Of a DNA stretch of 64,000 nt, positions 1-64,000 are shown piece after piece. The notes under the pieces were generated by a model that was not told where the DNA came from, searched no databases, and worked only from the letters and a program-made list of their open reading frames with translations. A program made the position numbers and the translations under genes. Location: NCBI GenBank assembly GCA_029267445.1, contig JAJUIU010000008.1, positions 1-64,000 on the forward strand, in the 5' to 3' direction. The stretch is from Rhodospirillaceae bacterium (GTDB taxonomy: Bacteria; Pseudomonadota; Alphaproteobacteria; Azospirillales; Azospirillaceae). Position 1 is the stretch's first letter. Each line of letters starts with the position of its first letter.

Positions 1-8
1 ATGATCAT
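1..8 (-). CDS. Start of a downstream gene, possibly acpS (first codons only)
   Basis: Reading leftward, the last bases of pdxJ contain ATGATCAT, whose ATG overlaps the pdxJ stop codon in an ATGA arrangement. The codons read Met-Ile-Ile/Met. Holo-ACP synthase AcpS commonly begins Met-Ile-Ile-Gly, and acpS commonly follows pdxJ in alphaproteobacteria, so the start of acpS is plausible. Only eight bases are visible, so this rests on context alone. Confidence 0.3.
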
Positions 9-760
9 GCCGACATCCCGCCCGCAGCCTCCGACCGGGCCAGGTCCATCAGCGAGCGCATGCGGCGGATCGTGCTGTCCAGCCCGCCGAAGATCGCCTC
101 CCCGATCAGGAAGTGGCCGATGTTCAGCTCCACGACGGTGGGGATGGCGGCAACGGGGGCGACGTTGTCGAAGCTGAGCCCGTGGCCCGCGTGGCATTCC
201 AGGCCGATCGCCTCGGCATGGGCGGCGGCGGCGCGCAGGCGTTCAAGCTCGTGGTCGCGCTCCACCCCGTCGGCGTCGGCGTAACTGCCGGTATGAAGCT
301 CCACGACCGGGGCGCCGAGCGCCTTGGCGGCGTCGAGCTGGCGGGTATCGGGGGCGATGAAGAGCGAGACGCGGATGCCGGCACCCGCCAGCCGGTCCAC
401 CATCGGCCGCAGCGTGTCGGACAGGCCGGCGGCGTCAAGCCCGCCCTCCGTCGTCCGCTCCTGCCGGCGTTCCGGCACGATGCAGCAGGCGTGCGGCCGG
501 TGGCGGAGCGCAATGTCCAGCATCTCCTCCGTCGCCGCCATCTCGAGATTCAGCGGCAGGTCGATGCCGGCCATCAGGCGGGCGATGTCGTCGTCGGTGA
601 TGTGGCGGCGATCCTCGCGCAGGTGGGCCGTGATGCCGTCGGCCCCGGCCTGGGCGGCAAGGCGCGCGGCGCGCACCGGATCGGGATGCCGCCCGCCCCG
701 GGCATTCCGGATGGTGGCGACATGATCGATGTTCACGCCGAGCCTTAGATGGCGCTTCAT
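5..760 (-). CDS. pdxJ: Pyridoxine 5'-phosphate synthase PdxJ
   Basis: A 251-aa cytosolic enzyme that condenses 1-deoxy-D-xylulose 5-phosphate with 3-amino-2-oxopropyl phosphate to give pyridoxine 5'-phosphate, the last step of DXP-dependent vitamin B6 synthesis. The N-terminal [15 protein letters not shown] segment, the HLREDRRHI loop, the ELHTGSYAD strand and the C-terminal [16 protein letters not shown] segment are family signatures of this TIM barrel. Length is normal. I chose the ATG at 760 because it begins [13 protein letters not shown]; the longer open frame extends into a neighbour. The start overlaps the stop of the DUF2062 gene as ATGA, so translational coupling is likely. It lies at the end of an rpoZ-relA/spoT-DUF2062-pdxJ run. 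Confidence 0.96.
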
Positions 761-1332
761 GGTCCGTCCTCCGTTCCTGGAGCCGTCGGGGCCGGTTCGC
801 GCCGCCGCGCCGCCAGGGCCCGCCTCTCCGCCCGCCGGCGCTGATACAGCTCCACGGGCCACTTTACCGCCATATAGGTCGCCGGCCAAACGACGGCACC
901 CATCAGCGCGCCGCCAAGCAGCATGGGCAGAAGCAGCGCCCAGGGCTGTTCCATGAGGAAGGCCAGGGTCAGTCCCCGCGTGGAGCCATGGTCGGGCTGC
1001 ATGCCGGTGAGGGCGCAGCCGATCTCGTAACTGGCGTACCAGATCGCAGGAAAGGTCCACGGGTTGCCGACCACGGTGCCCAGTGCCGCCGCGAGCATGC
1101 TGCCCCGCGCGAGCCATGCGATGCCGAAACCCAGCAGGAAATGCAGGCCGAGCAGCGGCGTCATCGACACGGCCGCCCCGGACGCGAAGCCGGCGGCGAT
1201 GGCGTGGGGGGTGGCCGGCAACCGGCCGACCCGGTGGCCGAGATAGCGGGCCAGCCGGCCGAACCCCATCCGCGGCCAGAAGAACTCCCGCGCCTTGCGG
1301 CCGAAGCCATGGTGATAGCGCCTGCGGAACAT
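757..1332 (-). CDS. DUF2062 domain-containing membrane protein
   Basis: A 191-aa protein with the DUF2062 pattern. A basic aromatic N-terminus ([10 protein letters not shown]) leads into hydrophobic segments around [19 protein letters not shown], a GNPWTFP motif, and a third hydrophobic segment near the C-terminus before an Arg-rich tail. It is predicted to sit in the inner membrane; its molecular function is not known. I prefer the ATG at 1332, preceded by a GGTGGG purine stretch, over a longer frame starting at 1416 that would overlap the relA/spoT gene. Its stop overlaps the pdxJ start by four bases. Family call is from pattern recognition. Confidence 0.82.
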
Positions 1333-1393
1333 CCCACCGTCCAGCCGTTCCCCGAATCCGTGCCCGCCGCCCCCGTCGAACGCGCCCTGCCGG

Positions 1394-3610
1394 TCAGCGG
1401 CTACGCGCCCGTTCAACGGAGTTGATGACCGGGGTGGCCCGCAGGGCCGCCATGATGTTGGTCAGGTGCTTCACGTCCCGCACGTCGATGTCGATCAGCA
1501 TGTCGAAGAAGTCCGGCGTACGGTTGGTGATCTTGAGGTTGGTGATGTTGCCGCCGTTCTTGCCAATCACCGTCGACAGCGTGCCCAGCGCCCCCGGCTC
1601 GTTCGACACCACCACGGACAAACGCCCGACCGTGTCGTCCAATCCATCGGCATCGGGGTCCCAGGAGACGTCGATCCAGCGCTCGGGGCTTTCGTGGAAG
1701 CTTTCCAGCGTCTCGCAGTCGATCGTGTGGATGGTCACACCCTTGCCGGTGGTGACGATGCCGACGATGCGGTCGCCCGGGATCGGATGGCAGCAGCGGG
1801 CGTAGTGCACGGCCATGCCGGGGATCAGCCCCCGGATCGGCAGCGCCGCCCCGGACCCCTTCTTCGCCCGCGCCCGGGCGATCGGGACGATCTTGTCCTC
1901 GGCCGGCTGCGGGGCGGCGCGATGGCCGGGGAAGATCGCGTTGAAGACATCGCGCGCCCCGGTCTGACCGGAGCCGATGGCGGCCAGCAGATCCTCGCCC
2001 GAGGGCTGCTGATAGATCTTCAGCACCCCGTCCAGCGCCTTGTCGGAGTAGTCGTAGCCTTCCTGCTTGAACACGCGTTCCAGCAGGCCGCGGCCGAGCT
2101 TCATGTGCTCGTCGCGCTGCTGGGTGCGGATGAAGCGGCGGATGCGGGCGCGGGCCTTGCCGCTGACCACGAAGTTTTCCCAGTCCGGCGAGGGCGTGGA
2201 GTTCTTCGAGACCAGGATGTCGACCTGATCGCCGTTCTGGAGCTGCGAGCGCAGCGGCTGCATGCGGCCGTTGATCTTGGCGCCCACACAGGTGTCGCCC
2301 ACCTGGCTGTGCACCGCGTAGGCGAAATCGACCGGCGTGGCGCCGCGCGGCAGGGCGATCAGATCGCCCTTGGGCGTGAAGCAGAAGACCTGGTCCTGGA
2401 ACAGCTCGAGCTTGGTGTGCTCCAGGAACTCCTCCGGCCGGGTCGCGTGCTCGAGGATGTCCAGCAGTTCGCGCAGCCAGCGGTACTGCCGCCCCTCGGT
2501 CAGGGCGCCGGCCGGCCGCCCCTCCTTGTAGGACCAGTGCGCGGCCACGCCGACATCGGCCACCTCGTGCATCTCCGCCGTGCGGATCTGCACCTCGATC
2601 CGGTGGCGCTCCGGCCCGATCACCGTGGTGTGGATGGAACGGTAGCCGTTGGGCTTGGGGGTGGAGATGTAGTCCTTGAAGCGCCCCGGCACGACCGGGT
2701 AGCGGGCGTGGATGGTACCCAGCGCCTGATAGCACTGCTCGATCGAATCCACGACGATGCGGAACGCCATGACGTCGGACAGCTGCTCGAACGCGACGTT
2801 CTTGCGCTGCATCTTGCGCCAGATGGAATAGGGGGACTTGCGCCGGCCGGAGACCGAGGCGGCCGGCAGGCCCGCCTCGGCCAGGGTCGCCTTCAGCTCG
2901 GCGATGATGCGGTCGATATGGCCGGCGCCCTGCTCCTCCAGCTGCTGGAGGCGGCTGCAGATGCTGTCATGGGCGTCGGTGTTCAGCTCCGCGAAGGAGA
3001 GCTCCTCCAGCTCGTCCTTCCAGCGGTGGATGCCGATACGCTCCGCCAGGGGCGCGTAAATCTCCAGCGTCTCGCGGGCGATGCGCTTGCGCTTGTCCGG
3101 GTTCTTCAGGTGGTGGAGCGTCTGCATGTTGTGCAGGCGGTCCGCCAGCTTGACCAGGAGGACTCGGATGTCCTCCGACATGGCCAGCACCAGCTTGCGG
3201 AAATTCTCCGCCTGCTTGGTCTGGTCGGACTGCTGGACGTTCTGGAGCTCGATCCGCGAGAGCTTGGTGACGCCGTCGACGAGGCGCGCCACCTCCGGCC
3301 CGAACTGGCGCTGGATCTCCTCCAGCGTCGTCAGCGTGTCCTCCACCGTGTCGTGCAGGAGGGCCGTGATGATGGAGGCAGTGTCGAGCTTCAGCTCGGT
3401 GAGGACGTAGGCGACCCAGATCGGATGTGTGAAATAGGGGTCGCCGCTGGCCCGCGTCTGCGAGCCGTGCGCCTTCATCGTGAAGACGTAGGCGCGGTTG
3501 AGCGCGTCCTCGTCGGCGTCGGGATCGTAGCCCTTGACCCGCTCGACCAGCTGGTACTGGCGGATGATGCCTTGCTTGGCCTGGCGGGTCATGGTGGTCT
3601 CGGCGGACAT
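1394..3610 (-). CDS. Bifunctional (p)ppGpp synthetase/hydrolase (Rel/SpoT type)
   Basis: A 738-aa cytosolic enzyme that makes and degrades the alarmone (p)ppGpp. The HD hydrolase is intact, with HDTVEDT at residues 86-92. The synthetase carries RFKD at 310-313, the RxKD charge pattern of bifunctional Rel/SpoT rather than the ExDD of monofunctional RelA, followed by NGYRSIHT. A TGS domain lies near 406-468 and an ACT domain fills the last ~75 residues, so the regulatory half is complete. It is probably the single long RSH enzyme, as in most alphaproteobacteria (inference). A start at residue 7 (3592) is also possible. It lies 59 bp downstream of rpoZ; omega is a (p)ppGpp-responsive part of RNA polymerase in other bacteria, so the pairing is meaningful. 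Confidence 0.96.
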   Translation of the reverse strand: MSAETTMTRQAKQGIIRQYQLVERVKGYDPDADEDALNRAYVFTMKAHGSQTRASGDPYFTHPIWVAYVLTELKLDTASIITALLHDTVEDTLTTLEEIQRQFGPEVARLVDGVTKLSRIELQNVQQSDQTKQAENFRKLVLAMSEDIRVLLVKLADRLHNMQTLHHLKNPDKRKRIARETLEIYAPLAERIGIHRWKDELEELSFAELNTDAHDSICSRLQQLEEQGAGHIDRIIAELKATLAEAGLPAASVSGRRKSPYSIWRKMQRKNVAFEQLSDVMAFRIVVDSIEQCYQALGTIHARYPVVPGRFKDYISTPKPNGYRSIHTTVIGPERHRIEVQIRTAEMHEVADVGVAAHWSYKEGRPAGALTEGRQYRWLRELLDILEHATRPEEFLEHTKLELFQDQVFCFTPKGDLIALPRGATPVDFAYAVHSQVGDTCVGAKINGRMQPLRSQLQNGDQVDILVSKNSTPSPDWENFVVSGKARARIRRFIRTQQRDEHMKLGRGLLERVFKQEGYDYSDKALDGVLKIYQQPSGEDLLAAIGSGQTGARDVFNAIFPGHRAAPQPAEDKIVPIARARAKKGSGAALPIRGLIPGMAVHYARCCHPIPGDRIVGIVTTGKGVTIHTIDCETLESFHESPERWIDVSWDPDADGLDDTVGRLSVVVSNEPGALGTLSTVIGKNGGNITNLKITNRTPDFFDMLIDIDVRDVKHLTNIMAALRATPVINSVERARSR

Positions 3611-3669
3611 GGGCAGCCATCCACGCGGGTCACGTCACGCAGGACGCCCGGCCGCCCATGCAAGCGACC

Positions 3670-4095
3670 TCAGATGCCCTCTTCGTCTTTGAGGTCGGAC
3701 AGCGGCACGTCCATGTCGCCGAAGTCGGGCTCCGCGCCGTCGGCCGCGGCCTCCCCCTCCTCGTCCTGGAGCTCGGAGACGTCGCCGCCCTCAACCCCCT
3801 GGTCGGCGATGGCCCAGGCGTTCTCCCCGGCCATGAGCTCGACGATCTCCTCCTCCGGCTCGTCCTGCTCGGGCACGCGCTGGTGTCCCTTCACGAGGGC
3901 GTTGCGCAGGCTGTCGAGGATCACCGTCTCGTCCGCGATCTCGCGCAGCGCCACGACCGGGTTCTTGTCGTTGTCACGGTCGATGGACAGCGGCGCGCCG
4001 GCCGCGATGTCGCGGGCGCGCTGGGCGGCCATCATGACGAGCTCGAACCGGTTCGGAACCTTGAGGACGCAGTCTTCGACGGTAACGCGGGCCAT
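3670..4095 (-). CDS. rpoZ: RNA polymerase omega subunit
   Basis: A 141-aa omega subunit that helps assemble and stabilise RNA polymerase. The conserved head is [20 protein letters not shown], followed by MAAQRARDI and the [12 protein letters not shown] segment. The ATG at 4095 is preceded by GGAG about ten bases upstream, so I reject the longer frame starting at 4194. The C-terminal ~60 residues are very acidic (runs of Glu and Asp) and extend beyond the compact E. coli protein; acidic omega tails of this sort are usual in alphaproteobacteria. It is first in the rpoZ-relA/spoT-DUF2062-pdxJ run. Confidence 0.95.
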
Positions 4096-4238
4096 ACTTC
4101 GGACACTCCAACGGAACGGAAGCTCACATATATACGGACCGGCCCGCCGCGAAGCAAGACGCGCGGCCGGAAGGGCAGACACGCGCCGGGCCAAGCCCGG
4201 CCGGGCGGAACCGCGCGCGGCTCACTCCAGGCGGAGGG

Positions 4239-4727
4239 TCAGGCCAGGGGCCGGATCGACTGGCCCGGCGGCAGGGCGGCGATCATCGCGGCCACGTCCT
4301 GGCCGGTCACCGGATGCCGCCAGCCGGGCGCCACGTCCGCCAGCGGCAGCAGCACGAAAGCCCGTTCATGCAGGCGTGGGTGGGGCAGCACCGGCGCTTG
4401 GGTCCGCACCGCGTCGCCATGGGCCAGCAGGTCGAGGTCGAGCACCCGCGCCTCGTTCAGCACGCGCCGCGTGCGCCCGAACCGGGCCTCGATCGCGTGC
4501 AGCAGCGCCAGGATTCCGGCCGGGTCCAGCCGGCTTTCCACCCGCGCCACGCCGTTGACGAACCAGGGCTGGTCGGAGGCGGGCACGGGCGCCGTCTCAT
4601 ACCAGCGCGAGCGGGCGGCGACGGTCAGCCCCTCCGCCGCGAGCGCCGCCAGCGCCGCCTCGCACACCGCGCGCGGACCCGGCAGACCGGCCCCGGCAAG
4701 GTTCGACCCGAGGGCCACAAGGATCAT
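4239..4727 (-). CDS. folK: 2-amino-4-hydroxy-6-hydroxymethyldihydropteridine pyrophosphokinase (HPPK)
   Basis: A 162-aa cytosolic kinase that transfers pyrophosphate from ATP to 6-hydroxymethyl-7,8-dihydropterin in folate synthesis. Visible HPPK marks are the N-terminal VALGSN loop, the RWYETAPV strand, QPWFVNGVARVE, and the catalytic segment RVLDLDLL followed by HPRLHERAFVLLPL. The ATG at 4727 follows an AGGGTGG ribosome-binding stretch; a GTG three codons upstream is less likely. It lies 143 bp upstream of rpoZ on the same strand and is divergent from the NYN-domain gene. Confidence 0.95.
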   Translation of the reverse strand: MILVALGSNLAGAGLPGPRAVCEAALAALAAEGLTVAARSRWYETAPVPASDQPWFVNGVARVESRLDPAGILALLHAIEARFGRTRRVLNEARVLDLDLLAHGDAVRTQAPVLPHPRLHERAFVLLPLADVAPGWRHPVTGQDVAAMIAALPPGQSIRPLA

Positions 4728-4785
4728 GGGAACCACCCTGCGGTCCCGGACGCACGGCTATAGCCCGAACGAAGGGGATGCCACT

Positions 4786-4813
4786 TTGAACCGGACGGCA
4801 TTGATGCCATATT
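4786..4813 (+). promoter_or_regulatory. Candidate sigma-70 promoter for the NYN-domain gene
   Basis: In the 189-bp divergent gap between folK and the NYN gene, TTGAAC (4786-4791) is followed after 16 bases by CATATT (4808-4813). Each hexamer matches four of six consensus positions, and the stretch is AT-richer than its surroundings. It reads towards the gene starting at 4917. A weak call. Confidence 0.3.
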
Positions 4814-4916
4814 TGTCGTGAAAATATTGGTTCCCACGGCGACAGGGCGATTCCGGCCCGCTGCGATTGTCGTGCCCGCCGTGGTTTTTAACCGTGACAT
4901 CATTTCGAGGCACCAG

Positions 4917-5543
4917 ATGGACAGGAAGATATTCTATCAGGAAGAGCGTATGGCGATGTTCATCGACGGCGCGAACCTGTATGCCGCCGCACGCTCCCTT
5001 GGTTTCGACATCGACTACAAGCGCCTGCTGGAGCTGTTCGCCTCCAAGGGCCGGCTGGTCCGCGCCTTCTACTACACAGCACTGCTGGAGGATCAGGAAT
5101 ACTCGCCGATCCGCCCCCTGGTCGACTGGCTGGACTACAACGGCTACACGATGGTGACCAAGCCGACCAAGGAATACACCGACGCCTCCGGCCGGCGGAA
5201 GATCAAGGGTAACATGGACATCGAGCTCGCCATCGACGTGATGGAGATGGCCGAGCATGTCGACCACATCATGCTGTTCTCCGGCGACGGGGATTTCCGC
5301 CGCCTCGTCGAGGCGGTGCAGCGCAAGGGTGTCCGCGTCTCGGTGGTCAGCACCGTGCGCTCCACCCCGCCCATGGTGGCGGACGAACTGCGGCGCCAAG
5401 CGGATAACTTCCTTGAGCTGCAGGACCTCGCCCCGGCGATCCAGCGGGTGCATGCGCCCCGTTACCAGGGCCAGCAGGGCGGTGGTACGGGCGACCAGGG
5501 CCCGGATGACGGACCCGACGACGACGAGGAGGTCGGGGGCTGA
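4917..5543 (+). CDS. NYN-domain (PIN-like) protein, LabA/DUF88 type
   Basis: A 208-aa protein with a NYN domain, a PIN-fold putative RNase module. Acidic residues typical of the fold are visible in MAMFIDGANLY near the N-terminus, GNMDIELAIDVM in the middle, and LFSGDGDFRRLVEAV, followed by GVRVSVVS. These three Asp clusters are the expected metal-binding sites. The C-terminal ~35 residues are a low-complexity Gly/Asp tail. I chose the ATG at 4917, with GAGG eight bases upstream, over the longer frame from 4818. Cellular substrate is unknown; LabA-type relatives are mostly uncharacterised. It stands alone, divergent from folK. Confidence 0.85.
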   Translation: MDRKIFYQEERMAMFIDGANLYAAARSLGFDIDYKRLLELFASKGRLVRAFYYTALLEDQEYSPIRPLVDWLDYNGYTMVTKPTKEYTDASGRRKIKGNMDIELAIDVMEMAEHVDHIMLFSGDGDFRRLVEAVQRKGVRVSVVSTVRSTPPMVADELRRQADNFLELQDLAPAIQRVHAPRYQGQQGGGTGDQGPDDGPDDDEEVGG

Positions 5544-5604
5544 CCTGGAGGGCGCGGCCCGCTAAGGTCGCGGCCCCCGCCCGGCTCGATCGGTTCCCGA
5601 CAGC

Positions 5605-6273
5605 ATGACCGCCCCACCGTTCCATGGCCCGTCGCCCGGCCCGTCCCCTGGGCCGGACTGCCCCCTCTGCCCCCGCCTGGCCGCGTTCCGGGTGCGGAAC
5701 CGCGAAGCCCATCCCGGCTACCACAACGCGCCGGTGCCATCCTTCGGGACGGCGGCCGCGCGGCTTCTGGTGGTCGGGCTGGCGCCCGGCCTGCACGGCG
5801 CCAACCGGACGGGCCGCCCCTTCACCGGGGACTACGCGGGCGATCTGCTGTACGCCACGCTGCTGAAGTTCGGCTTCGCGGCGGGCGATTACGACAAGCG
5901 GGCGGAGGACGGGCTGACGCTGGTCGACTGCCGCATCACCAACGCCGCCCGCTGCGTGCCGCCGGAGAACAAGCCGACACCGGCGGAGGTGGGTACCTGC
6001 CGGGGGTTCCTGACGGCCGAGATCGCGGCGATGACGGGACTGCGCGCCATCGTGGCACTGGGCGCCATCGCGCACGGGTCGGTCGTCACGAGCCTGGGCG
6101 GAAAGCCGTCGCGCACATCCTTCGGCCACGGCGCCCGCCACCCGATGCCGGGCGGCGTCACGCTGTTCGACAGCTATCACTGCTCCCGCTACAACACGAA
6201 CACCGGGCGGCTGACGCCCGCCATGTTCGAGGCGGTGTTCGCCGCCGTGCGGGCCGAGCTGGATAAGGCTTAA
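5605..6273 (+). CDS. Family 5 uracil-DNA glycosylase (UdgB type)
   Basis: A 222-aa Fe-S DNA repair glycosylase that removes uracil and related deaminated bases. Motif 1 is GLAPGLHGANRTGRPFTGD, which lacks the polar catalytic residue of family 1 and is characteristic of family 5. Motif 3 is YHCSRYNTNTGRLT, matching the family-5 H-x-S-x-x-N-x-x-TGRLT pattern. Cysteines in CPLC near the N-terminus, DCRITNAARC and GTC are the likely iron-sulphur ligands. The stop codon overlaps that of the convergent DUF1036 gene in the sequence TTAA (6270-6273), so no terminator separates them. Confidence 0.92.
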   Translation: MTAPPFHGPSPGPSPGPDCPLCPRLAAFRVRNREAHPGYHNAPVPSFGTAAARLLVVGLAPGLHGANRTGRPFTGDYAGDLLYATLLKFGFAAGDYDKRAEDGLTLVDCRITNAARCVPPENKPTPAEVGTCRGFLTAEIAAMTGLRAIVALGAIAHGSVVTSLGGKPSRTSFGHGARHPMPGGVTLFDSYHCSRYNTNTGRLTPAMFEAVFAAVRAELDKA

Positions 6274-6689
6274 TCGGTCAGATTGTGGGTGACGGCGGTG
6301 GCGCCGTCCGTGGCGATGGCGAAGAAGCCCGCCATCCGGTGCCCGCGCTTCTCACAATCCTGGTCGCCGTCGATGGTGAAGTCGGAGGCCGCGACGCAGA
6401 AGGCGAAATCCCCGCCCCAGCCGGCACCGGGTGGAATAGGTTCCGCCAGCAGGTAGTATTCCAGCAGGCGCAGCGGCTCCTCGATCAGGCGCACGCAGGC
6501 GCCCGGCTCGGCCGTCCACCAGCCCCGCGACTGCCATGCCCCGGCGGCGCGTTCCTGACCAAGCGCGATGCGCACCGTCTCCTTCGTCCGGTTGCAGACG
6601 GTGAGACGGGCCTCCGCCGGACCGGCCCCGGCGCCGAGCGAGACCGCCAGCGACAGGGCGGCGGCAACGGTGGAAAGGGCGCGCGGCAT
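6270..6689 (-). CDS. DUF1036 family exported protein
   Basis: A 139-aa protein with a signal peptide (MPRALSTVAAALSLAVSLGA, then a likely cleavage after AEA). The mature part resembles DUF1036: LTVCNRTKETVRIALG, then SRGWWTAEPGACVRL, a YYLLAEP strand, and a Cys pair in FCVAASDFTIDGDQDC. Cysteines at four positions suggest periplasmic disulphides. Function is unknown. I chose the ATG at 6689 because it begins the signal peptide and has GGGAAG upstream. Convergent with the uracil-DNA glycosylase. Confidence 0.85.
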   Translation of the reverse strand: MPRALSTVAAALSLAVSLGAGAGPAEARLTVCNRTKETVRIALGQERAAGAWQSRGWWTAEPGACVRLIEEPLRLLEYYLLAEPIPPGAGWGGDFAFCVAASDFTIDGDQDCEKRGHRMAGFFAIATDGATAVTHNLTD

Positions 6690-6755
6690 GGGGCGGCTTC
6701 CCGGGTGGCGATTCCGGAAGGATAATCCCGGGCGGGGCGGCGGCAAAGGGGCCCT

Positions 6756-7232
6756 TCAGCCCTTCTCCCGCATCAGGCGCGCCTTGTCGCGTTGCCAGTC
6801 CCGCTCCTTCTCCGCCTCGCGCTTGTCGCCCTTCTTCTTGCCCTTGGCGAGGCCGAGCTCGACCTTGGCGATGCCGCGATCGTTGAAATAGACGGAGAGC
6901 GGGATGAGCGTCATGCCCTCGCGCTGGATGGAGGCGAGCAGCTTCGCCAGTTCGCGCCGGTGCACCAGCAGCTTGCGGGGCCGCTTGGTCTCATGCTGGA
7001 AGAAGCGGCCGGCGAGCTGATACTCCGGGATATAGGCGTTGAACAGGAACAGCTCGCCCCCCTGCTCCCCGGCGTAGGATTCGTTGATGCTCGCCTTGCC
7101 GCTGCGCAGGGACTTCACCTCGGTGCCGGCGAGGATGATGCCGGCCTCCACCGTGGACTCGATGAAGTAGTCGAACCGGGCCCGCCGGTTCTGCGCGGCG
7201 ATCCGTCCCACTGAAGACGCCCCACGCGCCAT
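6756..7232 (-). CDS. smpB: SsrA-binding protein SmpB
   Basis: A 158-aa partner of tmRNA in trans-translation, binding tmRNA and delivering it to stalled ribosomes. Signatures are [40 protein letters not shown], and the basic C-terminal tail starting [16 protein letters not shown], which enters the mRNA channel in known SmpB proteins. Length is typical. AAAGG lies about ten bases upstream of the ATG. It lies 25 bp downstream of dapA on the same strand, a pairing frequent in alphaproteobacteria. The tmRNA gene itself is not in this window. Confidence 0.97.
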
Positions 7233-7257
7233 GGACTTAGAACCTTTTCTTAAGCTA

Positions 7258-8133
7258 TCAGGTCAATAATCCGGCCGTCGCCATGGCCTCACGCACCGCC
7301 GCCCGCGTGGCGTCGCCAATCGGCACCAGCGGCAGGCGCACGTCGGGCGCGCACTTGCCCAACAGGCTGGCGGCGTACTTCACCGGAGCGGGACTGGTTT
7401 CCAGGAAGAGCGCATGGTGCAACGGCATCAACATGTCCCTGAGCCGCGCCATCTCCGCGAGGTCGCCGCGCGTCCAGGCGTCCTGCATGGCGGCGCAGAG
7501 GCGCGGGGCCACATTGGCGGTCACCGAGATGCACCCCACCCCGCCCTGGGCCAGGAAGGCCGTGGCGGTCGCGTCCTCTCCGGACAGCTGACAGAAGTCG
7601 GGCCCGATCTCCACACGGGTGCGCAGCGGCCGGACGAGGTCGGCCGTGGCGTCCTTGACCCCGACGATGTTCGGCAACTTCGCCAGCCGCGCCATGGTCG
7701 CCACCGACATGTCCACGACACTGCGCGCGGGAATGTTGTAAATGATGATCGGCAGGTCGGCGGCGTCGTGGATGGCCTTGTAATGCTGGTAAAGACCTTC
7801 TTGAGTCGGTTTGTTGTAATAGGGCGTCACGACCAGTGCCGCGCTGGCGCCAGCCTGCTTGGCGAAGCGGGTGAGGCCGATCGCCTCCTCCGTCGAGTTC
7901 GAGCCGGTGCCGGCGATCACCGGCACGCGGCCCCGCGACACCTCCACCGTCATCTCGATGACGCGGCGGTGCTCGTCGTGGCTGAGGGTCGGGCTCTCGC
8001 CGGTGGTGCCGACCGGGACGAGGCCGTGCGTGCCCTCCGCGATCTGCCACTCGACGAAATCCATGAAGGCGCGCTCGTCCACCTTGCCGTCGCGGAACGG
8101 CGTGATCAGCGCGACGATCGACCCTCTGAACAT
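7258..8133 (-). CDS. dapA: 4-hydroxy-tetrahydrodipicolinate synthase
   Basis: A 291-aa cytosolic lyase that condenses pyruvate with aspartate semialdehyde, the first committed step of lysine and diaminopimelate synthesis. The Schiff-base lysine is K160 in GVKDAT; Tyr132 in IYNIP and the GTTGE motif at 42-46 complete the proton relay, and Arg137 is the substrate-binding arginine. AGGGAGG lies five bases upstream of the ATG, a strong ribosome-binding site. Likely cotranscribed with smpB. The divergent transglycosylase gene starts only 24 bp away. Confidence 0.97.
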
Positions 8134-8157
8134 GCGAACCTCCCTGGGGCCAACGGA

Positions 8158-10197
8158 ATGACCCTGCGAACGAAGCGCGGCACATTAGCGGCACCCTCCC
8201 GGCGAAACAAGGGTGCCGGGCCGCTGTCCGGACTGGCCCGGATGGCGGCCGGCGCGCTGCTGGCGGGCCTGCTGACACTGGCGCCGCCCGCCGCCGCCGA
8301 GATCGCCGCCGGCGACGCCCAGATCTACCGGCAGGCCTTCGCCGCCGCCGAGGCCGGGCGCTTCGCCGAGGCCCGGCAGATCGCCGCGCGGGCCCGTCAG
8401 GACCTGCCGGCAAAGGTCGTCCGCTGGCTGGAACTGGCCGACACGCGGACGACCGCGACGTGGCGGGAGCTGGCCGAGTTCCTGGACCGCAATCCCGAAT
8501 GGCCGAACCTGGGAGCCATCCGGCGCAACGCCGAGGAACGGATGCCCGACCTCCCGGCGAAGGAGGCGCTGGCCTGGTTCGAGAAGTACCCGCCGCTGAC
8601 CACGGCCGGCTTCCTGCGCCAGGTGGACGCGCTGATGGAGACCCGTGAGTCCGACCGTGCCATCCGGCTGGTGCGGGAGCGTTATGTCCAGGGCACCTTC
8701 GGCGCGGTCGAGGAGCGCGATTTCCGGCGCCGGTTCAACAGCCTGCTGCGGCCGGAGGACCACTGGGCGCGGCTGGACCGCCTGCTGTGGGACGGCGACG
8801 ACGCGGGGGCCAAGCGCATGATGCCGCTGGTGGACAAGGGCCGCCAGCACCTCGCCCTCGCCCGGATCGCGCTGGCCAACGCGGCCGGCGGGGTGGACGG
8901 CGCGCTGCGGCGGGTGCCGTCCAACCTGCTGGACGATCCGGGGCTGCAGTACGAGCGTCTGCGCTGGCGCCGCAAGCGGGACCTGGACACCGGCGCCATC
9001 GAAATCCTCGCGAAGCCGCCGAAGACCCTGGGCCGCCCCGACGCCTGGTGGCAGGAGCGGCACATCATGGCCCGCCGCCTGATCGAGAAGCGCGACTTCC
9101 GCCGCGCCTACCAGCTGGTCGCGGGGCATGGGTCGAAGGACGGTCTCGCCTTCGCGCAGGCGGAGTTCCTGGCCGGCTGGCTGGCGCTGCGCTATCTGGA
9201 GCGCCCGGCCGACGCGCTGAAGCATTTCGAGACGCTGTACCGGGGCGTCACCTCCCCCATCAGCCGGGGGCGCGGCGCCTATTGGGCCGGGCGCGCGGCT
9301 GCGGCCATGGGCGACAAGGCGCGGGCGACGACCTGGTACGAGACGGCGATCTCCCACGGCAGCACCTATTACGGGCTGCTGGCCGGCGACGAGATGGACC
9401 TGAAGCCGGGCGCCCTCGTGCGGCCGTCGCCGATGCCGACCGACGGCGCCATGGCGGACTTCAACCGCCGCGAGATGGTCCGCCTCGTCCGCATGCTGGA
9501 CCGGATCGAGGGGGCCGACGCGCGGCTGACGACGCTGTTCGTGCGGCGGCTGGCCGCCGATGCGAAGACCGAGCCCGAGTATCTGATGCTGGGCCGGCTG
9601 GTCGCCGATCTGAACCGGGCGGAACTGGGGGTGCTCGTCTCCCGGCAGGCGTTGCAGGACGGCGTTCTGGTCTTCGAGGCGGGTTTCCCGATGCTGGACG
9701 CGAAGCTGCCGCCACGCCCGGAGCCGGGGCTGGTGCACGCCATCGTCCGGCAGGAAAGCAATTTCAGCCCGACCGCCGTCAGCTCAGCGGGGGCACGCGG
9801 GCTGATGCAGCTGATGCCGGCGACGGCCCAGCACGTGGCGAAGAAGCTGGGCGTGCGGCACACGCATGAGAAGCTGACCACCGACCCGGCTTACAATGTA
9901 CGCCTTGGCACCACGTACCTGCAGGAGCTGATCGACCGGTTCGACGGGTCCTACGTCCTCGCCATCGCCGCCTACAACGCCGGATCGGGACGCGTGGCGT
10001 CCTGGCTCAAAACCTATGGCGACCCACGGTCGGCCGCCATCGACACGATCGACTGGATCGAGCTGATCCCGATCCAGGAGACCCGCAATTACGTTCAGAG
10101 GGTACTGGAGAACCTGCACATCTACCGTGCGCGGCTGTCGGCCACGCCCGTGTCGCTGACCCAGGACCTGAAACGGGGCAGCACCGGCCCGGGCTGA
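8158..10197 (+). CDS. Soluble lytic murein transglycosylase (Slt70-like)
   Basis: A 679-aa periplasmic enzyme that cleaves peptidoglycan with formation of 1,6-anhydromuropeptides. A basic N-region and hydrophobic core ([20 protein letters not shown], then AAE) form a signal peptide. Next comes a long alpha-helical superhelix of about 450 residues. The catalytic lysozyme-like domain contains VRQESNFSP (Glu about residue 533), [14 protein letters not shown] and [10 protein letters not shown], all typical of family 1 transglycosylases. I chose the ATG at 8158 because it supplies the basic signal-peptide N-region; an ATG at 8242 is the alternative. Divergent from dapA with a 24-bp gap, so promoter elements must overlap coding sequence or a start. 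Confidence 0.93.
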
Positions 10198-10230
10198 CCG
10201 GCGGGCGCTGGCCAGTCGGGAGGACGTCCA

Positions 10231-10911
10231 ATGATCAGGGTTGTCGCGTTCGACGCCTACGGCACGCTGCTGGACTTCAACAGTGCCGCCGCCGGCTGCG
10301 CCGACGCGCTGGGCGACAAGACCGCCCTGGTGTCGGAGCTGTGGCGGCGCAAGCAGCTGGAGTACACGTGGCTGCGAAGCCTGATGGACCGGCATGCGGA
10401 TTTCCGCCGTGTGACGGCGGACGCGCTGGATTTCGCACTGGAAGCGGCGGGGATCGCGGACCGGACTGTCGCGCCCCGCATGCTCGCCCTCTATGACAGA
10501 CTGGCCCCCTACCCCCATGCGGCCGAGACGCTCGCCACATGCCGCGGGATGGGCCTCGCCACCTGTGTGCTGTCCAACGGGACGCCGGACATGCTGACGG
10601 CCGGCCTCTCGTCGGCGGGATTGGCCGAGGGGTTGGACGCGGTGCTGTCGATCGAATCAGTGGGGGTCTACAAGCCCCGGCAGAACGTCTACCGGCTGGT
10701 CTGCGACCGCTTCGACACGATCCCGCCGGAGGTCGCCTTCGTGTCGGCCAACGGCTGGGATGTGGCCGGCGCGGCGGCCTTCGGGTTCCGCGTGGCCTGG
10801 ATCAACCGGGCCGGCGCGCCTTTGGAGCGCCTGCCGGCGGGACCGGCCGCCACACTGGATAGCCTGGCCGGGCTGACGGACGTGATCGCGCGCTGGCGTG
10901 ACGAGGACTGA
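10231..10911 (+). CDS. Type II haloacid dehalogenase (L-2-haloacid dehalogenase family)
   Basis: A 226-aa HAD-superfamily hydrolase. The nucleophile Asp8 lies in AFDAYGTLLDF, the second motif is VLSNGTPDML, the lysine is in GVYKPRQNVY, and motif four reads FVSANGWDVAGA. The SANGWD form and the cap helices between motifs are those of (S)-2-haloacid dehalogenases, which hydrolyse L-2-haloalkanoates to D-2-hydroxy acids. Actual substrate is not established; many genome homologues act on unknown compounds. GGGAGGA lies just upstream of the ATG. It follows the transglycosylase by 33 bp and may be cotranscribed. Confidence 0.9.
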   Translation: MIRVVAFDAYGTLLDFNSAAAGCADALGDKTALVSELWRRKQLEYTWLRSLMDRHADFRRVTADALDFALEAAGIADRTVAPRMLALYDRLAPYPHAAETLATCRGMGLATCVLSNGTPDMLTAGLSSAGLAEGLDAVLSIESVGVYKPRQNVYRLVCDRFDTIPPEVAFVSANGWDVAGAAAFGFRVAWINRAGAPLERLPAGPAATLDSLAGLTDVIARWRDED

Positions 10912-11191
10912 AGAAACGGCGCCAGTGTTAGCTCAAAAGAGGTGACACGATCGATAGAGGGACAGGCCGTTATCCGGATGCCAGTATACGTCCTTCGAGG
11001 GTGACGGGCGCGCCACGCGACTAACGCGAAAGATGCACGAGGCCCTTTACCAGTCCTTAACTGCGATCGCCTGAACTATGGCGTAAGTGAGCCCCTGTCA
11101 TCCGGCCCCCCGCCGCGCAAGCCAAGACAAGTCACCGCCATCACTTCCGTTCGATCACGTCCAGCCACTTCCAAGCCGAGGAAAGACGTCC

Positions 11192-11422
11192 ATGCGTGGT
11201 GTCGCGATTGAGACAGAGATCCGTCGTTCCTGCCATGTCCACGCGCGTCTCCTGGACGCCTTCATCGCGCTGACGGCGGCCGAACTGGACCGCCATAGTT
11301 CCGGCTTCGTGGGCGAGAGCCTACAGGAACTGCTGGAAGCCCTCAGGACGGAACGGAAGGTCTATGGCGTGGCGGGCGGCATCATGCCGATGACCGCCCC
11401 CGTGATCGAGAACGCCGCCTGA
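11192..11422 (+). CDS. Small orphan protein, 76 aa
   Basis: Not recognised. The protein begins MRGVAIETEIRRSCHVHARL, is mostly predicted alpha-helical up to about residue 55 (LLDAFIALTAAELDRH, then LQELLEALRTER), and ends in a hydrophobic Gly-rich stretch GVAGGIMPMTAPV. The ATG at 11192 has GAGGA in a good ribosome-binding position, so I prefer it to the longer frame from 11087. It stands alone behind a 280-bp gap in which I see no clear promoter. Coding likelihood rests on the ribosome-binding site and GC-rich codon use. Confidence 0.55.
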   Translation: MRGVAIETEIRRSCHVHARLLDAFIALTAAELDRHSSGFVGESLQELLEALRTERKVYGVAGGIMPMTAPVIENAA

Positions 11423-11471
11423 TCGAGCCGCCACGGCCGGCGGACGGCCGGCCGCCGCATCAGGTGTGCGC

Positions 11472-11795
11472 TCAGGCCTTGCCGCGCGCCGGCTGCTTTG
11501 CGGTGGCGGAGGGCGACTTGGCTCCCGCCTCGGACTTCTTCGGCTTGGGCTTGTCGTTCTCCCCGGCTTTCGGTGCCGGTGCCGGCTTTGCCGGAGCGGA
11601 CTTCGCCCTTTTCATGCCGGCAGGCGGCTTCTCCGGGACCTGGGCCTTCGCCTCCGCCCGTTCGGCGGGAGGCAGCTCCTTCAGGACCTCCTCGCGGGCC
11701 TGGAGCCAATGCTCCGCGTCGCGCCCATGGGGCCGGCCTTCACGCTCCCAGATCTCATAAGCCCGCCTGCGGATCCGCTCTTCGATATCGTCCAT
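11472..11795 (-). CDS. DUF2934 domain protein
   Basis: A 107-aa protein. The N-terminal ~45 residues, with IRRRAYEIWEREGRPHGR followed by AEHWLQAREEV, match DUF2934, a short helical domain widespread in alphaproteobacteria. The remainder is a Lys/Ala/Pro-rich tail (PAKPAPAPKAGEN and PKPKKSEAG), probably disordered and possibly nucleic-acid binding, as in many tailed small proteins. AGGAGAGG precedes the ATG at 11795, so I discard the longer open frame. Function unknown. Confidence 0.82.
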   Translation of the reverse strand: MDDIEERIRRRAYEIWEREGRPHGRDAEHWLQAREEVLKELPPAERAEAKAQVPEKPPAGMKRAKSAPAKPAPAPKAGENDKPKPKKSEAGAKSPSATAKQPARGKA

Positions 11796-12031
11796 CGCTG
11801 CGCCTCTCCTGTCGGTCTCGTCGACATGTTCTGATCTTCCGGTGTCCAACGGGGCATGCGGCCCGCCTGTTCCGACCATCCGGATGGGCCAAACCAGGGC
11901 CGGTCGCGACCCCACCCGCCGCCCCGGACGCCCCGCGCCCAATCCCCTCATCCTATGCGGGACACCCTCCACGACCAACCGCAATCGGGCGGCTTCCGGG
12001 CCGTGCCGTCGCATTCGGGCGGTGCGCCGCG

Positions 12032-12961
12032 TCAGCGCCCGCCGTTGCGCGCGAGCAGCACGCCGCAGAGGATCACCACACCGCCAACCGCCTGCAAGGG
12101 CCCGACCGGCTCGGCCAGCACGATCCAGGCGAACAGGGCCGCGAGCACGGGCTGCAGGAGCAGGGTCACCGCCGTGAAGGGGGCCGGCAGGCGGACCATG
12201 GAGAAGGCGATCAGGCTCTGGCCGAGCACATGGCTGACCAGCGCCAGAGCCGCCAGGGCCGCCCACCCTTCCGCCGTCCGCGGGACCAACGCCCCCTCCG
12301 TGAGCAGCGCCAGCGGAAGCAGCAGCAGGGCGCCGGCACCGGCGTTCCAGGCCATGATGCTGGCGGTGCTGTGGCGCAGGCGCAGCCGCTCAACCGTGAG
12401 CAGATAGCCCGCGAGGAACAGGGCCGTGACGATGCCGAGCAAGTCACCGAAAAGATTGTCGATGCCGACCTGGAGACTGCCGCCCATGAGCAGCCCGGCT
12501 CCGGCGATCGCCAGCGCGAGCCCCAGCAGGAAACGGCCGGAGAAGCGGCGTCGCAGGAGGAGCCAGGCGGCCAGAGTGACGAAGATCGGCGCCGCGTTGG
12601 CGAAGAGTGTCGCGTTCGCGACGGTCGTCCAGGTCAGCGACCAGTGCCAGAAGGCGAGATCGCCCGCGAAGAAGGCCCCGGCGAGGAAAAGTCCCAATCG
12701 TCCATCAAGGCCATATGCGGAGGTCGCGGATACGGGGGGATCGCCATCGCCGGAACGCATCGGCCGGCCAGCGCGCCGCGACTCGGCGAAACGCCACGCG
12801 CAGAGGAACGGGAAGGCCAGCGCCACCCGCCAAAACGCCGTCGCGACCGGGCCGATTTCACTGAGACGGAACAGGATCGGCGCCCAGGCGATCCCGAACA
12901 CACCCAAGCATAAAGCGATGAATGCAATGTGATCGGACCTATTCGTCGGTATGATGGGCAT
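12032..12961 (-). CDS. EamA-family (DMT) membrane transporter
   Basis: A 309-aa inner-membrane protein with about ten hydrophobic helices arranged as two EamA repeats. The first begins FIALCLGVFGIAWAPILF and ends with LLRRRFSGRFLLGLALAI; the second ends with VTLLLQPVLAALFAWIVLAE and GGVVILCGVLLARN. The layout is that of drug/metabolite exporters of the RhaT/YdcZ superfamily; substrate cannot be predicted. The ATG at 12961 is favoured over a TTG at 13000, although the purine stretch sits very close to it. Divergent from the XRE regulator across a 350-bp gap. Confidence 0.86.
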   Translation of the reverse strand: MPIIPTNRSDHIAFIALCLGVFGIAWAPILFRLSEIGPVATAFWRVALAFPFLCAWRFAESRRAGRPMRSGDGDPPVSATSAYGLDGRLGLFLAGAFFAGDLAFWHWSLTWTTVANATLFANAAPIFVTLAAWLLLRRRFSGRFLLGLALAIAGAGLLMGGSLQVGIDNLFGDLLGIVTALFLAGYLLTVERLRLRHSTASIMAWNAGAGALLLLPLALLTEGALVPRTAEGWAALAALALVSHVLGQSLIAFSMVRLPAPFTAVTLLLQPVLAALFAWIVLAEPVGPLQAVGGVVILCGVLLARNGGR

Positions 12962-13121
12962 CCTCGCCACTTGGGGAAATCGTGCGATTGGTCGTGCCAA
13001 CCATAAAGTGCTTCGTTCGATCCACTATGGCGATTTTCGAATGCCCCCTATCCCTGACATACTGCGTCGGCGGCAGAGTCTACGTCTTTGTTTCATGAAT
13101 ATGGCGCGACGTTCGCGATTG

Positions 13122-13143
13122 GCGTACATTTGAATACGTACGC
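13122..13143. promoter_or_regulatory. Inverted repeat, possible operator
   Basis: GCGTAC (13122-13127) and GTACGC (13138-13143) are perfect inverted arms around a ten-base spacer, in the 350-bp divergent gap between the EamA and XRE genes. The centre-to-centre spacing of about 16 bp is suitable for a dimeric repressor. It lies about 170 bp upstream of the XRE start. Autoregulation by the XRE protein is an inference. Elsewhere in the gap I see the promoter-like element at 13204-13232 and nothing coding. Confidence 0.4.
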
Positions 13144-13203
13144 ATGTCGCGACCGGCCCGAAGTCCATGTCGAACCCTTCGATGCCGCACCTTCTTACAA
13201 AGG

Positions 13204-13232
13204 TTGTCAAGGACCGAAGTTGCGCATACTCT
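13204..13232 (+). promoter_or_regulatory. Candidate promoter for the XRE regulator
   Basis: TTGTCA (13204-13209) matches five of six -35 positions and is followed after 17 bases by TACTCT (13227-13232), or after 15 by CATACT, both poor to moderate -10 matches. It reads towards the gene starting at 13312, giving a leader of roughly 70 bases. Confidence 0.35.
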
Positions 13233-13311
13233 TTTAAAGCGACCGGGCGCCGAGGGCCGTGACGGCTGCGCAGGCGATCATCCGGGCGACGGAGGTAAAG
13301 AGAGAAGAACG

Positions 13312-13938
13312 ATGCCCAGAAGAACCAAAAACGCAGCCGTCGCCGCCCTGGAGACGCGTATCGAGAACCATGTCGCGGGGCGCATTCGCCTGCGCCGGGG
13401 CCTGCTCGGCATGAGCCAGTCCGATCTGGCCCGCAGCCTGGGGATCACGTTCCAGCAGGTGCAGAAGTACGAGCGCGGATCGAACAGGGTCTCCATCGGG
13501 AAACTCTATCGTCTGGCTGAAATACTGGACGTTCCGCTGACCTTCTTCTTCGATGGCCTGGATCTGCCGGAGATCGGCAAGCCGCCGCAGGCGAACGCGG
13601 GCTTCGGCGAGGAGCCGTCGCCGATCCTGTCGCGCCGCGAACTCGACCTCCTGCGCGCGTGGCGGCAGTCGCCGTCCGACGTGGCAGACGCCGTCTCCTC
13701 CCTGCTCAGGGCCGTGGCGCCCTATGGGGACGCGGCCGACGACGGTGCCGACGAAGCGCCGCCGGCGGAACGGACGCCGCGCAGCGCCGGGAGCGCCGCC
13801 GCGACAACCCGGGCCGCACGCAAGACGGAAACGGAATCGGACGCTGACGGCGGGCGCCGCCGCCGCCGGGGCGCCATCTGGGATCCGGCCGACATCACGC
13901 GGGCCAGCACCAAGGGCGGCCCGCGCGGACGCGGCTGA
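13312..13938 (+). CDS. XRE-family transcriptional regulator
   Basis: A 208-aa DNA-binding protein. The helix-turn-helix lies at about residues 24-78: RIRLRRGLLGMSQSDLARSL, ITFQQVQKYERGSNRVSIG, then LYRLAEILDVPLTFFFDGL. This form, with FQQVQKYERG, is the alphaproteobacterial type related to rhizobial PraR and Caulobacter small XRE regulators. After a Ser-Pro linker there is a helical segment (SRRELDLLRAWRQ), then a long Ala/Arg-rich tail that looks disordered. The ATG at 13312 begins a normal XRE N-terminus. Divergent from an EamA exporter, which could be a target. An upstream dyad may be its operator. Confidence 0.88.
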   Translation: MPRRTKNAAVAALETRIENHVAGRIRLRRGLLGMSQSDLARSLGITFQQVQKYERGSNRVSIGKLYRLAEILDVPLTFFFDGLDLPEIGKPPQANAGFGEEPSPILSRRELDLLRAWRQSPSDVADAVSSLLRAVAPYGDAADDGADEAPPAERTPRSAGSAAATTRAARKTETESDADGGRRRRRGAIWDPADITRASTKGGPRGRG

Positions 13939-13964
13939 ACCGGGATACCGGGGAGCCAGGATGG

Positions 13965-13999
13965 AATGAAGCAGGCCGGCATCGCCGGCCTGTTTCATT
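13965..13999. terminator. Bidirectional intrinsic terminator
   Basis: A near-perfect 16-bp stem: AATGAAGCAGGCCGGC pairs with GCCGGCCTGTTTCATT around an ATC loop, with one G-T wobble. Because the outer arms carry T and A runs, it works in either direction. It fills exactly the gap between the convergent XRE and permease genes, ending one base before the permease stop codon. Confidence 0.9.
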
Positions 14000-15331
14000 T
14001 CAAGGACGGGTCCCGGCGAGCGCCATGGGCCGGCGGACCCAGAGCATCACGGGAATGCCGAGCCCCAGGACCAGCAGTCCGAACATCGCGCCGACGCCGT
14101 TATAGTCCAGGCTCGCCTTCAGCATGAACACACAGGCGAGCGCGAACAGCACCGGCGTGACCGGATAGAGCGGAACCTGGAAAGGCGCCGGGCCCGACGC
14201 GCCCCGCAACCTGAACAGGGCGAGCGCCACCCCCAGCAGGAACAGCCAGAAGACCGGGGTCGTGTAATCGACCATGGTCTGCACGCCCTTGCGGGTCAGG
14301 GCCGCCGCCAGCACCAGGACGAGCGCGATGCCCGCCTGGACAAGGAGGGCCATGGCCGGCGTGTCACGCCCACCGCTCCAGCGTCCGAGAACGCCGAGCC
14401 GCTCGAAGTCCCGCCCCGCAGCATAGGCGGCCCTGGCGCCCGTGAAGATGCAGGCGTTCAGGGTGCTGAGCGACGCCAGCGCCACGATCATGGCCATGAC
14501 CGTGCCCCCGGTGTCCCCGAACACGGCGCGGGCGAGGTCGGCGGCGACCGTCTTCGATCCGGCCATCCCGCCCATGCCGAGCACATGCAGATAGGCGAGG
14601 TTCATCAGAAGGTAGAGACCCGCCACCACCGCGATCCCCAGCACCAGGACACGGAGCATGGACCGCCGCTCGTCCTTAAGCTCGCCGGCGAGGTACGCAG
14701 CCTCGTTCCAGCCGCCATAGGTGAGCAGGACGAAGATCATGGCGAAGCCGGCGGCCGTCGTGGCGGTCGCGGAGGCGGGAACCGGCGGCGCGTCGGCCGG
14801 CGGACCGGCGAGAAGCGCCCCGACGGCCAGCACAGCGGCCGCCAGCACCAGAAGCCCCGCCAACACGGCCTGGGCCCGTGCCCCCATCGTGGTGCCGGTC
14901 AGGTTCACCGCCGTGAAGGCCAGGATGGCGATCGCCGCGTAAATCGAACTTCCGTAGGGCCCGAGCGGCAACAGCGACTGCGCATAGTCGCCGAACACAT
15001 AGGCGACGAGCGCGATCGCCCCCGTCTGGATCACGGCCATGCGCGCCCAGACGAAGAGGAAGCCGATGCCATCACCCCAGGCCGCCCGAAGGAAGCTGTA
15101 CTCCCCGCCCGCATCGGGCATGCGGCTCGCGAGCTCGGCGTAGCAGAGCGCGCCGACCAGGGAGATCGCAGCACCCGCCAGCCAGAACCCCAGGAACGCG
15201 CCGGATGAGCCCGACGCGCCGGCGACCTGCGCCGGGAAGGTGAAGATCCCGATGCCGACGACCATCCCGACCAGGATGGCTACGCCGTCGATGACCGACA
15301 GGCGCCGGTCGGGCGTGGACGGATGGGTCAC
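14000..15331 (-). CDS. APC-family amino acid permease
   Basis: A 443-aa inner-membrane transporter with about twelve hydrophobic segments. The first helix contains GMVVGIGIFTFPAQVAG, the unwound Gly-rich substrate segment of the APC superfamily, followed by ALCYAELASRMPDAGGEYSF, the conserved helix 2-3 region. NLTGTTMGARAQ and YGGWNEAAYLAGELKDERR are further family marks. This is an LAT/amino-acid permease-like protein; the substrate is not visible. Its stop codon abuts the bidirectional terminator. It lies four bases downstream of the exported methyltransferase stop and on the same strand, so the two may be cotranscribed. Confidence 0.9.
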   Translation of the reverse strand: MTHPSTPDRRLSVIDGVAILVGMVVGIGIFTFPAQVAGASGSSGAFLGFWLAGAAISLVGALCYAELASRMPDAGGEYSFLRAAWGDGIGFLFVWARMAVIQTGAIALVAYVFGDYAQSLLPLGPYGSSIYAAIAILAFTAVNLTGTTMGARAQAVLAGLLVLAAAVLAVGALLAGPPADAPPVPASATATTAAGFAMIFVLLTYGGWNEAAYLAGELKDERRSMLRVLVLGIAVVAGLYLLMNLAYLHVLGMGGMAGSKTVAADLARAVFGDTGGTVMAMIVALASLSTLNACIFTGARAAYAAGRDFERLGVLGRWSGGRDTPAMALLVQAGIALVLVLAAALTRKGVQTMVDYTTPVFWLFLLGVALALFRLRGASGPAPFQVPLYPVTPVLFALACVFMLKASLDYNGVGAMFGLLVLGLGIPVMLWVRRPMALAGTRP

Positions 15332-15335
15332 GGGG

Positions 15336-16124
15336 TCAGCCGCCGACGCGCTCGGCGGTCCAGCCCTTCCCGGTGATGCGGCCCCCTTCGACCTTGCCGG
15401 TCAGGGTCCGGTCCTGGCCGCCGGCGCCGGCCAGCTTCAGCGTGATGTTCGTCCCGTCGAGACGGCCATCCACGGTGCCGCCACCCTCGGCCTCGCCTTC
15501 AAGCATCTGGTACGTCTGCGTCAGCTTGACGGTGCGGGTCTGGTCACCCTCCTTGACGCGCCAGGAGCCTTCCACCTTGGCGGGAACGACCCAGTAGAAG
15601 ACCTGCTTGCCGTCCACCTCGCGGCGCTGATCCGGCTCCCAGTCGCCCATGTCGAAGGCGTGGGAGACGATCCGCGTGCCGGGCTTCAGCGTGTCGAGGA
15701 TGACGGGACGGAGCCGCAGATTGACCTGCGGCAGGAGGTACATGGTGAGGACCGTGGCCTTGGAGAAATCGGTGGTGAAGAGGTCGGCCTCGATGAACTC
15801 CACCCTGTCGGAGACGCCCGCCTCCTTGGCGTTCTGGTTGCTTTCGATGATCCGCTCGGGATCGATGTCGACGCCGAAGCCTTCCGCGCCGAACTTCTTC
15901 GCGGCGGTGATGACGATGCGGCCGTCGCCGGAGCCGAGATCGATCAGGTAGTCGCTGGAGCCGACCTTGGCCATGTCGAGCATGGCGTCGACAACGGACT
16001 GCGGCGTGGGAACATAGGGCACGTCCTTCGCGACCGCCGGTGCCGCAAGCCCCGCCAGCAGGGCCAACGCGGCGAGGCGGCCGACGACCTTGCGGCCGAA
16101 ATCGAGAGAGCGAACCAGTTCCAT
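15336..16124 (-). CDS. Exported class I SAM-dependent methyltransferase-like protein
   Basis: A 262-aa protein. The N-terminus (MELVRSLDFGRKVVGRLAAL, then ALLAGLAAPAVA) is a signal peptide. The mature part starts with VPYVPTPQSVVDAML, followed by a Rossmann methyltransferase: motif I IDLGSGDGRIV at about 61-71, VDIDPERI for motif II, and DLFTTDFSKATVLTMYLLP. The last ~60 residues are a beta-rich domain with repeated strands ending in GTVDGRLDGTNITLKL. I chose the ATG at 16124 because AAGGAG lies seven bases upstream; upstream ATGs at 16130 and 16151 are badly spaced. Substrate is unknown. A methyltransferase outside the SAM-containing cytosol is odd. Confidence 0.82.
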   Translation of the reverse strand: MELVRSLDFGRKVVGRLAALALLAGLAAPAVAKDVPYVPTPQSVVDAMLDMAKVGSSDYLIDLGSGDGRIVITAAKKFGAEGFGVDIDPERIIESNQNAKEAGVSDRVEFIEADLFTTDFSKATVLTMYLLPQVNLRLRPVILDTLKPGTRIVSHAFDMGDWEPDQRREVDGKQVFYWVVPAKVEGSWRVKEGDQTRTVKLTQTYQMLEGEAEGGGTVDGRLDGTNITLKLAGAGGQDRTLTGKVEGGRITGKGWTAERVGG

Positions 16125-16377
16125 CCCCATGCTCCTTCGGCGCCCGTTCATGTCCGGCGGAAGTCAGGCCGCGCCGATGGCCCCGCCCGCCCGTGTCGCG
16201 GCACAGAGATGCGATTGCGAGCGCGTCGCTTCAATCACCGGGCCGCCGATTCCCATGACGCCAGTGTGGTTATATCCACCCCATCGGCACACCACGACAG
16301 GGACGCCATCCGCCAGGCGGGTTGCCCAGACGGATCGGACGCGGTGGAAAAAGCGGGGAATGGCGACAGCCGGGAAG

Positions 16378-16469
16378 TGGCGGAGGGGATGGGATTCGAA
16401 CCCACGATACGAGTTTCCCCGTATGACGGTTTAGCAAACCGTTGCCTTCAGCCACTCGGCCACCCCTCC
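16378..16469 (-). tRNA. tRNA-Ser (GCT anticodon)
   Basis: The reverse strand gives GGAGGGG at 16469-16463 pairing with CCCCTCC at 16388-16382, discriminator G, and an encoded CCA (16380-16378). The anticodon stem ACGGT/ACCGT holds the loop TTGCTAA, so the anticodon is GCT, reading AGC and AGU. A long variable arm (ATACG paired with CGTAT) confirms a class II serine tRNA, and GGTTCGAATCC forms the T loop. Confidence 0.97.
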
Positions 16470-16722
16470 GGGCACCGGCCGCCGCGGGGCTGGCCCGCCG
16501 CCGGTGAGCCCCGGTTTCTAAGGGGCCGCGCCCCCCTTGTCAACGCGTGTCACGGGGGCCATCCTGCGTGGGTGCGCCCGGTGGTTCGGGGAACGGGGCG
16601 CGCCGGGACGGGGGCAGCCCGCGCGCGTCCATCCGACAGCGGCGGTCCAAGGCCTGGGGAAGGCCGGCATGGACACGCCACGCCGAAGCCGGGGGCGCTG
16701 TTATCGGGAAAGGAGCCCCCCC

Positions 16723-17364
16723 ATGCCTCGCAAGACCATTTCCATGATCACCATTCCCGCCCTGGCGCTGGGCGCCATGCTTATGGCCGCGCCCACCCTG
16801 GCGGCCGAAGGGCCGGCGCCATTACCCGTGGAAGGGCTGCGGGAGGTCGAGCATTCCAGCCTGGACACCGTGCGCGTGCGGCCGGGCGTCGACCTTGGCC
16901 AGTACCGGCAGATCCTACTGGCACCTATAGAGCTGGCGATCGCGCGGGAGCGGGACGCCCTGGCCCTGGAGCCGCGCGACAAGGAGCATGCCCAGGAATA
17001 CTTCACCCGCAAGCTGACGGACGCGTTCGGCCGGACCAATCTGGCCACGGCACCCGGCCCCGGCGTGCTGGAGCTGAAGATCACGATGACGGAATTCGTC
17101 CCGAACAGCCCGGCCTTCGCCCGGCGGCAGGACGGGCTGGGTGGCCTCGTCACCCGGTCGTACGGTGTGGGCAGCGCCGCCTTCCAGGCCGTGCTGACCG
17201 ACACGCAGACCGGACAGGTGGTCGCGGCCCTTGCGGACGCGGATGTGGGCCTGCCCTTCACGCAGAACCTGAACGTGAACACCCAGTACGGCGACGCCGA
17301 CAAGTTCATCCGCCGCTGGGCGAAGGAGATCGCGCGGATGGTGGAAGGCCGCGCGGCGAGCTGA
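16723..17364 (+). CDS. DUF3313 family exported protein
   Basis: A 213-aa protein with a signal peptide (MPRKTISMITIPALALGAML, cleavage near AAE). The mature part matches DUF3313: VRPGVDLGQYRQILLAPIEL, then PGPGVLELKITMTEFVPNSP, a GVGSAAFQAVLTDTQTGQ strand pair, and a helical end IRRWAKEIARMVEG. No lipobox cysteine is visible, so it is probably a soluble periplasmic protein, unlike many DUF3313 lipoproteins. Function is unknown. AAAGGAG precedes the ATG at 16723 with good spacing. Convergent with gatB. Confidence 0.85.
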   Translation: MPRKTISMITIPALALGAMLMAAPTLAAEGPAPLPVEGLREVEHSSLDTVRVRPGVDLGQYRQILLAPIELAIARERDALALEPRDKEHAQEYFTRKLTDAFGRTNLATAPGPGVLELKITMTEFVPNSPAFARRQDGLGGLVTRSYGVGSAAFQAVLTDTQTGQVVAALADADVGLPFTQNLNVNTQYGDADKFIRRWAKEIARMVEGRAAS

Positions 17365-17382
17365 CGCCCGCCGCCGGACAAG

Positions 17383-17407
17383 GCTGAAGGGTGGTCAGCC
17401 CTTCAGC
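17383..17407. terminator. Hairpin between DUF3313 gene and gatB
   Basis: GCTGAAGGG (17383-17391) and CCCTTCAGC (17399-17407) form a perfect nine-base stem with a seven-base loop that contains the gatB stop codon. There is no strong T run on either side, so it may be a weak or Rho-assisted bidirectional terminator. Confidence 0.45.
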
Positions 17408-18849
17408 TTCCTCGCCAGGATGTCGTTGACCAGGGCGGGGTTCGCCTTGCCCTGGGTGGCGCGCATGACCTGCCCGACGAAGAAGCCGAACAGCTTGTCC
17501 TTGCCGGACCGGTACTCCGCCACCTTGTCGGCGTTGGCGGCCATCACGTCGTCGATCGCCTTGTCGATGGCGCCCGTGTCGGTAACCTGCCGCAGGCCCT
17601 TCTTCTCCACGATGACCGACGGCTTCTCCCCCGTCTCCAGCATCTCCGCGAAGACGTCCTTGGCGATGCGGCCGCTGATCGTGCCGTCGGTGACGAGGTC
17701 GATCAGCCCGCCCAGATCGGCGGCGGAGATCGGGCTTTCGCCGATGTCCTTGCCGGTCTTGTTCAAGGCGCCCAGCAGGTCGCCGATCACGTAGTTTGCG
17801 GCCATCTTGGCGTCACGGCCCTTGGCCACGGCCTCGTAGAAATCGGCGCGCGCCCGCTCCGCCACCAGCACGCCCGCGTCGTAGGCGGATAGGCCGTAAT
17901 CGGCCATGAAGCGGGCCTTCTTGTCGTCGGGCAGCTCCGGCAGGGTCTGCTTCACCCGGTCGACCCAGGACTGCTCCAGGACCAGCGGCAGCAGGTCGGG
18001 ATCGGGGAAGTAGCGGTAGTCGTGCGCCTCCTCCTTGGAGCGCATGGAACGGGTGATCCCCTTGTTGGGGTCCCACAGCCGCGTCTCCTGCACGACCTGC
18101 CCGCCCTCCTCGATCAGCTTCACCTGGCGGTCGGCCTCGTACTCGATCGCCTGCTGCACGTAACGGATGGAGTTGACGTTCTTCGTCTCCGTCCGGGTGC
18201 CGAGCCGGCCGCCGACCTTGCGCACCGAGACGTTGACGTCGCAGCGCATGGAGCCCTCCTCCATGTTGCCGTCGCAGGTGCCCAGATAGCGCAGGATCGT
18301 GCGCAGCTTGCGCAGGTATGCGGCCGCCTCCTCCGGGCTGCGCAGGTCGGGCTTGGAGACGATCTCCATCAGCGCGACACCGGCCCGGTTCAGGTCCACA
18401 TAGGTCTTGGACGGATGCTGATCGTGCAGGGACTTGCCGGCGTCCATCTCCAGGTGCAGGCGCTCGATCCCCACCTCGCGCGTGCCGCCGTCGGACAGGT
18501 CGAGCACGATGGTCCCCTCGCCCACGATCGGGTCCTTGTACTGGCTGATCTGGTAGCCGGCCGGCAGGTCCGCGTAGAAGTAGTTCTTGCGGTCGAAGAT
18601 GCTACGCAGGTTTATGCGCGCCTTCAGGCCCAGGCCGGTCTTCACCGCCTGCTCCACGCAGAACTCGTTGATGACCGGCAGCATGCCGGGAAAGGCCGCG
18701 TCGACGTAGGAGACCTGGGAGTTGGGGGCCGCCCCGAAGGCCGTGGCGGCCCCGCTGAACAGCTTGGCGTTGGAGATGACCTGGGCGTGGACCTCCAGCC
18801 CGACCACCACCTCCCACTCACCCGTCTCACCCTGAATCCGGTAGGCCAT
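17395..18849 (-). CDS. gatB: Aspartyl/glutamyl-tRNA amidotransferase subunit B
   Basis: A 484-aa subunit that activates misacylated Glu-tRNA-Gln or Asp-tRNA-Asn and transfers ammonia to it. Signatures are [20 protein letters not shown], the metal and nucleotide segment [33 protein letters not shown], and [14 protein letters not shown]. The helical and YqeY tail domains end in [13 protein letters not shown], which grips the tRNA elbow. Length is normal. gatB usually follows gatC and gatA directly; here it is about 7.8 kb downstream of gatA, behind an AT-rich insertion. Confidence 0.97.
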
Positions 18850-18926
18850 CTTGAACCCGTCGACGATAAGGACACCGAGACCGGTTTCATGGCCGGATTC
18901 CGGGCCGAGGGCAAGGGGGATGGAAC

Positions 18927-19748
18927 CTACGGCGTCCCGGCCTCCGCCTTGGCGTTCGCCTCCGCGTTGGAGTTCAAATCCGCTCTACATTGGTTCAGTT
19001 TCAGGTATCTTCTATACACAGCACTCGTCAACAGGATGCTATAGATTGCGAGTATCAAAAACATCATAAAGCAAATCACATCGATTAGCGACAAGCCTAT
19101 GCCGTCACCTACTTCATTGTTCCAGAATGCGACAACAGGAAACGGAAGCAGCATGAATGAGAATGAGATAATGGACCAGAGTATAACTGCATCACCATCT
19201 TTGTCCTTAAAGCGATAATTCATTCTATCAATGTACAATTGAGTTTCCCAATCATTTATCCTGAATGCTCCAAGCTGAGGAACCAGCCAAATTTGCGACT
19301 GATCCGCAGCATTGTCCGACAGGCTAGCCGCGCTTGACGACAGCCCATCAGCAACGCCCTTTACTTTCGGACCAATCCCAGAATATATATACTTTGATGC
19401 AGAGTAAATATGATGACAATGAGTTATATATGTTCTCAGCAGGTGAACCGCGCATAGCAAAAGAACTACGATGAAAAAATAAATGAGAACAAAAGTTGCG
19501 CTTGCGCCGTCACTCCCCAGATAAATGCCGTTTTCGTCGAACAAACTCTTGACAGCAAAGCTAATCGCACCTGTGAATGCCACCAATATCGCGAACATAT
19601 GGTTTATCGTCTGCGACCTTAGCTGTAAGCGTCGATACACTTCCAACTGCGCCCTTTTGTGCTCCTCAATCAGATGCCATGACAATACGTCGGCTGATTT
19701 GATGAAAAGATCAACTTTCGCCTTGAACACGGCGTCTTCAGTGGGCAT
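18927..19748 (-). CDS. AT-rich four-helix membrane protein of unknown function
   Basis: A 273-aa protein, not recognised. Four hydrophobic segments are clear: [57 protein letters not shown] and [18 protein letters not shown]. The soluble part between helices 2 and 3 is polar and Ser-rich, and the N-terminus is a charged helix. Base composition is strikingly different: the 60 bases from 19381 are about 27% GC and those from 19081 about 48%, in a ~70% GC chromosome, so it was probably acquired recently. The last residues ([12 protein letters not shown]) return to GC-rich codons, as if fused to local DNA. ATG 19748 has GGAG upstream. Confidence 0.75.
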
Positions 19749-19934
19749 AGCAGGACACTCCATCGGAGGAAGGACTCCGAAAAATGCGCATCGCCTCACG
19801 ATATCCGTCTAAATTGAATTCTTGCAATAAAAATCTCTTTTTAGGACTGCCAGAGAACGCACATTGCTGTGGCGCGCGTAAAGAACGCGCAGCTACAAAA
19901 GTTTCGATTTTCACCGAATAGTCTGAAATCTATC

Positions 19935-21098
19935 TCACTTCCGCTCGATGCGGACGAGCCTGCCGCCGGGGGCGTTCTCGTCGATCAGGGCGTAGAGGGC
20001 GCCGTCGGGGCCGACCGCCACGTCGCGGGTGCGGCCGAGCTCATCCTCCAGCACCCGCTCCATGGCGACGACCCGGTCGCCCTCCACATCGGCGCGGACG
20101 AGGCCGCCGGCCAGCAGGGCGATCACCATGTCGCCCCGCCAGTTGGGCAGCGCGTCGCCCTGGTAGAAGGTCATGCCGGCGAGCGCCAGCGACGGCACGA
20201 AGTGGGCCCTGGGCTGCTCCATCCCTTCCTTGGCGGTCCCCTCCCCGATGGGCAGGCCGAGGCCGTAGGTGCGGCCGTAGGTGATGACGGGCCAGCCATA
20301 GTTCACGCCAGCGCGCATCAGGTTGATCTCGTCCCCGCCCTGGGGGCCGTGCTCAACCGACCAGATGGCGCCGGTGCCGGGCTGCATGGCCATCCCCTGG
20401 GGGTTGCGGTTGCCATAGGTGAAGATCTCCGGCCGTACGCCCTGCTTGCCGACGAAGGGGTTGTCGGCCGGGACGGTGCCGTCGTCGTTCAGGCGGAAGA
20501 CCTTGCCGTTAAGGCCGTTCAGGTCCTGGGCCGTGTCCTGGCGGCCCCGGTCGCCGATGCTGACATACATCTTGCCGTCGGCGCCGAAGACGATGCGGGA
20601 GCCGAAATGGTGGCGGGAGCGCACGGTGTCGCCCCGGAACACGACCTCCATGCCGGTCAGCTTCCCGCCCTCGTCCTTGAAGCGGGCGACAGCCGTGCGG
20701 TGGCCGTCGGCGTTCGGGTCCTTCTCCGCATAGGACAGGTAGATCAGCCGGTTCTCGGCATAGTTCGGGTGCAGCGCGATGCCGAGCAGGCCGCCCTGCC
20801 CCACCTCCTCGATCGCGGGCAGACCGGCGACCGGCTCGGGCAGCAGCTTGCCCTCCTGGATGGTGCGCAGCTTGCCGGTGCGCTCCGTCACCAGGATGCG
20901 GCCGTCGGGCAGGAAGGCCATGCCCCAGGGGTGGTCCAGCCCTTCGGCGACCGTGGTCACCTTCAGCTCATGGCGGGAGGCCGGCGGCGGGAACTCCGCG
21001 AACTCGCGCGAGGCCTGCTGGGCGTGGGCCATATCGCCCCCCGACGGACCGGCGAAAAGCGCACCCAACGCAGCGGCGACCAGCAGACCACGACGCAT
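19935..21098 (-). CDS. PQQ-dependent aldose sugar dehydrogenase (soluble, periplasmic)
   Basis: A 387-aa beta-propeller enzyme of the GDH/sorbosone dehydrogenase family (YliI/Asd-like), which oxidises aldose sugars in the periplasm using pyrroloquinoline quinone. A signal peptide (MRRGLLVAAALGALF) precedes GLDHPWGMAFLPDGRILVTE. Other marks are GQGGLLGIALHPNY, the SRHHFGSRIVFGADGKMYVS strand with its conserved His, YGNRNPQGMAMQP, WSVEHGPQGGDEIN and GVNYGWP. The ATG at 21098 has GGGGAG upstream. It is the last gene of a minus-strand run from the ABC exporter. No PQQ synthesis genes are in the window. Confidence 0.87.
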   Translation of the reverse strand: MRRGLLVAAALGALFAGPSGGDMAHAQQASREFAEFPPPASRHELKVTTVAEGLDHPWGMAFLPDGRILVTERTGKLRTIQEGKLLPEPVAGLPAIEEVGQGGLLGIALHPNYAENRLIYLSYAEKDPNADGHRTAVARFKDEGGKLTGMEVVFRGDTVRSRHHFGSRIVFGADGKMYVSIGDRGRQDTAQDLNGLNGKVFRLNDDGTVPADNPFVGKQGVRPEIFTYGNRNPQGMAMQPGTGAIWSVEHGPQGGDEINLMRAGVNYGWPVITYGRTYGLGLPIGEGTAKEGMEQPRAHFVPSLALAGMTFYQGDALPNWRGDMVIALLAGGLVRADVEGDRVVAMERVLEDELGRTRDVAVGPDGALYALIDENAPGGRLVRIERK

Positions 21099-21166
21099 AT
21101 CCAGGCTCCCCTTTGGTGACAGGCACCGGAGATAGTGCGTCGGAGGGCGCCTGTGAAGTCGGGATG

Positions 21167-21820
21167 CTAGGGTCGGAGTGCCCGCAGGGCGGCCAGATCG
21201 GACCGGACGAGGGCCGGAATGGCGCGGGTCAGCCGCTCCGACTCCCAGTCCCACCAGGCGAGGTCCAGCAGTTCGGCGATGACGTCGTCGGCGAAGCGCA
21301 TCTTGACCACGCGCGCCGGATTGCCCGCGACCACGGCGTAAGGCGGGACGTCGGCCGCCACGACGGACCGGCTGGCGACGATGGCGCCTGAGCCGATGCG
21401 CACGCCCGGCATGACGAGGCTGTCATAGCCGAACCAGACATCGTGGCCGACCACCGTGTCCCCCTTCATGGGGAAGTCGATGGCGTCCATGGGTACGGCG
21501 TCCCAGCCCTGGCCGAAGGCGGCGAAGGGAAAGGTGGTCAGGCCATCCAGCGCGTGGTTGGCCCCGTTCATGATGAAGCGCGTGCCCGTGGCGAGGGCGC
21601 AGAACCGGCCGATCACCAGCCGGTCACCGATGAAATCGAAGTGGTAGAGGATGTTGTCGCGGAACCGCTCCGGCCCGGCCGGGTCGTCGTAGTAGGTGTA
21701 GTCGCCCACATCGACATTGGGAACGTCGGCCAGGATGGGCTTGAGGAAGCCCACCCGGCCGTGCCCCGGCATCGGGTAGCGCGTCATCGGATTTGGGCCC
21801 ATCCCCTGTGCCGCAGCCAT
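21167..21820 (-). CDS. CatB/Vat-like hexapeptide-repeat O-acetyltransferase
   Basis: A 217-aa left-handed beta-helix acetyltransferase resembling xenobiotic acetyltransferases (Vat, CatB). Marks are VGDYTYYDDP, RLVIGRFCALATGTRFIMNG, then ANHALDGLTTFPF with the catalytic-type histidine, GDTVVGHDVWFGYDSLVMPG, and PPYAVVAGNPARVVKMRF. Members acetylate chloramphenicol, streptogramins or unknown hydroxyls, so antibiotic resistance cannot be claimed. The ATG at 21820 has GAGG upstream and sits ten bases after the stop of the GNAT gene, implying cotranscription. Confidence 0.88.
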   Translation of the reverse strand: MAAAQGMGPNPMTRYPMPGHGRVGFLKPILADVPNVDVGDYTYYDDPAGPERFRDNILYHFDFIGDRLVIGRFCALATGTRFIMNGANHALDGLTTFPFAAFGQGWDAVPMDAIDFPMKGDTVVGHDVWFGYDSLVMPGVRIGSGAIVASRSVVAADVPPYAVVAGNPARVVKMRFADDVIAELLDLAWWDWESERLTRAIPALVRSDLAALRALRP

Positions 21821-21830
21821 GCCGGACACC

Positions 21831-22298
21831 TCAGGCCGCCGCCCGGTCCCGCGCGGTCCGGCGCCACATGGTGACGTGCGGAACCCCGCCATCGTCGTAG
21901 ACCTCGCCATCACGGACGAAGCCGAAGCCGGCGTAGTAGTCCTCCAGATGCGCCTGGGCGCCGATACGGATGTCGCACAGCGGGTGCAGGCGGGTCAGCA
22001 GAGCGATCCCCTCCGCCACCAGACGGCGGCCGAGGCCCGTGCCGCGCTGGCCCGGCGCCACGACGATGCGGCCGATGAAGGCGGGCTCGTCCCCCTCGGG
22101 TCCGCGTGCCCGCAGGCAGCCGACGAGGGGACCGCCCGGCCGTTCGCGCACCAGCAGGTGCCAGCAGCCGGGGTCGAGCCCGTCCAGGTCCTGGTACGGG
22201 CTCGCCTGCTCGACGATGAAGACGTCCTGGCGGAAGGCCAGCAGCTCGTAGAGCTGGGCGGCGCTCAGGTCGTCGAATGTGGTCCAGCGGTAATGCAT
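21831..22298 (-). CDS. GNAT-family N-acetyltransferase, ElaA-like
   Basis: A 155-aa acetyl-CoA-dependent transferase. The N-terminal YELLAFRQDVFIVEQASPYQ followed by DLDGLDPGCWHLLV is the ElaA pattern, and the acetyl-CoA loop is VVAPGQRGTGLGRRLV. The end DYYAGFGFVRDGEVYDDGGV, followed by PHVTM, also matches ElaA. ElaA substrates are unknown. It sits between the ABC exporter (32-bp gap) and the Vat-like gene (10-bp gap). Confidence 0.9.
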   Translation of the reverse strand: MHYRWTTFDDLSAAQLYELLAFRQDVFIVEQASPYQDLDGLDPGCWHLLVRERPGGPLVGCLRARGPEGDEPAFIGRIVVAPGQRGTGLGRRLVAEGIALLTRLHPLCDIRIGAQAHLEDYYAGFGFVRDGEVYDDGGVPHVTMWRRTARDRAAA

Positions 22299-22330
22299 GC
22301 GGACCTCCCTTGCTCAATGCCCGTCCGGGG

Positions 22331-24214
22331 CTATTCGGCGGCGGCGAGGAAGCCGCCCGACTGCCGGTGCCAAAGCTGCGCGTAGCGGCCCCCGAGCTGC
22401 AAGAGCTCGGAATGGCTGCCCTCCTCCACGATGCGTCCGTTTTCGACGTAAAGGATGCGGTCCATGCCGGTGATCGTGGAGAGCCGGTGGGCGATGGCGA
22501 TGACCGTCCGGCCCTGCATCAGCGTCCACAGCGCCTCCTGGATCAGGTGCTCGGACTCGCTGTCGAGCGCCGAGGTCGCCTCGTCCAGGACCAGGATCTT
22601 CGCGTCCTTCAGGAGCGCGCGGGCGATGGCCACCCGCTGACGCTCCCCGCCGGACAGCTTGATCCCCTGCTCGCCCACGATGGTGTCGTAGGCGGTCGGC
22701 CGCTTGACGATGAAGTCGTGCGCGTGCGCCTGCCGGGCCGCCTGCTCGATCAGGTCCTGACCGGCGCCCAGGCGGCCATAGGCGATGTTCTCCCCCACCG
22801 GCCGGTGGAAGACGCCCGGCTGTTGCGGCACCTCCGCCACGGCGGCGTTCAGGCTTTCCAGCGTCACGGCGGCGATGTCCTGCCCGTCGATCAGGATGCG
22901 CCCGCCCTGCGGGTCGTACTGGCGCCGCAGCAGCTTCACCAGCGTCGACTTGCCGGCCCCGGAGCGGCCGACCAGCCCGATCTTCTCCCCCGCCCTGATG
23001 GTCAGGTTCAGCCCGTCGAACACCTTGGTGCCGTCCGGGAAGCTGAAATGCAGGTCGCGGACGTCGATCCGCCCCTCCGCCACCTGGAGGGCCGGGGCGC
23101 CCGGCACGTCCACGATCTCGTGCGGGGCGGAGACGAGTTCCAGCGCCTCCGACAGGGTGCCGAGCTGTTCGAAGAAGTTCAGCAGCCGGTCGGACAGGTG
23201 CCAGACGGTGCTGGAGATCTGGAAAGCCAGCGTGAAGACGAGGGTGAAGTCGCCCACCGTCATGGCGCCGGCCAGCGTCCGCTGGATCGCCACCCAGACC
23301 AGGACGCCGAGCAGCAGGATGATGCTGACCATCTGGAACAGGCGCATCAGCACCAGGAACCAGCGCAGCCGGCGGGACCGGAACCGCTCCTCGTTGATCC
23401 AATGGCCGAGGAAGCTGCGCTCGAACGCCGTCCGGGCGAATCCCCGGATCAGGTCGGCGTTGGTGATGGCGTCGATAATCCGGCCGGAGGAGGAGGACAC
23501 GGCGTCCGACATGGCGGCCGACAGGTGGAAGCAGTGCCGCGCGAGCCAGGCGGACACGCCGACATAGACCACCATCCAGGCCAGCAGCACGGCGGAGAAG
23601 GTGGGCGACGCCGTCCACAGCAGCCCCAGCGCCACGACCAGCAGCACAGTCACGCGGATGACGTCGAACATCAGGATTTCGATGACGCCCAGGATGGCGT
23701 TGGCGCCCTGCTTGATCTTCTGCCCGAGCTTGCCGGCGAAATTGTCCTGGAAGTAGCGGGGGCTGTGGCCCATCAGCCAGCCGAACATGCGCTTCTGCGC
23801 CAGCGCCCGGATGGAGGGCGAGGTGTAGATGTCGACGATCTGGTAGACGCGGTAGAAGCCGACGCCGAAGAACCAGATGCCAAGCAGCACCAGAAACCAG
23901 CCGACGAGGCCGATCCCCTCCACCGCCTGGCCCTGGGTGGCGGCGGTCAGGTTGTCCACGACGGCCTTCAGCGCATAGGGCTCGAACGCCTCGATCGCCT
24001 GGCCGCAGACGACGGCCAGGACCATGACCGTCAGGCGCCAGGGGAAGTCGTTCCGGATCATCTGCCAGATGAAGGGGAACGGCTTGCCGGGCAGCGGCCG
24101 CACGGGCTCGCTGTCCTCCCAGGCGAACAGGCGGTCCTGCTCCTCCAGGCTGTCGATTCGGACGGCGCGCATCGCCCTTTGACCGAGGGATGAGCGCAGC
24201 ATTGCGGCGAACAT
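22331..24214 (-). CDS. ABC transporter with fused permease and ATPase domains
   Basis: A 627-aa half-transporter of the MsbA/exporter type that works as a dimer in the inner membrane. Six hydrophobic helices span about residues 60-330. The ATPase has Walker A GRSGAGKST near 415-423, a Q-loop in VAEVPQQPGVFHRPV, signature LSGGERQRVAIARAL, Walker B ILVLDEATSALDSESE and the H-loop IAIAHRLSTI, so it is intact. Substrate is unknown. The ATG at 24214 has GGAG ten bases upstream; earlier in-frame codons lack support. First gene of a minus-strand run with the GNAT, Vat-like and dehydrogenase genes. Confidence 0.93.
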   Translation of the reverse strand: MFAAMLRSSLGQRAMRAVRIDSLEEQDRLFAWEDSEPVRPLPGKPFPFIWQMIRNDFPWRLTVMVLAVVCGQAIEAFEPYALKAVVDNLTAATQGQAVEGIGLVGWFLVLLGIWFFGVGFYRVYQIVDIYTSPSIRALAQKRMFGWLMGHSPRYFQDNFAGKLGQKIKQGANAILGVIEILMFDVIRVTVLLVVALGLLWTASPTFSAVLLAWMVVYVGVSAWLARHCFHLSAAMSDAVSSSSGRIIDAITNADLIRGFARTAFERSFLGHWINEERFRSRRLRWFLVLMRLFQMVSIILLLGVLVWVAIQRTLAGAMTVGDFTLVFTLAFQISSTVWHLSDRLLNFFEQLGTLSEALELVSAPHEIVDVPGAPALQVAEGRIDVRDLHFSFPDGTKVFDGLNLTIRAGEKIGLVGRSGAGKSTLVKLLRRQYDPQGGRILIDGQDIAAVTLESLNAAVAEVPQQPGVFHRPVGENIAYGRLGAGQDLIEQAARQAHAHDFIVKRPTAYDTIVGEQGIKLSGGERQRVAIARALLKDAKILVLDEATSALDSESEHLIQEALWTLMQGRTVIAIAHRLSTITGMDRILYVENGRIVEEGSHSELLQLGGRYAQLWHRQSGGFLAAAE

Positions 24215-24439
24215 GGACCGGGGCTCCGAGACTGGGACGGCGCGATTGCCGCCCGGACGACACGGGCGGCCCCGCACGCCTGCGCGGGACCGCCCGTCCT
24301 TGAGAAGAAGATGGTTGGGCCGGGCCGCCCGGCGAGGGCGACCGCGATCCATCCGACATCGGAAGATTTGCAGAGCGGCGGACATCCGTCAACGGCGAAA
24401 ATCCGGATGCCAGCCATCGAACGGGCTTATGCGTCGCGG

Positions 24440-25345
24440 ATGCAACGGTGGTCACCGTCCCTGGCGGAACCGGGCCGCCCACGCGGCTGTTTCCGCCGCG
24501 TGACAAGCCCACCCGACCATAATCCGCCGACCTCCGGTCCCTCGGGCGAAGGCGGATACTCCACCATCCCCGGGTCGCCACCCCCGCCCCATGCCGGAGC
24601 CCCGGCGGAGGCGGACCTGTTCTATGCCGAGTCGCTGCGCATCCTGAAGGACAGCGGCATCCCGTTCCTGGTGGCCGGGACCTTCGCGGTGAACTGCTAC
24701 ACCGGCATCAACCGGGCGACGAAGGACCTGGACATTTTCTGCAAGGCCGGGGATTTCCCGCGCATCCTGCTGCATTTCCAGGAGCGCGGCTTCGAGCCGG
24801 AGATCGAGGACGAGCGCTGGATCGCCAAGGTGAAGCGCGGCGGCTGCTTCTTCGACGTGATCTTCAGTTCCGGCGTGGCGGTCGTCCCCATCTCGGACGC
24901 CTGGTTCCAGGAGAGCCATCCGGCCACCTACTACGGGATCGAGGTGCGGCTCACTCCGCCGACGGAGCTGATCTGGTCCAAGGCGCTCCTGCAGCTCCGC
25001 CATCGGTACGACGGGGCGGACGTCGCCCACCTGATCCTGAAGCAGGCGGACCGGATCGACTGGACGCGGCTGCTGGACCACATGGAGCAGTACTGGGAGG
25101 TGCTGCTGATCCATGTGCTGAACTTCCGCTTCATCTACCCGTCGGAGCGGGACAACGTGCCCCGCTGGCTCTATGACGAGTTGCTCCGGCGGGCTCGGGA
25201 GCATGCGGACCTGCCCATCCCGCTGACCAAGGTGTGCCGCGGGCGGCTGTTCTCCCCGGTGGACTACGAGATCGACGTGCGCCAGTGGGGCTTCGCCGAT
25301 CTGATCGGCGCGGGCCGGGCGGTGGACAGCGGAGACGCGACATGA
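24440..25345 (+). CDS. Nucleotidyltransferase-fold protein (MNT/AbiEii-like)
   Basis: About 301 aa. The core is a DNA-polymerase-beta-type nucleotidyltransferase: FLVAGTFAVNCYTGINRATK, the DxD metal site in KDLDIF, and a third carboxylate in CFFDVIFSSG, so the catalytic triad is complete. The following LTPPTELIWSKALLQLRHRY and DGADVAHLIL match the helical part of minimal or AbiEii-type enzymes. The first ~45 residues are low-complexity and the start is uncertain: ATG 24440, ATG 24407 or GTG 24500, none with a good ribosome-binding site. The stop overlaps the metallophosphoesterase start as ATGA. Substrate is unknown. Confidence 0.78.
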   Translation: MQRWSPSLAEPGRPRGCFRRVTSPPDHNPPTSGPSGEGGYSTIPGSPPPPHAGAPAEADLFYAESLRILKDSGIPFLVAGTFAVNCYTGINRATKDLDIFCKAGDFPRILLHFQERGFEPEIEDERWIAKVKRGGCFFDVIFSSGVAVVPISDAWFQESHPATYYGIEVRLTPPTELIWSKALLQLRHRYDGADVAHLILKQADRIDWTRLLDHMEQYWEVLLIHVLNFRFIYPSERDNVPRWLYDELLRRAREHADLPIPLTKVCRGRLFSPVDYEIDVRQWGFADLIGAGRAVDSGDAT

Positions 25346-26070
25346 GCGATGATCCGACCGACATCCTGCGGGTCGCCGCGATCGGCGACGTGCACGCCTC
25401 CCCCACCCATAAGCATCAATGGAAGGAGGCCTTCGCCAGCGCCGCGCGTGAGGCGGACGTGCTGTGCCTGTGCGGCGACCTCACCAACATCGGCACGGCG
25501 GCGGAGGCCGAAGCGCTGGCCGAGGACCTGCGCGGTCTGGACATCCCGGTGCTGGCCGTGCTGGGCAACCACGACCACCAGTGCGGCACGCCGGAGGAGG
25601 TGCAGCGGGTGATGGTCGACGCGGGCGTGACATTCCTGGAGAACGAGACCTGCCAGGTGAAGGGCGTGGGCTTCGCCGGGGTGAAGGGCTTCGCCGGCGG
25701 GTTCGACGGCAAGATGCTGGACGCCTTCGGGGAGGCGCCCATCAAGGCGTTCGTGCAGGAAGCGGTGGACCAGGCGCTACGCCTGGAACACGCGCTGAAG
25801 ATGCTGGAGACGGAGCGGAAGGTCGTGGTGCTGCACTACGCGCCGATCGCCGCGACGGTGGCGGGCGAGCCGGAGGCGATCATGCCGTTCCTGGGGTCCT
25901 CCCGCCTCGCGGAGACGATCGACCGCTTCGACGGGATCCGCGCCGTGTTCCATGGGCACGCCCACCATGGCACCTACGAGGGGCGCACCCGGGCGGGCAT
26001 CCCGGTCTTTAACGTCGCGGCCCATATCCCCAAGCCGACCGGCAAGCCCTACGCGCTGATCGAGGTGTAG
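25342..26070 (+). CDS. Calcineurin-like metallophosphoesterase
   Basis: A 242-aa protein with all motifs of a dinuclear metallophosphoesterase: AIGDVHA, LCGDLTN, VLGNHDHQ, LHYAPI and FHGHAHHG. The fold fits a phosphodiesterase or phosphatase; substrate is not visible. There is no signal peptide, so it acts in the cytosol. Its ATG (25342) overlaps the nucleotidyltransferase stop, indicating translational coupling, so the two probably act in one pathway. Convergent with the ASCH gene, with three bases between stop codons. Confidence 0.92.
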   Translation: MSDDPTDILRVAAIGDVHASPTHKHQWKEAFASAAREADVLCLCGDLTNIGTAAEAEALAEDLRGLDIPVLAVLGNHDHQCGTPEEVQRVMVDAGVTFLENETCQVKGVGFAGVKGFAGGFDGKMLDAFGEAPIKAFVQEAVDQALRLEHALKMLETERKVVVLHYAPIAATVAGEPEAIMPFLGSSRLAETIDRFDGIRAVFHGHAHHGTYEGRTRAGIPVFNVAAHIPKPTGKPYALIEV

Positions 26071-26073
26071 GCA

Positions 26074-26598
26074 TCAGCCGCCCGCGACCTCCGGCGGCCA
26101 GACCACCGTGAAAGGCTCCAGCACCAGGAGTTCGTCCTCGCTCATGCCACGACCGAACTTGGCGCGCAGGAGCGGATCGAAGTACCGGAAATGACCCTCG
26201 CGCCAGTAGGCGAGGCTGCCGTCGCCCTCCCCCTCCCGCGCGGCGAAGGCGGCGTCCACGTCGCCGAAGCGGCAGAGGCGGATCCCCTCGTAACGGATGA
26301 TGCAGCCGGGCCGGCCGCGCCCGTCCACCACCACCTCGTGGAAGCCGTCGCGGAACGGGTCCACCCCCTCCGCCTCGTACTCCGCCAGCAGGCCGGCGGT
26401 GGCGCGCTTGGCGCCGGACAACACGAGGGCAAGGAGCTGGTCGGCCATCCGCTCCCCGCTGCCGAACGCGAAGGCGCCATGCGGCGTGTCCGCCGGCAGG
26501 CCGGCCGCGGCGCGGTAGGCGTCCCAGAAGGCCGCCACGGCGGCGTCGTCGGGCGCCACCTCCGGCGCCAGCGGCTCGATCGCGAGGTCGGCGGTCAC
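26074..26598 (-). CDS. ASCH domain protein
   Basis: A 174-aa protein. The ASCH core is visible as LLALVLSGAKRATAGLLAEY, then VVVDGRGRPGCIIRYEGIRL and FGDVDAAFAAREGEGDGSL, with YWREGHFRYF. ASCH domains are PUA-like beta-barrels implicated in RNA or modified-nucleoside handling; E. coli YqfB, a small ASCH protein, hydrolyses N4-acetylcytidine. The function here is unknown. No ATG fits, so I take the GTG at 26598 with AAGG upstream. It begins 13 bp after gatA and is probably cotranscribed with it. Confidence 0.85.
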   Translation of the reverse strand: MTADLAIEPLAPEVAPDDAAVAAFWDAYRAAAGLPADTPHGAFAFGSGERMADQLLALVLSGAKRATAGLLAEYEAEGVDPFRDGFHEVVVDGRGRPGCIIRYEGIRLCRFGDVDAAFAAREGEGDGSLAYWREGHFRYFDPLLRAKFGRGMSEDELLVLEPFTVVWPPEVAGG

Positions 26599-26611
26599 GA
26601 CCGGGCGGACC

Positions 26612-28180
26612 TTACGAATGCACCGGCGGCAGCGGCTGCGGGCCGGCGGCCTGTTCGATCACGCCGGCGACGCGGAACAGCGTCTCCTCGTCGAAGGGCT
26701 TGCCCAGCAGCTGGAGCCCCAGCGGCAGCCCGTCGGAGCCGAGACCGGCCGGCACCGAGATTCCCGGCAGGCCGGCCAGATTCGCCGGCACCGTGAACAC
26801 GTCGTTCAGGTACATGGCGATCGGATCGTCCTGCTTGTCGCCGATGGCGAAGGCCGTGCTGGGCGCCGTCGGCGTCAGGATCACGTCGCACTTGTCCCAG
26901 GCGCTGGTGAAGTCCTGGGCGATGCGCGCACGGACCTTCTGGGCCTTCAGGTAATAGGCGTCGTAATAGCCGGCCGACAGCACGTAGGTGCCGATCAGGA
27001 TGCGGCGGCGCACCTCCGCCCCGAAGCCCTCCCCGCGCGTGTTTTCGTACATCTCCTTCAGGTCCTTGCCCTCGACCCGGAGGCCGAAGCGGACGCCGTC
27101 GTAGCGCGCGAGATTGGAGGAGGCCTCGGCCGGGGCGACGATGTAGTAGGCCGGCAGCGCGTACTTCGTGTGCGGCAGGCTGATCTCCACCGGGACCGCA
27201 CCGGCGGCCTTGAGCCAGTCCATGCCCTGCTGCCACAGCCGCTCGATCTCGGCGGGCATGCCGTCGACCCGGTACTCCTTCGGAATGCCGACGCGCAGGC
27301 CGCGGATGTCGCCGGTCAGCGCCTTCGTGTAGTCCGGCACGGGCAGGTCGACTGAGGTGCTGTCCTTCGGGTCGAAGCCGGCCATGGAGCGCAGCATGAT
27401 GGCCGCGTCCTTCACCGTGCGGGTCATCGGCCCGGCCTGATCCAGCGAGGAGGCGAAGGCGACGATGCCCCAGCGGGAGCAGCGGCCGTATGTCGGCTTG
27501 ATGCCGACGATGCCGACGAAGCTGGCCGGCTGGCGGATGGAGCCGCCCGTGTCGGTGCCCGTCGCACCCATCACCATGCGCGCGGCGACGGAGGCGGCGG
27601 AGCCACCGGACGAGCCGCCGGGGACCAGCCTGCGGTCCCATTCCCACTCCGTCACCGGGCGGGGCTGGCGCAGCCCTTCCAGCAGTTCGGAACCGGCCGC
27701 CGTGGTGCCGGCGTCCCGCTGGATCTTGCGGCCGGGCGACCAGGGGCTGACCACCGGGCCGTAGTAGCTGGTGATGTTGGCCGAACCCATGGCGAACTCG
27801 TCCAGGTTCAGCTTGCCCAGCATCACCGCGCCGTCGCGGAAGAGATTGCTGGTGACCGTGCTCTCATAGGGTGGGACGAAGCCGTCCAGGATGTGGCTGG
27901 CGGCCGTGGTCAGCACGCCCCTGGTACAGAACAGGTCCTTGATGCCGAGCGGCAGACCGTCGAGCGGTCCGGCCTCCCCCTTGGCGTAGCGGGCGTCGCT
28001 GGCCGCCGCCTGCTCCAGCGCCAGGTCCGGCGTCTCGGTGATGAAGGCGTTCAGGCCGCGCAGGTCGGCGATGGCATCGATATGCGCCCGCGTCAGCTCG
28101 ACGGCGGTGAAGTCCTTCGCCTTCAGCCCCTCCAGCGCCTCGGCCATGGAGAGGTGGGTCAGTCGCGTGGGCTTGGTCAT
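26612..28180 (-). CDS. gatA: Aspartyl/glutamyl-tRNA amidotransferase subunit A
   Basis: A 522-aa amidase subunit that releases ammonia from glutamine for GatB. The catalytic triad is present: Lys in [10 protein letters not shown], the cis-Ser in [15 protein letters not shown] and the nucleophile Ser in [13 protein letters not shown]. It is longer than the usual ~490 residues because about 30 extra residues ([16 protein letters not shown] and following, up to EWEWDRRL) separate YYGPVVSPW from VPGGSSGG; most homologues have ten or fewer residues there. It follows gatC by ten bases and is followed by the ASCH gene rather than gatB. Confidence 0.96.
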
Positions 28181-28190
28181 CGCTGGGCCC

Positions 28191-28478
28191 TCACTCCACG
28201 ACCTTGGGCACGGCGAAGAAATGCTCCGCCCCGTCCGGCGCGTTGGCCACCACGCGATCCGGGTAGCCGCCGTCCGCCACCGCGTCGGCGCGGCGGCGCA
28301 GGGTCTGGGCCACGACGCTGGTCATCGGCTCGACCCCGTCGGTGTCCACCTCGCGCAGCTGTTCCACCCAGCCCAGCAGACCGTTGAGCTGTCCGGCGAG
28401 GTGGTCGAGCTCCCCCTCGGGCACGCGGATGCGGGCGAGATGCGCCACCTTGGCGACTGTGGCCTTGTCGAGCGACAT
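28191..28478 (-). CDS. gatC: Aspartyl/glutamyl-tRNA amidotransferase subunit C
   Basis: A 95-aa protein that wraps around GatA and stabilises the amidotransferase. Marks are [44 protein letters not shown] and the C-terminal FFAVPKVVE. The ATG at 28478 begins [11 protein letters not shown], the normal family start; the longer frame from 28535 is not supported. First gene of gatC-gatA, and divergent from ruvX with an 83-bp gap. Confidence 0.95.
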
Positions 28479-28561
28479 GGTGCTAAGTCTCGTGAGGAAT
28501 TCGGGAAAATGCCGGGCCGCGCGGGCCCGGCGCAAAGCGGCGCGGAAGGTAGCACCCCAAC

Positions 28562-29134
28562 ATGGCGATCCGCAACCTGACTGACCTGCGGGCCGGCCTG
28601 CCCCGGAACGGCCGTCTGATCGGGCTGGACATCGGGGAGAAGACCATCGGCCTCGCGGTCAGCGACCCCGATCTGCGGGTCGCCTCCCCCATCGGCACGA
28701 TCCGGCGCACCAAGTTCACCCAGGACGCGACGGAGCTGGCCCGCGCCATGCGGGACCGCGGCGTGACGGCGCTGGTCCTCGGGCTGCCGGTGAACATGGA
28801 TGGGACGGAGGGGCCGCGCTGCCAGTCCGTCCGGCAGTTCGCGCAGAACCTGCTGGAGCGCCCGCAGCTTTTCGGCGACGAGCCGGAGATCGCCTTCTGG
28901 GACGAGCGGCTGTCCACCTCCGCCGTCGAGCGGATGATGATCGGGTTCGACATGACCCGCAAACGCCGGGACGAGGTCGTGGACAAGCTGGCGGCCACAT
29001 ACATCCTGCAGGGCGCCTTGGACTTCCTGTCGCGCGGCGGCGGGCCGGGTCTGCCGCCCGTGACGGGCGGCGGGGACGGGCCGGGCGGCTGGCGCCACCC
29101 CGACGACGATGAAGACGGGAACGGCGGCGGATGA
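28562..29134 (+). CDS. ruvX: Putative Holliday junction resolvase RuvX (YqgF family)
   Basis: A 190-aa RNase H-fold protein. [20 protein letters not shown] is the first acidic motif, [17 protein letters not shown] the second, [15 protein letters not shown] the third, and [18 protein letters not shown] the C-terminal one, so the acidic active site looks intact. YqgF has been linked both to Holliday junction cleavage and to 16S rRNA 5' processing. The C-terminus adds about 30 Gly/Asp-rich residues. Its stop overlaps the start of the AEC transporter as ATGA. Confidence 0.95.
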
Positions 29135-30054
29135 TCGCCGTCGTCGCGGCGCTGGCGCCGATATTCCTGCTGATCGTCATCGGGTATGGGCTGCGGCGGT
29201 CGGGGACCGTTCCGGACGCCTTCTGGCCGCCGGCAGAGAAGCTGACCTATTACCTGTTCTTCCCCGCCTTGCTGATCGACAGCACGGCGCGGGCGGACCT
29301 CACGGGCGTGGACCTGATCGGCCTTGGCGGGTCGCTGGTGGCGGCCACGCTGATCGCGACGGCGGCACTGCTGATCCTGCGAGGGGCGATCACGCGGGAC
29401 GGCCCGGCCTTCACCTCCGTCTTCCAGGGGGCGATCCGGGTGAACACCTATGTCGGCCTCGCGGCCGGAGCCGCCCTGTTCGGCCGGGAGGGGACCGCCC
29501 TGATGGCGGTGGGCGTGATCGCCATCGTGCCGATGGTGAACGTGCTGAGCGTCGTGGCACTGGGCCGCTGGGGCACCAATCCCACCACCGGATGGCGGAG
29601 TGCCGCCATCGCGGTGATGAAGAACCCGCTGATCGTGTCGGTGCTGATCGGCGCCGCGCTGAACGCGCTGGGCGTCCGGTCCATCCCGGTGGTGACCCCG
29701 CTGATGGGCATCCTGGGTGCGGCCGCCCTGCCGCTGGGCCTGCTGGCCGTGGGGGCCGGCCTGGACTTGCCGGCGGCGCGGGCGGCGGGCGGCAAGGTGG
29801 TGGTCAGCTCCATCGTCCGGCTGGCCCTGGTGCCGGGCCTCACCCTGCTGTTCGGCTGGCAGGTCGGGCTGGCGGCGATGCCGCTGGCGGTGGCGGTGCT
29901 GTACAACGGGCTGCCCACCTCCGCCTCCGCCTATGTGCTTTCGCGGCAGATGGGCGGGGACCATACGCTGATGGCCGGTATCGTCACGGTGCAGACCCTG
30001 GCCGCCGCCGCCAGCCTGCCGCTCTGGCTGATGCTGCTGGGCGTGGGCGGGTGA
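29131..30054 (+). CDS. AEC-family transporter
   Basis: A 307-aa inner-membrane protein with about ten helices in the bile-acid/auxin-efflux-carrier fold. LIVIGYGLRRSGTVPDAFW, then YYLFFPALLIDSTAR, ALNALGVRSIPVV, PLGLLAVGAGLDL and YNGLPTSASAYVLSRQMGGD are family features. Bacterial AEC members export malate, malonate or unknown acids; substrate is not predictable. Start codon overlaps the ruvX stop, so the two are probably cotranscribed. Confidence 0.92.
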   Translation: MIAVVAALAPIFLLIVIGYGLRRSGTVPDAFWPPAEKLTYYLFFPALLIDSTARADLTGVDLIGLGGSLVAATLIATAALLILRGAITRDGPAFTSVFQGAIRVNTYVGLAAGAALFGREGTALMAVGVIAIVPMVNVLSVVALGRWGTNPTTGWRSAAIAVMKNPLIVSVLIGAALNALGVRSIPVVTPLMGILGAAALPLGLLAVGAGLDLPAARAAGGKVVVSSIVRLALVPGLTLLFGWQVGLAAMPLAVAVLYNGLPTSASAYVLSRQMGGDHTLMAGIVTVQTLAAAASLPLWLMLLGVGG

Positions 30055-30145
30055 CCCCGTCGGCGGGCGTGGCGGGAACGCCGGTTTCGCGCTATGGTCG
30101 CGGCGCCGCAGCACTGCCGATCAACCGTCCCCCGCAGCCGCGACC

Positions 30146-30952
30146 GTGTCCGCCACCCGACGCAAAACCGCCACGCTCCTCGGCACCTGGGCGCTGATCA
30201 CCGTGATCATCGCCATCATGGGGCCGTTCGGCACCGTGGACATGCCGTATTCCCACCGGCTGATCTTCTGGGGCCTGCTGATCGGGCTGAACATGGCCAA
30301 GTGGCAGCTCTGGTACGCCCTGCTGCCCAGGGTCCTGCCCGACCGCCTGTGGGCCCATGTCGCCACGGCGGTAACGGGCGCGCTGCTTCTGAATCTGACG
30401 CTGCACCTGGAGATCCAGGGATGCTACCGGCTGATCGGCTATCCCTATGTGATGCCGTTCGGGGCGATCTATCCGACGGCCGTGGCGCTGTCCGGGCTGT
30501 TCTCGGTGATCGGCGCCATTCTCAGGCTGCGGGAGTCCCGGAAGCCCGCCCAGGCAGGCCCCGCGGTGGTGCCGGACCCGGCCGCCGCGACCGGCGGCGC
30601 CGGAACGGTCCCAGCGGTGCCGCCGACGGGTCTGCTGGCGCGGGCCGGAGTGAAAGATCCGACGGAGCTGCTGGCGGTGGAGGCGGAGGACCATTACCTG
30701 CGCCTGCATCTTTCAGACGGGCGGCGGCCCCTGATCCATTACCGGTTCCGGGACGCGGTGCTGGAGCTGGCGGCGGTGGACGGGCTGCAGGTCCATCGCG
30801 GCTTCTGGGTCGCGGCGGCGGCGGTGGCGGGCGTGGAGCGCCGGGAGGGGCGCAAATGGGCGCTGCGCCTGAAGAACGGGCTGACCGTGCCGGTCAGCGA
30901 AAGCCACATGGGGGCCGTGCGCGGGCGCGGCTGGCTGACCCGCGCGGCGTGA
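30146..30952 (+). CDS. Membrane-anchored LytTR-domain transcriptional regulator
   Basis: A 268-aa protein with about four hydrophobic helices in the first ~130 residues (LLGTWALITVIIAIMGPF, LIFWGLLIGLNMAKW, VATAVTGALLLNLTLHL, AVALSGLFSVIGAIL), a Pro/Ala linker, and a C-terminal LytTR domain: LLAVEAEDHYLRLHLSDGR, IHYRFRDAVLEL, VHRGFWVA and KNGLTVPVSESHM. There is no receiver domain, so the membrane part probably senses the signal directly. The start is GTG (30146) with no clear ribosome-binding site. It ends four bases before the convergent hypothetical gene. Confidence 0.86.
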   Translation: MSATRRKTATLLGTWALITVIIAIMGPFGTVDMPYSHRLIFWGLLIGLNMAKWQLWYALLPRVLPDRLWAHVATAVTGALLLNLTLHLEIQGCYRLIGYPYVMPFGAIYPTAVALSGLFSVIGAILRLRESRKPAQAGPAVVPDPAAATGGAGTVPAVPPTGLLARAGVKDPTELLAVEAEDHYLRLHLSDGRRPLIHYRFRDAVLELAAVDGLQVHRGFWVAAAAVAGVERREGRKWALRLKNGLTVPVSESHMGAVRGRGWLTRAA

Positions 30953-30956
30953 CGGG

Positions 30957-31325
30957 TCAGCTGAGCTTGCGGTAGACGCGCGGCTTGGGACGCTCGGGGT
31001 CCATGCCGTCGCGGTAGGCCTTGGCGGCCTCCTCCGGCCGGCGCATCCGCTCCATCAGCTGCATGGCGAAGCGGCCCCCGTCGTTGCGCGAGCGAAGGAA
31101 AAGCTCCACCGCCTGTTTGGCCCAGGACATGTCCAGGCGGACCTCTCCAGTGTTGGGCCCAGTGTTGGGCCCAGTGCCGGGCCCGGCGGCCGGCGCCACC
31201 CCGGCCGCCTTGGCCGCGTCCGTCGTGCTGGCCGCCGCCGCCGCCCGGGTCAGCACGTCGGGGTCGACCCGGCGGCGGATCGACCGGATCTGACGCAGCA
31301 GCTCATCGCGCGGATCGGACGGCAC
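30957..31325 (-). CDS. Hypothetical protein with short tandem repeats
   Basis: A 122-aa protein, not recognised. The N-terminal half is Arg-rich then Ala-rich, and the middle contains GPGTGPNTGPNTGE, encoded by three copies of a 12-bp DNA repeat. The C-terminal half is helical (SWAKQAVELFLRSRNDGGRF, then AMQLMERMRRPEEAAKAY). No membrane segment or known motif is visible. The GTG at 31325 has GGGAG eight bases upstream and is the best start. Confidence 0.6.
   Translation of the reverse strand: MPSDPRDELLRQIRSIRRRVDPDVLTRAAAAASTTDAAKAAGVAPAAGPGTGPNTGPNTGEVRLDMSWAKQAVELFLRSRNDGGRFAMQLMERMRRPEEAAKAYRDGMDPERPKPRVYRKLS
31147..31182. repeat. 12-bp tandem repeat, three copies
   Basis: CCAGTGTTGGGC occurs at 31147-31158 and 31159-31170, and a third copy with TT changed to CC at 31171-31182. 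It lies in frame inside the hypothetical gene at 30957-31325 and encodes the repeated Gly-Pro-Asn-Thr unit, so copy-number change would alter length without a frameshift. Confidence 0.85.
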
Positions 31326-31459
31326 ACGGCTTCTCCCATCGGGGCACCGGTGGCGATGATGCGCCGATTCGCGGCCGGCGGCAACGAATCCGCGCGACTT
31401 GCCGCCCCGGCGGGCGCCGCCTTACAGTCGACGGGCCATCGCCGCCGAAAGCCCACGCC

Positions 31460-32698
31460 ATGAGCCGCACCCCCGTCCCCCCCGTCACCGGACCCCTGGC
31501 GGGGCTGCGGGTGCTGGACATGAGCCGCATCCTGGCGGGCCCCAGCGCCACCCAGATCCTGGGCGATCTCGGCGCCGACGTGGTCAAGATCGAGAAGCCC
31601 GGCGAGGGCGACGACACCCGCAAGTGGGGCCCGCCCTACCTGACGGACGCGGACGGCGCCGACACCACCGAGTCGAGCTATTACCTGTCGTGCAACAGGA
31701 ACAAGCGGTCCCTCACCCTCGACTTCACCAAGCCCGCCGGCAAGGACGTGCTGCTGCGCCTGCTGGGCAAGGCGGACGTGCTGATCGAGAACTATAAGAC
31801 CGGCACGCTGGCCAAGTATGGGCTGGGATACGAGGATTTGCGGGACGTCTATCCCCGCCTCGTCTACCTGTCGCTGACCGGGTTCGGCCAGACCGGCCCC
31901 TATGCCGCCCGCGCCGGGTACGACTTCCTGATCCAGGGCATGGGCGGGATCATGAGCCTGACCGGCGAGGTGGCGGGCGAGCCGATGAAGACTGGGGTCG
32001 CCATCGCCGACCTGATGGCGGGCACCTATTCCGTCATCGCCATCCTGGCGGCGCTGCACCACAGGGACCATCATGGGCGGGGCCAGCATATCGATATGGC
32101 GCTGCTGGACACGCAGGTGGCGTGGCTGTCCAACGCGGGGCAGTACTACCTCACCTGCGGCAGGCCCACGCCGCGCTACGGCAACGGGCATCCGACCATC
32201 GTGCCCTACCAGACGTTCCGGGCCAGCGACGGCTGGATCATCCTGGCGGTGGGCAACGACGAGCAGTTCCGCCGCTTCTGCGCCTTCGCCGGACGGTCCG
32301 ACCTGTCGGCCGACCCGCGCTTCGCCGCCAACAAGGCGCGGGTGCGGAACCGGGACCTGATCGTGCCCATCGTGGCCGGGCTGATCGCCGAGCGGCCGTC
32401 GGCGCACTGGCTGAAGGGGCTGGAGCCGCTGGGGGTGCCGGCCGGGCCGATCAACGATCTGAAGGGCGTGTTCGACGACCCGCAGGTGAAGGCGCGGGAG
32501 ATGCGGGTGGAGATGCCGCATCCGCTGGCGCCCGATCCGGTGGCCTTGATCGGCAGCCCGTTGAAATTCTCCGAAACCAAGGTGAACTACCGCCATCCAC
32601 CGCCCACGGCGGGCCAGCACACGGGGGAGGTGCTGGCCGACTGGCTGAAGATGCCGGCGGCTGAGGTGGAGAAACTCCGCAAGCTGGGGGCGATCTGA
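31460..32698 (+). CDS. CaiB/BaiF (family III) CoA-transferase
   Basis: A 412-aa cytosolic CoA-transferase. GLRVLDMSRILAGPSATQIL followed by GDLGADVVKIEKPGEGDDTR is the N-terminal CoA-binding pattern, NKRSLTLDFTKPAGKDVL and VLIENYKTGTLAKYGLGY follow, and the catalytic aspartate is D155 in RAGYDFLIQGMGG. Members exchange CoA between organic acids (formate/oxalate, carnitine, succinate, aromatic acids); the substrate is not visible. The next gene, a membrane protein, begins one base after its stop. Confidence 0.93.
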   Translation: MSRTPVPPVTGPLAGLRVLDMSRILAGPSATQILGDLGADVVKIEKPGEGDDTRKWGPPYLTDADGADTTESSYYLSCNRNKRSLTLDFTKPAGKDVLLRLLGKADVLIENYKTGTLAKYGLGYEDLRDVYPRLVYLSLTGFGQTGPYAARAGYDFLIQGMGGIMSLTGEVAGEPMKTGVAIADLMAGTYSVIAILAALHHRDHHGRGQHIDMALLDTQVAWLSNAGQYYLTCGRPTPRYGNGHPTIVPYQTFRASDGWIILAVGNDEQFRRFCAFAGRSDLSADPRFAANKARVRNRDLIVPIVAGLIAERPSAHWLKGLEPLGVPAGPINDLKGVFDDPQVKAREMRVEMPHPLAPDPVALIGSPLKFSETKVNYRHPPPTAGQHTGEVLADWLKMPAAEVEKLRKLGAI

Positions 32699-32699
32699 G

Positions 32700-33164
32700 A
32701 TGAACGGGAAACGGGGGATTCCCATCGGCGCGCAGGCGTTCTTCGCGGCGTTCAGCGTGATGCTGGTGGCGGGCACGGCCATCCACGCCTCCCCGCTGGG
32801 CGGGCTCTACTGGGCCTGGGGGCCGCAGCCGATCCTGAAGTCGTTCGAGGCGGCGTCGCCGGTGATCCCGCTGCTGGGCTATGCCCTGCTGGCGGCGGCG
32901 CTGAGCCTGCTGCTGCTGCGGCTGGGCGTGCGCGGGCCTGTGGCGGGGCTGAAGACGGGCGCCCTGTTCGGCTTGACGGTCTCGTTTCCGGGCTACCTTC
33001 TGCTGCTTGGCACCTGGGACATCGACCCCGCCCTGATCCTGCTGGACTGCGCCGTGCGCGCGGTCGCCGCAGCACTGGCGGGCGGGGCCGCCGGCCTGAT
33101 GCTGGGGTTCGGGGCGGCGGTGGCCGAGCCCGACCCGGCGGAGGGCCGGGACGCCGCGACCTGA
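32700..33164 (+). CDS. Small integral membrane protein
   Basis: A 154-aa protein with four hydrophobic segments ([74 protein letters not shown]) and short polar loops. I do not recognise the family. Its ATG lies one base after the CoA-transferase stop, so it is cotranscribed with that gene and probably also with the hydrolase 22 bp downstream; a role in uptake or membrane support of the same pathway is possible but unproven. Confidence 0.75.
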
Positions 33165-33186
33165 ACCGGACACGAGGGACACCGCA

Positions 33187-34062
33187 ATGGACAGCCACCT
33201 GACCGACGCCAAGAGCCTGCTGCCGAACCCCGAGATGAGCCGCCGCGCCTTCACCGTCACCAGCCTCGCCGTCGGGTTCGCGGCGGCGTCGCTGCCCGTC
33301 TCCGCCCAGACGATGATCACCACCAGCGCCGAAGGCCTGACCGCCGGCGAGGTGAAGATCCCGGTCGCCGACGGGGAGATCCCGGCCTACCGCGCCATGC
33401 CGGCCGCCGGCGGCCCCTTCCCCACCGTGCTGGTGGTGCAGGAGATCTTCGGCGTGCACGAACACATCAAGGATGTCTGCCGCCGCTTCGCCAAGGAGGG
33501 CTATCTCGCCATCGCGCCGGAGATGTTCGCCCGCCAGGGCGACGCGTCCAAGTACACGGACATCCAGGCCCTGATCCGGGAGGTCGTCTCCAAGGTGCCG
33601 GACGCCCAGGTGATGGCCGACCTGGACGCGGCCGCCGCCTGGGCGGCGAAGAACGGCGGGGCGCCCGGCAAGCTGGGCGTCACCGGATTCTGCTGGGGCG
33701 GGCGGATCACCTGGCTGTACACGGCGCACAACCCTGAGGTGGACGCGGGTGTCGCGTGGTACGGCCGGCTGACCACGCCGGCGAACGCCCTGCAGACCAT
33801 AGTGCCGGTCGAGCTGGCGCCCAAGCTGAACGCCCCGGTGCTGGGCCTCTACGGCGAGGCGGACCAGGGCATCCCGGTGGCCGACGTCGAGAAGATGCGC
33901 GAAGCCCTGAAGGCGGCGGGGAAGACGGAGTCGGAGATTATCCTGTACCCCGAGGCGCCGCACGCCTTCTTCGCCGACTACCGCCCCAGCTACCGCGAGG
34001 CGGCGGCCAAGGACGCCTGGGCCAAGTGCCTGGGCTGGTTCGGCACGCACCTGAAGGGGTGA
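33187..34062 (+). CDS. Dienelactone hydrolase family protein with Tat-type signal
   Basis: A 291-aa alpha/beta hydrolase. [20 protein letters not shown] followed by VSAQ is a twin-arginine-type export signal, so the enzyme is probably periplasmic. The core has the dienelactone hydrolase triad: Cys in [12 protein letters not shown], Asp in [10 protein letters not shown] and His in [10 protein letters not shown]. Usual members open dienelactone to maleylacetate, but exported ones of this type often have unknown ester or lactone substrates. About 16 residues precede the twin Arg, longer than usual, so the start could lie further downstream at the Met before SRR. Confidence 0.88.
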
Positions 34063-34084
34063 GGCCTTTCCTGGAAGAACCGGT

Positions 34085-34261
34085 ACCCCTCACCCCCCTC
34101 GCTCCGCTCGGGACCCTCTCCCGCAAGGGGAGAGGGGAAACCTTGGCACCGTCATTTCTCCCGAAACCCCTATGCCCTGTTTCCGACGGGGCGGTCGCGC
34201 TTGGTGAACCCTCTCCCCCTGCGGGAGAGGGTGGTGAGCGCCAGCGAACCGGGTGAGGGGT
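34085..34261. repeat. Nested palindromic intergenic element (REP/BIME-like)
   Basis: Outer arms ACCCCTCACCC (34085-34095) and GGGTGAGGGGT (34251-34261) are perfect inverted repeats. Inside are two hairpins of the same kind: CCCTCTCCC/GGGAGAGGG at 34114-34136, and ACCCTCTCCC/GGGAGAGGGT at 34208-34232. No gene is present between 34063 and 34355. Elements built from CCCTCTCCC and GGGAGAGGG are common interspersed repeats in GC-rich proteobacteria. It may end transcription from the hydrolase gene. Confidence 0.8.
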
Positions 34262-34355
34262 GCGGCTGGTCCCCTGCCCGCACGATGACCCATGTGCGGC
34301 GGAGCCCGAGGCCGCCCTTGCGCGGGGGCGCGAGGCGGGGCCATAGTCGCGGCCC

Positions 34356-35333
34356 ATGAGCAGCCCCCACCCCCATGACCTGGACGCGCGCGCCGCGTCG
34401 TTCGCGCACCGGCACCTTCTGGGCATCGAGGGGCTGACGGCGCCGGAGATCAACCTGCTGCTGGACCGCGCCGACGGGTATGTGGAGCGGAACCGCAATC
34501 GGGAACCGGCGTCGGAACTGCTGAAGGGCCGCGTGGTGGTGAACCTGTTTTTCGAGAACAGCACGCGGACCCGCACCAGCTTCGAACTGGCGGCACGGCG
34601 GCTGGGCGGCGACGTCATCAACATGTCCGTCGACGGGTCGTCGGTGAAGAAGGGCGAGACCCTGATCGACACGGCGATGACGCTGAACGCCATGCATCTG
34701 GACGTGCTGGTGGTGCGGCACCAGGAGTCGGGCGCCCCGAAGCTGCTGGCCGACAAGGTGAACTGCGCCGTGATCAACGCCGGCGACGGCAGCCACGAGC
34801 ACCCAACCCAGGCGTTGCTTGACGCGCTGACCATCCGACGCCACAAGGGCAGCCTGAAGGGCCTGACGGTGGCGATCTGCGGCGACATCCTGCACAGCCG
34901 GGTGGCGCGGTCCAACATCCACCTGCTGAACGCCATGGGCGCCACCGTGCGCGGCGTGGCCCCGCCCACCCTGCTGCCGAGTGCGGCCGAGCGGCTGGGC
35001 CTGGAGGTGCATCACCGGATGGAGACGGGCCTGAAGGACGTCGACATCGTGATGATGCTGCGCCTGCAGCAGGAGCGGATGCAGGGCCAGTACCTGCCGA
35101 GCGTGCGGGAGTTCTTCCGCTTCTACGGCCTGGATTACGAGAAGCTGAAACTGGCCAGGCCCGACGCCCTGATCATGCATCCGGGGCCGATGAACCGGGG
35201 CGTCGAGATCGACAGCCAAGTGGCCGACGACATCCACCGCAGCGTCATCCTGGAGCAGGTGGAGCTGGGCGTGGCCGTGCGCATGGCCTGCCTGGAGGTG
35301 CTGACGATGTGGTCCGGCCCGGGCAACGGGTGA
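34356..35333 (+). CDS. pyrB: Aspartate carbamoyltransferase catalytic subunit
   Basis: A 325-aa enzyme joining carbamoyl phosphate and aspartate in pyrimidine synthesis. Carbamoyl-phosphate-binding [16 protein letters not shown] begins at residue 69, [12 protein letters not shown] is the second signature, and [11 protein letters not shown] is the aspartate loop region. The pyrC' gene begins four bases after its stop. In other bacteria with this arrangement the catalytic trimers assemble with a dihydroorotase homologue; no pyrI regulatory subunit is seen. Confidence 0.97.
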
Positions 35334-35337
35334 CCCG

Positions 35338-36645
35338 ATGACGAACGCCGCCGTGACCACCCGCACCGCCTACGTCAACGCCCGCCTGCTGGACCCGGCC
35401 ACGGGGCTGGACGCGCCGGGCGCGCTGCTGGTCGAGGGGACGCGGATCGCCGATCTCGGCCCCGGCCTGTTCCAGGGCGCGGTGCCGGAGGGGGTGGCGG
35501 TCGTGGACTGCGACGGCGCCTGCCTGGGCCCCGGGCTGGTCGACCTCAGGGCGCGGACGGGCGAGCCCGGCTTCGAGCATGACGAGACGCTGCTGACGGC
35601 CAGCCAGTCGGCCGCCGCCGGAGGCATCACAGCCTTCGCGGCCTTGCCCAACACCGACCCGGTGATCGACGACGTGGCGGGGCTGGAGTTCATCGCCCGG
35701 CGGGCGCGCGAGGTGAAGCTGGTCAAGATCTTCGCCCTGGGTGCGCTTACCAAGGAGACGGCGGGCAAGGAACTGACCGAGATGGGCCTGCTGGCGGAGG
35801 CGGGCGCCGTTGGCTTCACCGACGGGATCAGCCCCGTGGCGGACCCCCTGATCATGCGCCGCGCCCTGTCCTACGGCAGCGTGTGGGGCAAGGTGATCAT
35901 GCAGCGGCCGGAGGAGCCGAGGCTTGCCGGCGGGGCCATGAACGCGGGCGAGATCGCCACGCGCCTGGGCCTGCCCAGCATCCCGCGCATGGCCGAGATC
36001 ATCATGCTGGAGCGCGACCTGCGCCTGGTGGAGATGACCGGCGGGCGCTACCACGCGGCCAACATCTCCACCGCCGAGTCGGTGGAGGTGGTGCGGCGGG
36101 CCAAGGCCAAGGGGCTGGACGTCACCTGCGACACGGCCCCGCCCTACTTCGCGCTTACGGAGGTGGACGTCGGCGACTACCGCACCTTCTTCAAGCTGTC
36201 CCCGCCGCTGCGCGACGAGATGGACCGGCGCGCCATCGTAGCGGGCCTCGCCGACGGGACGATCGACGCCGTCACCAGCGACCACCAGCCGCACGACCAG
36301 GACAGCAAGCGGGTGCCGTTCAACCAGGCGGCGTTCGGCGCCGTGGGGTTCGAGACGCTGCTGCCGCTGGTCCTGGAGCTGGCCCACAAGGGGGCGATGC
36401 CGATCCTGAAGGCGCTGGCCGCCGTGACCGCCACGCCGGCCCGCATCCTGGGGCTGCCGCTGGGGCGGCTGGCCAAGGGGCAGGCGGCGGACTTCGTGCT
36501 GTTCGACCCCGACCGGCCGTGGAAGGTCGAGGCCGACCGGCTGCTGTCCAAATCCAAGAACAGCTGCTTCGACAAGCGGCCTGTCCAGGGCATGGTGCTG
36601 CGCACCGTGGTGGACGGGCGGACCGTGTTCCAGCGGCCGGACTGA
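35338..36645 (+). CDS. Dihydroorotase homologue, probably non-catalytic (PyrC' type)
   Basis: A 435-aa amidohydrolase-fold protein similar to class I dihydroorotases, but lacking key metal ligands. The canonical D-x-H-x-H motif reads D69-L-R71-A-R73 in LGPGLVDLRARTGEPG, so both histidines are Arg. The later His region reads YHAANIST, with one of the usual two His replaced by Asn. The distal SDHQPH motif remains. It starts four bases after pyrB. Such PyrC' proteins in Pseudomonas support aspartate carbamoyltransferase assembly, and alphaproteobacterial pyrBC operons commonly carry this form; an active dihydroorotase must then lie elsewhere. Annotation as a plain dihydroorotase would mislead. 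Confidence 0.88.
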   Translation: MTNAAVTTRTAYVNARLLDPATGLDAPGALLVEGTRIADLGPGLFQGAVPEGVAVVDCDGACLGPGLVDLRARTGEPGFEHDETLLTASQSAAAGGITAFAALPNTDPVIDDVAGLEFIARRAREVKLVKIFALGALTKETAGKELTEMGLLAEAGAVGFTDGISPVADPLIMRRALSYGSVWGKVIMQRPEEPRLAGGAMNAGEIATRLGLPSIPRMAEIIMLERDLRLVEMTGGRYHAANISTAESVEVVRRAKAKGLDVTCDTAPPYFALTEVDVGDYRTFFKLSPPLRDEMDRRAIVAGLADGTIDAVTSDHQPHDQDSKRVPFNQAAFGAVGFETLLPLVLELAHKGAMPILKALAAVTATPARILGLPLGRLAKGQAADFVLFDPDRPWKVEADRLLSKSKNSCFDKRPVQGMVLRTVVDGRTVFQRPD

Positions 36646-36667
36646 CGACGAACCCCTAAGAAGAACC

Positions 36668-37291
<624 letters not shown>

Positions 37292-37297
37292 CCCGTC

Positions 37298-37969
37298 TCA
37301 GGAGACGGCGGCGGGGGCCATCGCGTCCAGGCCGTTCTGGAACATCGTGGCCTCCGCGTCGCGGCGGGCGCAGAGGCTGGGGGCGCCGGGCCAGAGGCGC
37401 TTCATGGCGCGGAACTGGTCCGGCACGCCCTGTGGCGTGCCCGCCTGGATCAGGTCGTGGATCGTTCTCATCTCCGTCCGGCTGTCGCCGACGAGGCCGG
37501 GGCCCCGGTTGTAGACCAGCGACACCATGGCCCCGACGCAGAGCGGGTGCAGACCGGAGAGGCCGGGGAAGGCCTCCAGCGTCATCGCCTCGTACTTCGG
37601 CAGGGTGGAGGCCTGGAACACCTGCGTGGCCGTGGCGAAGGGGATGACGATGTCCTGCAACGCGGCGACCCGCGCCTCCGCCGCCGGGCCGGACAGGCCG
37701 CAAACGGTGGCGAGGCGGGCCAGGGTGGCGGCGTCCAGCGCCCCGCCCCAGGCGGCCTGGAAGGCGGCGGCCGTGTTCTGCCCCAGGTCGTAGCCGACGC
37801 CGATGGTGACGCCGGAGGCGCCGCCCGGCCATACGGGATGGCAGGCGACCTTCTGGTAATAGGCCTGGCCGCCGGTTTCCTGCCCGACGATGAAATCGAC
37901 GCACTCCGGCGTGAGCAAGGCGCCCTCCCCCGATCGGAAAGCCACGGATTCGGGACAAGGGAGTATCAT
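37298..37969 (-). CDS. Lysozyme-like muramidase (pesticin C-terminal type)
   Basis: A 223-aa protein resembling the T4-lysozyme-like domain of pesticin and related phage or bacterial muramidases. DFIVGQETGGQAYYQK supplies the N-terminal Glu, followed by HPVWPGGASGVTIGVGYDLG. Later VGAMVSLVYNRG, TEMRTIHDLIQAG and FRAMKRLW with RRDAEA fit the C-terminal lobe. There is no signal peptide, holin or phage gene nearby. It lies on the minus strand between plsY (six bases between stops) and dprA, interrupting a conserved plus-strand cluster. No convincing ribosome-binding site precedes the ATG. Peptidoglycan hydrolysis is inferred from resemblance. Confidence 0.6.
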   Translation of the reverse strand: MILPCPESVAFRSGEGALLTPECVDFIVGQETGGQAYYQKVACHPVWPGGASGVTIGVGYDLGQNTAAAFQAAWGGALDAATLARLATVCGLSGPAAEARVAALQDIVIPFATATQVFQASTLPKYEAMTLEAFPGLSGLHPLCVGAMVSLVYNRGPGLVGDSRTEMRTIHDLIQAGTPQGVPDQFRAMKRLWPGAPSLCARRDAEATMFQNGLDAMAPAAVS

Positions 37970-38055
37970 GTCCGGTCAACGCGGCCAACGGGTGGCAGAT
38001 GAAATCCTGTCGCCGCGAGGTTGACTACTGTTGCATGGTGCGCAACCCTTGGCGC

Positions 38056-39177
38056 ATGAGCACCCTGCGTCGCCCCCTGACCCATACCGAACGGATCGAC
38101 TGGCTGCGCCTCACCAGGGCGGAGAATGTCGGGCCCGTCACCTTCTACCGGCTGATCGAACGGTTCGGCACCGCCACGGCGGCCCTGTCCGCCCTGCCCG
38201 ACCTCGCCCGCCGGGGCGGACGCGCGCAGCCCCTGCGCGTGCCGTCGAAGGTGGAGGCGGAGCGCGAGGTGGAGGCGCTGCAGCGGGCCGGGGCGCGGCT
38301 GGTGGCGGCCTGCGAGCCGGACTATCCCGAGCCGCTGGCGACCGTGGACGACGCGCCGCCGGTGCTGTCGCTGAAGGGGCACGGACAGCTGATGGGCCGG
38401 CCGGCCGTCGCCATCGTCGGCGCCCGCAACGCCTCCATCGCCGGGCGGAAGATGGCGGAGCGGCTGGCGCGGGAGCTGGCGGATTCGGGATTCGTGGTGG
38501 TGTCCGGCCTGGCCCGGGGGATCGACACGGCGGCCCATGTGGGCGCCCTCCCCGGCGGGACGGCGGCCGTGCTGGCGGGCGGCATCGACGTTGTCTACCC
38601 GCCGGAGAACGAGGGCCTGCACCGCGACATCGGGGAGCGTGGCCTGCTGATCGCCGAATCGCCGATCGGTACGGAGCCGCAGGCGCGGCACTTTCCGCGC
38701 CGCAACCGCCTGATCTCCGGCCTGTCGCTGGGGGTGCTGGTGGTCGAGGCGGCGCTGAAATCCGGGTCGCTCATCACGGCGCGCTTCGCCCTGGACCAGG
38801 GGCGCGAGGTGCTGGCGGTGCCGGGGTCCCCGGCCGATCCGCGCGCCCAGGGCTGCAACCGGCTGATCAAGGACGGGGCCACCCTGGTGGAGGGGGCGGA
38901 GGACGTGGTCGAGGCGCTGCGGCGCCTGACCGTGCGCCCGCTGGGCGAGCGCGAGGGCGACCTGTTCAGCCGGAAACCGCCCGTCGCGGTCGACGAGACG
39001 GAGCTGCGCGCCGCCCGCGCCGTCATCCTGGAAAGCCTGTCCCCCACGCCTGTACTCGTTGACGAAGTGATCCGGGGCTGCCAATTGTCTGCCCCGGTGG
39101 TGCTGACCGTGCTCCTTGAGCTGGAGCTCGCCGGCCGCGTCCAGCGCCACCCGGGCGGCCAGATCAGCCTGATCTGA
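38056..39177 (+). CDS. dprA: DNA-processing protein DprA (Smf)
   Basis: A 373-aa protein that protects incoming single-stranded DNA and loads RecA during transformation. The Rossmann-like core has VAIVGARNASIAGRKMAERL, VVVSGLARGIDTAAHVGAL, GIDVVYPPENEGL, the HFPRRNRLISGLS motif and EVLAVPGSPADPRAQGCN. An N-terminal helical region and a C-terminal winged-helix-like domain flank it. The ATG at 38056 (MSTLRRPLTHTERIDW) resembles family starts; ATG 38035 is an alternative. Presence does not prove natural competence, as dprA is nearly universal. Confidence 0.95.
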   Translation: MSTLRRPLTHTERIDWLRLTRAENVGPVTFYRLIERFGTATAALSALPDLARRGGRAQPLRVPSKVEAEREVEALQRAGARLVAACEPDYPEPLATVDDAPPVLSLKGHGQLMGRPAVAIVGARNASIAGRKMAERLARELADSGFVVVSGLARGIDTAAHVGALPGGTAAVLAGGIDVVYPPENEGLHRDIGERGLLIAESPIGTEPQARHFPRRNRLISGLSLGVLVVEAALKSGSLITARFALDQGREVLAVPGSPADPRAQGCNRLIKDGATLVEGAEDVVEALRRLTVRPLGEREGDLFSRKPPVAVDETELRAARAVILESLSPTPVLVDEVIRGCQLSAPVVLTVLLELELAGRVQRHPGGQISLI

Positions 39178-39218
39178 CTCGCGGCTTGCCAGTTTCCGGA
39201 TCGAAAGGCGGGATTCCC

Positions 39219-41885
39219 GTGCCCGGCAGCGTCGTCATCGTCGAGTCCCCGGCGAAAGCCAAGACCATCAACAAGTATCTGGGGTCCGACTACACGGTTC
39301 TCGCCAGCTACGGCCATGTGCGCGACCTCCCCCCCAAGGACGGCTCCGTCCGGCCGGAGGAGGATTTCGAGATGGACTGGGAGCTGGGCGACCGCTCCAA
39401 GCGCCATGTCGACGAGATCGCCAAGGCCGTGAAGGCCGCCAGCCGCGTGTATCTCGCCACCGACCCGGACCGCGAGGGCGAGGCCATCGCCTGGCACGTG
39501 AAGGAGGTGCTGGGCCAGCGCCGCCTGCTGGGCAAGGTCGATCTCAAGCGCGTCACCTTCAACGAGATCACCAAGTCCGCCGTCCAGCACGCCATCGCCA
39601 ATCCGCGCGACGTGAACGCCGAGCTGGTGGAGGCCTACCTCGCCCGCCGGGCGCTGGACTATCTGGTGGGCTTCACCCTGTCGCCCGTGCTGTGGCGCAA
39701 ACTGCCGGGGTCTAAATCGGCCGGACGCGTGCAGTCGGTGGCGCTGCGGCTGGTCTGCGAGCGCGAGTCCGAGATCGAGGTGTTCCGCCCGCAGGAATAC
39801 TGGACGATCGAGGCGGAGTTCAAAACCCACGACGGGCAGACCTTCACCGCCCGGCTGACCCAGCTGGACGGCAAGCGGCTGGAGAAGTTCAGCCTGGGCC
39901 GCCAAGGCGACGCCGACGCGGCCGTGGCCCGCATCCGGCCGATGACGTTCCGCGTCGGCCGGGTGGAGCGCAAGGAGGTGCGGCGCAACCCCTACGCCCC
40001 GTTCACGACATCCACCCTGCAGCAGGAGGCCAGCCGCAAGCTGGGCTTCGGCGCCACCAAGACCATGCGTACGGCCCAGAAGCTGTACGAGGGTGTCGAC
40101 ATCGGCGGCGAGACGGTGGGCCTGATCACCTATATGCGGACGGACGGCGTGGCGCTCAGCCAGGAGGCGATCGAGGGGTCGCGCCGGCTGATCGCGGCGA
40201 CCTGGGGCGACGGGTACGTGCCGGAGAAGCCCCGCATCTACAAGAACGCCGCCAAGAACGCCCAGGAGGCGCACGAGGCCATCCGCCCGACGGACCTGTT
40301 CCGCCGCCCGGACGGCCTGTCCCGTTATTTGGACAAGGACGAGCTGCGCCTCTACGAGCTGATCTGGAAGCGCACGGTGGCGAGCCAGATGGCGAGTGCC
40401 GTGCTGGACCAGGTCACCGTCGACATCATCAGCAAGGGTGCCGAGGCCGTGTTCCGGGCGACCGGCAGCGTCGTGCGGTTCGACGGGTTCCTGAAGGTCT
40501 ACCAGGAGGACCGGGACGACGACGCCGAGGACGAGGAGAATCGCCGCCTGCCGGCCATGAAGGACGGCGAGGACCTGACGCGGGGTGCGATCAAGCCGGA
40601 ACAGCACTTCACCCAGCCCCCGCCCCGCTACACCGAGGCGAGCCTTGTGAAAAAGCTGGAGGAGCTGGGCATCGGCCGGCCCTCCACCTACGCCTCCATC
40701 CTGCAGGTGCTGCAGGACCGCGAGTATGTGCGGCTGGACAAGCGGCGCTTCGTGCCGGAGGACCGGGGGCGGCTGGTCACCACCTTCCTGGAAAACTTCT
40801 TCCCCCGCTACGTGGAGTACGGCTTCACGGCCAGCCTGGAGGAGAAGCTGGACGACATCTCCGGCGGACGGCTGTTCTGGAAGGAGGTGCTGCGCGAGTT
40901 CTGGCGCCACTTCTCCGCCGCCGTGCACGACACCAAGGACCTGACCATCACCCAGGTGCTCGACGCGCTGGACACGGCGCTGGGCCCGCACTTCTTCCCC
41001 ACCCGCACCGACGCGGAGGGACGGCAGATCGACGCGCGGGCCTGCCCGAGCTGCGGCGACGGGCGGCTGTCCCTGAAACTGGGCAAGAGCGGCGGGTTCA
41101 TCGGCTGCTCCAACTACCCGAACTGCCGCTACACCCGCCCGCTGGGTGTCGCCGGAGAGGCGGGCGAGGACGCGGGCGACCGGACGCTGGGCGAGGACCC
41201 GGAGACGGGTCTGCCGGTGTACCTGAAGACCGGCCGGTTCGGCACCTATGTCCAGCTGGGGGCCGAGGAGGTGAAGGGCGAGAAGCCGAAGCGGTCCAGC
41301 CTGCCGAAGGGCATGGCGCCGGCGGATGTGGACCTGGACATCGCGCTGCAGCTTCTGGCCCTGCCCCGCGCCGTGGGTCCGCACCCGGAGACGGGCCAGG
41401 AGATCCTGGCCGGCATCGGCCGCTTCGGCCCCTACCTGAAGCATGGGACGACATACAAGAACCTGACGGCCGAGGACGACGTCCTGACCATCGGGTTGAA
41501 CCGGGCCGTGTTCCTGCTGGGCGAGGCGCCGAAGAAGGCGGCGGCCATGCCGGGCCGCGACCTGGGCGCGCATCCCAAGGACGGCAAGCCGATCAAGGTC
41601 GGCAGCGGCCGCTTCGGACCCTATGTGCAGCACAACAAGCTGTTCGCCAGCATCCCCAAATCCATCAGCCCGGACGCGGTGACGCTGGAACAGGCGCTGG
41701 AGCTGCTGGCCGCGAAGGCGGCGAAGGACGGGTCCAAGGCGGGCGGTGGCAAGAAGGCCGCTGCTGAGGACACCGCGCCCGCGAAGAAGGCCCCGGCGAA
41801 GAAGGCCCCCGCGAAGAAGGCCACCGCGAAGTCCGCCGCCAAGACGGGGGCCAAACGCGCCCCGGCCAAGGCGAAGGCCGGCTGA
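39219..41885 (+). CDS. topA: DNA topoisomerase I
   Basis: An 888-aa type IA topoisomerase that relaxes negative supercoils. The Toprim domain begins VVIVESPAKAKTINKYLG and continues ATDPDREGEAIAWHV. The active Tyr lies in GLITYMRTDGVALS. One four-Cys zinc motif is seen (CPSC, then GCSNYPNCRY), followed by several topoisomerase C-terminal repeats (ETGLPVYLKTGRFGTYVQLG and similar). The tail is Lys/Ala/Pro-rich with tandem KKAPA units. I use the GTG at 39219, because VPGSVVIVESPAK is the family start and AAAGG is upstream. It lies 41 bp after dprA. Confidence 0.96.
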   Translation: MPGSVVIVESPAKAKTINKYLGSDYTVLASYGHVRDLPPKDGSVRPEEDFEMDWELGDRSKRHVDEIAKAVKAASRVYLATDPDREGEAIAWHVKEVLGQRRLLGKVDLKRVTFNEITKSAVQHAIANPRDVNAELVEAYLARRALDYLVGFTLSPVLWRKLPGSKSAGRVQSVALRLVCERESEIEVFRPQEYWTIEAEFKTHDGQTFTARLTQLDGKRLEKFSLGRQGDADAAVARIRPMTFRVGRVERKEVRRNPYAPFTTSTLQQEASRKLGFGATKTMRTAQKLYEGVDIGGETVGLITYMRTDGVALSQEAIEGSRRLIAATWGDGYVPEKPRIYKNAAKNAQEAHEAIRPTDLFRRPDGLSRYLDKDELRLYELIWKRTVASQMASAVLDQVTVDIISKGAEAVFRATGSVVRFDGFLKVYQEDRDDDAEDEENRRLPAMKDGEDLTRGAIKPEQHFTQPPPRYTEASLVKKLEELGIGRPSTYASILQVLQDREYVRLDKRRFVPEDRGRLVTTFLENFFPRYVEYGFTASLEEKLDDISGGRLFWKEVLREFWRHFSAAVHDTKDLTITQVLDALDTALGPHFFPTRTDAEGRQIDARACPSCGDGRLSLKLGKSGGFIGCSNYPNCRYTRPLGVAGEAGEDAGDRTLGEDPETGLPVYLKTGRFGTYVQLGAEEVKGEKPKRSSLPKGMAPADVDLDIALQLLALPRAVGPHPETGQEILAGIGRFGPYLKHGTTYKNLTAEDDVLTIGLNRAVFLLGEAPKKAAAMPGRDLGAHPKDGKPIKVGSGRFGPYVQHNKLFASIPKSISPDAVTLEQALELLAAKAAKDGSKAGGGKKAAAEDTAPAKKAPAKKAPAKKATAKSAAKTGAKRAPAKAKAG
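41781..41825 (+). repeat. 15-bp tandem repeat in the topA tail
   Basis: GCGAAGAAGGCCCCG recurs in three nearly identical copies at 41781-41795, 41796-41810 and 41811-41825, encoding repeats of Ala-Lys-Lys-Ala-Pro in the C-terminal tail of topoisomerase I. In-frame expansion or contraction is possible. Confidence 0.8.
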
Positions 41886-41921
41886 GGCCGGCCCAGAGGC
41901 TCTGAAGCCTTGCGCGCGGAA

Positions 41922-41974
41922 GGGGGGCGCGCCACTCTTCCGGGAGTCTGTCTTCCGGAAGGACCGCGCCCCCC
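41922..41974 (+). promoter_or_regulatory. Leader hairpin abutting the start of the DsbA-like gene
   Basis: GGGGGGCGCG (41922-41931) and CGCGCCCCCC (41965-41974) are perfect ten-base arms. The second arm ends at the base before the ATG (41975), and the ribosome-binding stretch GGAAGGA (41957-41963) lies in the loop beside it. A smaller palindrome TTCCGGAA lies in the same loop. The fold could mask the start codon region. Confidence 0.4.
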
Positions 41975-42724
41975 ATGATCCGCCCCGCCGCCATCGCGAC
42001 GCTCGCCCTGCTCGCCTCTACGCCCGCCCTCGCCCAGGCCCCCGCCGCCGGCCCGGCGGTGACGCCGGAGGACCGGGCCAAGTTCGAGCAGGTGATCCGC
42101 GACTTCATCACCGCCAACCCGGCCTTCATCCAGGAGCAGCTGGACAAGCTGGAGGAGGAGCGGCGGGTGGCGCAGGCGGAGGCGCGCCAGAAGCTGATCG
42201 GCGAGCACCGCGCCACCATCTTCGAAAGCAAGGTGGCCCCGGTGGCCGGGAACGCCCAGGGCGACGTGGTACTGGTGGAGTGGTTCGATTACCGCTGCGG
42301 CTACTGCAAGCTGATCAAGCCGACCATCGAAAAGGTGGTCGAGGGCGACGGCAAGGTGAAGGTCATCCACAAGCACCTGCCGGTGCTGGGCACCGCGTCG
42401 GTCGCGGCGTCGCGCGCGGCCCTGGCGGCCCAGAAGCAGGGCAAGTACGCGGCACTGCACGACGCGCTGATGAACCATCAGGGCCGGATGGACCAGGACA
42501 CCGTGATGGCCCTGGCGAAGGCCGCCGGCCTGGACACCGAGCGGCTGGAGAAGGACATGGACGCGCCGGAGATCACGGCCGAACTGGACGCCAACCGCAA
42601 GGTGGCCCAGGCGCTGCGCATCCGGGGCACGCCGAGCTTCATCGTCGGCGACGTGATCCAGGTGGGCACGGTGGATGAAGACCGGCTGAAGCGCTGGATC
42701 GGCGAGGCGCGCAAGGGCGGTTGA
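41975..42724 (+). CDS. DsbA-family thioredoxin-fold oxidoreductase (periplasmic)
   Basis: A 249-aa protein with a signal peptide (MIRPAAIATLALLASTPALA). A helical N-terminal region of about 60 residues (DFITANPAFIQEQLDKLEEE) precedes a DsbA/Com1-like thioredoxin fold with active site C108-G-Y-C111 in FDYRCGYCKLIKP, and a cis-Pro loop IRGTPSFIVG. It is predicted to form or isomerise disulphides in the periplasm; the helical N-extension resembles BdbD/ScsC-like proteins that oligomerise. The ribosome-binding site GGAAGGA is 12 bases upstream. Confidence 0.92.
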   Translation: MIRPAAIATLALLASTPALAQAPAAGPAVTPEDRAKFEQVIRDFITANPAFIQEQLDKLEEERRVAQAEARQKLIGEHRATIFESKVAPVAGNAQGDVVLVEWFDYRCGYCKLIKPTIEKVVEGDGKVKVIHKHLPVLGTASVAASRAALAAQKQGKYAALHDALMNHQGRMDQDTVMALAKAAGLDTERLEKDMDAPEITAELDANRKVAQALRIRGTPSFIVGDVIQVGTVDEDRLKRWIGEARKGG

Positions 42725-42802
42725 CGCGGAACATCGCCCTGACCGACGTGGAGCCGGCAGCGGCGGTCTGACGGTCGCGCGGGACGGAACGCTGGGATAC
42801 TG

Positions 42803-45142
42803 TTGAGGCGAGAGCCCCTTCCCCAGACCGGACACCCCGCCTTGGACCAGACCCGCCGCAAGAAGGACGCCCCCTTCCCCAGCAAGGAGCAGGTGCTGGA
42901 GTTCATCAGGGAGAGCCCGACACCGGTGGGCAAGCGGGAGATCGCGCGCGCCTTCCACATCACCGGGGACGGCCGCATCCCGCTGAAGCATCTGCTGCGG
43001 GAGTTGGAGGCGGAGGGGGCCATCGAGAAGGGCGGCGGACGCCGCGTCGCCCCGCCGGCGTCGCTGTCCGAGGTGATGGTGCTGGTGGTGAGCGAGATCG
43101 ACCCGGACGGGGAGACGCTGGCCCGGCCCGCCGTCTGGACCGACGAGGAGAACCCGCCGCCGCGCATCTACATGCAGCCGGAGAAGCGCGGGCATCCGGC
43201 CCTGACGCCCGGCGACCGGGTGCTGGCGAAGCTGCACCGCATCTCCGAGAAGCATTACGAGGCGCGCACGATCCGGAAGCTGGACGCCGGATCCACCGAC
43301 CGGATCGTCGGCGTCTACGAGCCGGGGCGCGAGGGCGGGCGCCTGCGCCCGGCCGACCGCAGGGCGAAGGCGGAGTTCGTCATCCTGCCGCAGAACGCCG
43401 AGGGGGCTCTGCCGGGCGAGCTGGTGGTGGCGGAGATGCTCCCCTCCTCCCGGTTCGGGCTGAAGCAGGCCCGCGTGGTGGAGCGGCTGGGCGCGCCGGA
43501 GGACCCGAAGGCGATCAGCCTGATCGCCATCCACCAGAACGGCATCCCGACCGTGTTCCCCAGGGCGGCGCTGGAAGAGGCGGAACGGGCGGAGCCGCCG
43601 ACCCTGGCCGGGCGGACGGACCTGCGCCAATACCCGCTGGTGACCATCGACGGGGCCGACGCTCGCGACTTCGACGACGCCGTGTTCGCGGAGCCGGACG
43701 AGGACCCGAACAATCCCGGCGGCTGGCACCTGCTGGTCGCCATCGCGGATGTCAGCTTCTACGTGCGGCCGGGATCGCCGCTGGACCGCAGCGCCTACGA
43801 CCGGGGGAATTCGTGCTATTTCCCGGACCGCGTGGTGCCGATGCTGCCGGAGGCGCTGTCGAACGAGCTGTGCTCGCTGAAGCCCAAGGTCGACCGCGCC
43901 TGCCTCGCCGTCCATATGTGGATCGACAAGGACGGCGCCCTGAAGCGGCACAAATTCGTGCGCGGGCTGATGAAGTCCGCCGCCCGGCTGACCTATGAGC
44001 AGGTGCAGAAGGCCCGCGACGGGGAGCCGGACGACACCACCGGGCCGCTGATGGAGCGGGTGATCGGGCCGCTTTACGGCGCCTACGCCTGCCTGATCGC
44101 CGCACGGGAGGCGCGCGGGACGCTGGAGCTGGACATCCCCGAGCGCAAGGTGGTGATCGGCCCCGATGGCAAGGTGGCCGAGATCGGCGTGCGCGCCCGC
44201 CTGGACAGCCACAAGCTGATCGAGGAGTTCATGATCGCCGCCAACGTGGCGGCGGCGGAGGCGCTGGAAGCGAAGAACGCGCCCTGCATGTACCGGGTGC
44301 ATGCCGAACCGGCGCGCGACAAGCTCGAGCCGCTGCGCGAGTTCCTGAAATCCATGGGTTACAACCTGGCGCGCGGGCAGGTGCTGAAGCCGTCCGCCTT
44401 TACCCGCATCCTGGAGAAGGCCGCCGGGACGCCGGAGAGCGAACTGATCAGCACGGTGATCCTGCGCAGCCAGGCCCAGGCCGTGTACCAGCCGGACAAT
44501 CTGGGGCATTTCGGGCTGGCGCTCACCCGTTACGCCCACTTCACCTCGCCCATCCGGCGCTATGCCGACCTGGTGGTGCACCGGTCGCTGGTGCGGTCTT
44601 ACAAGCTGGGGGACGGGGCGCTGGACGACCAGGAGGCGGAGAAGCTGGACCGGATCGGGGAGCACATCTCCATGACGGAGCGGCGGGCCGTGACCGCCGA
44701 GCGCGACGCCATGGACCGGTACATGGCCGCATATCTGTCCGACCGGGTGGGAGGGGTGTTCACCGGCAAGATCGGCGGCGTCACCCGCTTCGGCCTGTTC
44801 GTGACGTTGAGCGAGACGGGGGCCGACGGGCTGGTGCCGGTGAGCAGCCTGCCCGACGATTTCTACGACCATGAGGAGGCCACGCATTCCCTGGTCGGCC
44901 GGCGCTGGGGCCGGCGTTACCGCCTGGGCATGCCGGTGAAGGTGCGTCTGGTGGAGGCCGACGCGATCACCGGCAGCATGGTGTTCCAGCTGACCGAGGC
45001 GGACGGGGAGGAACAGCCGGCCGGACGCGCGCGGGGATCCGGCGACCCCCGCCCGATGAAGCGCGGGTCCAAGATCCGCCCGCCGATGAATCTGAACCGG
45101 CTGGGCGGCGACCGCCCCAAGGCGCCGCGCCGGCGGCGCTGA
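42803..45142 (+). CDS. rnr: Ribonuclease R
   Basis: About 779 aa; a processive 3'-5' exoribonuclease that degrades structured RNA. A winged-helix-like N-terminus (VLEFIRESPTPVGKREIARA) precedes cold-shock domains and the RNB catalytic domain with TIDGADARDFDDAVFAEPDE at about 285-300. FTSPIRRYADLVVHRSLVRS and GVFTGKIGGVTRFGLFVTL lead into the S1 domain, then a basic tail. No ATG fits; the TTG at 42803 or at 42842 is the likely start. It lies downstream of the DsbA-like gene on the same strand. Confidence 0.93.
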   Translation: MRREPLPQTGHPALDQTRRKKDAPFPSKEQVLEFIRESPTPVGKREIARAFHITGDGRIPLKHLLRELEAEGAIEKGGGRRVAPPASLSEVMVLVVSEIDPDGETLARPAVWTDEENPPPRIYMQPEKRGHPALTPGDRVLAKLHRISEKHYEARTIRKLDAGSTDRIVGVYEPGREGGRLRPADRRAKAEFVILPQNAEGALPGELVVAEMLPSSRFGLKQARVVERLGAPEDPKAISLIAIHQNGIPTVFPRAALEEAERAEPPTLAGRTDLRQYPLVTIDGADARDFDDAVFAEPDEDPNNPGGWHLLVAIADVSFYVRPGSPLDRSAYDRGNSCYFPDRVVPMLPEALSNELCSLKPKVDRACLAVHMWIDKDGALKRHKFVRGLMKSAARLTYEQVQKARDGEPDDTTGPLMERVIGPLYGAYACLIAAREARGTLELDIPERKVVIGPDGKVAEIGVRARLDSHKLIEEFMIAANVAAAEALEAKNAPCMYRVHAEPARDKLEPLREFLKSMGYNLARGQVLKPSAFTRILEKAAGTPESELISTVILRSQAQAVYQPDNLGHFGLALTRYAHFTSPIRRYADLVVHRSLVRSYKLGDGALDDQEAEKLDRIGEHISMTERRAVTAERDAMDRYMAAYLSDRVGGVFTGKIGGVTRFGLFVTLSETGADGLVPVSSLPDDFYDHEEATHSLVGRRWGRRYRLGMPVKVRLVEADAITGSMVFQLTEADGEEQPAGRARGSGDPRPMKRGSKIRPPMNLNRLGGDRPKAPRRRR

Positions 45143-45217
45143 TCCTGACCCAAATCGGCGCCAAGGTGTTATCGGTCTGAGAAGCCCCGCCGATTCGAGG
45201 ACTGGACGGTACCGGAA

Positions 45218-45245
45218 TTCATGATAGAGAATCGGGTATCATGAA
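45218..45245. promoter_or_regulatory. Perfect inverted repeat upstream of the C-terminal protease gene
   Basis: TTCATGATA (45218-45226) and TATCATGAA (45237-45245) are perfect nine-base arms with a ten-base spacer, about 105 bp before the protease start. The right arm contains the ATG of a 39-codon open frame. No T run follows, so it is more like an operator or a translation-masking hairpin than a terminator. Confidence 0.45.
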
Positions 45246-45360
45246 GGTTTCCCGCCGAGTCGCCCCCATTGCCGGCCCCTTTGCCGCCGCCGTTGTCGGC
45301 CCCGGCCCGACCGGGCCAGCCGTCCCCGCTGCCGCCGTGCCGGTGACCGCATGGGCCTGA
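45241..45360 (+). CDS. Possible 39-aa leader peptide overlapping the protease start
   Basis: ATG 45241 opens a 39-codon frame (MKVSRRVAPIAGPFAAAVVG, then Pro/Ala/Val-rich) whose TGA (45358-45360) lies ten bases past the ATG of the protease gene at 45351. The product looks like a basic-hydrophobic leader. No strong ribosome-binding site is seen and the composition could arise by chance in GC-rich DNA. Confidence 0.25.
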   Translation: MKVSRRVAPIAGPFAAAVVGPGPTGPAVPAAAVPVTAWA

Positions 45361-46898
45361 TCCGGACACTCGCCCCGATAGCACTCGGCCTCAGCCTGAT
45401 CGGCGGATGCGCCGCCGACCATGCCCCCGCCGGCTATGCCGGGCGCGACCGGCTGATCGGCGAGCATGTGTTCAGCGTCGGCTATTCCCGCATCTCCGAA
45501 ATCTATCTGCAGCCCGTCGACCTGCGCATGCTGACGCTGGACGGGCTGAACGGCCTGATGCGGCTGGACCCGACCGTCGGCATCAACCTTTCGGACACGG
45601 CGCTGCGCCTGAAGGTGGGCGACGGGCTGGTGGGGGAGTTCCCCCTGCCCGACCGGAACGATCCCGGCGCCTGGGCCGCCCTGACCATGCGGGCGGTGGA
45701 GCGGCTGCGCGCGACGTCCACGGGCTTAGGCGGTGCGAGCGCGGAGGATGTCTACCAGGCCCTGTTCGACGCCATCGTCTCCCACCTCGACGGCTACAGC
45801 CGCTACACGGGGGCCGCGCGCGCCCTGGACGAGCGGTCCCAGCGGGAGGGCTATGGCGGGATCGGCGTCACCCTGCGGCACGAAGGCGACCGGCACGAGA
45901 TCATGGAGGTGCTGGTCGACGGTCCCGCGGCACAGGCCGGGGTCGGCCCGGGCGAGGCGATCCTGGCCATCGACGGGGAGTTCACGTCCCGGTTGACCAT
46001 GGCACAGGTCGGCGAGCGGCTGCGCGGCCCCGCCGGTACCGTCGTGATGATCACCGTCGGGCGCAGCCTGGAGGACAGCCGCAGGCTGGCCATCCGCCGC
46101 GACCGGCTGATCCCCAACACGGTCGAGGCGTTCGCGCAGGACGGGGTCGGCATTCTGCGGGTGGACCGCTTCAATGCGGCCACCACGGTCAACCTGCGGG
46201 AGGGCATCCGGAAGATCCGCCGGGAGCTTGGCCGCGATCCGGCCGGGCTGGTGCTCGACCTGCGGGGCAATCCGGGTGGCCTGCTGGATCAGGCGGTGGC
46301 CGTGGCCGACCAGTTCATGGCGTCCGGCCGGATCATCAGCACCAAGGGCAGGCATCCGGACAGCCTGCAGCAGTTCGACGCCACGCCGGACGACATCGCG
46401 GGCGGCACGCCCATGGTGGTGCTGATCGACGGGCGGTCGGCCTCGGCGGCGGAGATCGTGGCGGCCGCCCTGCAGGACAGCGGGCGGGCCATGGTGGTCG
46501 GCGCGTCGTCCTTCGGCAAGGGCAGTGTGCAGACGGTGACGCGCCTGCCCAACGACGGGGAGCTTTTCCTCACCTGGTCCCGCATCTACGCCCCCAGCGG
46601 CTACACGCTCCACCGGCAGGGCGTGCAGCCCACCGTATGCACCAGCAACGACGTGCGCATGGTGGACGAGGCGCTGCGGCCGCTGCGCGGGGGTGCGGTC
46701 GTGCCCGCCTCCACCCTGGCCCTGTGGCGGTCGCGGGCGCCGGAGGACGAGGGCGCGCTGACCCGCCTGCGGGAGGCCTGCCCCTGGAAGGAGCACGCCC
46801 CGGAGCTGGACGTGCAGGTGGCGGCGGCGCTGCTGAAGGACCCTGCCCTCTACAGCCGGGCGCTCATGTTCGCGCAGACCCACGTGGCGGAGCGCTGA
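45351..46898 (+). CDS. S41-family C-terminal processing protease, lipoprotein
   Basis: A 515-aa periplasmic serine protease. LGLSLIGGC with Cys20 is a lipobox, so it is probably anchored in a membrane. A helical N-terminal domain is followed by a PDZ domain (EGYGGIGVTLRHEGDR, then VLVDGPAAQAGVGPGEAILAI). The catalytic part has LVLDLRGNPGGLLDQAVAVA, the nucleophile Ser in IDGRSASAAEIV (about residue 364) and the Lys in SSFGKGSVQTVT. Substrates of such proteases are often cell-wall enzymes or tails of periplasmic proteins. The C-terminal ~100 residues past the protease core are unusual and unassigned. Confidence 0.88.
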   Translation: MGLIRTLAPIALGLSLIGGCAADHAPAGYAGRDRLIGEHVFSVGYSRISEIYLQPVDLRMLTLDGLNGLMRLDPTVGINLSDTALRLKVGDGLVGEFPLPDRNDPGAWAALTMRAVERLRATSTGLGGASAEDVYQALFDAIVSHLDGYSRYTGAARALDERSQREGYGGIGVTLRHEGDRHEIMEVLVDGPAAQAGVGPGEAILAIDGEFTSRLTMAQVGERLRGPAGTVVMITVGRSLEDSRRLAIRRDRLIPNTVEAFAQDGVGILRVDRFNAATTVNLREGIRKIRRELGRDPAGLVLDLRGNPGGLLDQAVAVADQFMASGRIISTKGRHPDSLQQFDATPDDIAGGTPMVVLIDGRSASAAEIVAAALQDSGRAMVVGASSFGKGSVQTVTRLPNDGELFLTWSRIYAPSGYTLHRQGVQPTVCTSNDVRMVDEALRPLRGGAVVPASTLALWRSRAPEDEGALTRLREACPWKEHAPELDVQVAAALLKDPALYSRALMFAQTHVAER

Positions 46899-46943
46899 GG
46901 CGTCCCCCACGCCGATGTCGCGCGACCGGAGCCCGGAAATGCC

Positions 46944-46971
46944 TTGACACCGGGGCGGCCCTGGCTATTTT
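46944..46971 (+). promoter_or_regulatory. Promoter of rpmG
   Basis: A perfect TTGACA (46944-46949) is followed after 16 bases by TATTTT (46966-46971), matching four of six -10 positions. It lies 75 bp before the L33 start and reads towards it. One of the best sigma-70 matches I see in the window, fitting a ribosomal protein gene. Confidence 0.75.
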
Positions 46972-47045
46972 GGCGCGCTACGCCGCAACGATGCGGTCCG
47001 GAATGACGTTGGCCGTGCGCTGCGGCCGTTGATGGGATCAGGGTC

Positions 47046-47213
47046 ATGGCCAAGCAGAATACCGTGCTGATCAAGTTGGTCAGCTCCGCCGACACCGGGT
47101 ACTTCTATGTGAAGAAGAAGAACCCCCGGAAGACGACCGAGAAGCTGGAGTTCAAGAAGTACGACCCGGTCGCACGCAAGCACGTCGTCTTCAAGGAATC
47201 CAAGATGAAGTGA
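47046..47213 (+). CDS. rpmG: 50S ribosomal protein L33
   Basis: A 55-aa ribosomal protein: [20 protein letters not shown], then [20 protein letters not shown] and [15 protein letters not shown]. It lacks the Cys pairs of zinc-ribbon L33, so it is the zinc-independent form usual in proteobacteria. It has its own promoter and a strong terminator, so it is monocistronic. Confidence 0.97.
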
Positions 47214-47256
47214 GCGCGGGCCGCAAGCCGCGCCGCTTCGGTGGAAGTCGATCTGG

Positions 47257-47282
47257 AAAGGGCCGCCCGGTGCGGCCCTTTT
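47257..47282 (+). terminator. Intrinsic terminator of rpmG
   Basis: AAAGGGCCGC (47257-47266) pairs perfectly with GCGGCCCTTT (47272-47281) around a five-base loop, with a T run (47279-47282). It lies 44 bases after the L33 stop codon. The A and T tracts also make it usable from the other strand, towards the end of pleD transcription. Confidence 0.9.
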
Positions 47283-47342
47283 CGCGTTTCGGGACGGTCG
47301 CGTTTCAGGACATGCTCCGACGGGTTCGCGGAGCAACCAGGC

Positions 47343-48770
47343 TCAGTCGACGGACGCGGCGGCCTGGGTCGCGGGGCTGGCGCTGTCGGCGACGACGAGG
47401 TTGCGGCCGTTGCGCTTGGCCTGATAGAGCGCGTTGTCCGCCCGCCGGAGCAGGCTTTCGCCCGTCTCCCCCCGTCCGTCGGACTCCGCCACACCGTCCG
47501 CCACGGCAACGCCGACGCTGATGGTCACGGTGATGTGGCCCGGCGGTGCGGAGACCTTGAACGGCTCGTTGGCGATGCGCTGGCGCAGGCGTTCGGCCAC
47601 CAGCATGGCGGAGCCGAGATCGGCGTCGGGCATCACCACCACAAACTCCTCCCCGCCCAGCCGGGCGACGAGGTCGAAGTTGCGCAGGTTGCGACTGGCC
47701 CGCTGGGCCACCTCCCGCAGCACCTCGTCGCCGACGGAGTGGCCGAAGCTGTCGTTGACCTTCTTGAAATGGTCGATGTCGAACAGCAGGGCCGCCACAG
47801 GCTTGTTGTTGCCGCCGCTGCGATCCAGCAGGCGCGGCAGGTGGGCGGACAGGTAGCGGCGGTTGAACAGGCCCGTCAGGCTGTCGGTCAGGGCGAGCGA
47901 CAGGCTCTGCTCGTAATTGGAGCGCAGACGCTCCTGGTAGCGCTTGCGGCGCACCTGGGTGCGGGTGCGGGCCAGCAGCTCGTTCCGGTCGATCGGCTTG
48001 ATGACATAGTCGTTGGCACCGAGCTCCAGCCCTTTCGCCACCCGGTCGATGTCGGCCTCGTCCGCCATCAGCAGGATCGGAACCTGCCGCGTGCGCTCGT
48101 GGCTGCGGAGCTGGGAGCAGAGGCGCAGCCCATCCTCCTTCATCAGCGTCAGGCTGATGAGGACCAGCTCGAAATCCTCCTGCAGCGCGATCTCGAGGCC
48201 CTGGGCGCAGGTGTCGGCGGCCCGCACCGCGTCGCGGTCGCGGGTCAGCGTCTCCCGCACCTTGTCGAGGTCGATGGTGCTGTCCTCCACCACGAGGACG
48301 CGCGCATTCTCCGCCGACTGGGTCTGCATGCTGTCGGTGGAGACGAGCATGCCGAGCTGGCCGGACGTGCTTTCCCGCAGCCGCCACTCGTCCATCATCA
48401 TCTTCAGCCGGACAAGCGAGCGAACGCGGGCGAACAGGGCCACGTCGTTGACGGGCTTGGTCAGGAAATCGTCGGCCCCCGCCTCAAGCCCGCGCACGCG
48501 GTCGGCCGCGTCCGACAGGGCGGTCACCATGACGATGGGGATGTGCATGATCGCGGGGTCGGAGCGGATGCGCTCGCAGACCTCGAAGCCGTCCATCCCC
48601 GGCATCATGACGTCGAGCAGGATGATGTCGGGGGATTCGTTGCGCGTCCGCTCCAGGGCCTCGGGGCCGCTGCTGGCGGTGATGACGTCGAAGTATTCCC
48701 GCGTCAGCTTCGCCGCGAGCAGCTTGACGTTCGGGAGGACGTCATCGACGACCAGTACGCGCGCGGACAT
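47343..48770 (-). CDS. pleD: PleD-type response regulator diguanylate cyclase
   Basis: A 475-aa cytosolic protein making cyclic di-GMP. Receiver 1 has the phosphoacceptor D53 in IILLDVMMPGMDG and T/K switch residues (MVTALSD, LTKPVN). Receiver 2 is degenerate: the Asp is replaced in ELVLISLTLMKEDG, as in Caulobacter PleD, whose second receiver serves dimerisation. The GGDEF domain carries LARLGGEEF-type active site (VARLGGEEF) and an RNFD inhibitory site five residues upstream, so product inhibition is expected. It lies 46 bp after divK on the same strand, the Caulobacter order, linking it to polarity and cell-cycle control. Confidence 0.96.
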   Translation of the reverse strand: MSARVLVVDDVLPNVKLLAAKLTREYFDVITASSGPEALERTRNESPDIILLDVMMPGMDGFEVCERIRSDPAIMHIPIVMVTALSDAADRVRGLEAGADDFLTKPVNDVALFARVRSLVRLKMMMDEWRLRESTSGQLGMLVSTDSMQTQSAENARVLVVEDSTIDLDKVRETLTRDRDAVRAADTCAQGLEIALQEDFELVLISLTLMKEDGLRLCSQLRSHERTRQVPILLMADEADIDRVAKGLELGANDYVIKPIDRNELLARTRTQVRRKRYQERLRSNYEQSLSLALTDSLTGLFNRRYLSAHLPRLLDRSGGNNKPVAALLFDIDHFKKVNDSFGHSVGDEVLREVAQRASRNLRNFDLVARLGGEEFVVVMPDADLGSAMLVAERLRQRIANEPFKVSAPPGHITVTISVGVAVADGVAESDGRGETGESLLRRADNALYQAKRNGRNLVVADSASPATQAAASVD

Positions 48771-48816
48771 GGGTCAACGCCCGCCGCGGCCGGACATGGA
48801 ACGGCGGGGGATGGGA

Positions 48817-49230
48817 TCAGCCGAGGAAACGCTGGACCGTCTGCAGGAACTTGGAGACGGATATCGGCTTGGCGATGTAATCCTCACAGCCCCCTTCACG
48901 GATCTTCTCCTCGTCCCCCTTCATGGCGAAAGCGGTCACGGCCACGACGGGGATGCTCCGCAGTTCGTCGTCCTCTTTCAACCACTTCGTAACTTCCAGA
49001 CCCGAGACTTCGGGCAGCTGGATGTCCATCAGGATCAGGTCCGGACGATGGGTCCGCGCGATACGGAGCGCTTCCATGCCGTCCTTGGTCTGCAGGGTCT
49101 CGTATCCATGCGCCTCCAACAGATCGTGGAAGAGCTTCATGTTGAGCTCGTTATCCTCCACGATCAGCACGCGCTTTCCACCCGCATGCATGGACTGCAC
49201 AGTCGCCACCCCGCTCATGTCAGCGCACAT
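48817..49230 (-). CDS. divK: DivK-like single-domain response regulator
   Basis: A 137-aa receiver-only protein. [21 protein letters not shown]69 in [28 protein letters not shown] and [15 protein letters not shown] match DivK, which in Caulobacter controls the CckA-CtrA pathway through DivL. I chose the ATG at 49230 because AAAGGAG lies seven bases before it; later ATGs (49218, 49191) lack this. It is followed by pleD. A CtrA-like box lies about 155-170 bp upstream. Confidence 0.94.
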
Positions 49231-49382
49231 TACGCCGCTCCTTTCAACCAGACAACTGCCGCGGCACTTCCGGGCAGGAAGCCTGCCGCCACGCGGCGCG
49301 CGGCGGCGGATCGGGCGCCACCGTCGGGGACGGCCGGACGGCGGGGGCCGCCTGGAGCGCAATACCATACTATCGGATCAAA

Positions 49383-49400
49383 GGTTAATCACTGCTTACC
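49383..49400 (-). promoter_or_regulatory. Candidate CtrA-binding box
   Basis: Read on the minus strand the sequence is GGTAAGCAGTGATTAACC, that is GTAA-N7-TTAACC, one mismatch from the CtrA consensus TTAA-N7-TTAAC. Read on the plus strand it is TTAA-N7-TTAC. It lies in the 225-bp gap between divergent divK and dinB, in one of its few AT-rich patches. The match is by eye. Confidence 0.5.
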
Positions 49401-49455
49401 CCGTTTGGTCAGGACGATGCCCTGAACCGACCCCCGATTGGAAGCGGGCGATCCC

Positions 49456-50781
49456 ATGCATCCAGTGGACGTGAGCGCGGCACGGCCGGAAGCCCACGAG
49501 CCGGACGGCCTGTGCCGGGACTGCGGCGCGGCCGTGCCGGCCGACACGCGCCGTTGTCCCGCCTGCCGCTCCGGGCGGGTCTTGCACCACCCGGAACTGC
49601 ACGGCCTCGCCATCGCGCATCTCGACTGCGACGCCTTCTACGCCAGCGTGGAGAAGCGCGACCGGCCGGAACTGGCCGACAAGCCGGTGATCGTCGGCGG
49701 CGGGCAGCGGGGTGTGGTGTCGGCCTGCTGCTATGTGGCCCGCATGTACGGCGTCCGCTCCGCCATGCCGATGTTCAAGGCGCTGGCCGCCTGTCCCGAC
49801 GCGGTGGTGATCCGGCCGGACATGCGCAAATACGCCGCGGTGGGCCGTCAGGTGCGCGCCCTGATGGAGGCGGTGACGCCGCTGGTGGAGCCGCTGTCGA
49901 TCGACGAGGCCTTCCTGGACCTCAGCGGCACCGAGACGCTTCACGGCGGCAGCCCGGCCCGCACGTTGGTGCTGCTGGCGCGCCGGATCGAGACGGAGAT
50001 CGGCGTCACCGCCTCCATCGGGCTCAGTCACAACAAGTTCCTGGCCAAGGTGGCGTCGGACCTGGACAAGCCGCGCGGCTTGGCGGTCATCGGGCGGGCC
50101 GAGACCCTGGACTTCCTGGCGGCGAAACCGGTCGGGCTGATCTGGGGCGTGGGCAAGGCGTTGCGCGCGAAGCTGGAGGCCGACGGGCTGCGCGCCATCG
50201 GCCAACTGCGCGAGACCGACCCCGCCCTGCTGGTGGCACGCTACGGCAGCATGGGGCATCGCCTCGCGGAGTTCGCGCGCGGCGAGGACCGGCGGACGGT
50301 GACGCCGAACGCCCCGGCCAAGAGCATCTCCGCCGAGACGACCTTCGCCAGGGACCTGCGCGCCCTGTCGGACCTGGAGGCGCAGCTCTGGCCCCTGTGC
50401 GAGGAGGTGGCGGGGCGGCTGAAGAAGGCCGGCCTCGCCGGGGCGGGAGTGACGCTGAAGCTGAAGAGCGCGGACTTCAAGCTGCGCACCCGGTCGGCGA
50501 AGCTCTCCTCCCCCACCCAGCTTGCGGACCGGCTGTTCAGGACGGGACGGGACCTGCTGCGTGCGGAGGCTGACGGAACGCCCTACCGGCTGATCGGCAT
50601 CGGCTGTGGCGAGCTGGTGGACGGCGGCAGGGCGGATCCGCCCGACCTGCTGGACCCCGGCCTCGCCCGCCGGGCGCAGGTGGAGAAGGCGATCGACGCC
50701 GTGCGCGACCGGCTGGGGGCCGCCGCGATCGCCAAGGGGCGCGGCCTGGGCGTGAAGCCCCGGCGGCAGCGGGACGACTGA
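49456..50781 (+). CDS. dinB: DNA polymerase IV (Y family) with N-terminal zinc ribbon
   Basis: A 441-aa translesion polymerase. Catalytic carboxylates are in [12 protein letters not shown] and [32 protein letters not shown] and [10 protein letters not shown] complete the palm and thumb, and the little-finger domain ends near [17 protein letters not shown]. Ahead of the usual start is a ~45-residue extension with C20-x2-C23 and C34-x2-C37, a zinc-ribbon-like module absent from E. coli DinB but seen in some alphaproteobacterial homologues. No clear LexA box (GTTC-N7-GTTC) is seen upstream. Convergent with the EipB-like gene, four bases between stops. ATG 49456 is preferred to the TTG at 49438. 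Confidence 0.94.
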
Positions 50782-50785
50782 CGGG

Positions 50786-51655
50786 TCAGCAGGGCGGCTT
50801 GGGTGCCGCCTCCAGGCTGTCGAGCTTGGCCGTCACCTTGAAGTCACCGTAGTCGATGACCATCCCCTGCACGATGCCGTTGTCCAGCAAGGTCAGCGCC
50901 GTCTCGTAGTCCGGCAGGTACTCCTGCTGGTCGGCGGGGAAGAAGGCCAGGTGGACCGGCCAGGCGTCGGGGCGCTTCAACTCGGGGCTTTTCGTCTCCA
51001 GCCCCTCAAGCGGCTTCCGGCGGCCCATCACGGCGCTGACGCCGGCGGCACCGGCCGCCTCCGACCCGTCGAAGATGTAGCGGGAGAAGAACGTCTCCCC
51101 CTGCTCCGCGAGGGAGAGCAGCAGGATCGTGTGGGCCGAGGGGAACATGGTGCCCGCCGGCAGGTCCACCCGCTTCTCCTCCGGGCGGGTGTAGCGGGCG
51201 ACACCGCCCTTCAGCCCGTCCAGGGTCGCGTCGCCGCGTAGCTCCTCGTCCAGCTGGCCGTTCACCATCTTGCGGACGTTGAAGCGGTAGCTTTCCCCGT
51301 CCTTCGCCTCCCAGGTGACGTAGCTGGTGGACATCTCCACCGTCTGCCCCTCGGTATAGGTGAAGGTGACCTCGAAGCGCTGCTCCACCGTCCAGCCGTC
51401 GCAGGCGTCCTGCCAGGCGAAGCTCATGCGTCCGTTCACGTCGGACACCGGGCTTCCCGCACTGGTCGTCCCGAGGGTGAGCAGATACGTGGCCTTGTGG
51501 GGCGCGATCGCGACCGTCGTGGCGGCCAGGGGTTCGGCGGGAGCGAGCAGAAGCGACACGACGGAAGCCACGGCCGAAGCGGCGGCGGCGAAGGCTGCCG
51601 CGCGGGGGCGGCGTTCGGATGCGTCACGCAAGGTGGGGGACCTGTCCTGCTGCAC
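50786..51655 (-). CDS. EipB-family (DUF1849) periplasmic cell-envelope protein
   Basis: A 289-aa exported protein. After a signal peptide (AAAFAAAASAVASVVSLLLA) the mature part begins IAPHKATYLLTLG and has SFAWQDACDGWTVEQRFEV, TYVTWEAKDG-type strand (SYVTWEAKDGESYRFNVRK), DLPAGTMFPSAHTILLLSLA and FDGSEAAGAAGV. The single Cys in DACDGW and the terminal Cys (KPPC) correspond to the disulphide of Brucella EipB, which supports envelope integrity. The GTG at 51655 has AAGGA five bases upstream and is much better than the ATG-less alternatives. Confidence 0.88.
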   Translation of the reverse strand: MQQDRSPTLRDASERRPRAAAFAAAASAVASVVSLLLAPAEPLAATTVAIAPHKATYLLTLGTTSAGSPVSDVNGRMSFAWQDACDGWTVEQRFEVTFTYTEGQTVEMSTSYVTWEAKDGESYRFNVRKMVNGQLDEELRGDATLDGLKGGVARYTRPEEKRVDLPAGTMFPSAHTILLLSLAEQGETFFSRYIFDGSEAAGAAGVSAVMGRRKPLEGLETKSPELKRPDAWPVHLAFFPADQQEYLPDYETALTLLDNGIVQGMVIDYGDFKVTAKLDSLEAAPKPPC

Positions 51656-51719
51656 GATCGTCCTTCGGCATTGTCCCCCACCGTTCGGTGGACGCAAGGC
51701 CTTTCCGGTCGGCACGGGT

Positions 51720-51736
51720 GCGGCAAAGCTTGCCGC
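51720..51736. promoter_or_regulatory. Perfect short dyad, possible activator or operator site
   Basis: GCGGCAA (51720-51726) and TTGCCGC (51730-51736) flank AGC. It lies about 100 bp upstream of the sigma-54-type promoter at 51830-51844, the usual position for an upstream activator site, and 65 bp upstream of the EipB-like start on the other strand. The cognate protein is unknown. Confidence 0.35.
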
Positions 51737-51785
51737 CGACCGCCGGCGTAAGGGGAAATTCCTGCCGGGGTGCGTCGGGCGGTCC

Positions 51786-51824
51786 CGGCGGAAGGCTTGC
51801 GAACGCCAGCCTTTCCGCCGTTTT
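51786..51824 (+). terminator. Intrinsic-terminator-like hairpin upstream of the diguanylate cyclase
   Basis: CGGCGGAAGGCT (51786-51797) pairs with AGCCTTTCCGCCG (51808-51820) as a 12-bp stem with one bulged T and a ten-base loop, followed directly by TTTT. It reads in the plus direction with no plus-strand gene just upstream, so it may insulate the promoter that follows or act on an upstream-initiated leader. Confidence 0.55.
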
Positions 51825-51829
51825 CCCGC

Positions 51830-51844
51830 TGGCACGCCGGTTGC
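51830..51844 (+). promoter_or_regulatory. Sigma-54 (RpoN) type -24/-12 promoter
   Basis: TGGCACG (51830-51836), four bases, then TTGC (51841-51844) match the core consensus TGGCACG-N4-TTGC at all eleven defined positions, with ten bases between the invariant GG and GC. Transcription would start near 51856, about 30 bases before the diguanylate cyclase ATG at 51888. A chance match of this quality just upstream of a gene is unlikely. Confidence 0.72.
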
Positions 51845-51887
51845 CAACCAGAGCGCGAACGCATTTCCGCGCCCTGGAGTTCCGGCC

Positions 51888-52589
51888 ATGAGCCCGCTCG
51901 ACAGCCACATGTTCCACGACGCCCCGCCGACGCGGGCGACCGGGTTCGGCATCGACCTGCCGCTCCGCCGCATGCCGGCGGTCCCGCACCGGGACGGCGG
52001 CGCGCAAGCCGATCTGTACGCGGTGATGCTGCGCGACATGGCAGAGAAGCTGCGCGAGGCGGAGAGCCGCCTGGCGGAGCAGCAGGAGCGCATCGCCTAT
52101 CTGGAGACGCTGAGCCTGACGGACGAGCTCACGGGCCTCCTGAACAGGCGCGGCTTCACCGAAGCCTTCCGCCGCGAACTGGCGACCGCCCGCCGGACCG
52201 GCACCGGCGGCGTCCTCGTCATCATCGATCTGGACGGCTTCAAGGTGGTGAACGACACGCACGGGCATCTGGCCGGCGACCAGTACCTGCGCCGCGTCGC
52301 CAAGGTGCTGGCCGAGAAGGTGCGCGGCATGGACGTGGTGGCGCGGCTGGGCGGCGACGAGTTCGCCCTGCTGCTGACCGACACGACGGCCGAAGCCGGC
52401 CTCGCCCGCGCCACGGCCATCGCCGCGGCGCTGAACGCGGAGAGCTGCGCCCTGGGCGCCGCCGTCCTGACGCTGCGCGCCAGCTTCGGGGCCGAGCCCT
52501 ATGGTCCCGAGGACCGCGAGGACGAGGTGAGCCGCCGCGCCGACATGCTGATGTACCGCACCAAGGCCAGCCGCAAGGCCAAGCGCTGA
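51888..52589 (+). CDS. GGDEF diguanylate cyclase
   Basis: A 233-aa cytosolic protein. A short N-terminal segment and a coiled-coil helix (DMAEKLREAESRLAEQQERI) lead through TLSLTDELTGLLNRRGF into a GGDEF domain. VIIDLDGFKVVNDTHGHLAG holds the metal Asp, VARLGGDEFALLL is the active site at about 155-159, and RGMD is the inhibitory site, so it should make cyclic di-GMP and be feedback-inhibited. No sensor domain is fused; control may be transcriptional, via the sigma-54-type promoter just upstream. GGAG lies nine bases before the ATG. Convergent with the PAS pseudokinase, seven bases between stops. Confidence 0.93.
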   Translation: MSPLDSHMFHDAPPTRATGFGIDLPLRRMPAVPHRDGGAQADLYAVMLRDMAEKLREAESRLAEQQERIAYLETLSLTDELTGLLNRRGFTEAFRRELATARRTGTGGVLVIIDLDGFKVVNDTHGHLAGDQYLRRVAKVLAEKVRGMDVVARLGGDEFALLLTDTTAEAGLARATAIAAALNAESCALGAAVLTLRASFGAEPYGPEDREDEVSRRADMLMYRTKASRKAKR

Positions 52590-52596
52590 TCCTTGG

Positions 52597-54060
52597 TCAG
52601 ATCAGGCGCACGGTCAGGATCGCCTCGTCCGGTGCGGCCGCGCGCCGCAGACGGCAATGGAGAAGGTCGCCGGGCCGCGCGTCGCAGGGCAGCACCAGCA
52701 GAATGTCCAGATCGCGTTCGGCCAGCCCGCGCCGGAGCAGGTCGTCCAGCCCCGCCGCCCGCAGCGACGGGGCCAGCGTGTCGAACAGGTGGCAGGCGCC
52801 GGGCGGTGCCATCGGCCCGTCGCCGCGATCGATGGCGAGGACCTCCCCCAGCGCGTCGAGGCGGTAGTCGGCACCGGCCAGAGGCAGAAGCTCCCCGGTG
52901 TCGATGACGCCGCGCGCGATGGGGGCCGGACGGTTGCGGACCCTGAGCACCCCCTGAACCGGGGCCAGGCGCCGCCGGCGCACGCGCTGGATCGGCAGGA
53001 CGAAGCCGAAGCCCACCCCCGCCCCATCCGCGCGCTCCACCAGCAGCGTGCCGCCATGCGCCTGGGCGACGGCCCGGGCGACGGCGAGCCCGGGCGACGG
53101 CGGCCCCACACCCTCCATCCCGCGCAGGATGGTCCCGCCTGGGCCGGTCGACGGCGTCGATGCAGGGGCGCCGATCGAGATCAGGCAGCGGCCGTCGGGC
53201 AGCGGCACGGCACCAATCCGCAGGGGGCCGCCCGGCGGCGCTCGTGAAAGGGCCGCGTCCATCGCCGATTCCAGCGCCCGCCGGAACAGCCGGAGATCGA
53301 CCAGGACCACGCCGACGGGCCACGCAACCTCGCAGTCCAGGGCCCTGTCGCGGCCGACCGACCGGCCCAGCACCGCCTGCGCCGCGTCCGTCAGCAGGCG
53401 CTCGAGATCGACATCCTCGTCATCGAGCGCCGTCTCCGCCGCCTCGAGCTTCGCCATCTCCATGACGTCGCCCAGGATTTCCATCAGACGCCGGCCGCTC
53501 GCCTGGATGTCGGCGGCGAACGCCCGGTAGCCGTGCGGCTCCAGCGGGCCCAGCGCCTGATTGACCAGCACCTCCGCGAAGGCCATCACGGCGTTGAGCG
53601 GGACCCGCACCTCCTCGCTCATGCCGGCGAGGAAGGCGCTGGCGGCCGCCCGCGCCTCCACCGCCCGCGCGGCCGCGTGGCGAAGCTCCGTCTCCGCGCG
53701 GAGGTCGGCGCCGATGTCCACCAGAGTGACGAGGGTGGCGCCCGCCTGGGGGCCGTCGATCATGGGTGTCGCCACGACACGCACATCGACCGTGCCGCCG
53801 CCGGGACGGAGCAGCCGGCGGCGCGCAGGCGTACCGCCCGTCAGGACCAGGGTGCATTCCTGGCCGGGCATGCCGGCGGGGTCCACGCCGTGCAGGCGGG
53901 CGAAGGCCTCGTTGACCCGCAGGAAGCGCCCGTCGCCGCCGACGACCGCGATGCCGACATCCATGGCGGCAAAGGCCGCCTCAAGCGCGGCGGCGCTGGC
54001 GTCCGGCTCCGGTCCGGGCGCCGCCTCTCGATCCGCCTTCACCCGGCCGATGGTCGGCAT
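52597..54060 (-). CDS. PAS protein resembling a histidine kinase without the phosphoacceptor His
   Basis: A 487-aa protein. A PAS domain (about 25-118: AMDVGIAVVGGDGRFLRVNE, AFARLHGVD) is followed by a HisKA-like helix whose H-box reads FLAGMSEEVRVPLNAV, where canonical kinases have SHELRTPLN; Glu149 replaces the His. The ATPase-like region is also degraded: the Asn of the N-box is missing in LFRRALESAMDAAL, the D-x-G motif is absent, and only SPGLAVARAVAQAHGGTLLV and GVGFGFVLP recall the G2 and final strands. About 130 further residues may hold a second PAS-like domain. Probably a non-catalytic signalling or scaffold protein. Confidence 0.85.
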   Translation of the reverse strand: MPTIGRVKADREAAPGPEPDASAAALEAAFAAMDVGIAVVGGDGRFLRVNEAFARLHGVDPAGMPGQECTLVLTGGTPARRRLLRPGGGTVDVRVVATPMIDGPQAGATLVTLVDIGADLRAETELRHAAARAVEARAAASAFLAGMSEEVRVPLNAVMAFAEVLVNQALGPLEPHGYRAFAADIQASGRRLMEILGDVMEMAKLEAAETALDDEDVDLERLLTDAAQAVLGRSVGRDRALDCEVAWPVGVVLVDLRLFRRALESAMDAALSRAPPGGPLRIGAVPLPDGRCLISIGAPASTPSTGPGGTILRGMEGVGPPSPGLAVARAVAQAHGGTLLVERADGAGVGFGFVLPIQRVRRRRLAPVQGVLRVRNRPAPIARGVIDTGELLPLAGADYRLDALGEVLAIDRGDGPMAPPGACHLFDTLAPSLRAAGLDDLLRRGLAERDLDILLVLPCDARPGDLLHCRLRRAAAPDEAILTVRLI

Positions 54061-54148
54061 GCGTCAACCCGCTCGATCAGCAGGATGACGAGACTAGCAT
54101 CGACGGTCGCACAACGATATATGCCGCGTCCGCCACAGGGTGGTGGCC

Positions 54149-55951
54149 TCAAGCCGTTTTCGGCTTCGGCAGGTCGAGCTTGATGTGCAGCTCCCGCAAC
54201 CGCTCGGGCGCCACCGTGTTGGGCGCCTGCATCAGCAGGTCCTCCGCCCGCTGGTTCAGCGGGAAGACGATGACCTCGCGGATGTTCGGCTCGTCGGCCA
54301 GCAGCATGACCATGCGGTCCACGCCAGGGGCGGAACCGCCGTGCGGCGGGGCGCCCAGCTTGAACGCGCTCAGCATGCCACCGAACTTGGCCTCCAGCTC
54401 CTCCGCCGCGTAGCCGGCGATCTCGAAGGCCTTGTACATGATCTCCGGCTTGTGGTTCCGGATGGCGCCCGAGGACAGTTCCACGCCGTTGCAGACGATG
54501 TCGTACTGGAACGCCTTGATGGTGAGCGGGTCCTGGTTCAGCAGCGCGTCCAGCCCGCCCTGGGGCATGCTGAACGGGTTGTGGCTGAAGTCGATCTTCT
54601 TGCGCTCCTCGTCGTACTCGAACATCGGGAAGTCGACGATCCAGCAGAACTCGAACTTCGTCCGGTCGATCAGGTCCAGACGGTTGGCGATCTCGGTGCG
54701 GGCCTGACCGGCCAGCTTGGCGGCGGGGCCCACCTGATCGCAGACGAAGAAGACGGCGTCGCCGTCGACACAGCCCGTCTCCTGGCGGAGCTGGGCCAGG
54801 GCGGCTTCGGGCACGAACTTGGCGATGGGGCCGGTGCCCTGACCGTCCTTGAAGACGATATAACCGAGGCCGGGAGCGCCGAGGCCGCGCGCCCAGTCGT
54901 TCAGCTTGTCATAGAAGCTGCGCGGCTGGTCGGCGACGCCGGGCACGCGGATGGCACGGACCACCCCGCCCTTCTCGATCACGCCCTTGAAGGCCTTGAA
55001 CTCCACATCGTCGCGGCGGAACACGGCCGTGACGTCGGCGATGACCAGCGGGTTGCGCAGATCCGGTTTGTCGGAGCCGTACTTCAGCATCGCCTCGTCA
55101 TAGGGGATGCGGACGAAGGGGTACGGGCTGACGGTCTTCTTCGTGCCGGTGAAGTCCGCGAACTCCTCGAACACGCCGTGGATGACGGGCTCGATCGCGG
55201 CGAACACATCCTCCTGGGTCACGAAGCTCATCTCGAAGTCGAGCTGGTAGAACTCCCCCGGCGAGCGGTCCGCACGGCTGTCCTCGTCGCGGAAGCAGGG
55301 CGCGATCTGGAAATATCGGTCGAAGCCCGACACCATCAGCAGCTGCTTGAACTGCTGCGGCGCCTGGGGCAGCGCGTAGAACTTGCCCGGATGGTTGCGG
55401 CTGGGCACCAGGAAGTCGCGCGCACCCTCGGGGCTGGAGGCCGTCAGGATCGGCGTCTGGAACTCGGTGAAGCCCTGGTCGATCATGCGGCGGCGCAGGC
55501 TCGCGATCACATGGCTGCGCAGCAGGATGTTGCGCTGCATCTTCTCCCGACGCAGGTCCAGGAAGCGGTAGCGCAGGCGCAGCTCCTCGCCGGCGTCCTG
55601 CTCGCTGTTGACCTGGAGGGGGAGCTGGTCGGCCGCACTCTGCACCGACAGGTCCTGCACCTGGACCTCGACATGGCCCGTCGGCAGCTTGTCGTTCACC
55701 GTCTCCGGAGAGCGGGCGACCACCTTGCCGGTCACCGTGATGACCGATTCCAGCCGCAGCGATTCCGCCGTCGCGAAGTGGGGGCCGGAGATGTCCAGCA
55801 CGCACTGGGTGATGCCGTAATGGTCGCGCAGGTCGATGAACAGGAGCTGCCCATGGTCGCGCTTGCGGTGGATCCAGCCCGAGAGGCGGACCGTCTGACC
55901 GGCCTGTTCGGGACGGAGCTGGCCGCAGGTGTGGGTGCGATAGGCGTGCAT
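54149..55951 (-). CDS. aspS: Aspartyl-tRNA synthetase, probably non-discriminating
   Basis: A 600-aa class II synthetase. The OB-fold begins [21 protein letters not shown]33 sits where non-discriminating enzymes such as Pseudomonas AspRS have His and E. coli has Leu. Motif 2 is [19 protein letters not shown] followed by [20 protein letters not shown], and motif 3 is [14 protein letters not shown]. The bacterial GAD insertion lies between. The ATG at 55951 ([12 protein letters not shown]) is the family start. Non-discriminating AspRS charges tRNA-Asn with Asp for GatCAB, whose genes are in this window. Confidence 0.95.
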
Positions 55952-56165
55952 GGGGATCGACCGGTGCGAATGGGAACGGACCGGCGGCCCACGGTTCCGG
56001 AACCGGGGCAGCGTCGGCGGCGGCGCGCAAATCCGCACGGTTTGGGACGGCTTGTCAAGGTGGGGGGCAAGGTTGGTCCAGGCCACCCTACGCGAGGGGG
56101 TGCTTGGCCCCGGCCCTCACCCGCCCCGCTTCCGCTGTGCGGCGCGCTCGTGTATGACGGCGGCC

Positions 56166-57317
56166 ATGACCGTGATCAGCACCACATCCGCCCTCGCCGC
56201 CTTCGTCTCCCGCCTGCGCGGCGCCGAGTTCGTCACCGTCGATACGGAGTTCATGCGGGAGAAGACGTACTGGCCGCAGCTCTGCCTGATCCAGGTCGCG
56301 GGGCCGGACGAGGCGGCCATCATCGACCCGCAGGCCGACGGCATCGACCTCGCCCCGCTGTTCGAGCTGATGCAGGACACGGCCGTGATGAAGGTGTTCC
56401 ACGCCGCCCGGCAGGACGTGGAAATCTTCGTGCATCTGACCGGCAAGGTGCCGACCCCGCTGTTCGACACCCAGGTGGCCGCCATGGTCTGCGGCTTCGG
56501 CGACAGTGTCGGCTACGAGACGCTGGTCAGCCGCCTGACCAGCGGGCGGATCGACAAATCCAGCCGCTTCACGGACTGGTCGCACCGGCCGCTGACGGAG
56601 CGGCAGCTGGTCTACGCCCTGTCGGACGTCACCCACCTCAGGCCGGTGTACGAGAAGCTGCGCAACAAGCTGCGCAAGACTGGGCGGGAGCACTGGCTGG
56701 CGGAGGAGATGGCGATCCTGACCGATCCGGCCACATACCGGGTGGCCCCGGAGGACGCCTGGAAGCGCATCAAGGTGCGCACCGAGAAGCCTCGTTTCCT
56801 GGCCATCCTGCGCGAGGTCTGCGCCTGGCGGGAGCGGGAGGCGCAGAAGAAGGACATCCCGCGCAGCCGTGTCGTGCGGGACGAGTCGCTGATCGAGATC
56901 GCGGCCCATGCGCCCACGTCGGTGGAGGACTTGGCCCGCACGCGCGGACTGGGCGAGAGCCTGGCGCGCGGCCGCTACGGCACGGAGATCCTGGCCGCCG
57001 TGCAGACCGCCCTGGCGATCCCGGAGAAGGAGCTGCCCCGCCCGGAGACGCGCCAGGACATGCCCGGCGGCATCGCCCCGATCGTGGAGCTGCTGCGCGT
57101 GCTGCTGCGCATGGTGAGCGAGGAGGAGGAGGTGGCCGCCCGGCTGATCGCCACGTCGGGCGACCTGGAGCTGCTGGCGGCCAACGACGAGGCGGACATC
57201 CCGGCCCTGCAGGGCTGGCGCCGCGAGGTGTTCGGCGAACCCGCCCTCAAACTGAAGAACGGGAAGCTGGCGTTGGCCATCGAGCGCAAGCGGGTGAAGC
57301 TGGTGGAGCTGCCGTAG
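56166..57317 (+). CDS. rnd: Ribonuclease D
   Basis: A 383-aa 3'-5' exoribonuclease involved in tRNA 3' trimming. The DEDD residues are in FVTVDTEFMREKTYWPQL, KVFHAARQDVEIFVHL and YALSDVTHLRPVYEKL. An HRDC-type domain follows (REREAQKKDIPRSRVVRDES) and the C-terminal region is helical. ATG 56166 is preferred; ATG 56154 is an alternative and neither has a clear ribosome-binding site. Divergent from aspS. Confidence 0.95.
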   Translation: MTVISTTSALAAFVSRLRGAEFVTVDTEFMREKTYWPQLCLIQVAGPDEAAIIDPQADGIDLAPLFELMQDTAVMKVFHAARQDVEIFVHLTGKVPTPLFDTQVAAMVCGFGDSVGYETLVSRLTSGRIDKSSRFTDWSHRPLTERQLVYALSDVTHLRPVYEKLRNKLRKTGREHWLAEEMAILTDPATYRVAPEDAWKRIKVRTEKPRFLAILREVCAWREREAQKKDIPRSRVVRDESLIEIAAHAPTSVEDLARTRGLGESLARGRYGTEILAAVQTALAIPEKELPRPETRQDMPGGIAPIVELLRVLLRMVSEEEEVAARLIATSGDLELLAANDEADIPALQGWRREVFGEPALKLKNGKLALAIERKRVKLVELP

Positions 57318-57338
57318 CCCCCGCTTCTCCGGGTTCTG

Positions 57339-58151
57339 TCACCCGTCTTCGTGCCAGAGCCCGCGTGCGATCAAGAGCGGCCAGAGCAGGCGAAGGGCCA
57401 TCAGGCCCATCGGACCGTTCAAGATCGCCATCCAAAACAGTGGATCGAGCACGCCAAGGTTTCCAGCGAAAGACTGTGCCAAGGCGAAGACGTTCGCCAC
57501 CAACCCGGCGACCATGGCCAACATAGCTGCGGTGTAGACCGCGTCACGGGTACCAACCGCCATCGCCAATGCGCCGATGCGGGGCGGCACCGGAACCGTT
57601 CCCATTGAATCGTCGAACAGCCGGCATCCGACCCGGAGCGGCAACTCTTGGGGAAACACCCGAATCCCGCCGATCAGCTCGATGCACCCCAACTCGAGAG
57701 ACGACCGGGAAAGATGACGGATGCTGGCCAGGTAGAGGACGTTGAAGAGCGAGACCATCGAAAGCAACGCCAAGCCTGGTGGCATCGCCGCCGGCCAGAC
57801 AAGGCCCACGACCGGCAACAACGTCACAAATCCATGGGCGACGGCGGCCAGCCTGATCTTGAAGCCTCCCGCCAGGGCGTTCGCACTCCAGATTGCCAGC
57901 AGGTCGGGAAAAGGGACGATCCAGAACCGCGCATGACCAACAGCGGTCTTGAGCCCCTGAAGCGTGGACACGGCGGGGACGGTCGTGGCCCCGACCATCC
58001 CTCCGACGCAGATGGCGGCGATGACGCTCATGGTCCCATCCAAGCCACCTTGGACCAGGAGATGAAGCAGCGCGGCTGCAACCATGAGCCCGAGCGGCAT
58101 CACCACCAGCAGGAACCAGGGTCCGGAAAGCAGCTGGGCCAAGACGCGCAT
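57339..58151 (-). CDS. Orphan membrane protein
   Basis: A 270-aa protein, not recognised. Hydrophobic segments recur: WFLLVVMPLGLMVAAALLHL, IAAICVGGMVGATTVPAV, AAVAHGFVTLLPVVGLVWPA, ALLSMVSLFNVLYLASI, YTAAMLAMVAGLVANVFAL and PMGLMALRLLWPLLIARGL, suggesting about six helices. A Cys-containing loop (ELGCIELIGGIRVFPQEL, then VGCRLFDD) lies between helices 4 and 5. No catalytic motif is visible. Bases are somewhat less GC-rich than its neighbours. The ATG at 58151 lacks a clear ribosome-binding site. It separates rnd from the polyphosphate cluster. Confidence 0.6.
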   Translation of the reverse strand: MRVLAQLLSGPWFLLVVMPLGLMVAAALLHLLVQGGLDGTMSVIAAICVGGMVGATTVPAVSTLQGLKTAVGHARFWIVPFPDLLAIWSANALAGGFKIRLAAVAHGFVTLLPVVGLVWPAAMPPGLALLSMVSLFNVLYLASIRHLSRSSLELGCIELIGGIRVFPQELPLRVGCRLFDDSMGTVPVPPRIGALAMAVGTRDAVYTAAMLAMVAGLVANVFALAQSFAGNLGVLDPLFWMAILNGPMGLMALRLLWPLLIARGLWHEDG

Positions 58152-58221
58152 CGCTTGGAATGAGAGTGTTCCGCCTGCACAGAACCTATCGTTGGCCGCC
58201 CCATCCGCCAAGGACCGGATA

Positions 58222-59748
58222 TCACCCCACCGGCTTCGGCCCCCGCTGCACCTGGATGTCGCCCGTGCGGTTCAGCGCCTTGGCGAGGCTGTCCAGGCGG
58301 CGCTGCACCACCTCCCCCGCCAGCATGCCGGCGTCGGCCGGAAGCGACAGCACCAGCGCCTCCTCCCCCAGCCGAAGCGCCGTGCGCTGGAGCAGCGTGG
58401 CTGCACCGCCGGTCAGCGTGTGGGCGAGGCGCAGGGCGAGACCCAGGATGTTGGCGCGGGCCAGCGCGCTCGCGCTGACGAGGCCCTTCGCCCCCTCCAG
58501 CAGCGGGCTTTCCAGCGTGCCGGCGTAGCGGACGAAGATGGCGAGCGCCAGGAAGGCGCGGTCGGCATGGTCGGCACCGCCGAAGGGCATGCGCAGCGTG
58601 CGCAGGAAGCCATGCTCGGCCCGGTAGTCCGGATGCTCCATCCAGCCGAGGTCCGACAGCAGGCAGGCGGCCTGGCGCAGGCGCGCGGCGGCCTCGTCCT
58701 CCCCGACGAAAAGGGGGGCGGTCCACTGGGCGATGGTTTCAGCCTGGCCGAAGCGGCCGATCCACTCCGCCACGTCGCGGCAGGCGGACAGGAGCGGATC
58801 GCGGCGCCGCTCCTCCGGGGTCAGCAGATCGAACAGGTGACCCTCCCGCAATCCCTGGGCGGAGAAGATCACCTTGTCCGGCCGGGCGGCGACCAGCAGC
58901 CGCTCCATCACCAATGCCGCCAGCGGCAGCGTGTCCACCCGGCGGCGCGAGATGCCGGGGATCTTCTCCAGTGACGACCGGCTCTGGCGTCCGATCAGGC
59001 CGGCGAACTCGATCATCTCGGCGGCCGGAACGGTATAGTCGTGGATGACGTGGAGCGGGTGGCGGACCTGCTCCATGTGCATCTTGGCCAGCGCCCGCCA
59101 GTTGCCGCCGACCGGATGGAAGGCGCGGCCCTTCGCCTCCGCGATCCAGGGCAGCGTCTCGAGCTGGGTGTCGATCAGCTTGATGGTGGCGCCGGGCTTG
59201 CCGTCTCCGGCCTCCGCCAGCCGGAAGGGGCCCAGCGGCAAGGTGGCCTGCCGGCCGATCACGCCGCGATCGAGCCCCACCACCTCAAGGCTGCCGCCGC
59301 CGAGGTCGCCGGCCAACCCGTCGGCGCCCGGCGTGCCGGACAGCACGCCCATGGCCGCGAGCCGGGCCTCGTCCTCCCCCGACAGGACGGTGATGCGGAA
59401 CCCGGTTTCCTTCAGTACGCGGGCCGCGAAGGCGTCGCCATCGACCGCGTCGCGCACGGCGGCCGTGGCCAGCACGTCCACATGCGAGACCGCCATGCCG
59501 TCGACGAGGCGGCGGAAGCGGGCGAGGTTCTGCAGCGCCAGCTTCACCCCGTCGGGGTTCAGCCTGCCGGTCTTCTGCATGGTCTTGCCCAGCCCGCACA
59601 GGACCTTCTCGTTGAAGACCGCGACGGGCGAGCGCGACAGCCGGTCATAGACGACCAGCCGGATCGAGTTCGATCCGATGTCGATGACGGCGATCCGGTC
59701 CTGGCCGGCGGACTTTGCGGGGCCGGGGCGGTCTGTCCGAGATGGCAT
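58222..59748 (-). CDS. Exopolyphosphatase / guanosine pentaphosphate phosphatase (Ppx/GppA)
   Basis: A 508-aa actin-fold hydrolase that removes terminal phosphates from polyphosphate or pppGpp. AVIDIGSNSIRLVVYD is the phosphate-1 loop, VLATAAVRDAVDGDAF and VLSGEDEARLAAMG follow, and GLAGDLGGGSLEVVGL is the phosphate-2 loop. The C-terminal half is a helical HD-like domain typical of long Ppx forms. Its start lies 44 bp downstream of ppk on the same strand, so polyphosphate synthesis and breakdown appear cotranscribed. Confidence 0.94.
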   Translation of the reverse strand: MPSRTDRPGPAKSAGQDRIAVIDIGSNSIRLVVYDRLSRSPVAVFNEKVLCGLGKTMQKTGRLNPDGVKLALQNLARFRRLVDGMAVSHVDVLATAAVRDAVDGDAFAARVLKETGFRITVLSGEDEARLAAMGVLSGTPGADGLAGDLGGGSLEVVGLDRGVIGRQATLPLGPFRLAEAGDGKPGATIKLIDTQLETLPWIAEAKGRAFHPVGGNWRALAKMHMEQVRHPLHVIHDYTVPAAEMIEFAGLIGRQSRSSLEKIPGISRRRVDTLPLAALVMERLLVAARPDKVIFSAQGLREGHLFDLLTPEERRRDPLLSACRDVAEWIGRFGQAETIAQWTAPLFVGEDEAAARLRQAACLLSDLGWMEHPDYRAEHGFLRTLRMPFGGADHADRAFLALAIFVRYAGTLESPLLEGAKGLVSASALARANILGLALRLAHTLTGGAATLLQRTALRLGEEALVLSLPADAGMLAGEVVQRRLDSLAKALNRTGDIQVQRGPKPVG

Positions 59749-59792
59749 GGTCGATTTGGGGGCTGCGGGCGCTGCTGGCAGGAGAAGAACGG

Positions 59793-61964
59793 TCAGGAAA
59801 CGGGCTTCAGTTCCAGCTTGGGCGGCAGGCGGGCGGCGCTGAGCGCGCTGCCCCGGCCGGACAGGCTGGGATTTGTCATGAAGTAGGTGTGCGCGCTGAA
59901 GGGCGGGTCGCCCGGCTCCATCCGGTGGTAGACCCCGTCCGGCCCGAGCAGCCAGCTCTGCGCGTCGTCGTTCAGGTTGGCGACCATGATCTGGTCCAGC
60001 ACCTGCTGGTGGACGGTCGGGTTCTCGATCGGGATCAGCGTCTCGATCCGGCGGTCCAGGTTGCGGGGCATCCAGTCGGCCGAGGAGATGTAGACCCTGG
60101 CCTTGGGGTGCGGCAGGCCGTGGCCGTTGCCGAAGCAGATGACGCGGCCATGCTCCAGGAAGCGGCCGACGATGGACTTGACGTGGATGTTCTCGGACAG
60201 GCCCTTCACGCCCGGCCGCAGGCAGCAGATGCCCCGGATGACGAGGTCCACCTTCACCCCGTTCTGGGACGCCTGATAGAGCTTGTCGATGATCCGGGCG
60301 TCCACCAGGGAGTTCAGCTTGACCCAGATCGCCGCAGGACGGCCGGCATGGGCGTGCGCGATCTCCGCGTCGATCAGGTCGACGAGGCGCTGGCGCAGCG
60401 TGATGGGGGCGATGGCGATCTTCTCCAGCGCCTTGGGCGTGGCGTAGCCGGTCATGTAGTTGAACATGTGCGCGGCGTCGTGGCCGAGGGCCGGGTCGCA
60501 GGTGAAGAAGCTGAGGTCGGTGTAGACCTTCGCCGTGATCGGGTGGTAGTTGCCCGTCCCGAAATGAACATAGGTGCGCAGGCCCTGGTTCTCGCGCCGG
60601 ACCACGAGCGAGACCTTGGCGTGAGTCTTGAGGTCCAGGAAGCCGTAGACGACCTGCACGCCCGCCCGCTCCATGTCGCGGGCCCAGCGGATGTTGGCCT
60701 CCTCGTCGAAGCGGGCCTTCAGCTCCACCAGTGCCGTGACGCTCTTGCCCGCCTCCGCCGCCTCGATCAGGGCGGCGACGATGGGGGAGTTCTTGGAGGT
60801 GCGGTACAGCGTCTGCTTGATGGCGACGACGTTGGGGTCGCGCGCGGCCTGCCGCAGGAACTGCACCACCACGTCGAAGCTTTCGAACGGGTGGTGGACG
60901 ACGATGTCCTTGTGCTGGATGGCGGCGAAGCAGTCGCCGCCGAAATCGCGGATGCGCTCGGGGAAGCGGGCGTTGTAGGGCGGGAACAGCAGGTCCGGCC
61001 GCTCGTCCACGATGATCTGCTTGGTGTCCACGAGGCCCAGCAGCCCGTCCATGATGAACAGGTCGTCGTAGGAGACGTGGAGCTGGTTCACCAGGAATTC
61101 GCGCAGCTCCCGGCCCATGCCGGCGTTGACGCTGAGCCGGATGACATGGCCGCGCTTGCGGCGCTTCAAGGCGCTCTCGAAGGTGCGGACCAGATCCTCC
61201 GACTCCTCCTCGATCTCGATGTCGCTGTCGCGCAGCAGCCGGAAGACGCCGTGGCCCTTCAGCACGAAGGGCGGGAACAGGCGGCTGATGAAGGTGAGGA
61301 TCACTTGTTCGATCAGCACGAAGCGCAGCTCCGACCCCGGCAGGCGGATGAAGCGGTCGAGCTGTGCCGGGATCAGGACGAGGGCGTCGAGATTGATGCC
61401 CTTCACCGGATCGAAGAGCTGCAGGACCAGACCGAAGCCGAGGTTCGGGATGAAGGGGAACGGATGGGCCGGGTCGACGGCGATGGGCGTCAGGACGGGG
61501 AAGATGTCGTCGATGAACTTGGATTCGATCCAATCATGCTCGGCCGCCGTCAGATCCTCGATCTCGACCACGCCGATCCCGGCCTGCCCCAGCTCCTGGC
61601 GGAGCATCAGCCAGGCGGACTGCTGGTCGCGCATCAGCTCCGACGCTTTGTGATTGATGGCGGCCAGCTGCTGGGCCGGCGTCAGATTGTCGTCGGACGG
61701 CGTGGTCACGCCGGCGGCGACCTGCGCCTTCAGGCCCGCCACGCGGACCATGTAGAACTCATCGAGGTTGCTGCCGGAGATCGACAGGAACCGCAGCCGC
61801 TCCAGCAGCGGGTGGTTGCGGTTGAACGCCTCCTCCAGGACGCGCTGGTTGAAGGACAGCCAGGAGAGCTCGCGGTTGATGAAGCGCTCGGGCGTGGACA
61901 TGTCGATCCGGTCCAGCAGACCCTCGTCCGCCAGGGCGGTGGCGTTCTCGGCAAGCGGGCTCAT
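59793..61964 (-). CDS. ppk1: Polyphosphate kinase 1
   Basis: About 723 aa; makes polyphosphate from ATP reversibly. [20 protein letters not shown] opens the N domain, [17 protein letters not shown] follows, and the phosphoacceptor His is in [11 protein letters not shown] (about residue 467). [33 protein letters not shown] and [20 protein letters not shown] are further PPK1 marks. The ATG at 61964 has AGGA ten bases upstream and matches family length; an in-frame ATG at 62132 would add 56 basic, probably disordered residues and would overlap the start of the divergent phosphatase gene. Confidence 0.95.
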
Positions 61965-62130
61965 GGCGGAATCATCCTGCGACGGTCGTGACGACGAACC
62001 ATCGTAGGTCGTTTCCGTTACGGTTTTCGGCGCGGCCGGTTTACGCTGCCGTCCCGTGGCGGGTGACGATGCCCGCCGTCCGGACGCGGCCCGACGCCGC
62101 ACACCGCCCTCGCCCCCCATCGGGTCTGCC

Positions 62131-62664
62131 ATGAAACGCCTCTATCTCCTGCGGCACGCCAAGTCTTCCTGGGACGAACCCGACATGGACGACCACGAGC
62201 GGCCACTCGCAAGCCGGGGCCAGCGCGCTGGCGCGACCATGGCGAAGTATATGGCAGAGCGCAAGGACGGGCCACCCGCGGTGGACCTGATCCTCTGCTC
62301 GACCGCCCGACGGGCGCGCGAGACGCTGGACGCGGTCGCAGGGGCCTGGAAGATACTGCCGCCGGTGGAATACGAGCGCGGCCTGTACCTGTGCGGCGAA
62401 CAGGCGCTGTTCGACCGGCTGCGGGCCCTGCCCGACCAGGTGGGCGCCGTCATGCTGGTGGGCCACAACCCGGATTTCGCGCATCTGGCGCTGCGGCTGT
62501 CGGCGACCGGGGACATGGTGGACATGCACGCCCTGGAGGAGAAGTTTCCGACCGGGACGCTGGTCGCCATCAACCTGCCGCTGGACCGCTGGGGCGATCT
62601 CGCATGGCGGTCCGGGGAACTGGTCGAGTTCGTCACACCCCGCAGCCTGGAAATGGGGGCTTAA
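62131..62664 (+). CDS. SixA-like histidine phosphatase
   Basis: A 177-aa phosphoglycerate-mutase-fold phosphatase. The catalytic motif is [20 protein letters not shown], with the second arginine in [11 protein letters not shown] and the second His in [17 protein letters not shown]. SixA removes phosphate from phosphohistidine of HPt domains, but close relatives have diverse substrates. It is divergent from ppk1 and followed 57 bp later by the CYTH-CHAD gene on the same strand. Confidence 0.9.
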
Positions 62665-62721
62665 CGCGCAGCACCGGCTGCGCTAATCAGCAGTGTCGCC
62701 GCCGGCCGAAGGCTCCGCCCC

Positions 62722-64000
62722 TTGCCCGAGACCCCGTCCGCCAGAAAGCCGCGTCCCGCAGCGCCGGAAAGGGCGGCGGCCCCGTCCACCGCGCTGGAGG
62801 TCGAGCTTCGCCTGACGCTGGCGACGGCGGACATTCCCCGCGTGGAAACGCTTCCGGCCGTCGCCGCCCTGGCCGCCGGGCCCGCCCGCAGGGTCCACCT
62901 GCAGACGACCTACTACGACACCCCCGACCTCGCGCTGGCCGCGCGCGGGGTGGCGCTGCGGGTGCGGCGCGGCGACGGCGGCTGCATGCAGGGGATCAAG
63001 ACCTTCGGGGAGGCGGGCGGCGAAGGGGCCATCCCGGTCCGCCGCGAATGGGAATGGGCGGTGCGGGACGGCCTCGACCTCGCCGTGATGGGCGATCCGG
63101 AACTGGCCCATCTGGTGCCGTCGGACCTCGCCCCCCGGTTGCGGCCGGTGATCGTCACCGACGTGCGGCGGACGATCCTGGCCCTCGCCGTCGCGCCGCA
63201 GGGGGCGATCGAGCTGGCGCTGGACCAGGGGCAGATCACCGCCACGCCCTCCTCCGGCGCGCCGCTGCACCGCCCCATCGCGGAGATCGAGCTGGAGCTG
63301 AAGGCGGGCCGCGTGGCCGACCTGTTCCGCATCGCCGGCGAAATCCACCGCCGCGTGCCGCTGCGGCTGACGGCCCGGAGCAAGGCGCACGAGGGCTTCG
63401 CGCTGCTGACCGGACGTGCGCCCGCCGCCGTGCCGGCCCGCCCCATCGCCCTGTCCCCGGCGACGACGGTGGCCGAGGCGTTCCGGCACATCGGGCGGAA
63501 CGCGCTGGCCCAGCTTCTGGAGAACGAGCCGGCGCTGACGGCGGGCGCCGACGGGGACGCCCTGCGGGAGATGGCCGCCGCCACCCGCCGCCTGGACGCG
63601 GCGTTCGGATTGTTCAAGGACCTGCTCGCCTGCCCCCGGGGCGACGGGCTGCGCCATGAGCTGAAGCGGCTCCGGACGGTCCTGGCGGAGGCGCGGCTGC
63701 GCGAACGGATCGCCCTGCTGCTGACTCAGGCGAGCCAACGCGGAAAGGCCCTGCCCCCGTCCCTGGCGACGACGCTGGCCGGACGGCGGAGGGCGGCGCG
63801 GCTTGCCGTCACCGACCTCTTGCGCTCCCCCCGCTGGACCGCCTGGGTGCTGGGGTTCGCGGAGTGGCTGGAGGATGGCGACTGGGCCCGGGCGCCGCGC
63901 ATGGACGCCACCATGACCGAATTGGCACCGAGCCTGCTGGCGGTACGGTTCCGGAAGGTCGAGCGCAAGGCCGGGGCCGGACCGGATGACGGCGAGCCGC
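62722..64000 (+). CDS. CYTH-CHAD domain protein (runs off the window)
   Basis: An open frame of at least 426 codons without a stop before the edge. No ATG fits; the TTG at 62722, with GAAGG upstream, is the likely start. The CYTH domain starts TALEVELRLTLA, an E-x-E-x-R form of the ExExK signature, followed by TTYYDTPDLALAARGVALRV, AHEGFALLTG and other strand motifs of triphosphate-tunnel enzymes. A CHAD domain begins near TTVAEAFRHIGRNALAQL and includes LRHELKRLRTVLAEARLRER, the basic helices that bind polyphosphate in known CHAD proteins. It follows the SixA-like gene and fits the adjacent ppk1 and ppx genes. Confidence 0.88.
   Translation, partial: MPETPSARKPRPAAPERAAAPSTALEVELRLTLATADIPRVETLPAVAALAAGPARRVHLQTTYYDTPDLALAARGVALRVRRGDGGCMQGIKTFGEAGGEGAIPVRREWEWAVRDGLDLAVMGDPELAHLVPSDLAPRLRPVIVTDVRRTILALAVAPQGAIELALDQGQITATPSSGAPLHRPIAEIELELKAGRVADLFRIAGEIHRRVPLRLTARSKAHEGFALLTGRAPAAVPARPIALSPATTVAEAFRHIGRNALAQLLENEPALTAGADGDALREMAAATRRLDAAFGLFKDLLACPRGDGLRHELKRLRTVLAEARLRERIALLLTQASQRGKALPPSLATTLAGRRRAARLAVTDLLRSPRWTAWVLGFAEWLEDGDWARAPRMDATMTELAPSLLAVRFRKVERKAGAGPDDGEP

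Follow-up and report, generated by a model that had tools for sequence, protein, structure and literature searches.

Conserved sigma-54 promoter with predicted flagellar-type enhancer dyads upstream of a diguanylate cyclase gene in Azospirillaceae and other Alphaproteobacteria

A diguanylate cyclase gene and its neighborhood

The window analyzed here is a stretch of 64,000 nucleotides (positions 1 to 64,000 of contig JAJUIU010000008.1, assembly GCA_029267445.1) from a Rhodospirillaceae bacterium, genome G000, whose family includes Azospirillum. The gene at 51888..52589 on the forward strand encodes a predicted diguanylate cyclase of 233 amino acids, which comprises a coiled-coil-like stretch and a GGDEF domain with an RxxD I-site (PF00990, E 8.6e-37). 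In an alignment of ten relatives, the GGDEF motif, R146 and D149 of the RxxD product-inhibition site, and residues D114, N122, D123 and D131 are all invariant. With its GGDEF motif and its substrate and metal residues intact, the protein is a putative active enzyme.

GGDEF is the sole Pfam domain in the cyclase, which agrees with an earlier note, made from the window sequence, that described the protein as having no sensor domain. However, the stretch that precedes GGDEF is conserved as well as coiled-coil-like, and many family members share an N-terminus of the type M(S/T)PxD. These two features leave room for post-translational input, possibly by way of a partner protein. Because so many family members start in this manner, the ATG at 51888 is supported as the start codon.

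A divergent eipB-like gene (50786..51655, reverse strand; PF08904, E 5.7e-76) lies upstream of the cyclase gene, and the same divergent neighbor was found by tblastn synteny at 19 other loci in the family. On the other side, a PAS-histidine kinase gene (52597-54060, reverse strand) is located between the cyclase gene and aspS. In three related genomes (G043, G012 and G002), aspS follows the cyclase gene within the 1.5 kb fetched, and the PAS-histidine kinase gene was not found in that interval. Roughly 2.7 kb upstream of the cyclase gene, the segment 47343-49191 on the reverse strand encodes a double-receiver GGDEF protein with the PleD architecture and a single-receiver DivK-like protein.

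Promoter and dyad elements

The sequence TGGCACGCCGGTTGC at 51830-51844 on the forward strand conforms to TGGCACG-N4-TTGC, with CCGG as the four spacer bases, at exactly the position proposed in the earlier note. No other sequence in the 64 kb searched matches with one mismatch or fewer, and the site agrees with the sigma-54 consensus of the type TGGCAC-N5-TTGC, including the GG and GC dinucleotides at fixed spacing. The gap between this -24/-12 site and the ATG is 43 bases; the earlier note counted 44. The genome carries one copy of rpoN (one PF04552 match, E 1.2e-66).

Across the 4.23-Mb genome, the exact consensus occurs at 8 sites, versus none for the reversed pattern, whereas a looser consensus occurs at 15 sites, versus 12 for the reversed pattern. 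Because enrichment is seen in the exact form and not in the looser form, consensus counting was dropped as the main evidence. Taken alone, the consensus match is modest evidence for a promoter.

A perfect dyad, GCGGCAAAGCTTGCCGC, is found at 51720-51736 (no strand assigned), which is the location given previously; the TGG of the -24 element follows 109 bp downstream. The dyad is a predicted FlbD-type enhancer site. A degenerate dyad that the earlier note missed, GGGAAATTCCTGCCG, occupies 51753-51767 (no strand assigned), 32 bp from the distal dyad and 77 bp upstream of the TGG, and is predicted to be a second enhancer site at conserved spacing. The dyad core was defined as the eight bases of GGCA-N5-TGCC and was counted when at least seven were present; the proximal dyad has seven. 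A matrix built from 69 dyads in the cyclase promoters of other genomes, with the window's genome excluded, ranks the distal dyad first and the proximal dyad fourth over 63,985 window positions.

Conservation in the family and the class

Exactly one clear cyclase relative (E <= 1e-40) is found in each of 46 of the 59 family genomes. The cyclase is present on contig C46 of genome G068 and on the A. brasilense contig NZ_QLKQ01000014.1. The 450 bp upstream of each of the 46 relatives were searched for both elements, by using a hand-weighted consensus score rather than a trained matrix for sigma-54 sites, in which a score of at least 14 marks a strong site. This score is reached in 45 of the 46 relatives, versus 4.7% of shuffled sequences, and the TGG is mostly followed by an in-frame ATG 40-65 bp downstream. 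At least one dyad is present upstream in all 46 relatives, and 44 have a perfect core. None of 2300 shuffled upstream regions carries both elements.

Two dyads about 30-37 bp apart are a frequent arrangement in the family, for example at -76/-113 or -78/-111 relative to the TGG. The window layout, with the perfect dyad at -109 and the degenerate dyad at -77, agrees with this arrangement.

The same combination extends well beyond the family. A profile of ten relatives was compared with 337 alphaproteobacterial genomes, and the regions upstream of its best matches were scanned. A -24/-12 site occurs in 76 of 82 relatives outside the family and in 41 of 46 families (4.3% of shuffles), and 66 of the 82 have both this site and a dyad with at least seven core bases, 34 of them perfect (0.2% of shuffles). 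Most of the relatives that fail the scan rank lowest among the profile matches. Because the genomes counted share ancestry, the counts cannot be treated as independent trials.

As a control, we used 91 loci from other diguanylate cyclase searches. The sigma-54 score is attained at 12 of them, and a dyad accompanies it at only three. Of these three, L068 (A. brasilense) and L069 (an uncultured Rhodospirillaceae bacterium) are true relatives. The third (L038) comes from a genome with no clear relative (G003); it shares the coil-GGDEF architecture and resembles a diverged member of the lineage. A quick tree, in which many branches are weak, places the relatives almost entirely in a single group separate from other cyclases (3-4 label changes).

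In the comparison of relatives that the earlier note had called for, the -24/-12 element and the dyad are thus conserved, but not a hairpin that lies between them. Conservation, and not the consensus alone, makes the predicted promoter convincing: it is the decisive support for a real sigma-54 promoter, which is now strongly supported. The dyads are likewise supported as enhancer sites for a sigma-54 activator, the role suggested for the perfect dyad at the outset, by their presence in all 46 family relatives and before flagellar sigma-54 sites. The comparison shows that a flagellar-type sigma-54 promoter, as predicted from these elements, is kept on the cyclase in dozens of alphaproteobacterial families and is not a quirk of a single genome.

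Hairpin and spacer

Between the dyads and the promoter, an imperfect hairpin with 12 outer stem pairs (51786-51820) is followed by TTTT (51821-51824), so that the hairpin and T-tract described in the earlier note are present at 51786..51824 on the forward strand. The predicted folding energy is -24 to -26 kcal/mol (z -2.8 to -3.8). The hairpin has no match in Rfam. It was also considered as a dispersed repeat, but no second full copy exists in the genome, and the partial matches are short (the best is 21 bases).

In relatives, an IHF-like site is common in the spacer, between the dyads and the promoter, at a near-fixed position about 30 bp before the TGG. All nine IHF consensus positions are matched in 14 of 76 class relatives versus 0.4% of shuffles; the window spacer matches five of nine only. 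The distance from dyad to promoter is 109 bp in the window and 109-113 bp in many relatives. Because this distance equals that of its relatives, the hairpin appears to have replaced spacer sequence rather than lengthened the spacer.

FlbD as the candidate activator

The genome encodes seven full sigma-54 activators, identified by inspection as NtrC, NtrX, PspF, FlbD, a C22 regulator and a pair of LuxO-like proteins. FlbD is the only one confirmed by a curated cut-off (NF050807, 779.8 versus 750 bits). Its gene (C104:12241-13632) is part of a cluster of the order fliF...fliH...motA-like-flbD-flhA, in which it is adjoined by the motA-like gene and flhA.

Sigma-54 sites elsewhere in the genome, collected by pattern search, were inspected for the dyad. 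It is found upstream of the sites before flgK (-87), flgF (-111, with the sequence CGGCAGCTTTTGCCG) and flgE (-79, degenerate), as well as before two genes of no known function (C128:31282 and C135:2800). Dyad-matrix scores are 17.8 for flgK and 10.4 for flgE, and both genes without a known function also score high. No dyad was found at the sigma-54 sites before pspA, efflux, BLUF and outer-membrane-protein genes of this genome, where matrix scores are low. The flgH site lacks a dyad and is an exception among the flagellar genes.

A search of the 59 family genomes for the dyad together with the promoter yields 98 matches, spread over 55 of the genomes, versus two for the reversed pattern. Among 30 sampled loci, about 15 are before flgF, six or seven are before an uncharacterized protein with an IINPLQHIP-like motif, four are before the cyclase and one is before a hook protein. 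In the window's genome, a narrow composite pattern has three matches, with flgK the meaningful one; it misses the window locus because the perfect dyad there stands further upstream.

Among 87 cyclase-bearing class genomes, 69 have an FlbD match, versus 97 of the other 250, a comparison in which about four candidates were scored per genome and kinship was ignored. The remaining 18 of the 87 gave no FlbD match, but such absences are unreliable with so few candidates scored. FlbD is also present in 12 family genomes that have no clear cyclase relative. All five sampled genomes of one genus (g8: G007, G016, G041, G046 and G050) are FlbD-positive and have no clear cyclase relative. R. centenum, which belongs to the Azospirillum clade, loses its polar but not its lateral flagella when flbD is mutated (PMC2890560, citing unpublished results).

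FlbD is the best candidate because the dyad is common to flagellar sigma-54 sites, flbD lies in a flagellar cluster, and R. centenum mutants show the polar-flagellar defect. The activator, left open in the earlier note as flagellar, nitrogen or biofilm, is thereby narrowed to the flagellar FlbD as the most likely protein, and a nitrogen or generic biofilm regulator is disfavored by the presence of the dyad before flagellar genes and not before pspA.

Several other loci bear the same or similar elements. A family of proteins that share IINPLQHIPxVNxxYR, or a closely similar motif, has the dyad and a sigma-54 promoter in several genomes, at C135:2800-2814 (L008) and at L148, L149, L166-L168 and L170. 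The copy in the window's genome has no NCBIfam match, and the family is likely to be an undescribed member of the flagellar regulon. A sigma-54 site at C128:31282-31297 (L065), which has the top dyad score (20.0) among the sites tested in this genome, precedes a gene for a 183-amino acid protein with a hydrophobic N-terminal stretch and no confident Pfam or NCBIfam match. Three unlinked sigma-54 sites (L001, L003 and L006, at C13:18722, C26:18723 and C119:36043) share the 20-base sequence TGGCACGGCGGTTGCTGATA. One of these is before a transglycosylase-like gene and one is near a pspA-like gene, and none of the three has a dyad.

Alternative explanations

The hairpin had been interpreted as an insulating terminator that shields the promoter against read-through, and its 12 outer stem pairs with TTTT directly 3' are indeed suggestive of one. 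However, the same segment in the 45 other family relatives folds like shuffled sequence, with at most one mild exception, and the tract of only four T's falls short of the U-rich tract that follows the GC hairpin of an intrinsic terminator; a simple terminator scan was also negative. There is, moreover, little to insulate from, because the upstream neighbor, the eipB-like gene, is divergent, and the nearest co-directional gene, which is dinB-like, lies on the far side of it and ends at 50781, roughly 1 kb away. The spacing between dyad and promoter is the same in relatives that lack the hairpin, which simply occupies the spacer. The hairpin is therefore probably not an insulator, and we regard such a role as decidedly unlikely. 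Another objection would be that the -24/-12 match and the dyads are chance occurrences in GC-rich DNA and that the cyclase gene uses another promoter, as might be argued from the looser consensus being no more common in the genome than its reversal. Chance would hardly keep a near-fixed spacing in 45 of 46 family relatives and 76 of 82 class relatives, or place together two elements whose combination never arose among the shuffles, and this explanation is most improbable.

The promoter might instead be real and its dyads bound by a different activator, such as one of the LuxO-like pair, NtrC, NtrX, PspF or the C22 regulator, in which case the cyclase would respond to nitrogen, envelope stress or some other signal. 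Six further NtrC-type activators are encoded in the genome, and the cyclase-bearing class genomes without an FlbD match would fit this possibility. Those absences may be false, however, and the dyad marks flagellar sigma-54 promoters, is missing at pspA promoters, and in many relatives stands before flgF and hook genes. Control by an activator other than FlbD thus seems unlikely.

Proposed regulation and its significance

The cyclase promoter very probably belongs to the sigma-54/FlbD flagellar regulon. From the sites and their conservation, the dyad common to flagellar promoters, and the presence of RpoN and FlbD, we infer RpoN-dependent transcription from 51830-51844, FlbD binding, control by the FliX checkpoint, and the timing and physiological output described here. 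FlbD would be produced from the early flagellar cluster, bind both dyads, which precede the -24 element by about 77 and 109 bp, and contact RpoN-RNA polymerase at 51830-51844. The cyclase gene would then be switched on alongside the rod, hook and hook-associated genes. Caulobacter FlbD is freed for activation, through FliX, only after early basal-body parts assemble (PMC3930126, PMC3096577). By analogy, passage through the FliX/FlbD assembly checkpoint may yield the cyclase as a by-product and so raise c-di-GMP capacity in flagellated cells.

Building a flagellum thus probably also turns on synthesis of c-di-GMP, a signal to settle down. We lean toward the broader view that this cyclase lineage is hard-wired to the FliX/FlbD checkpoint throughout the class, such that completion of the early basal body brings with it a dedicated c-di-GMP synthase. 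If so, cells would be pre-armed for the switch from motile to sessile life, or for tuning of the flagellar motor. A named and testable activator now takes the place of an unspecified one, and flagellar assembly is predicted to feed into c-di-GMP synthesis. Dardis et al. reportedly observed in 2021 that FlbD-FliX affects exopolysaccharide in Bradyrhizobium (cited in PMC12918737). The cyclase link could bear on that effect, if the species has the cyclase lineage.

Comparison with known systems

Although the promoter type is known, no FlbD-controlled diguanylate cyclase was found described in the literature searched. The closest parallel is provided by the FlbD/ftr sigma-54 promoters of hook, rod and flagellin genes in Caulobacter crescentus (PMC3930126). 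These are alike in having a -24/-12 site with upstream enhancers and in FlbD coming from an early flagellar cluster, and the IHF-like site of the relatives, between enhancer and promoter, is a further resemblance, although the window's genome lacks it. The likeness is one of layout, and the Caulobacter targets are structural parts, whereas the target here is a predicted c-di-GMP synthase.

Among enzymes, CdgC of Azospirillum baldaniorum (PMC8564387) is also a diguanylate cyclase of the Azospirillaceae, but it has a REC domain and 294 amino acids, in contrast to the 233 of the window cyclase, and is encoded by a different gene. SiaD (NCBIfam NF038266; PDB 7e6g) shares the arrangement of coil and GGDEF, and the alignment reaches into the coil. 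The window cyclase was considered as a SiaD protein and rejected, since it scores 128.7 bits against a cut-off of 290. Caulobacter DgcB, a stator-associated protein that acts in flagellar surface sensing (PMC7885107, PMC11580411), is likewise a GGDEF enzyme tied to the flagellum. The catalytic Glu is residue 261 (E261) in DgcB and residue 158 in the window cyclase. The tie of DgcB to the flagellum is physical, through MotAB, whereas that of the window cyclase is predicted to be transcriptional.
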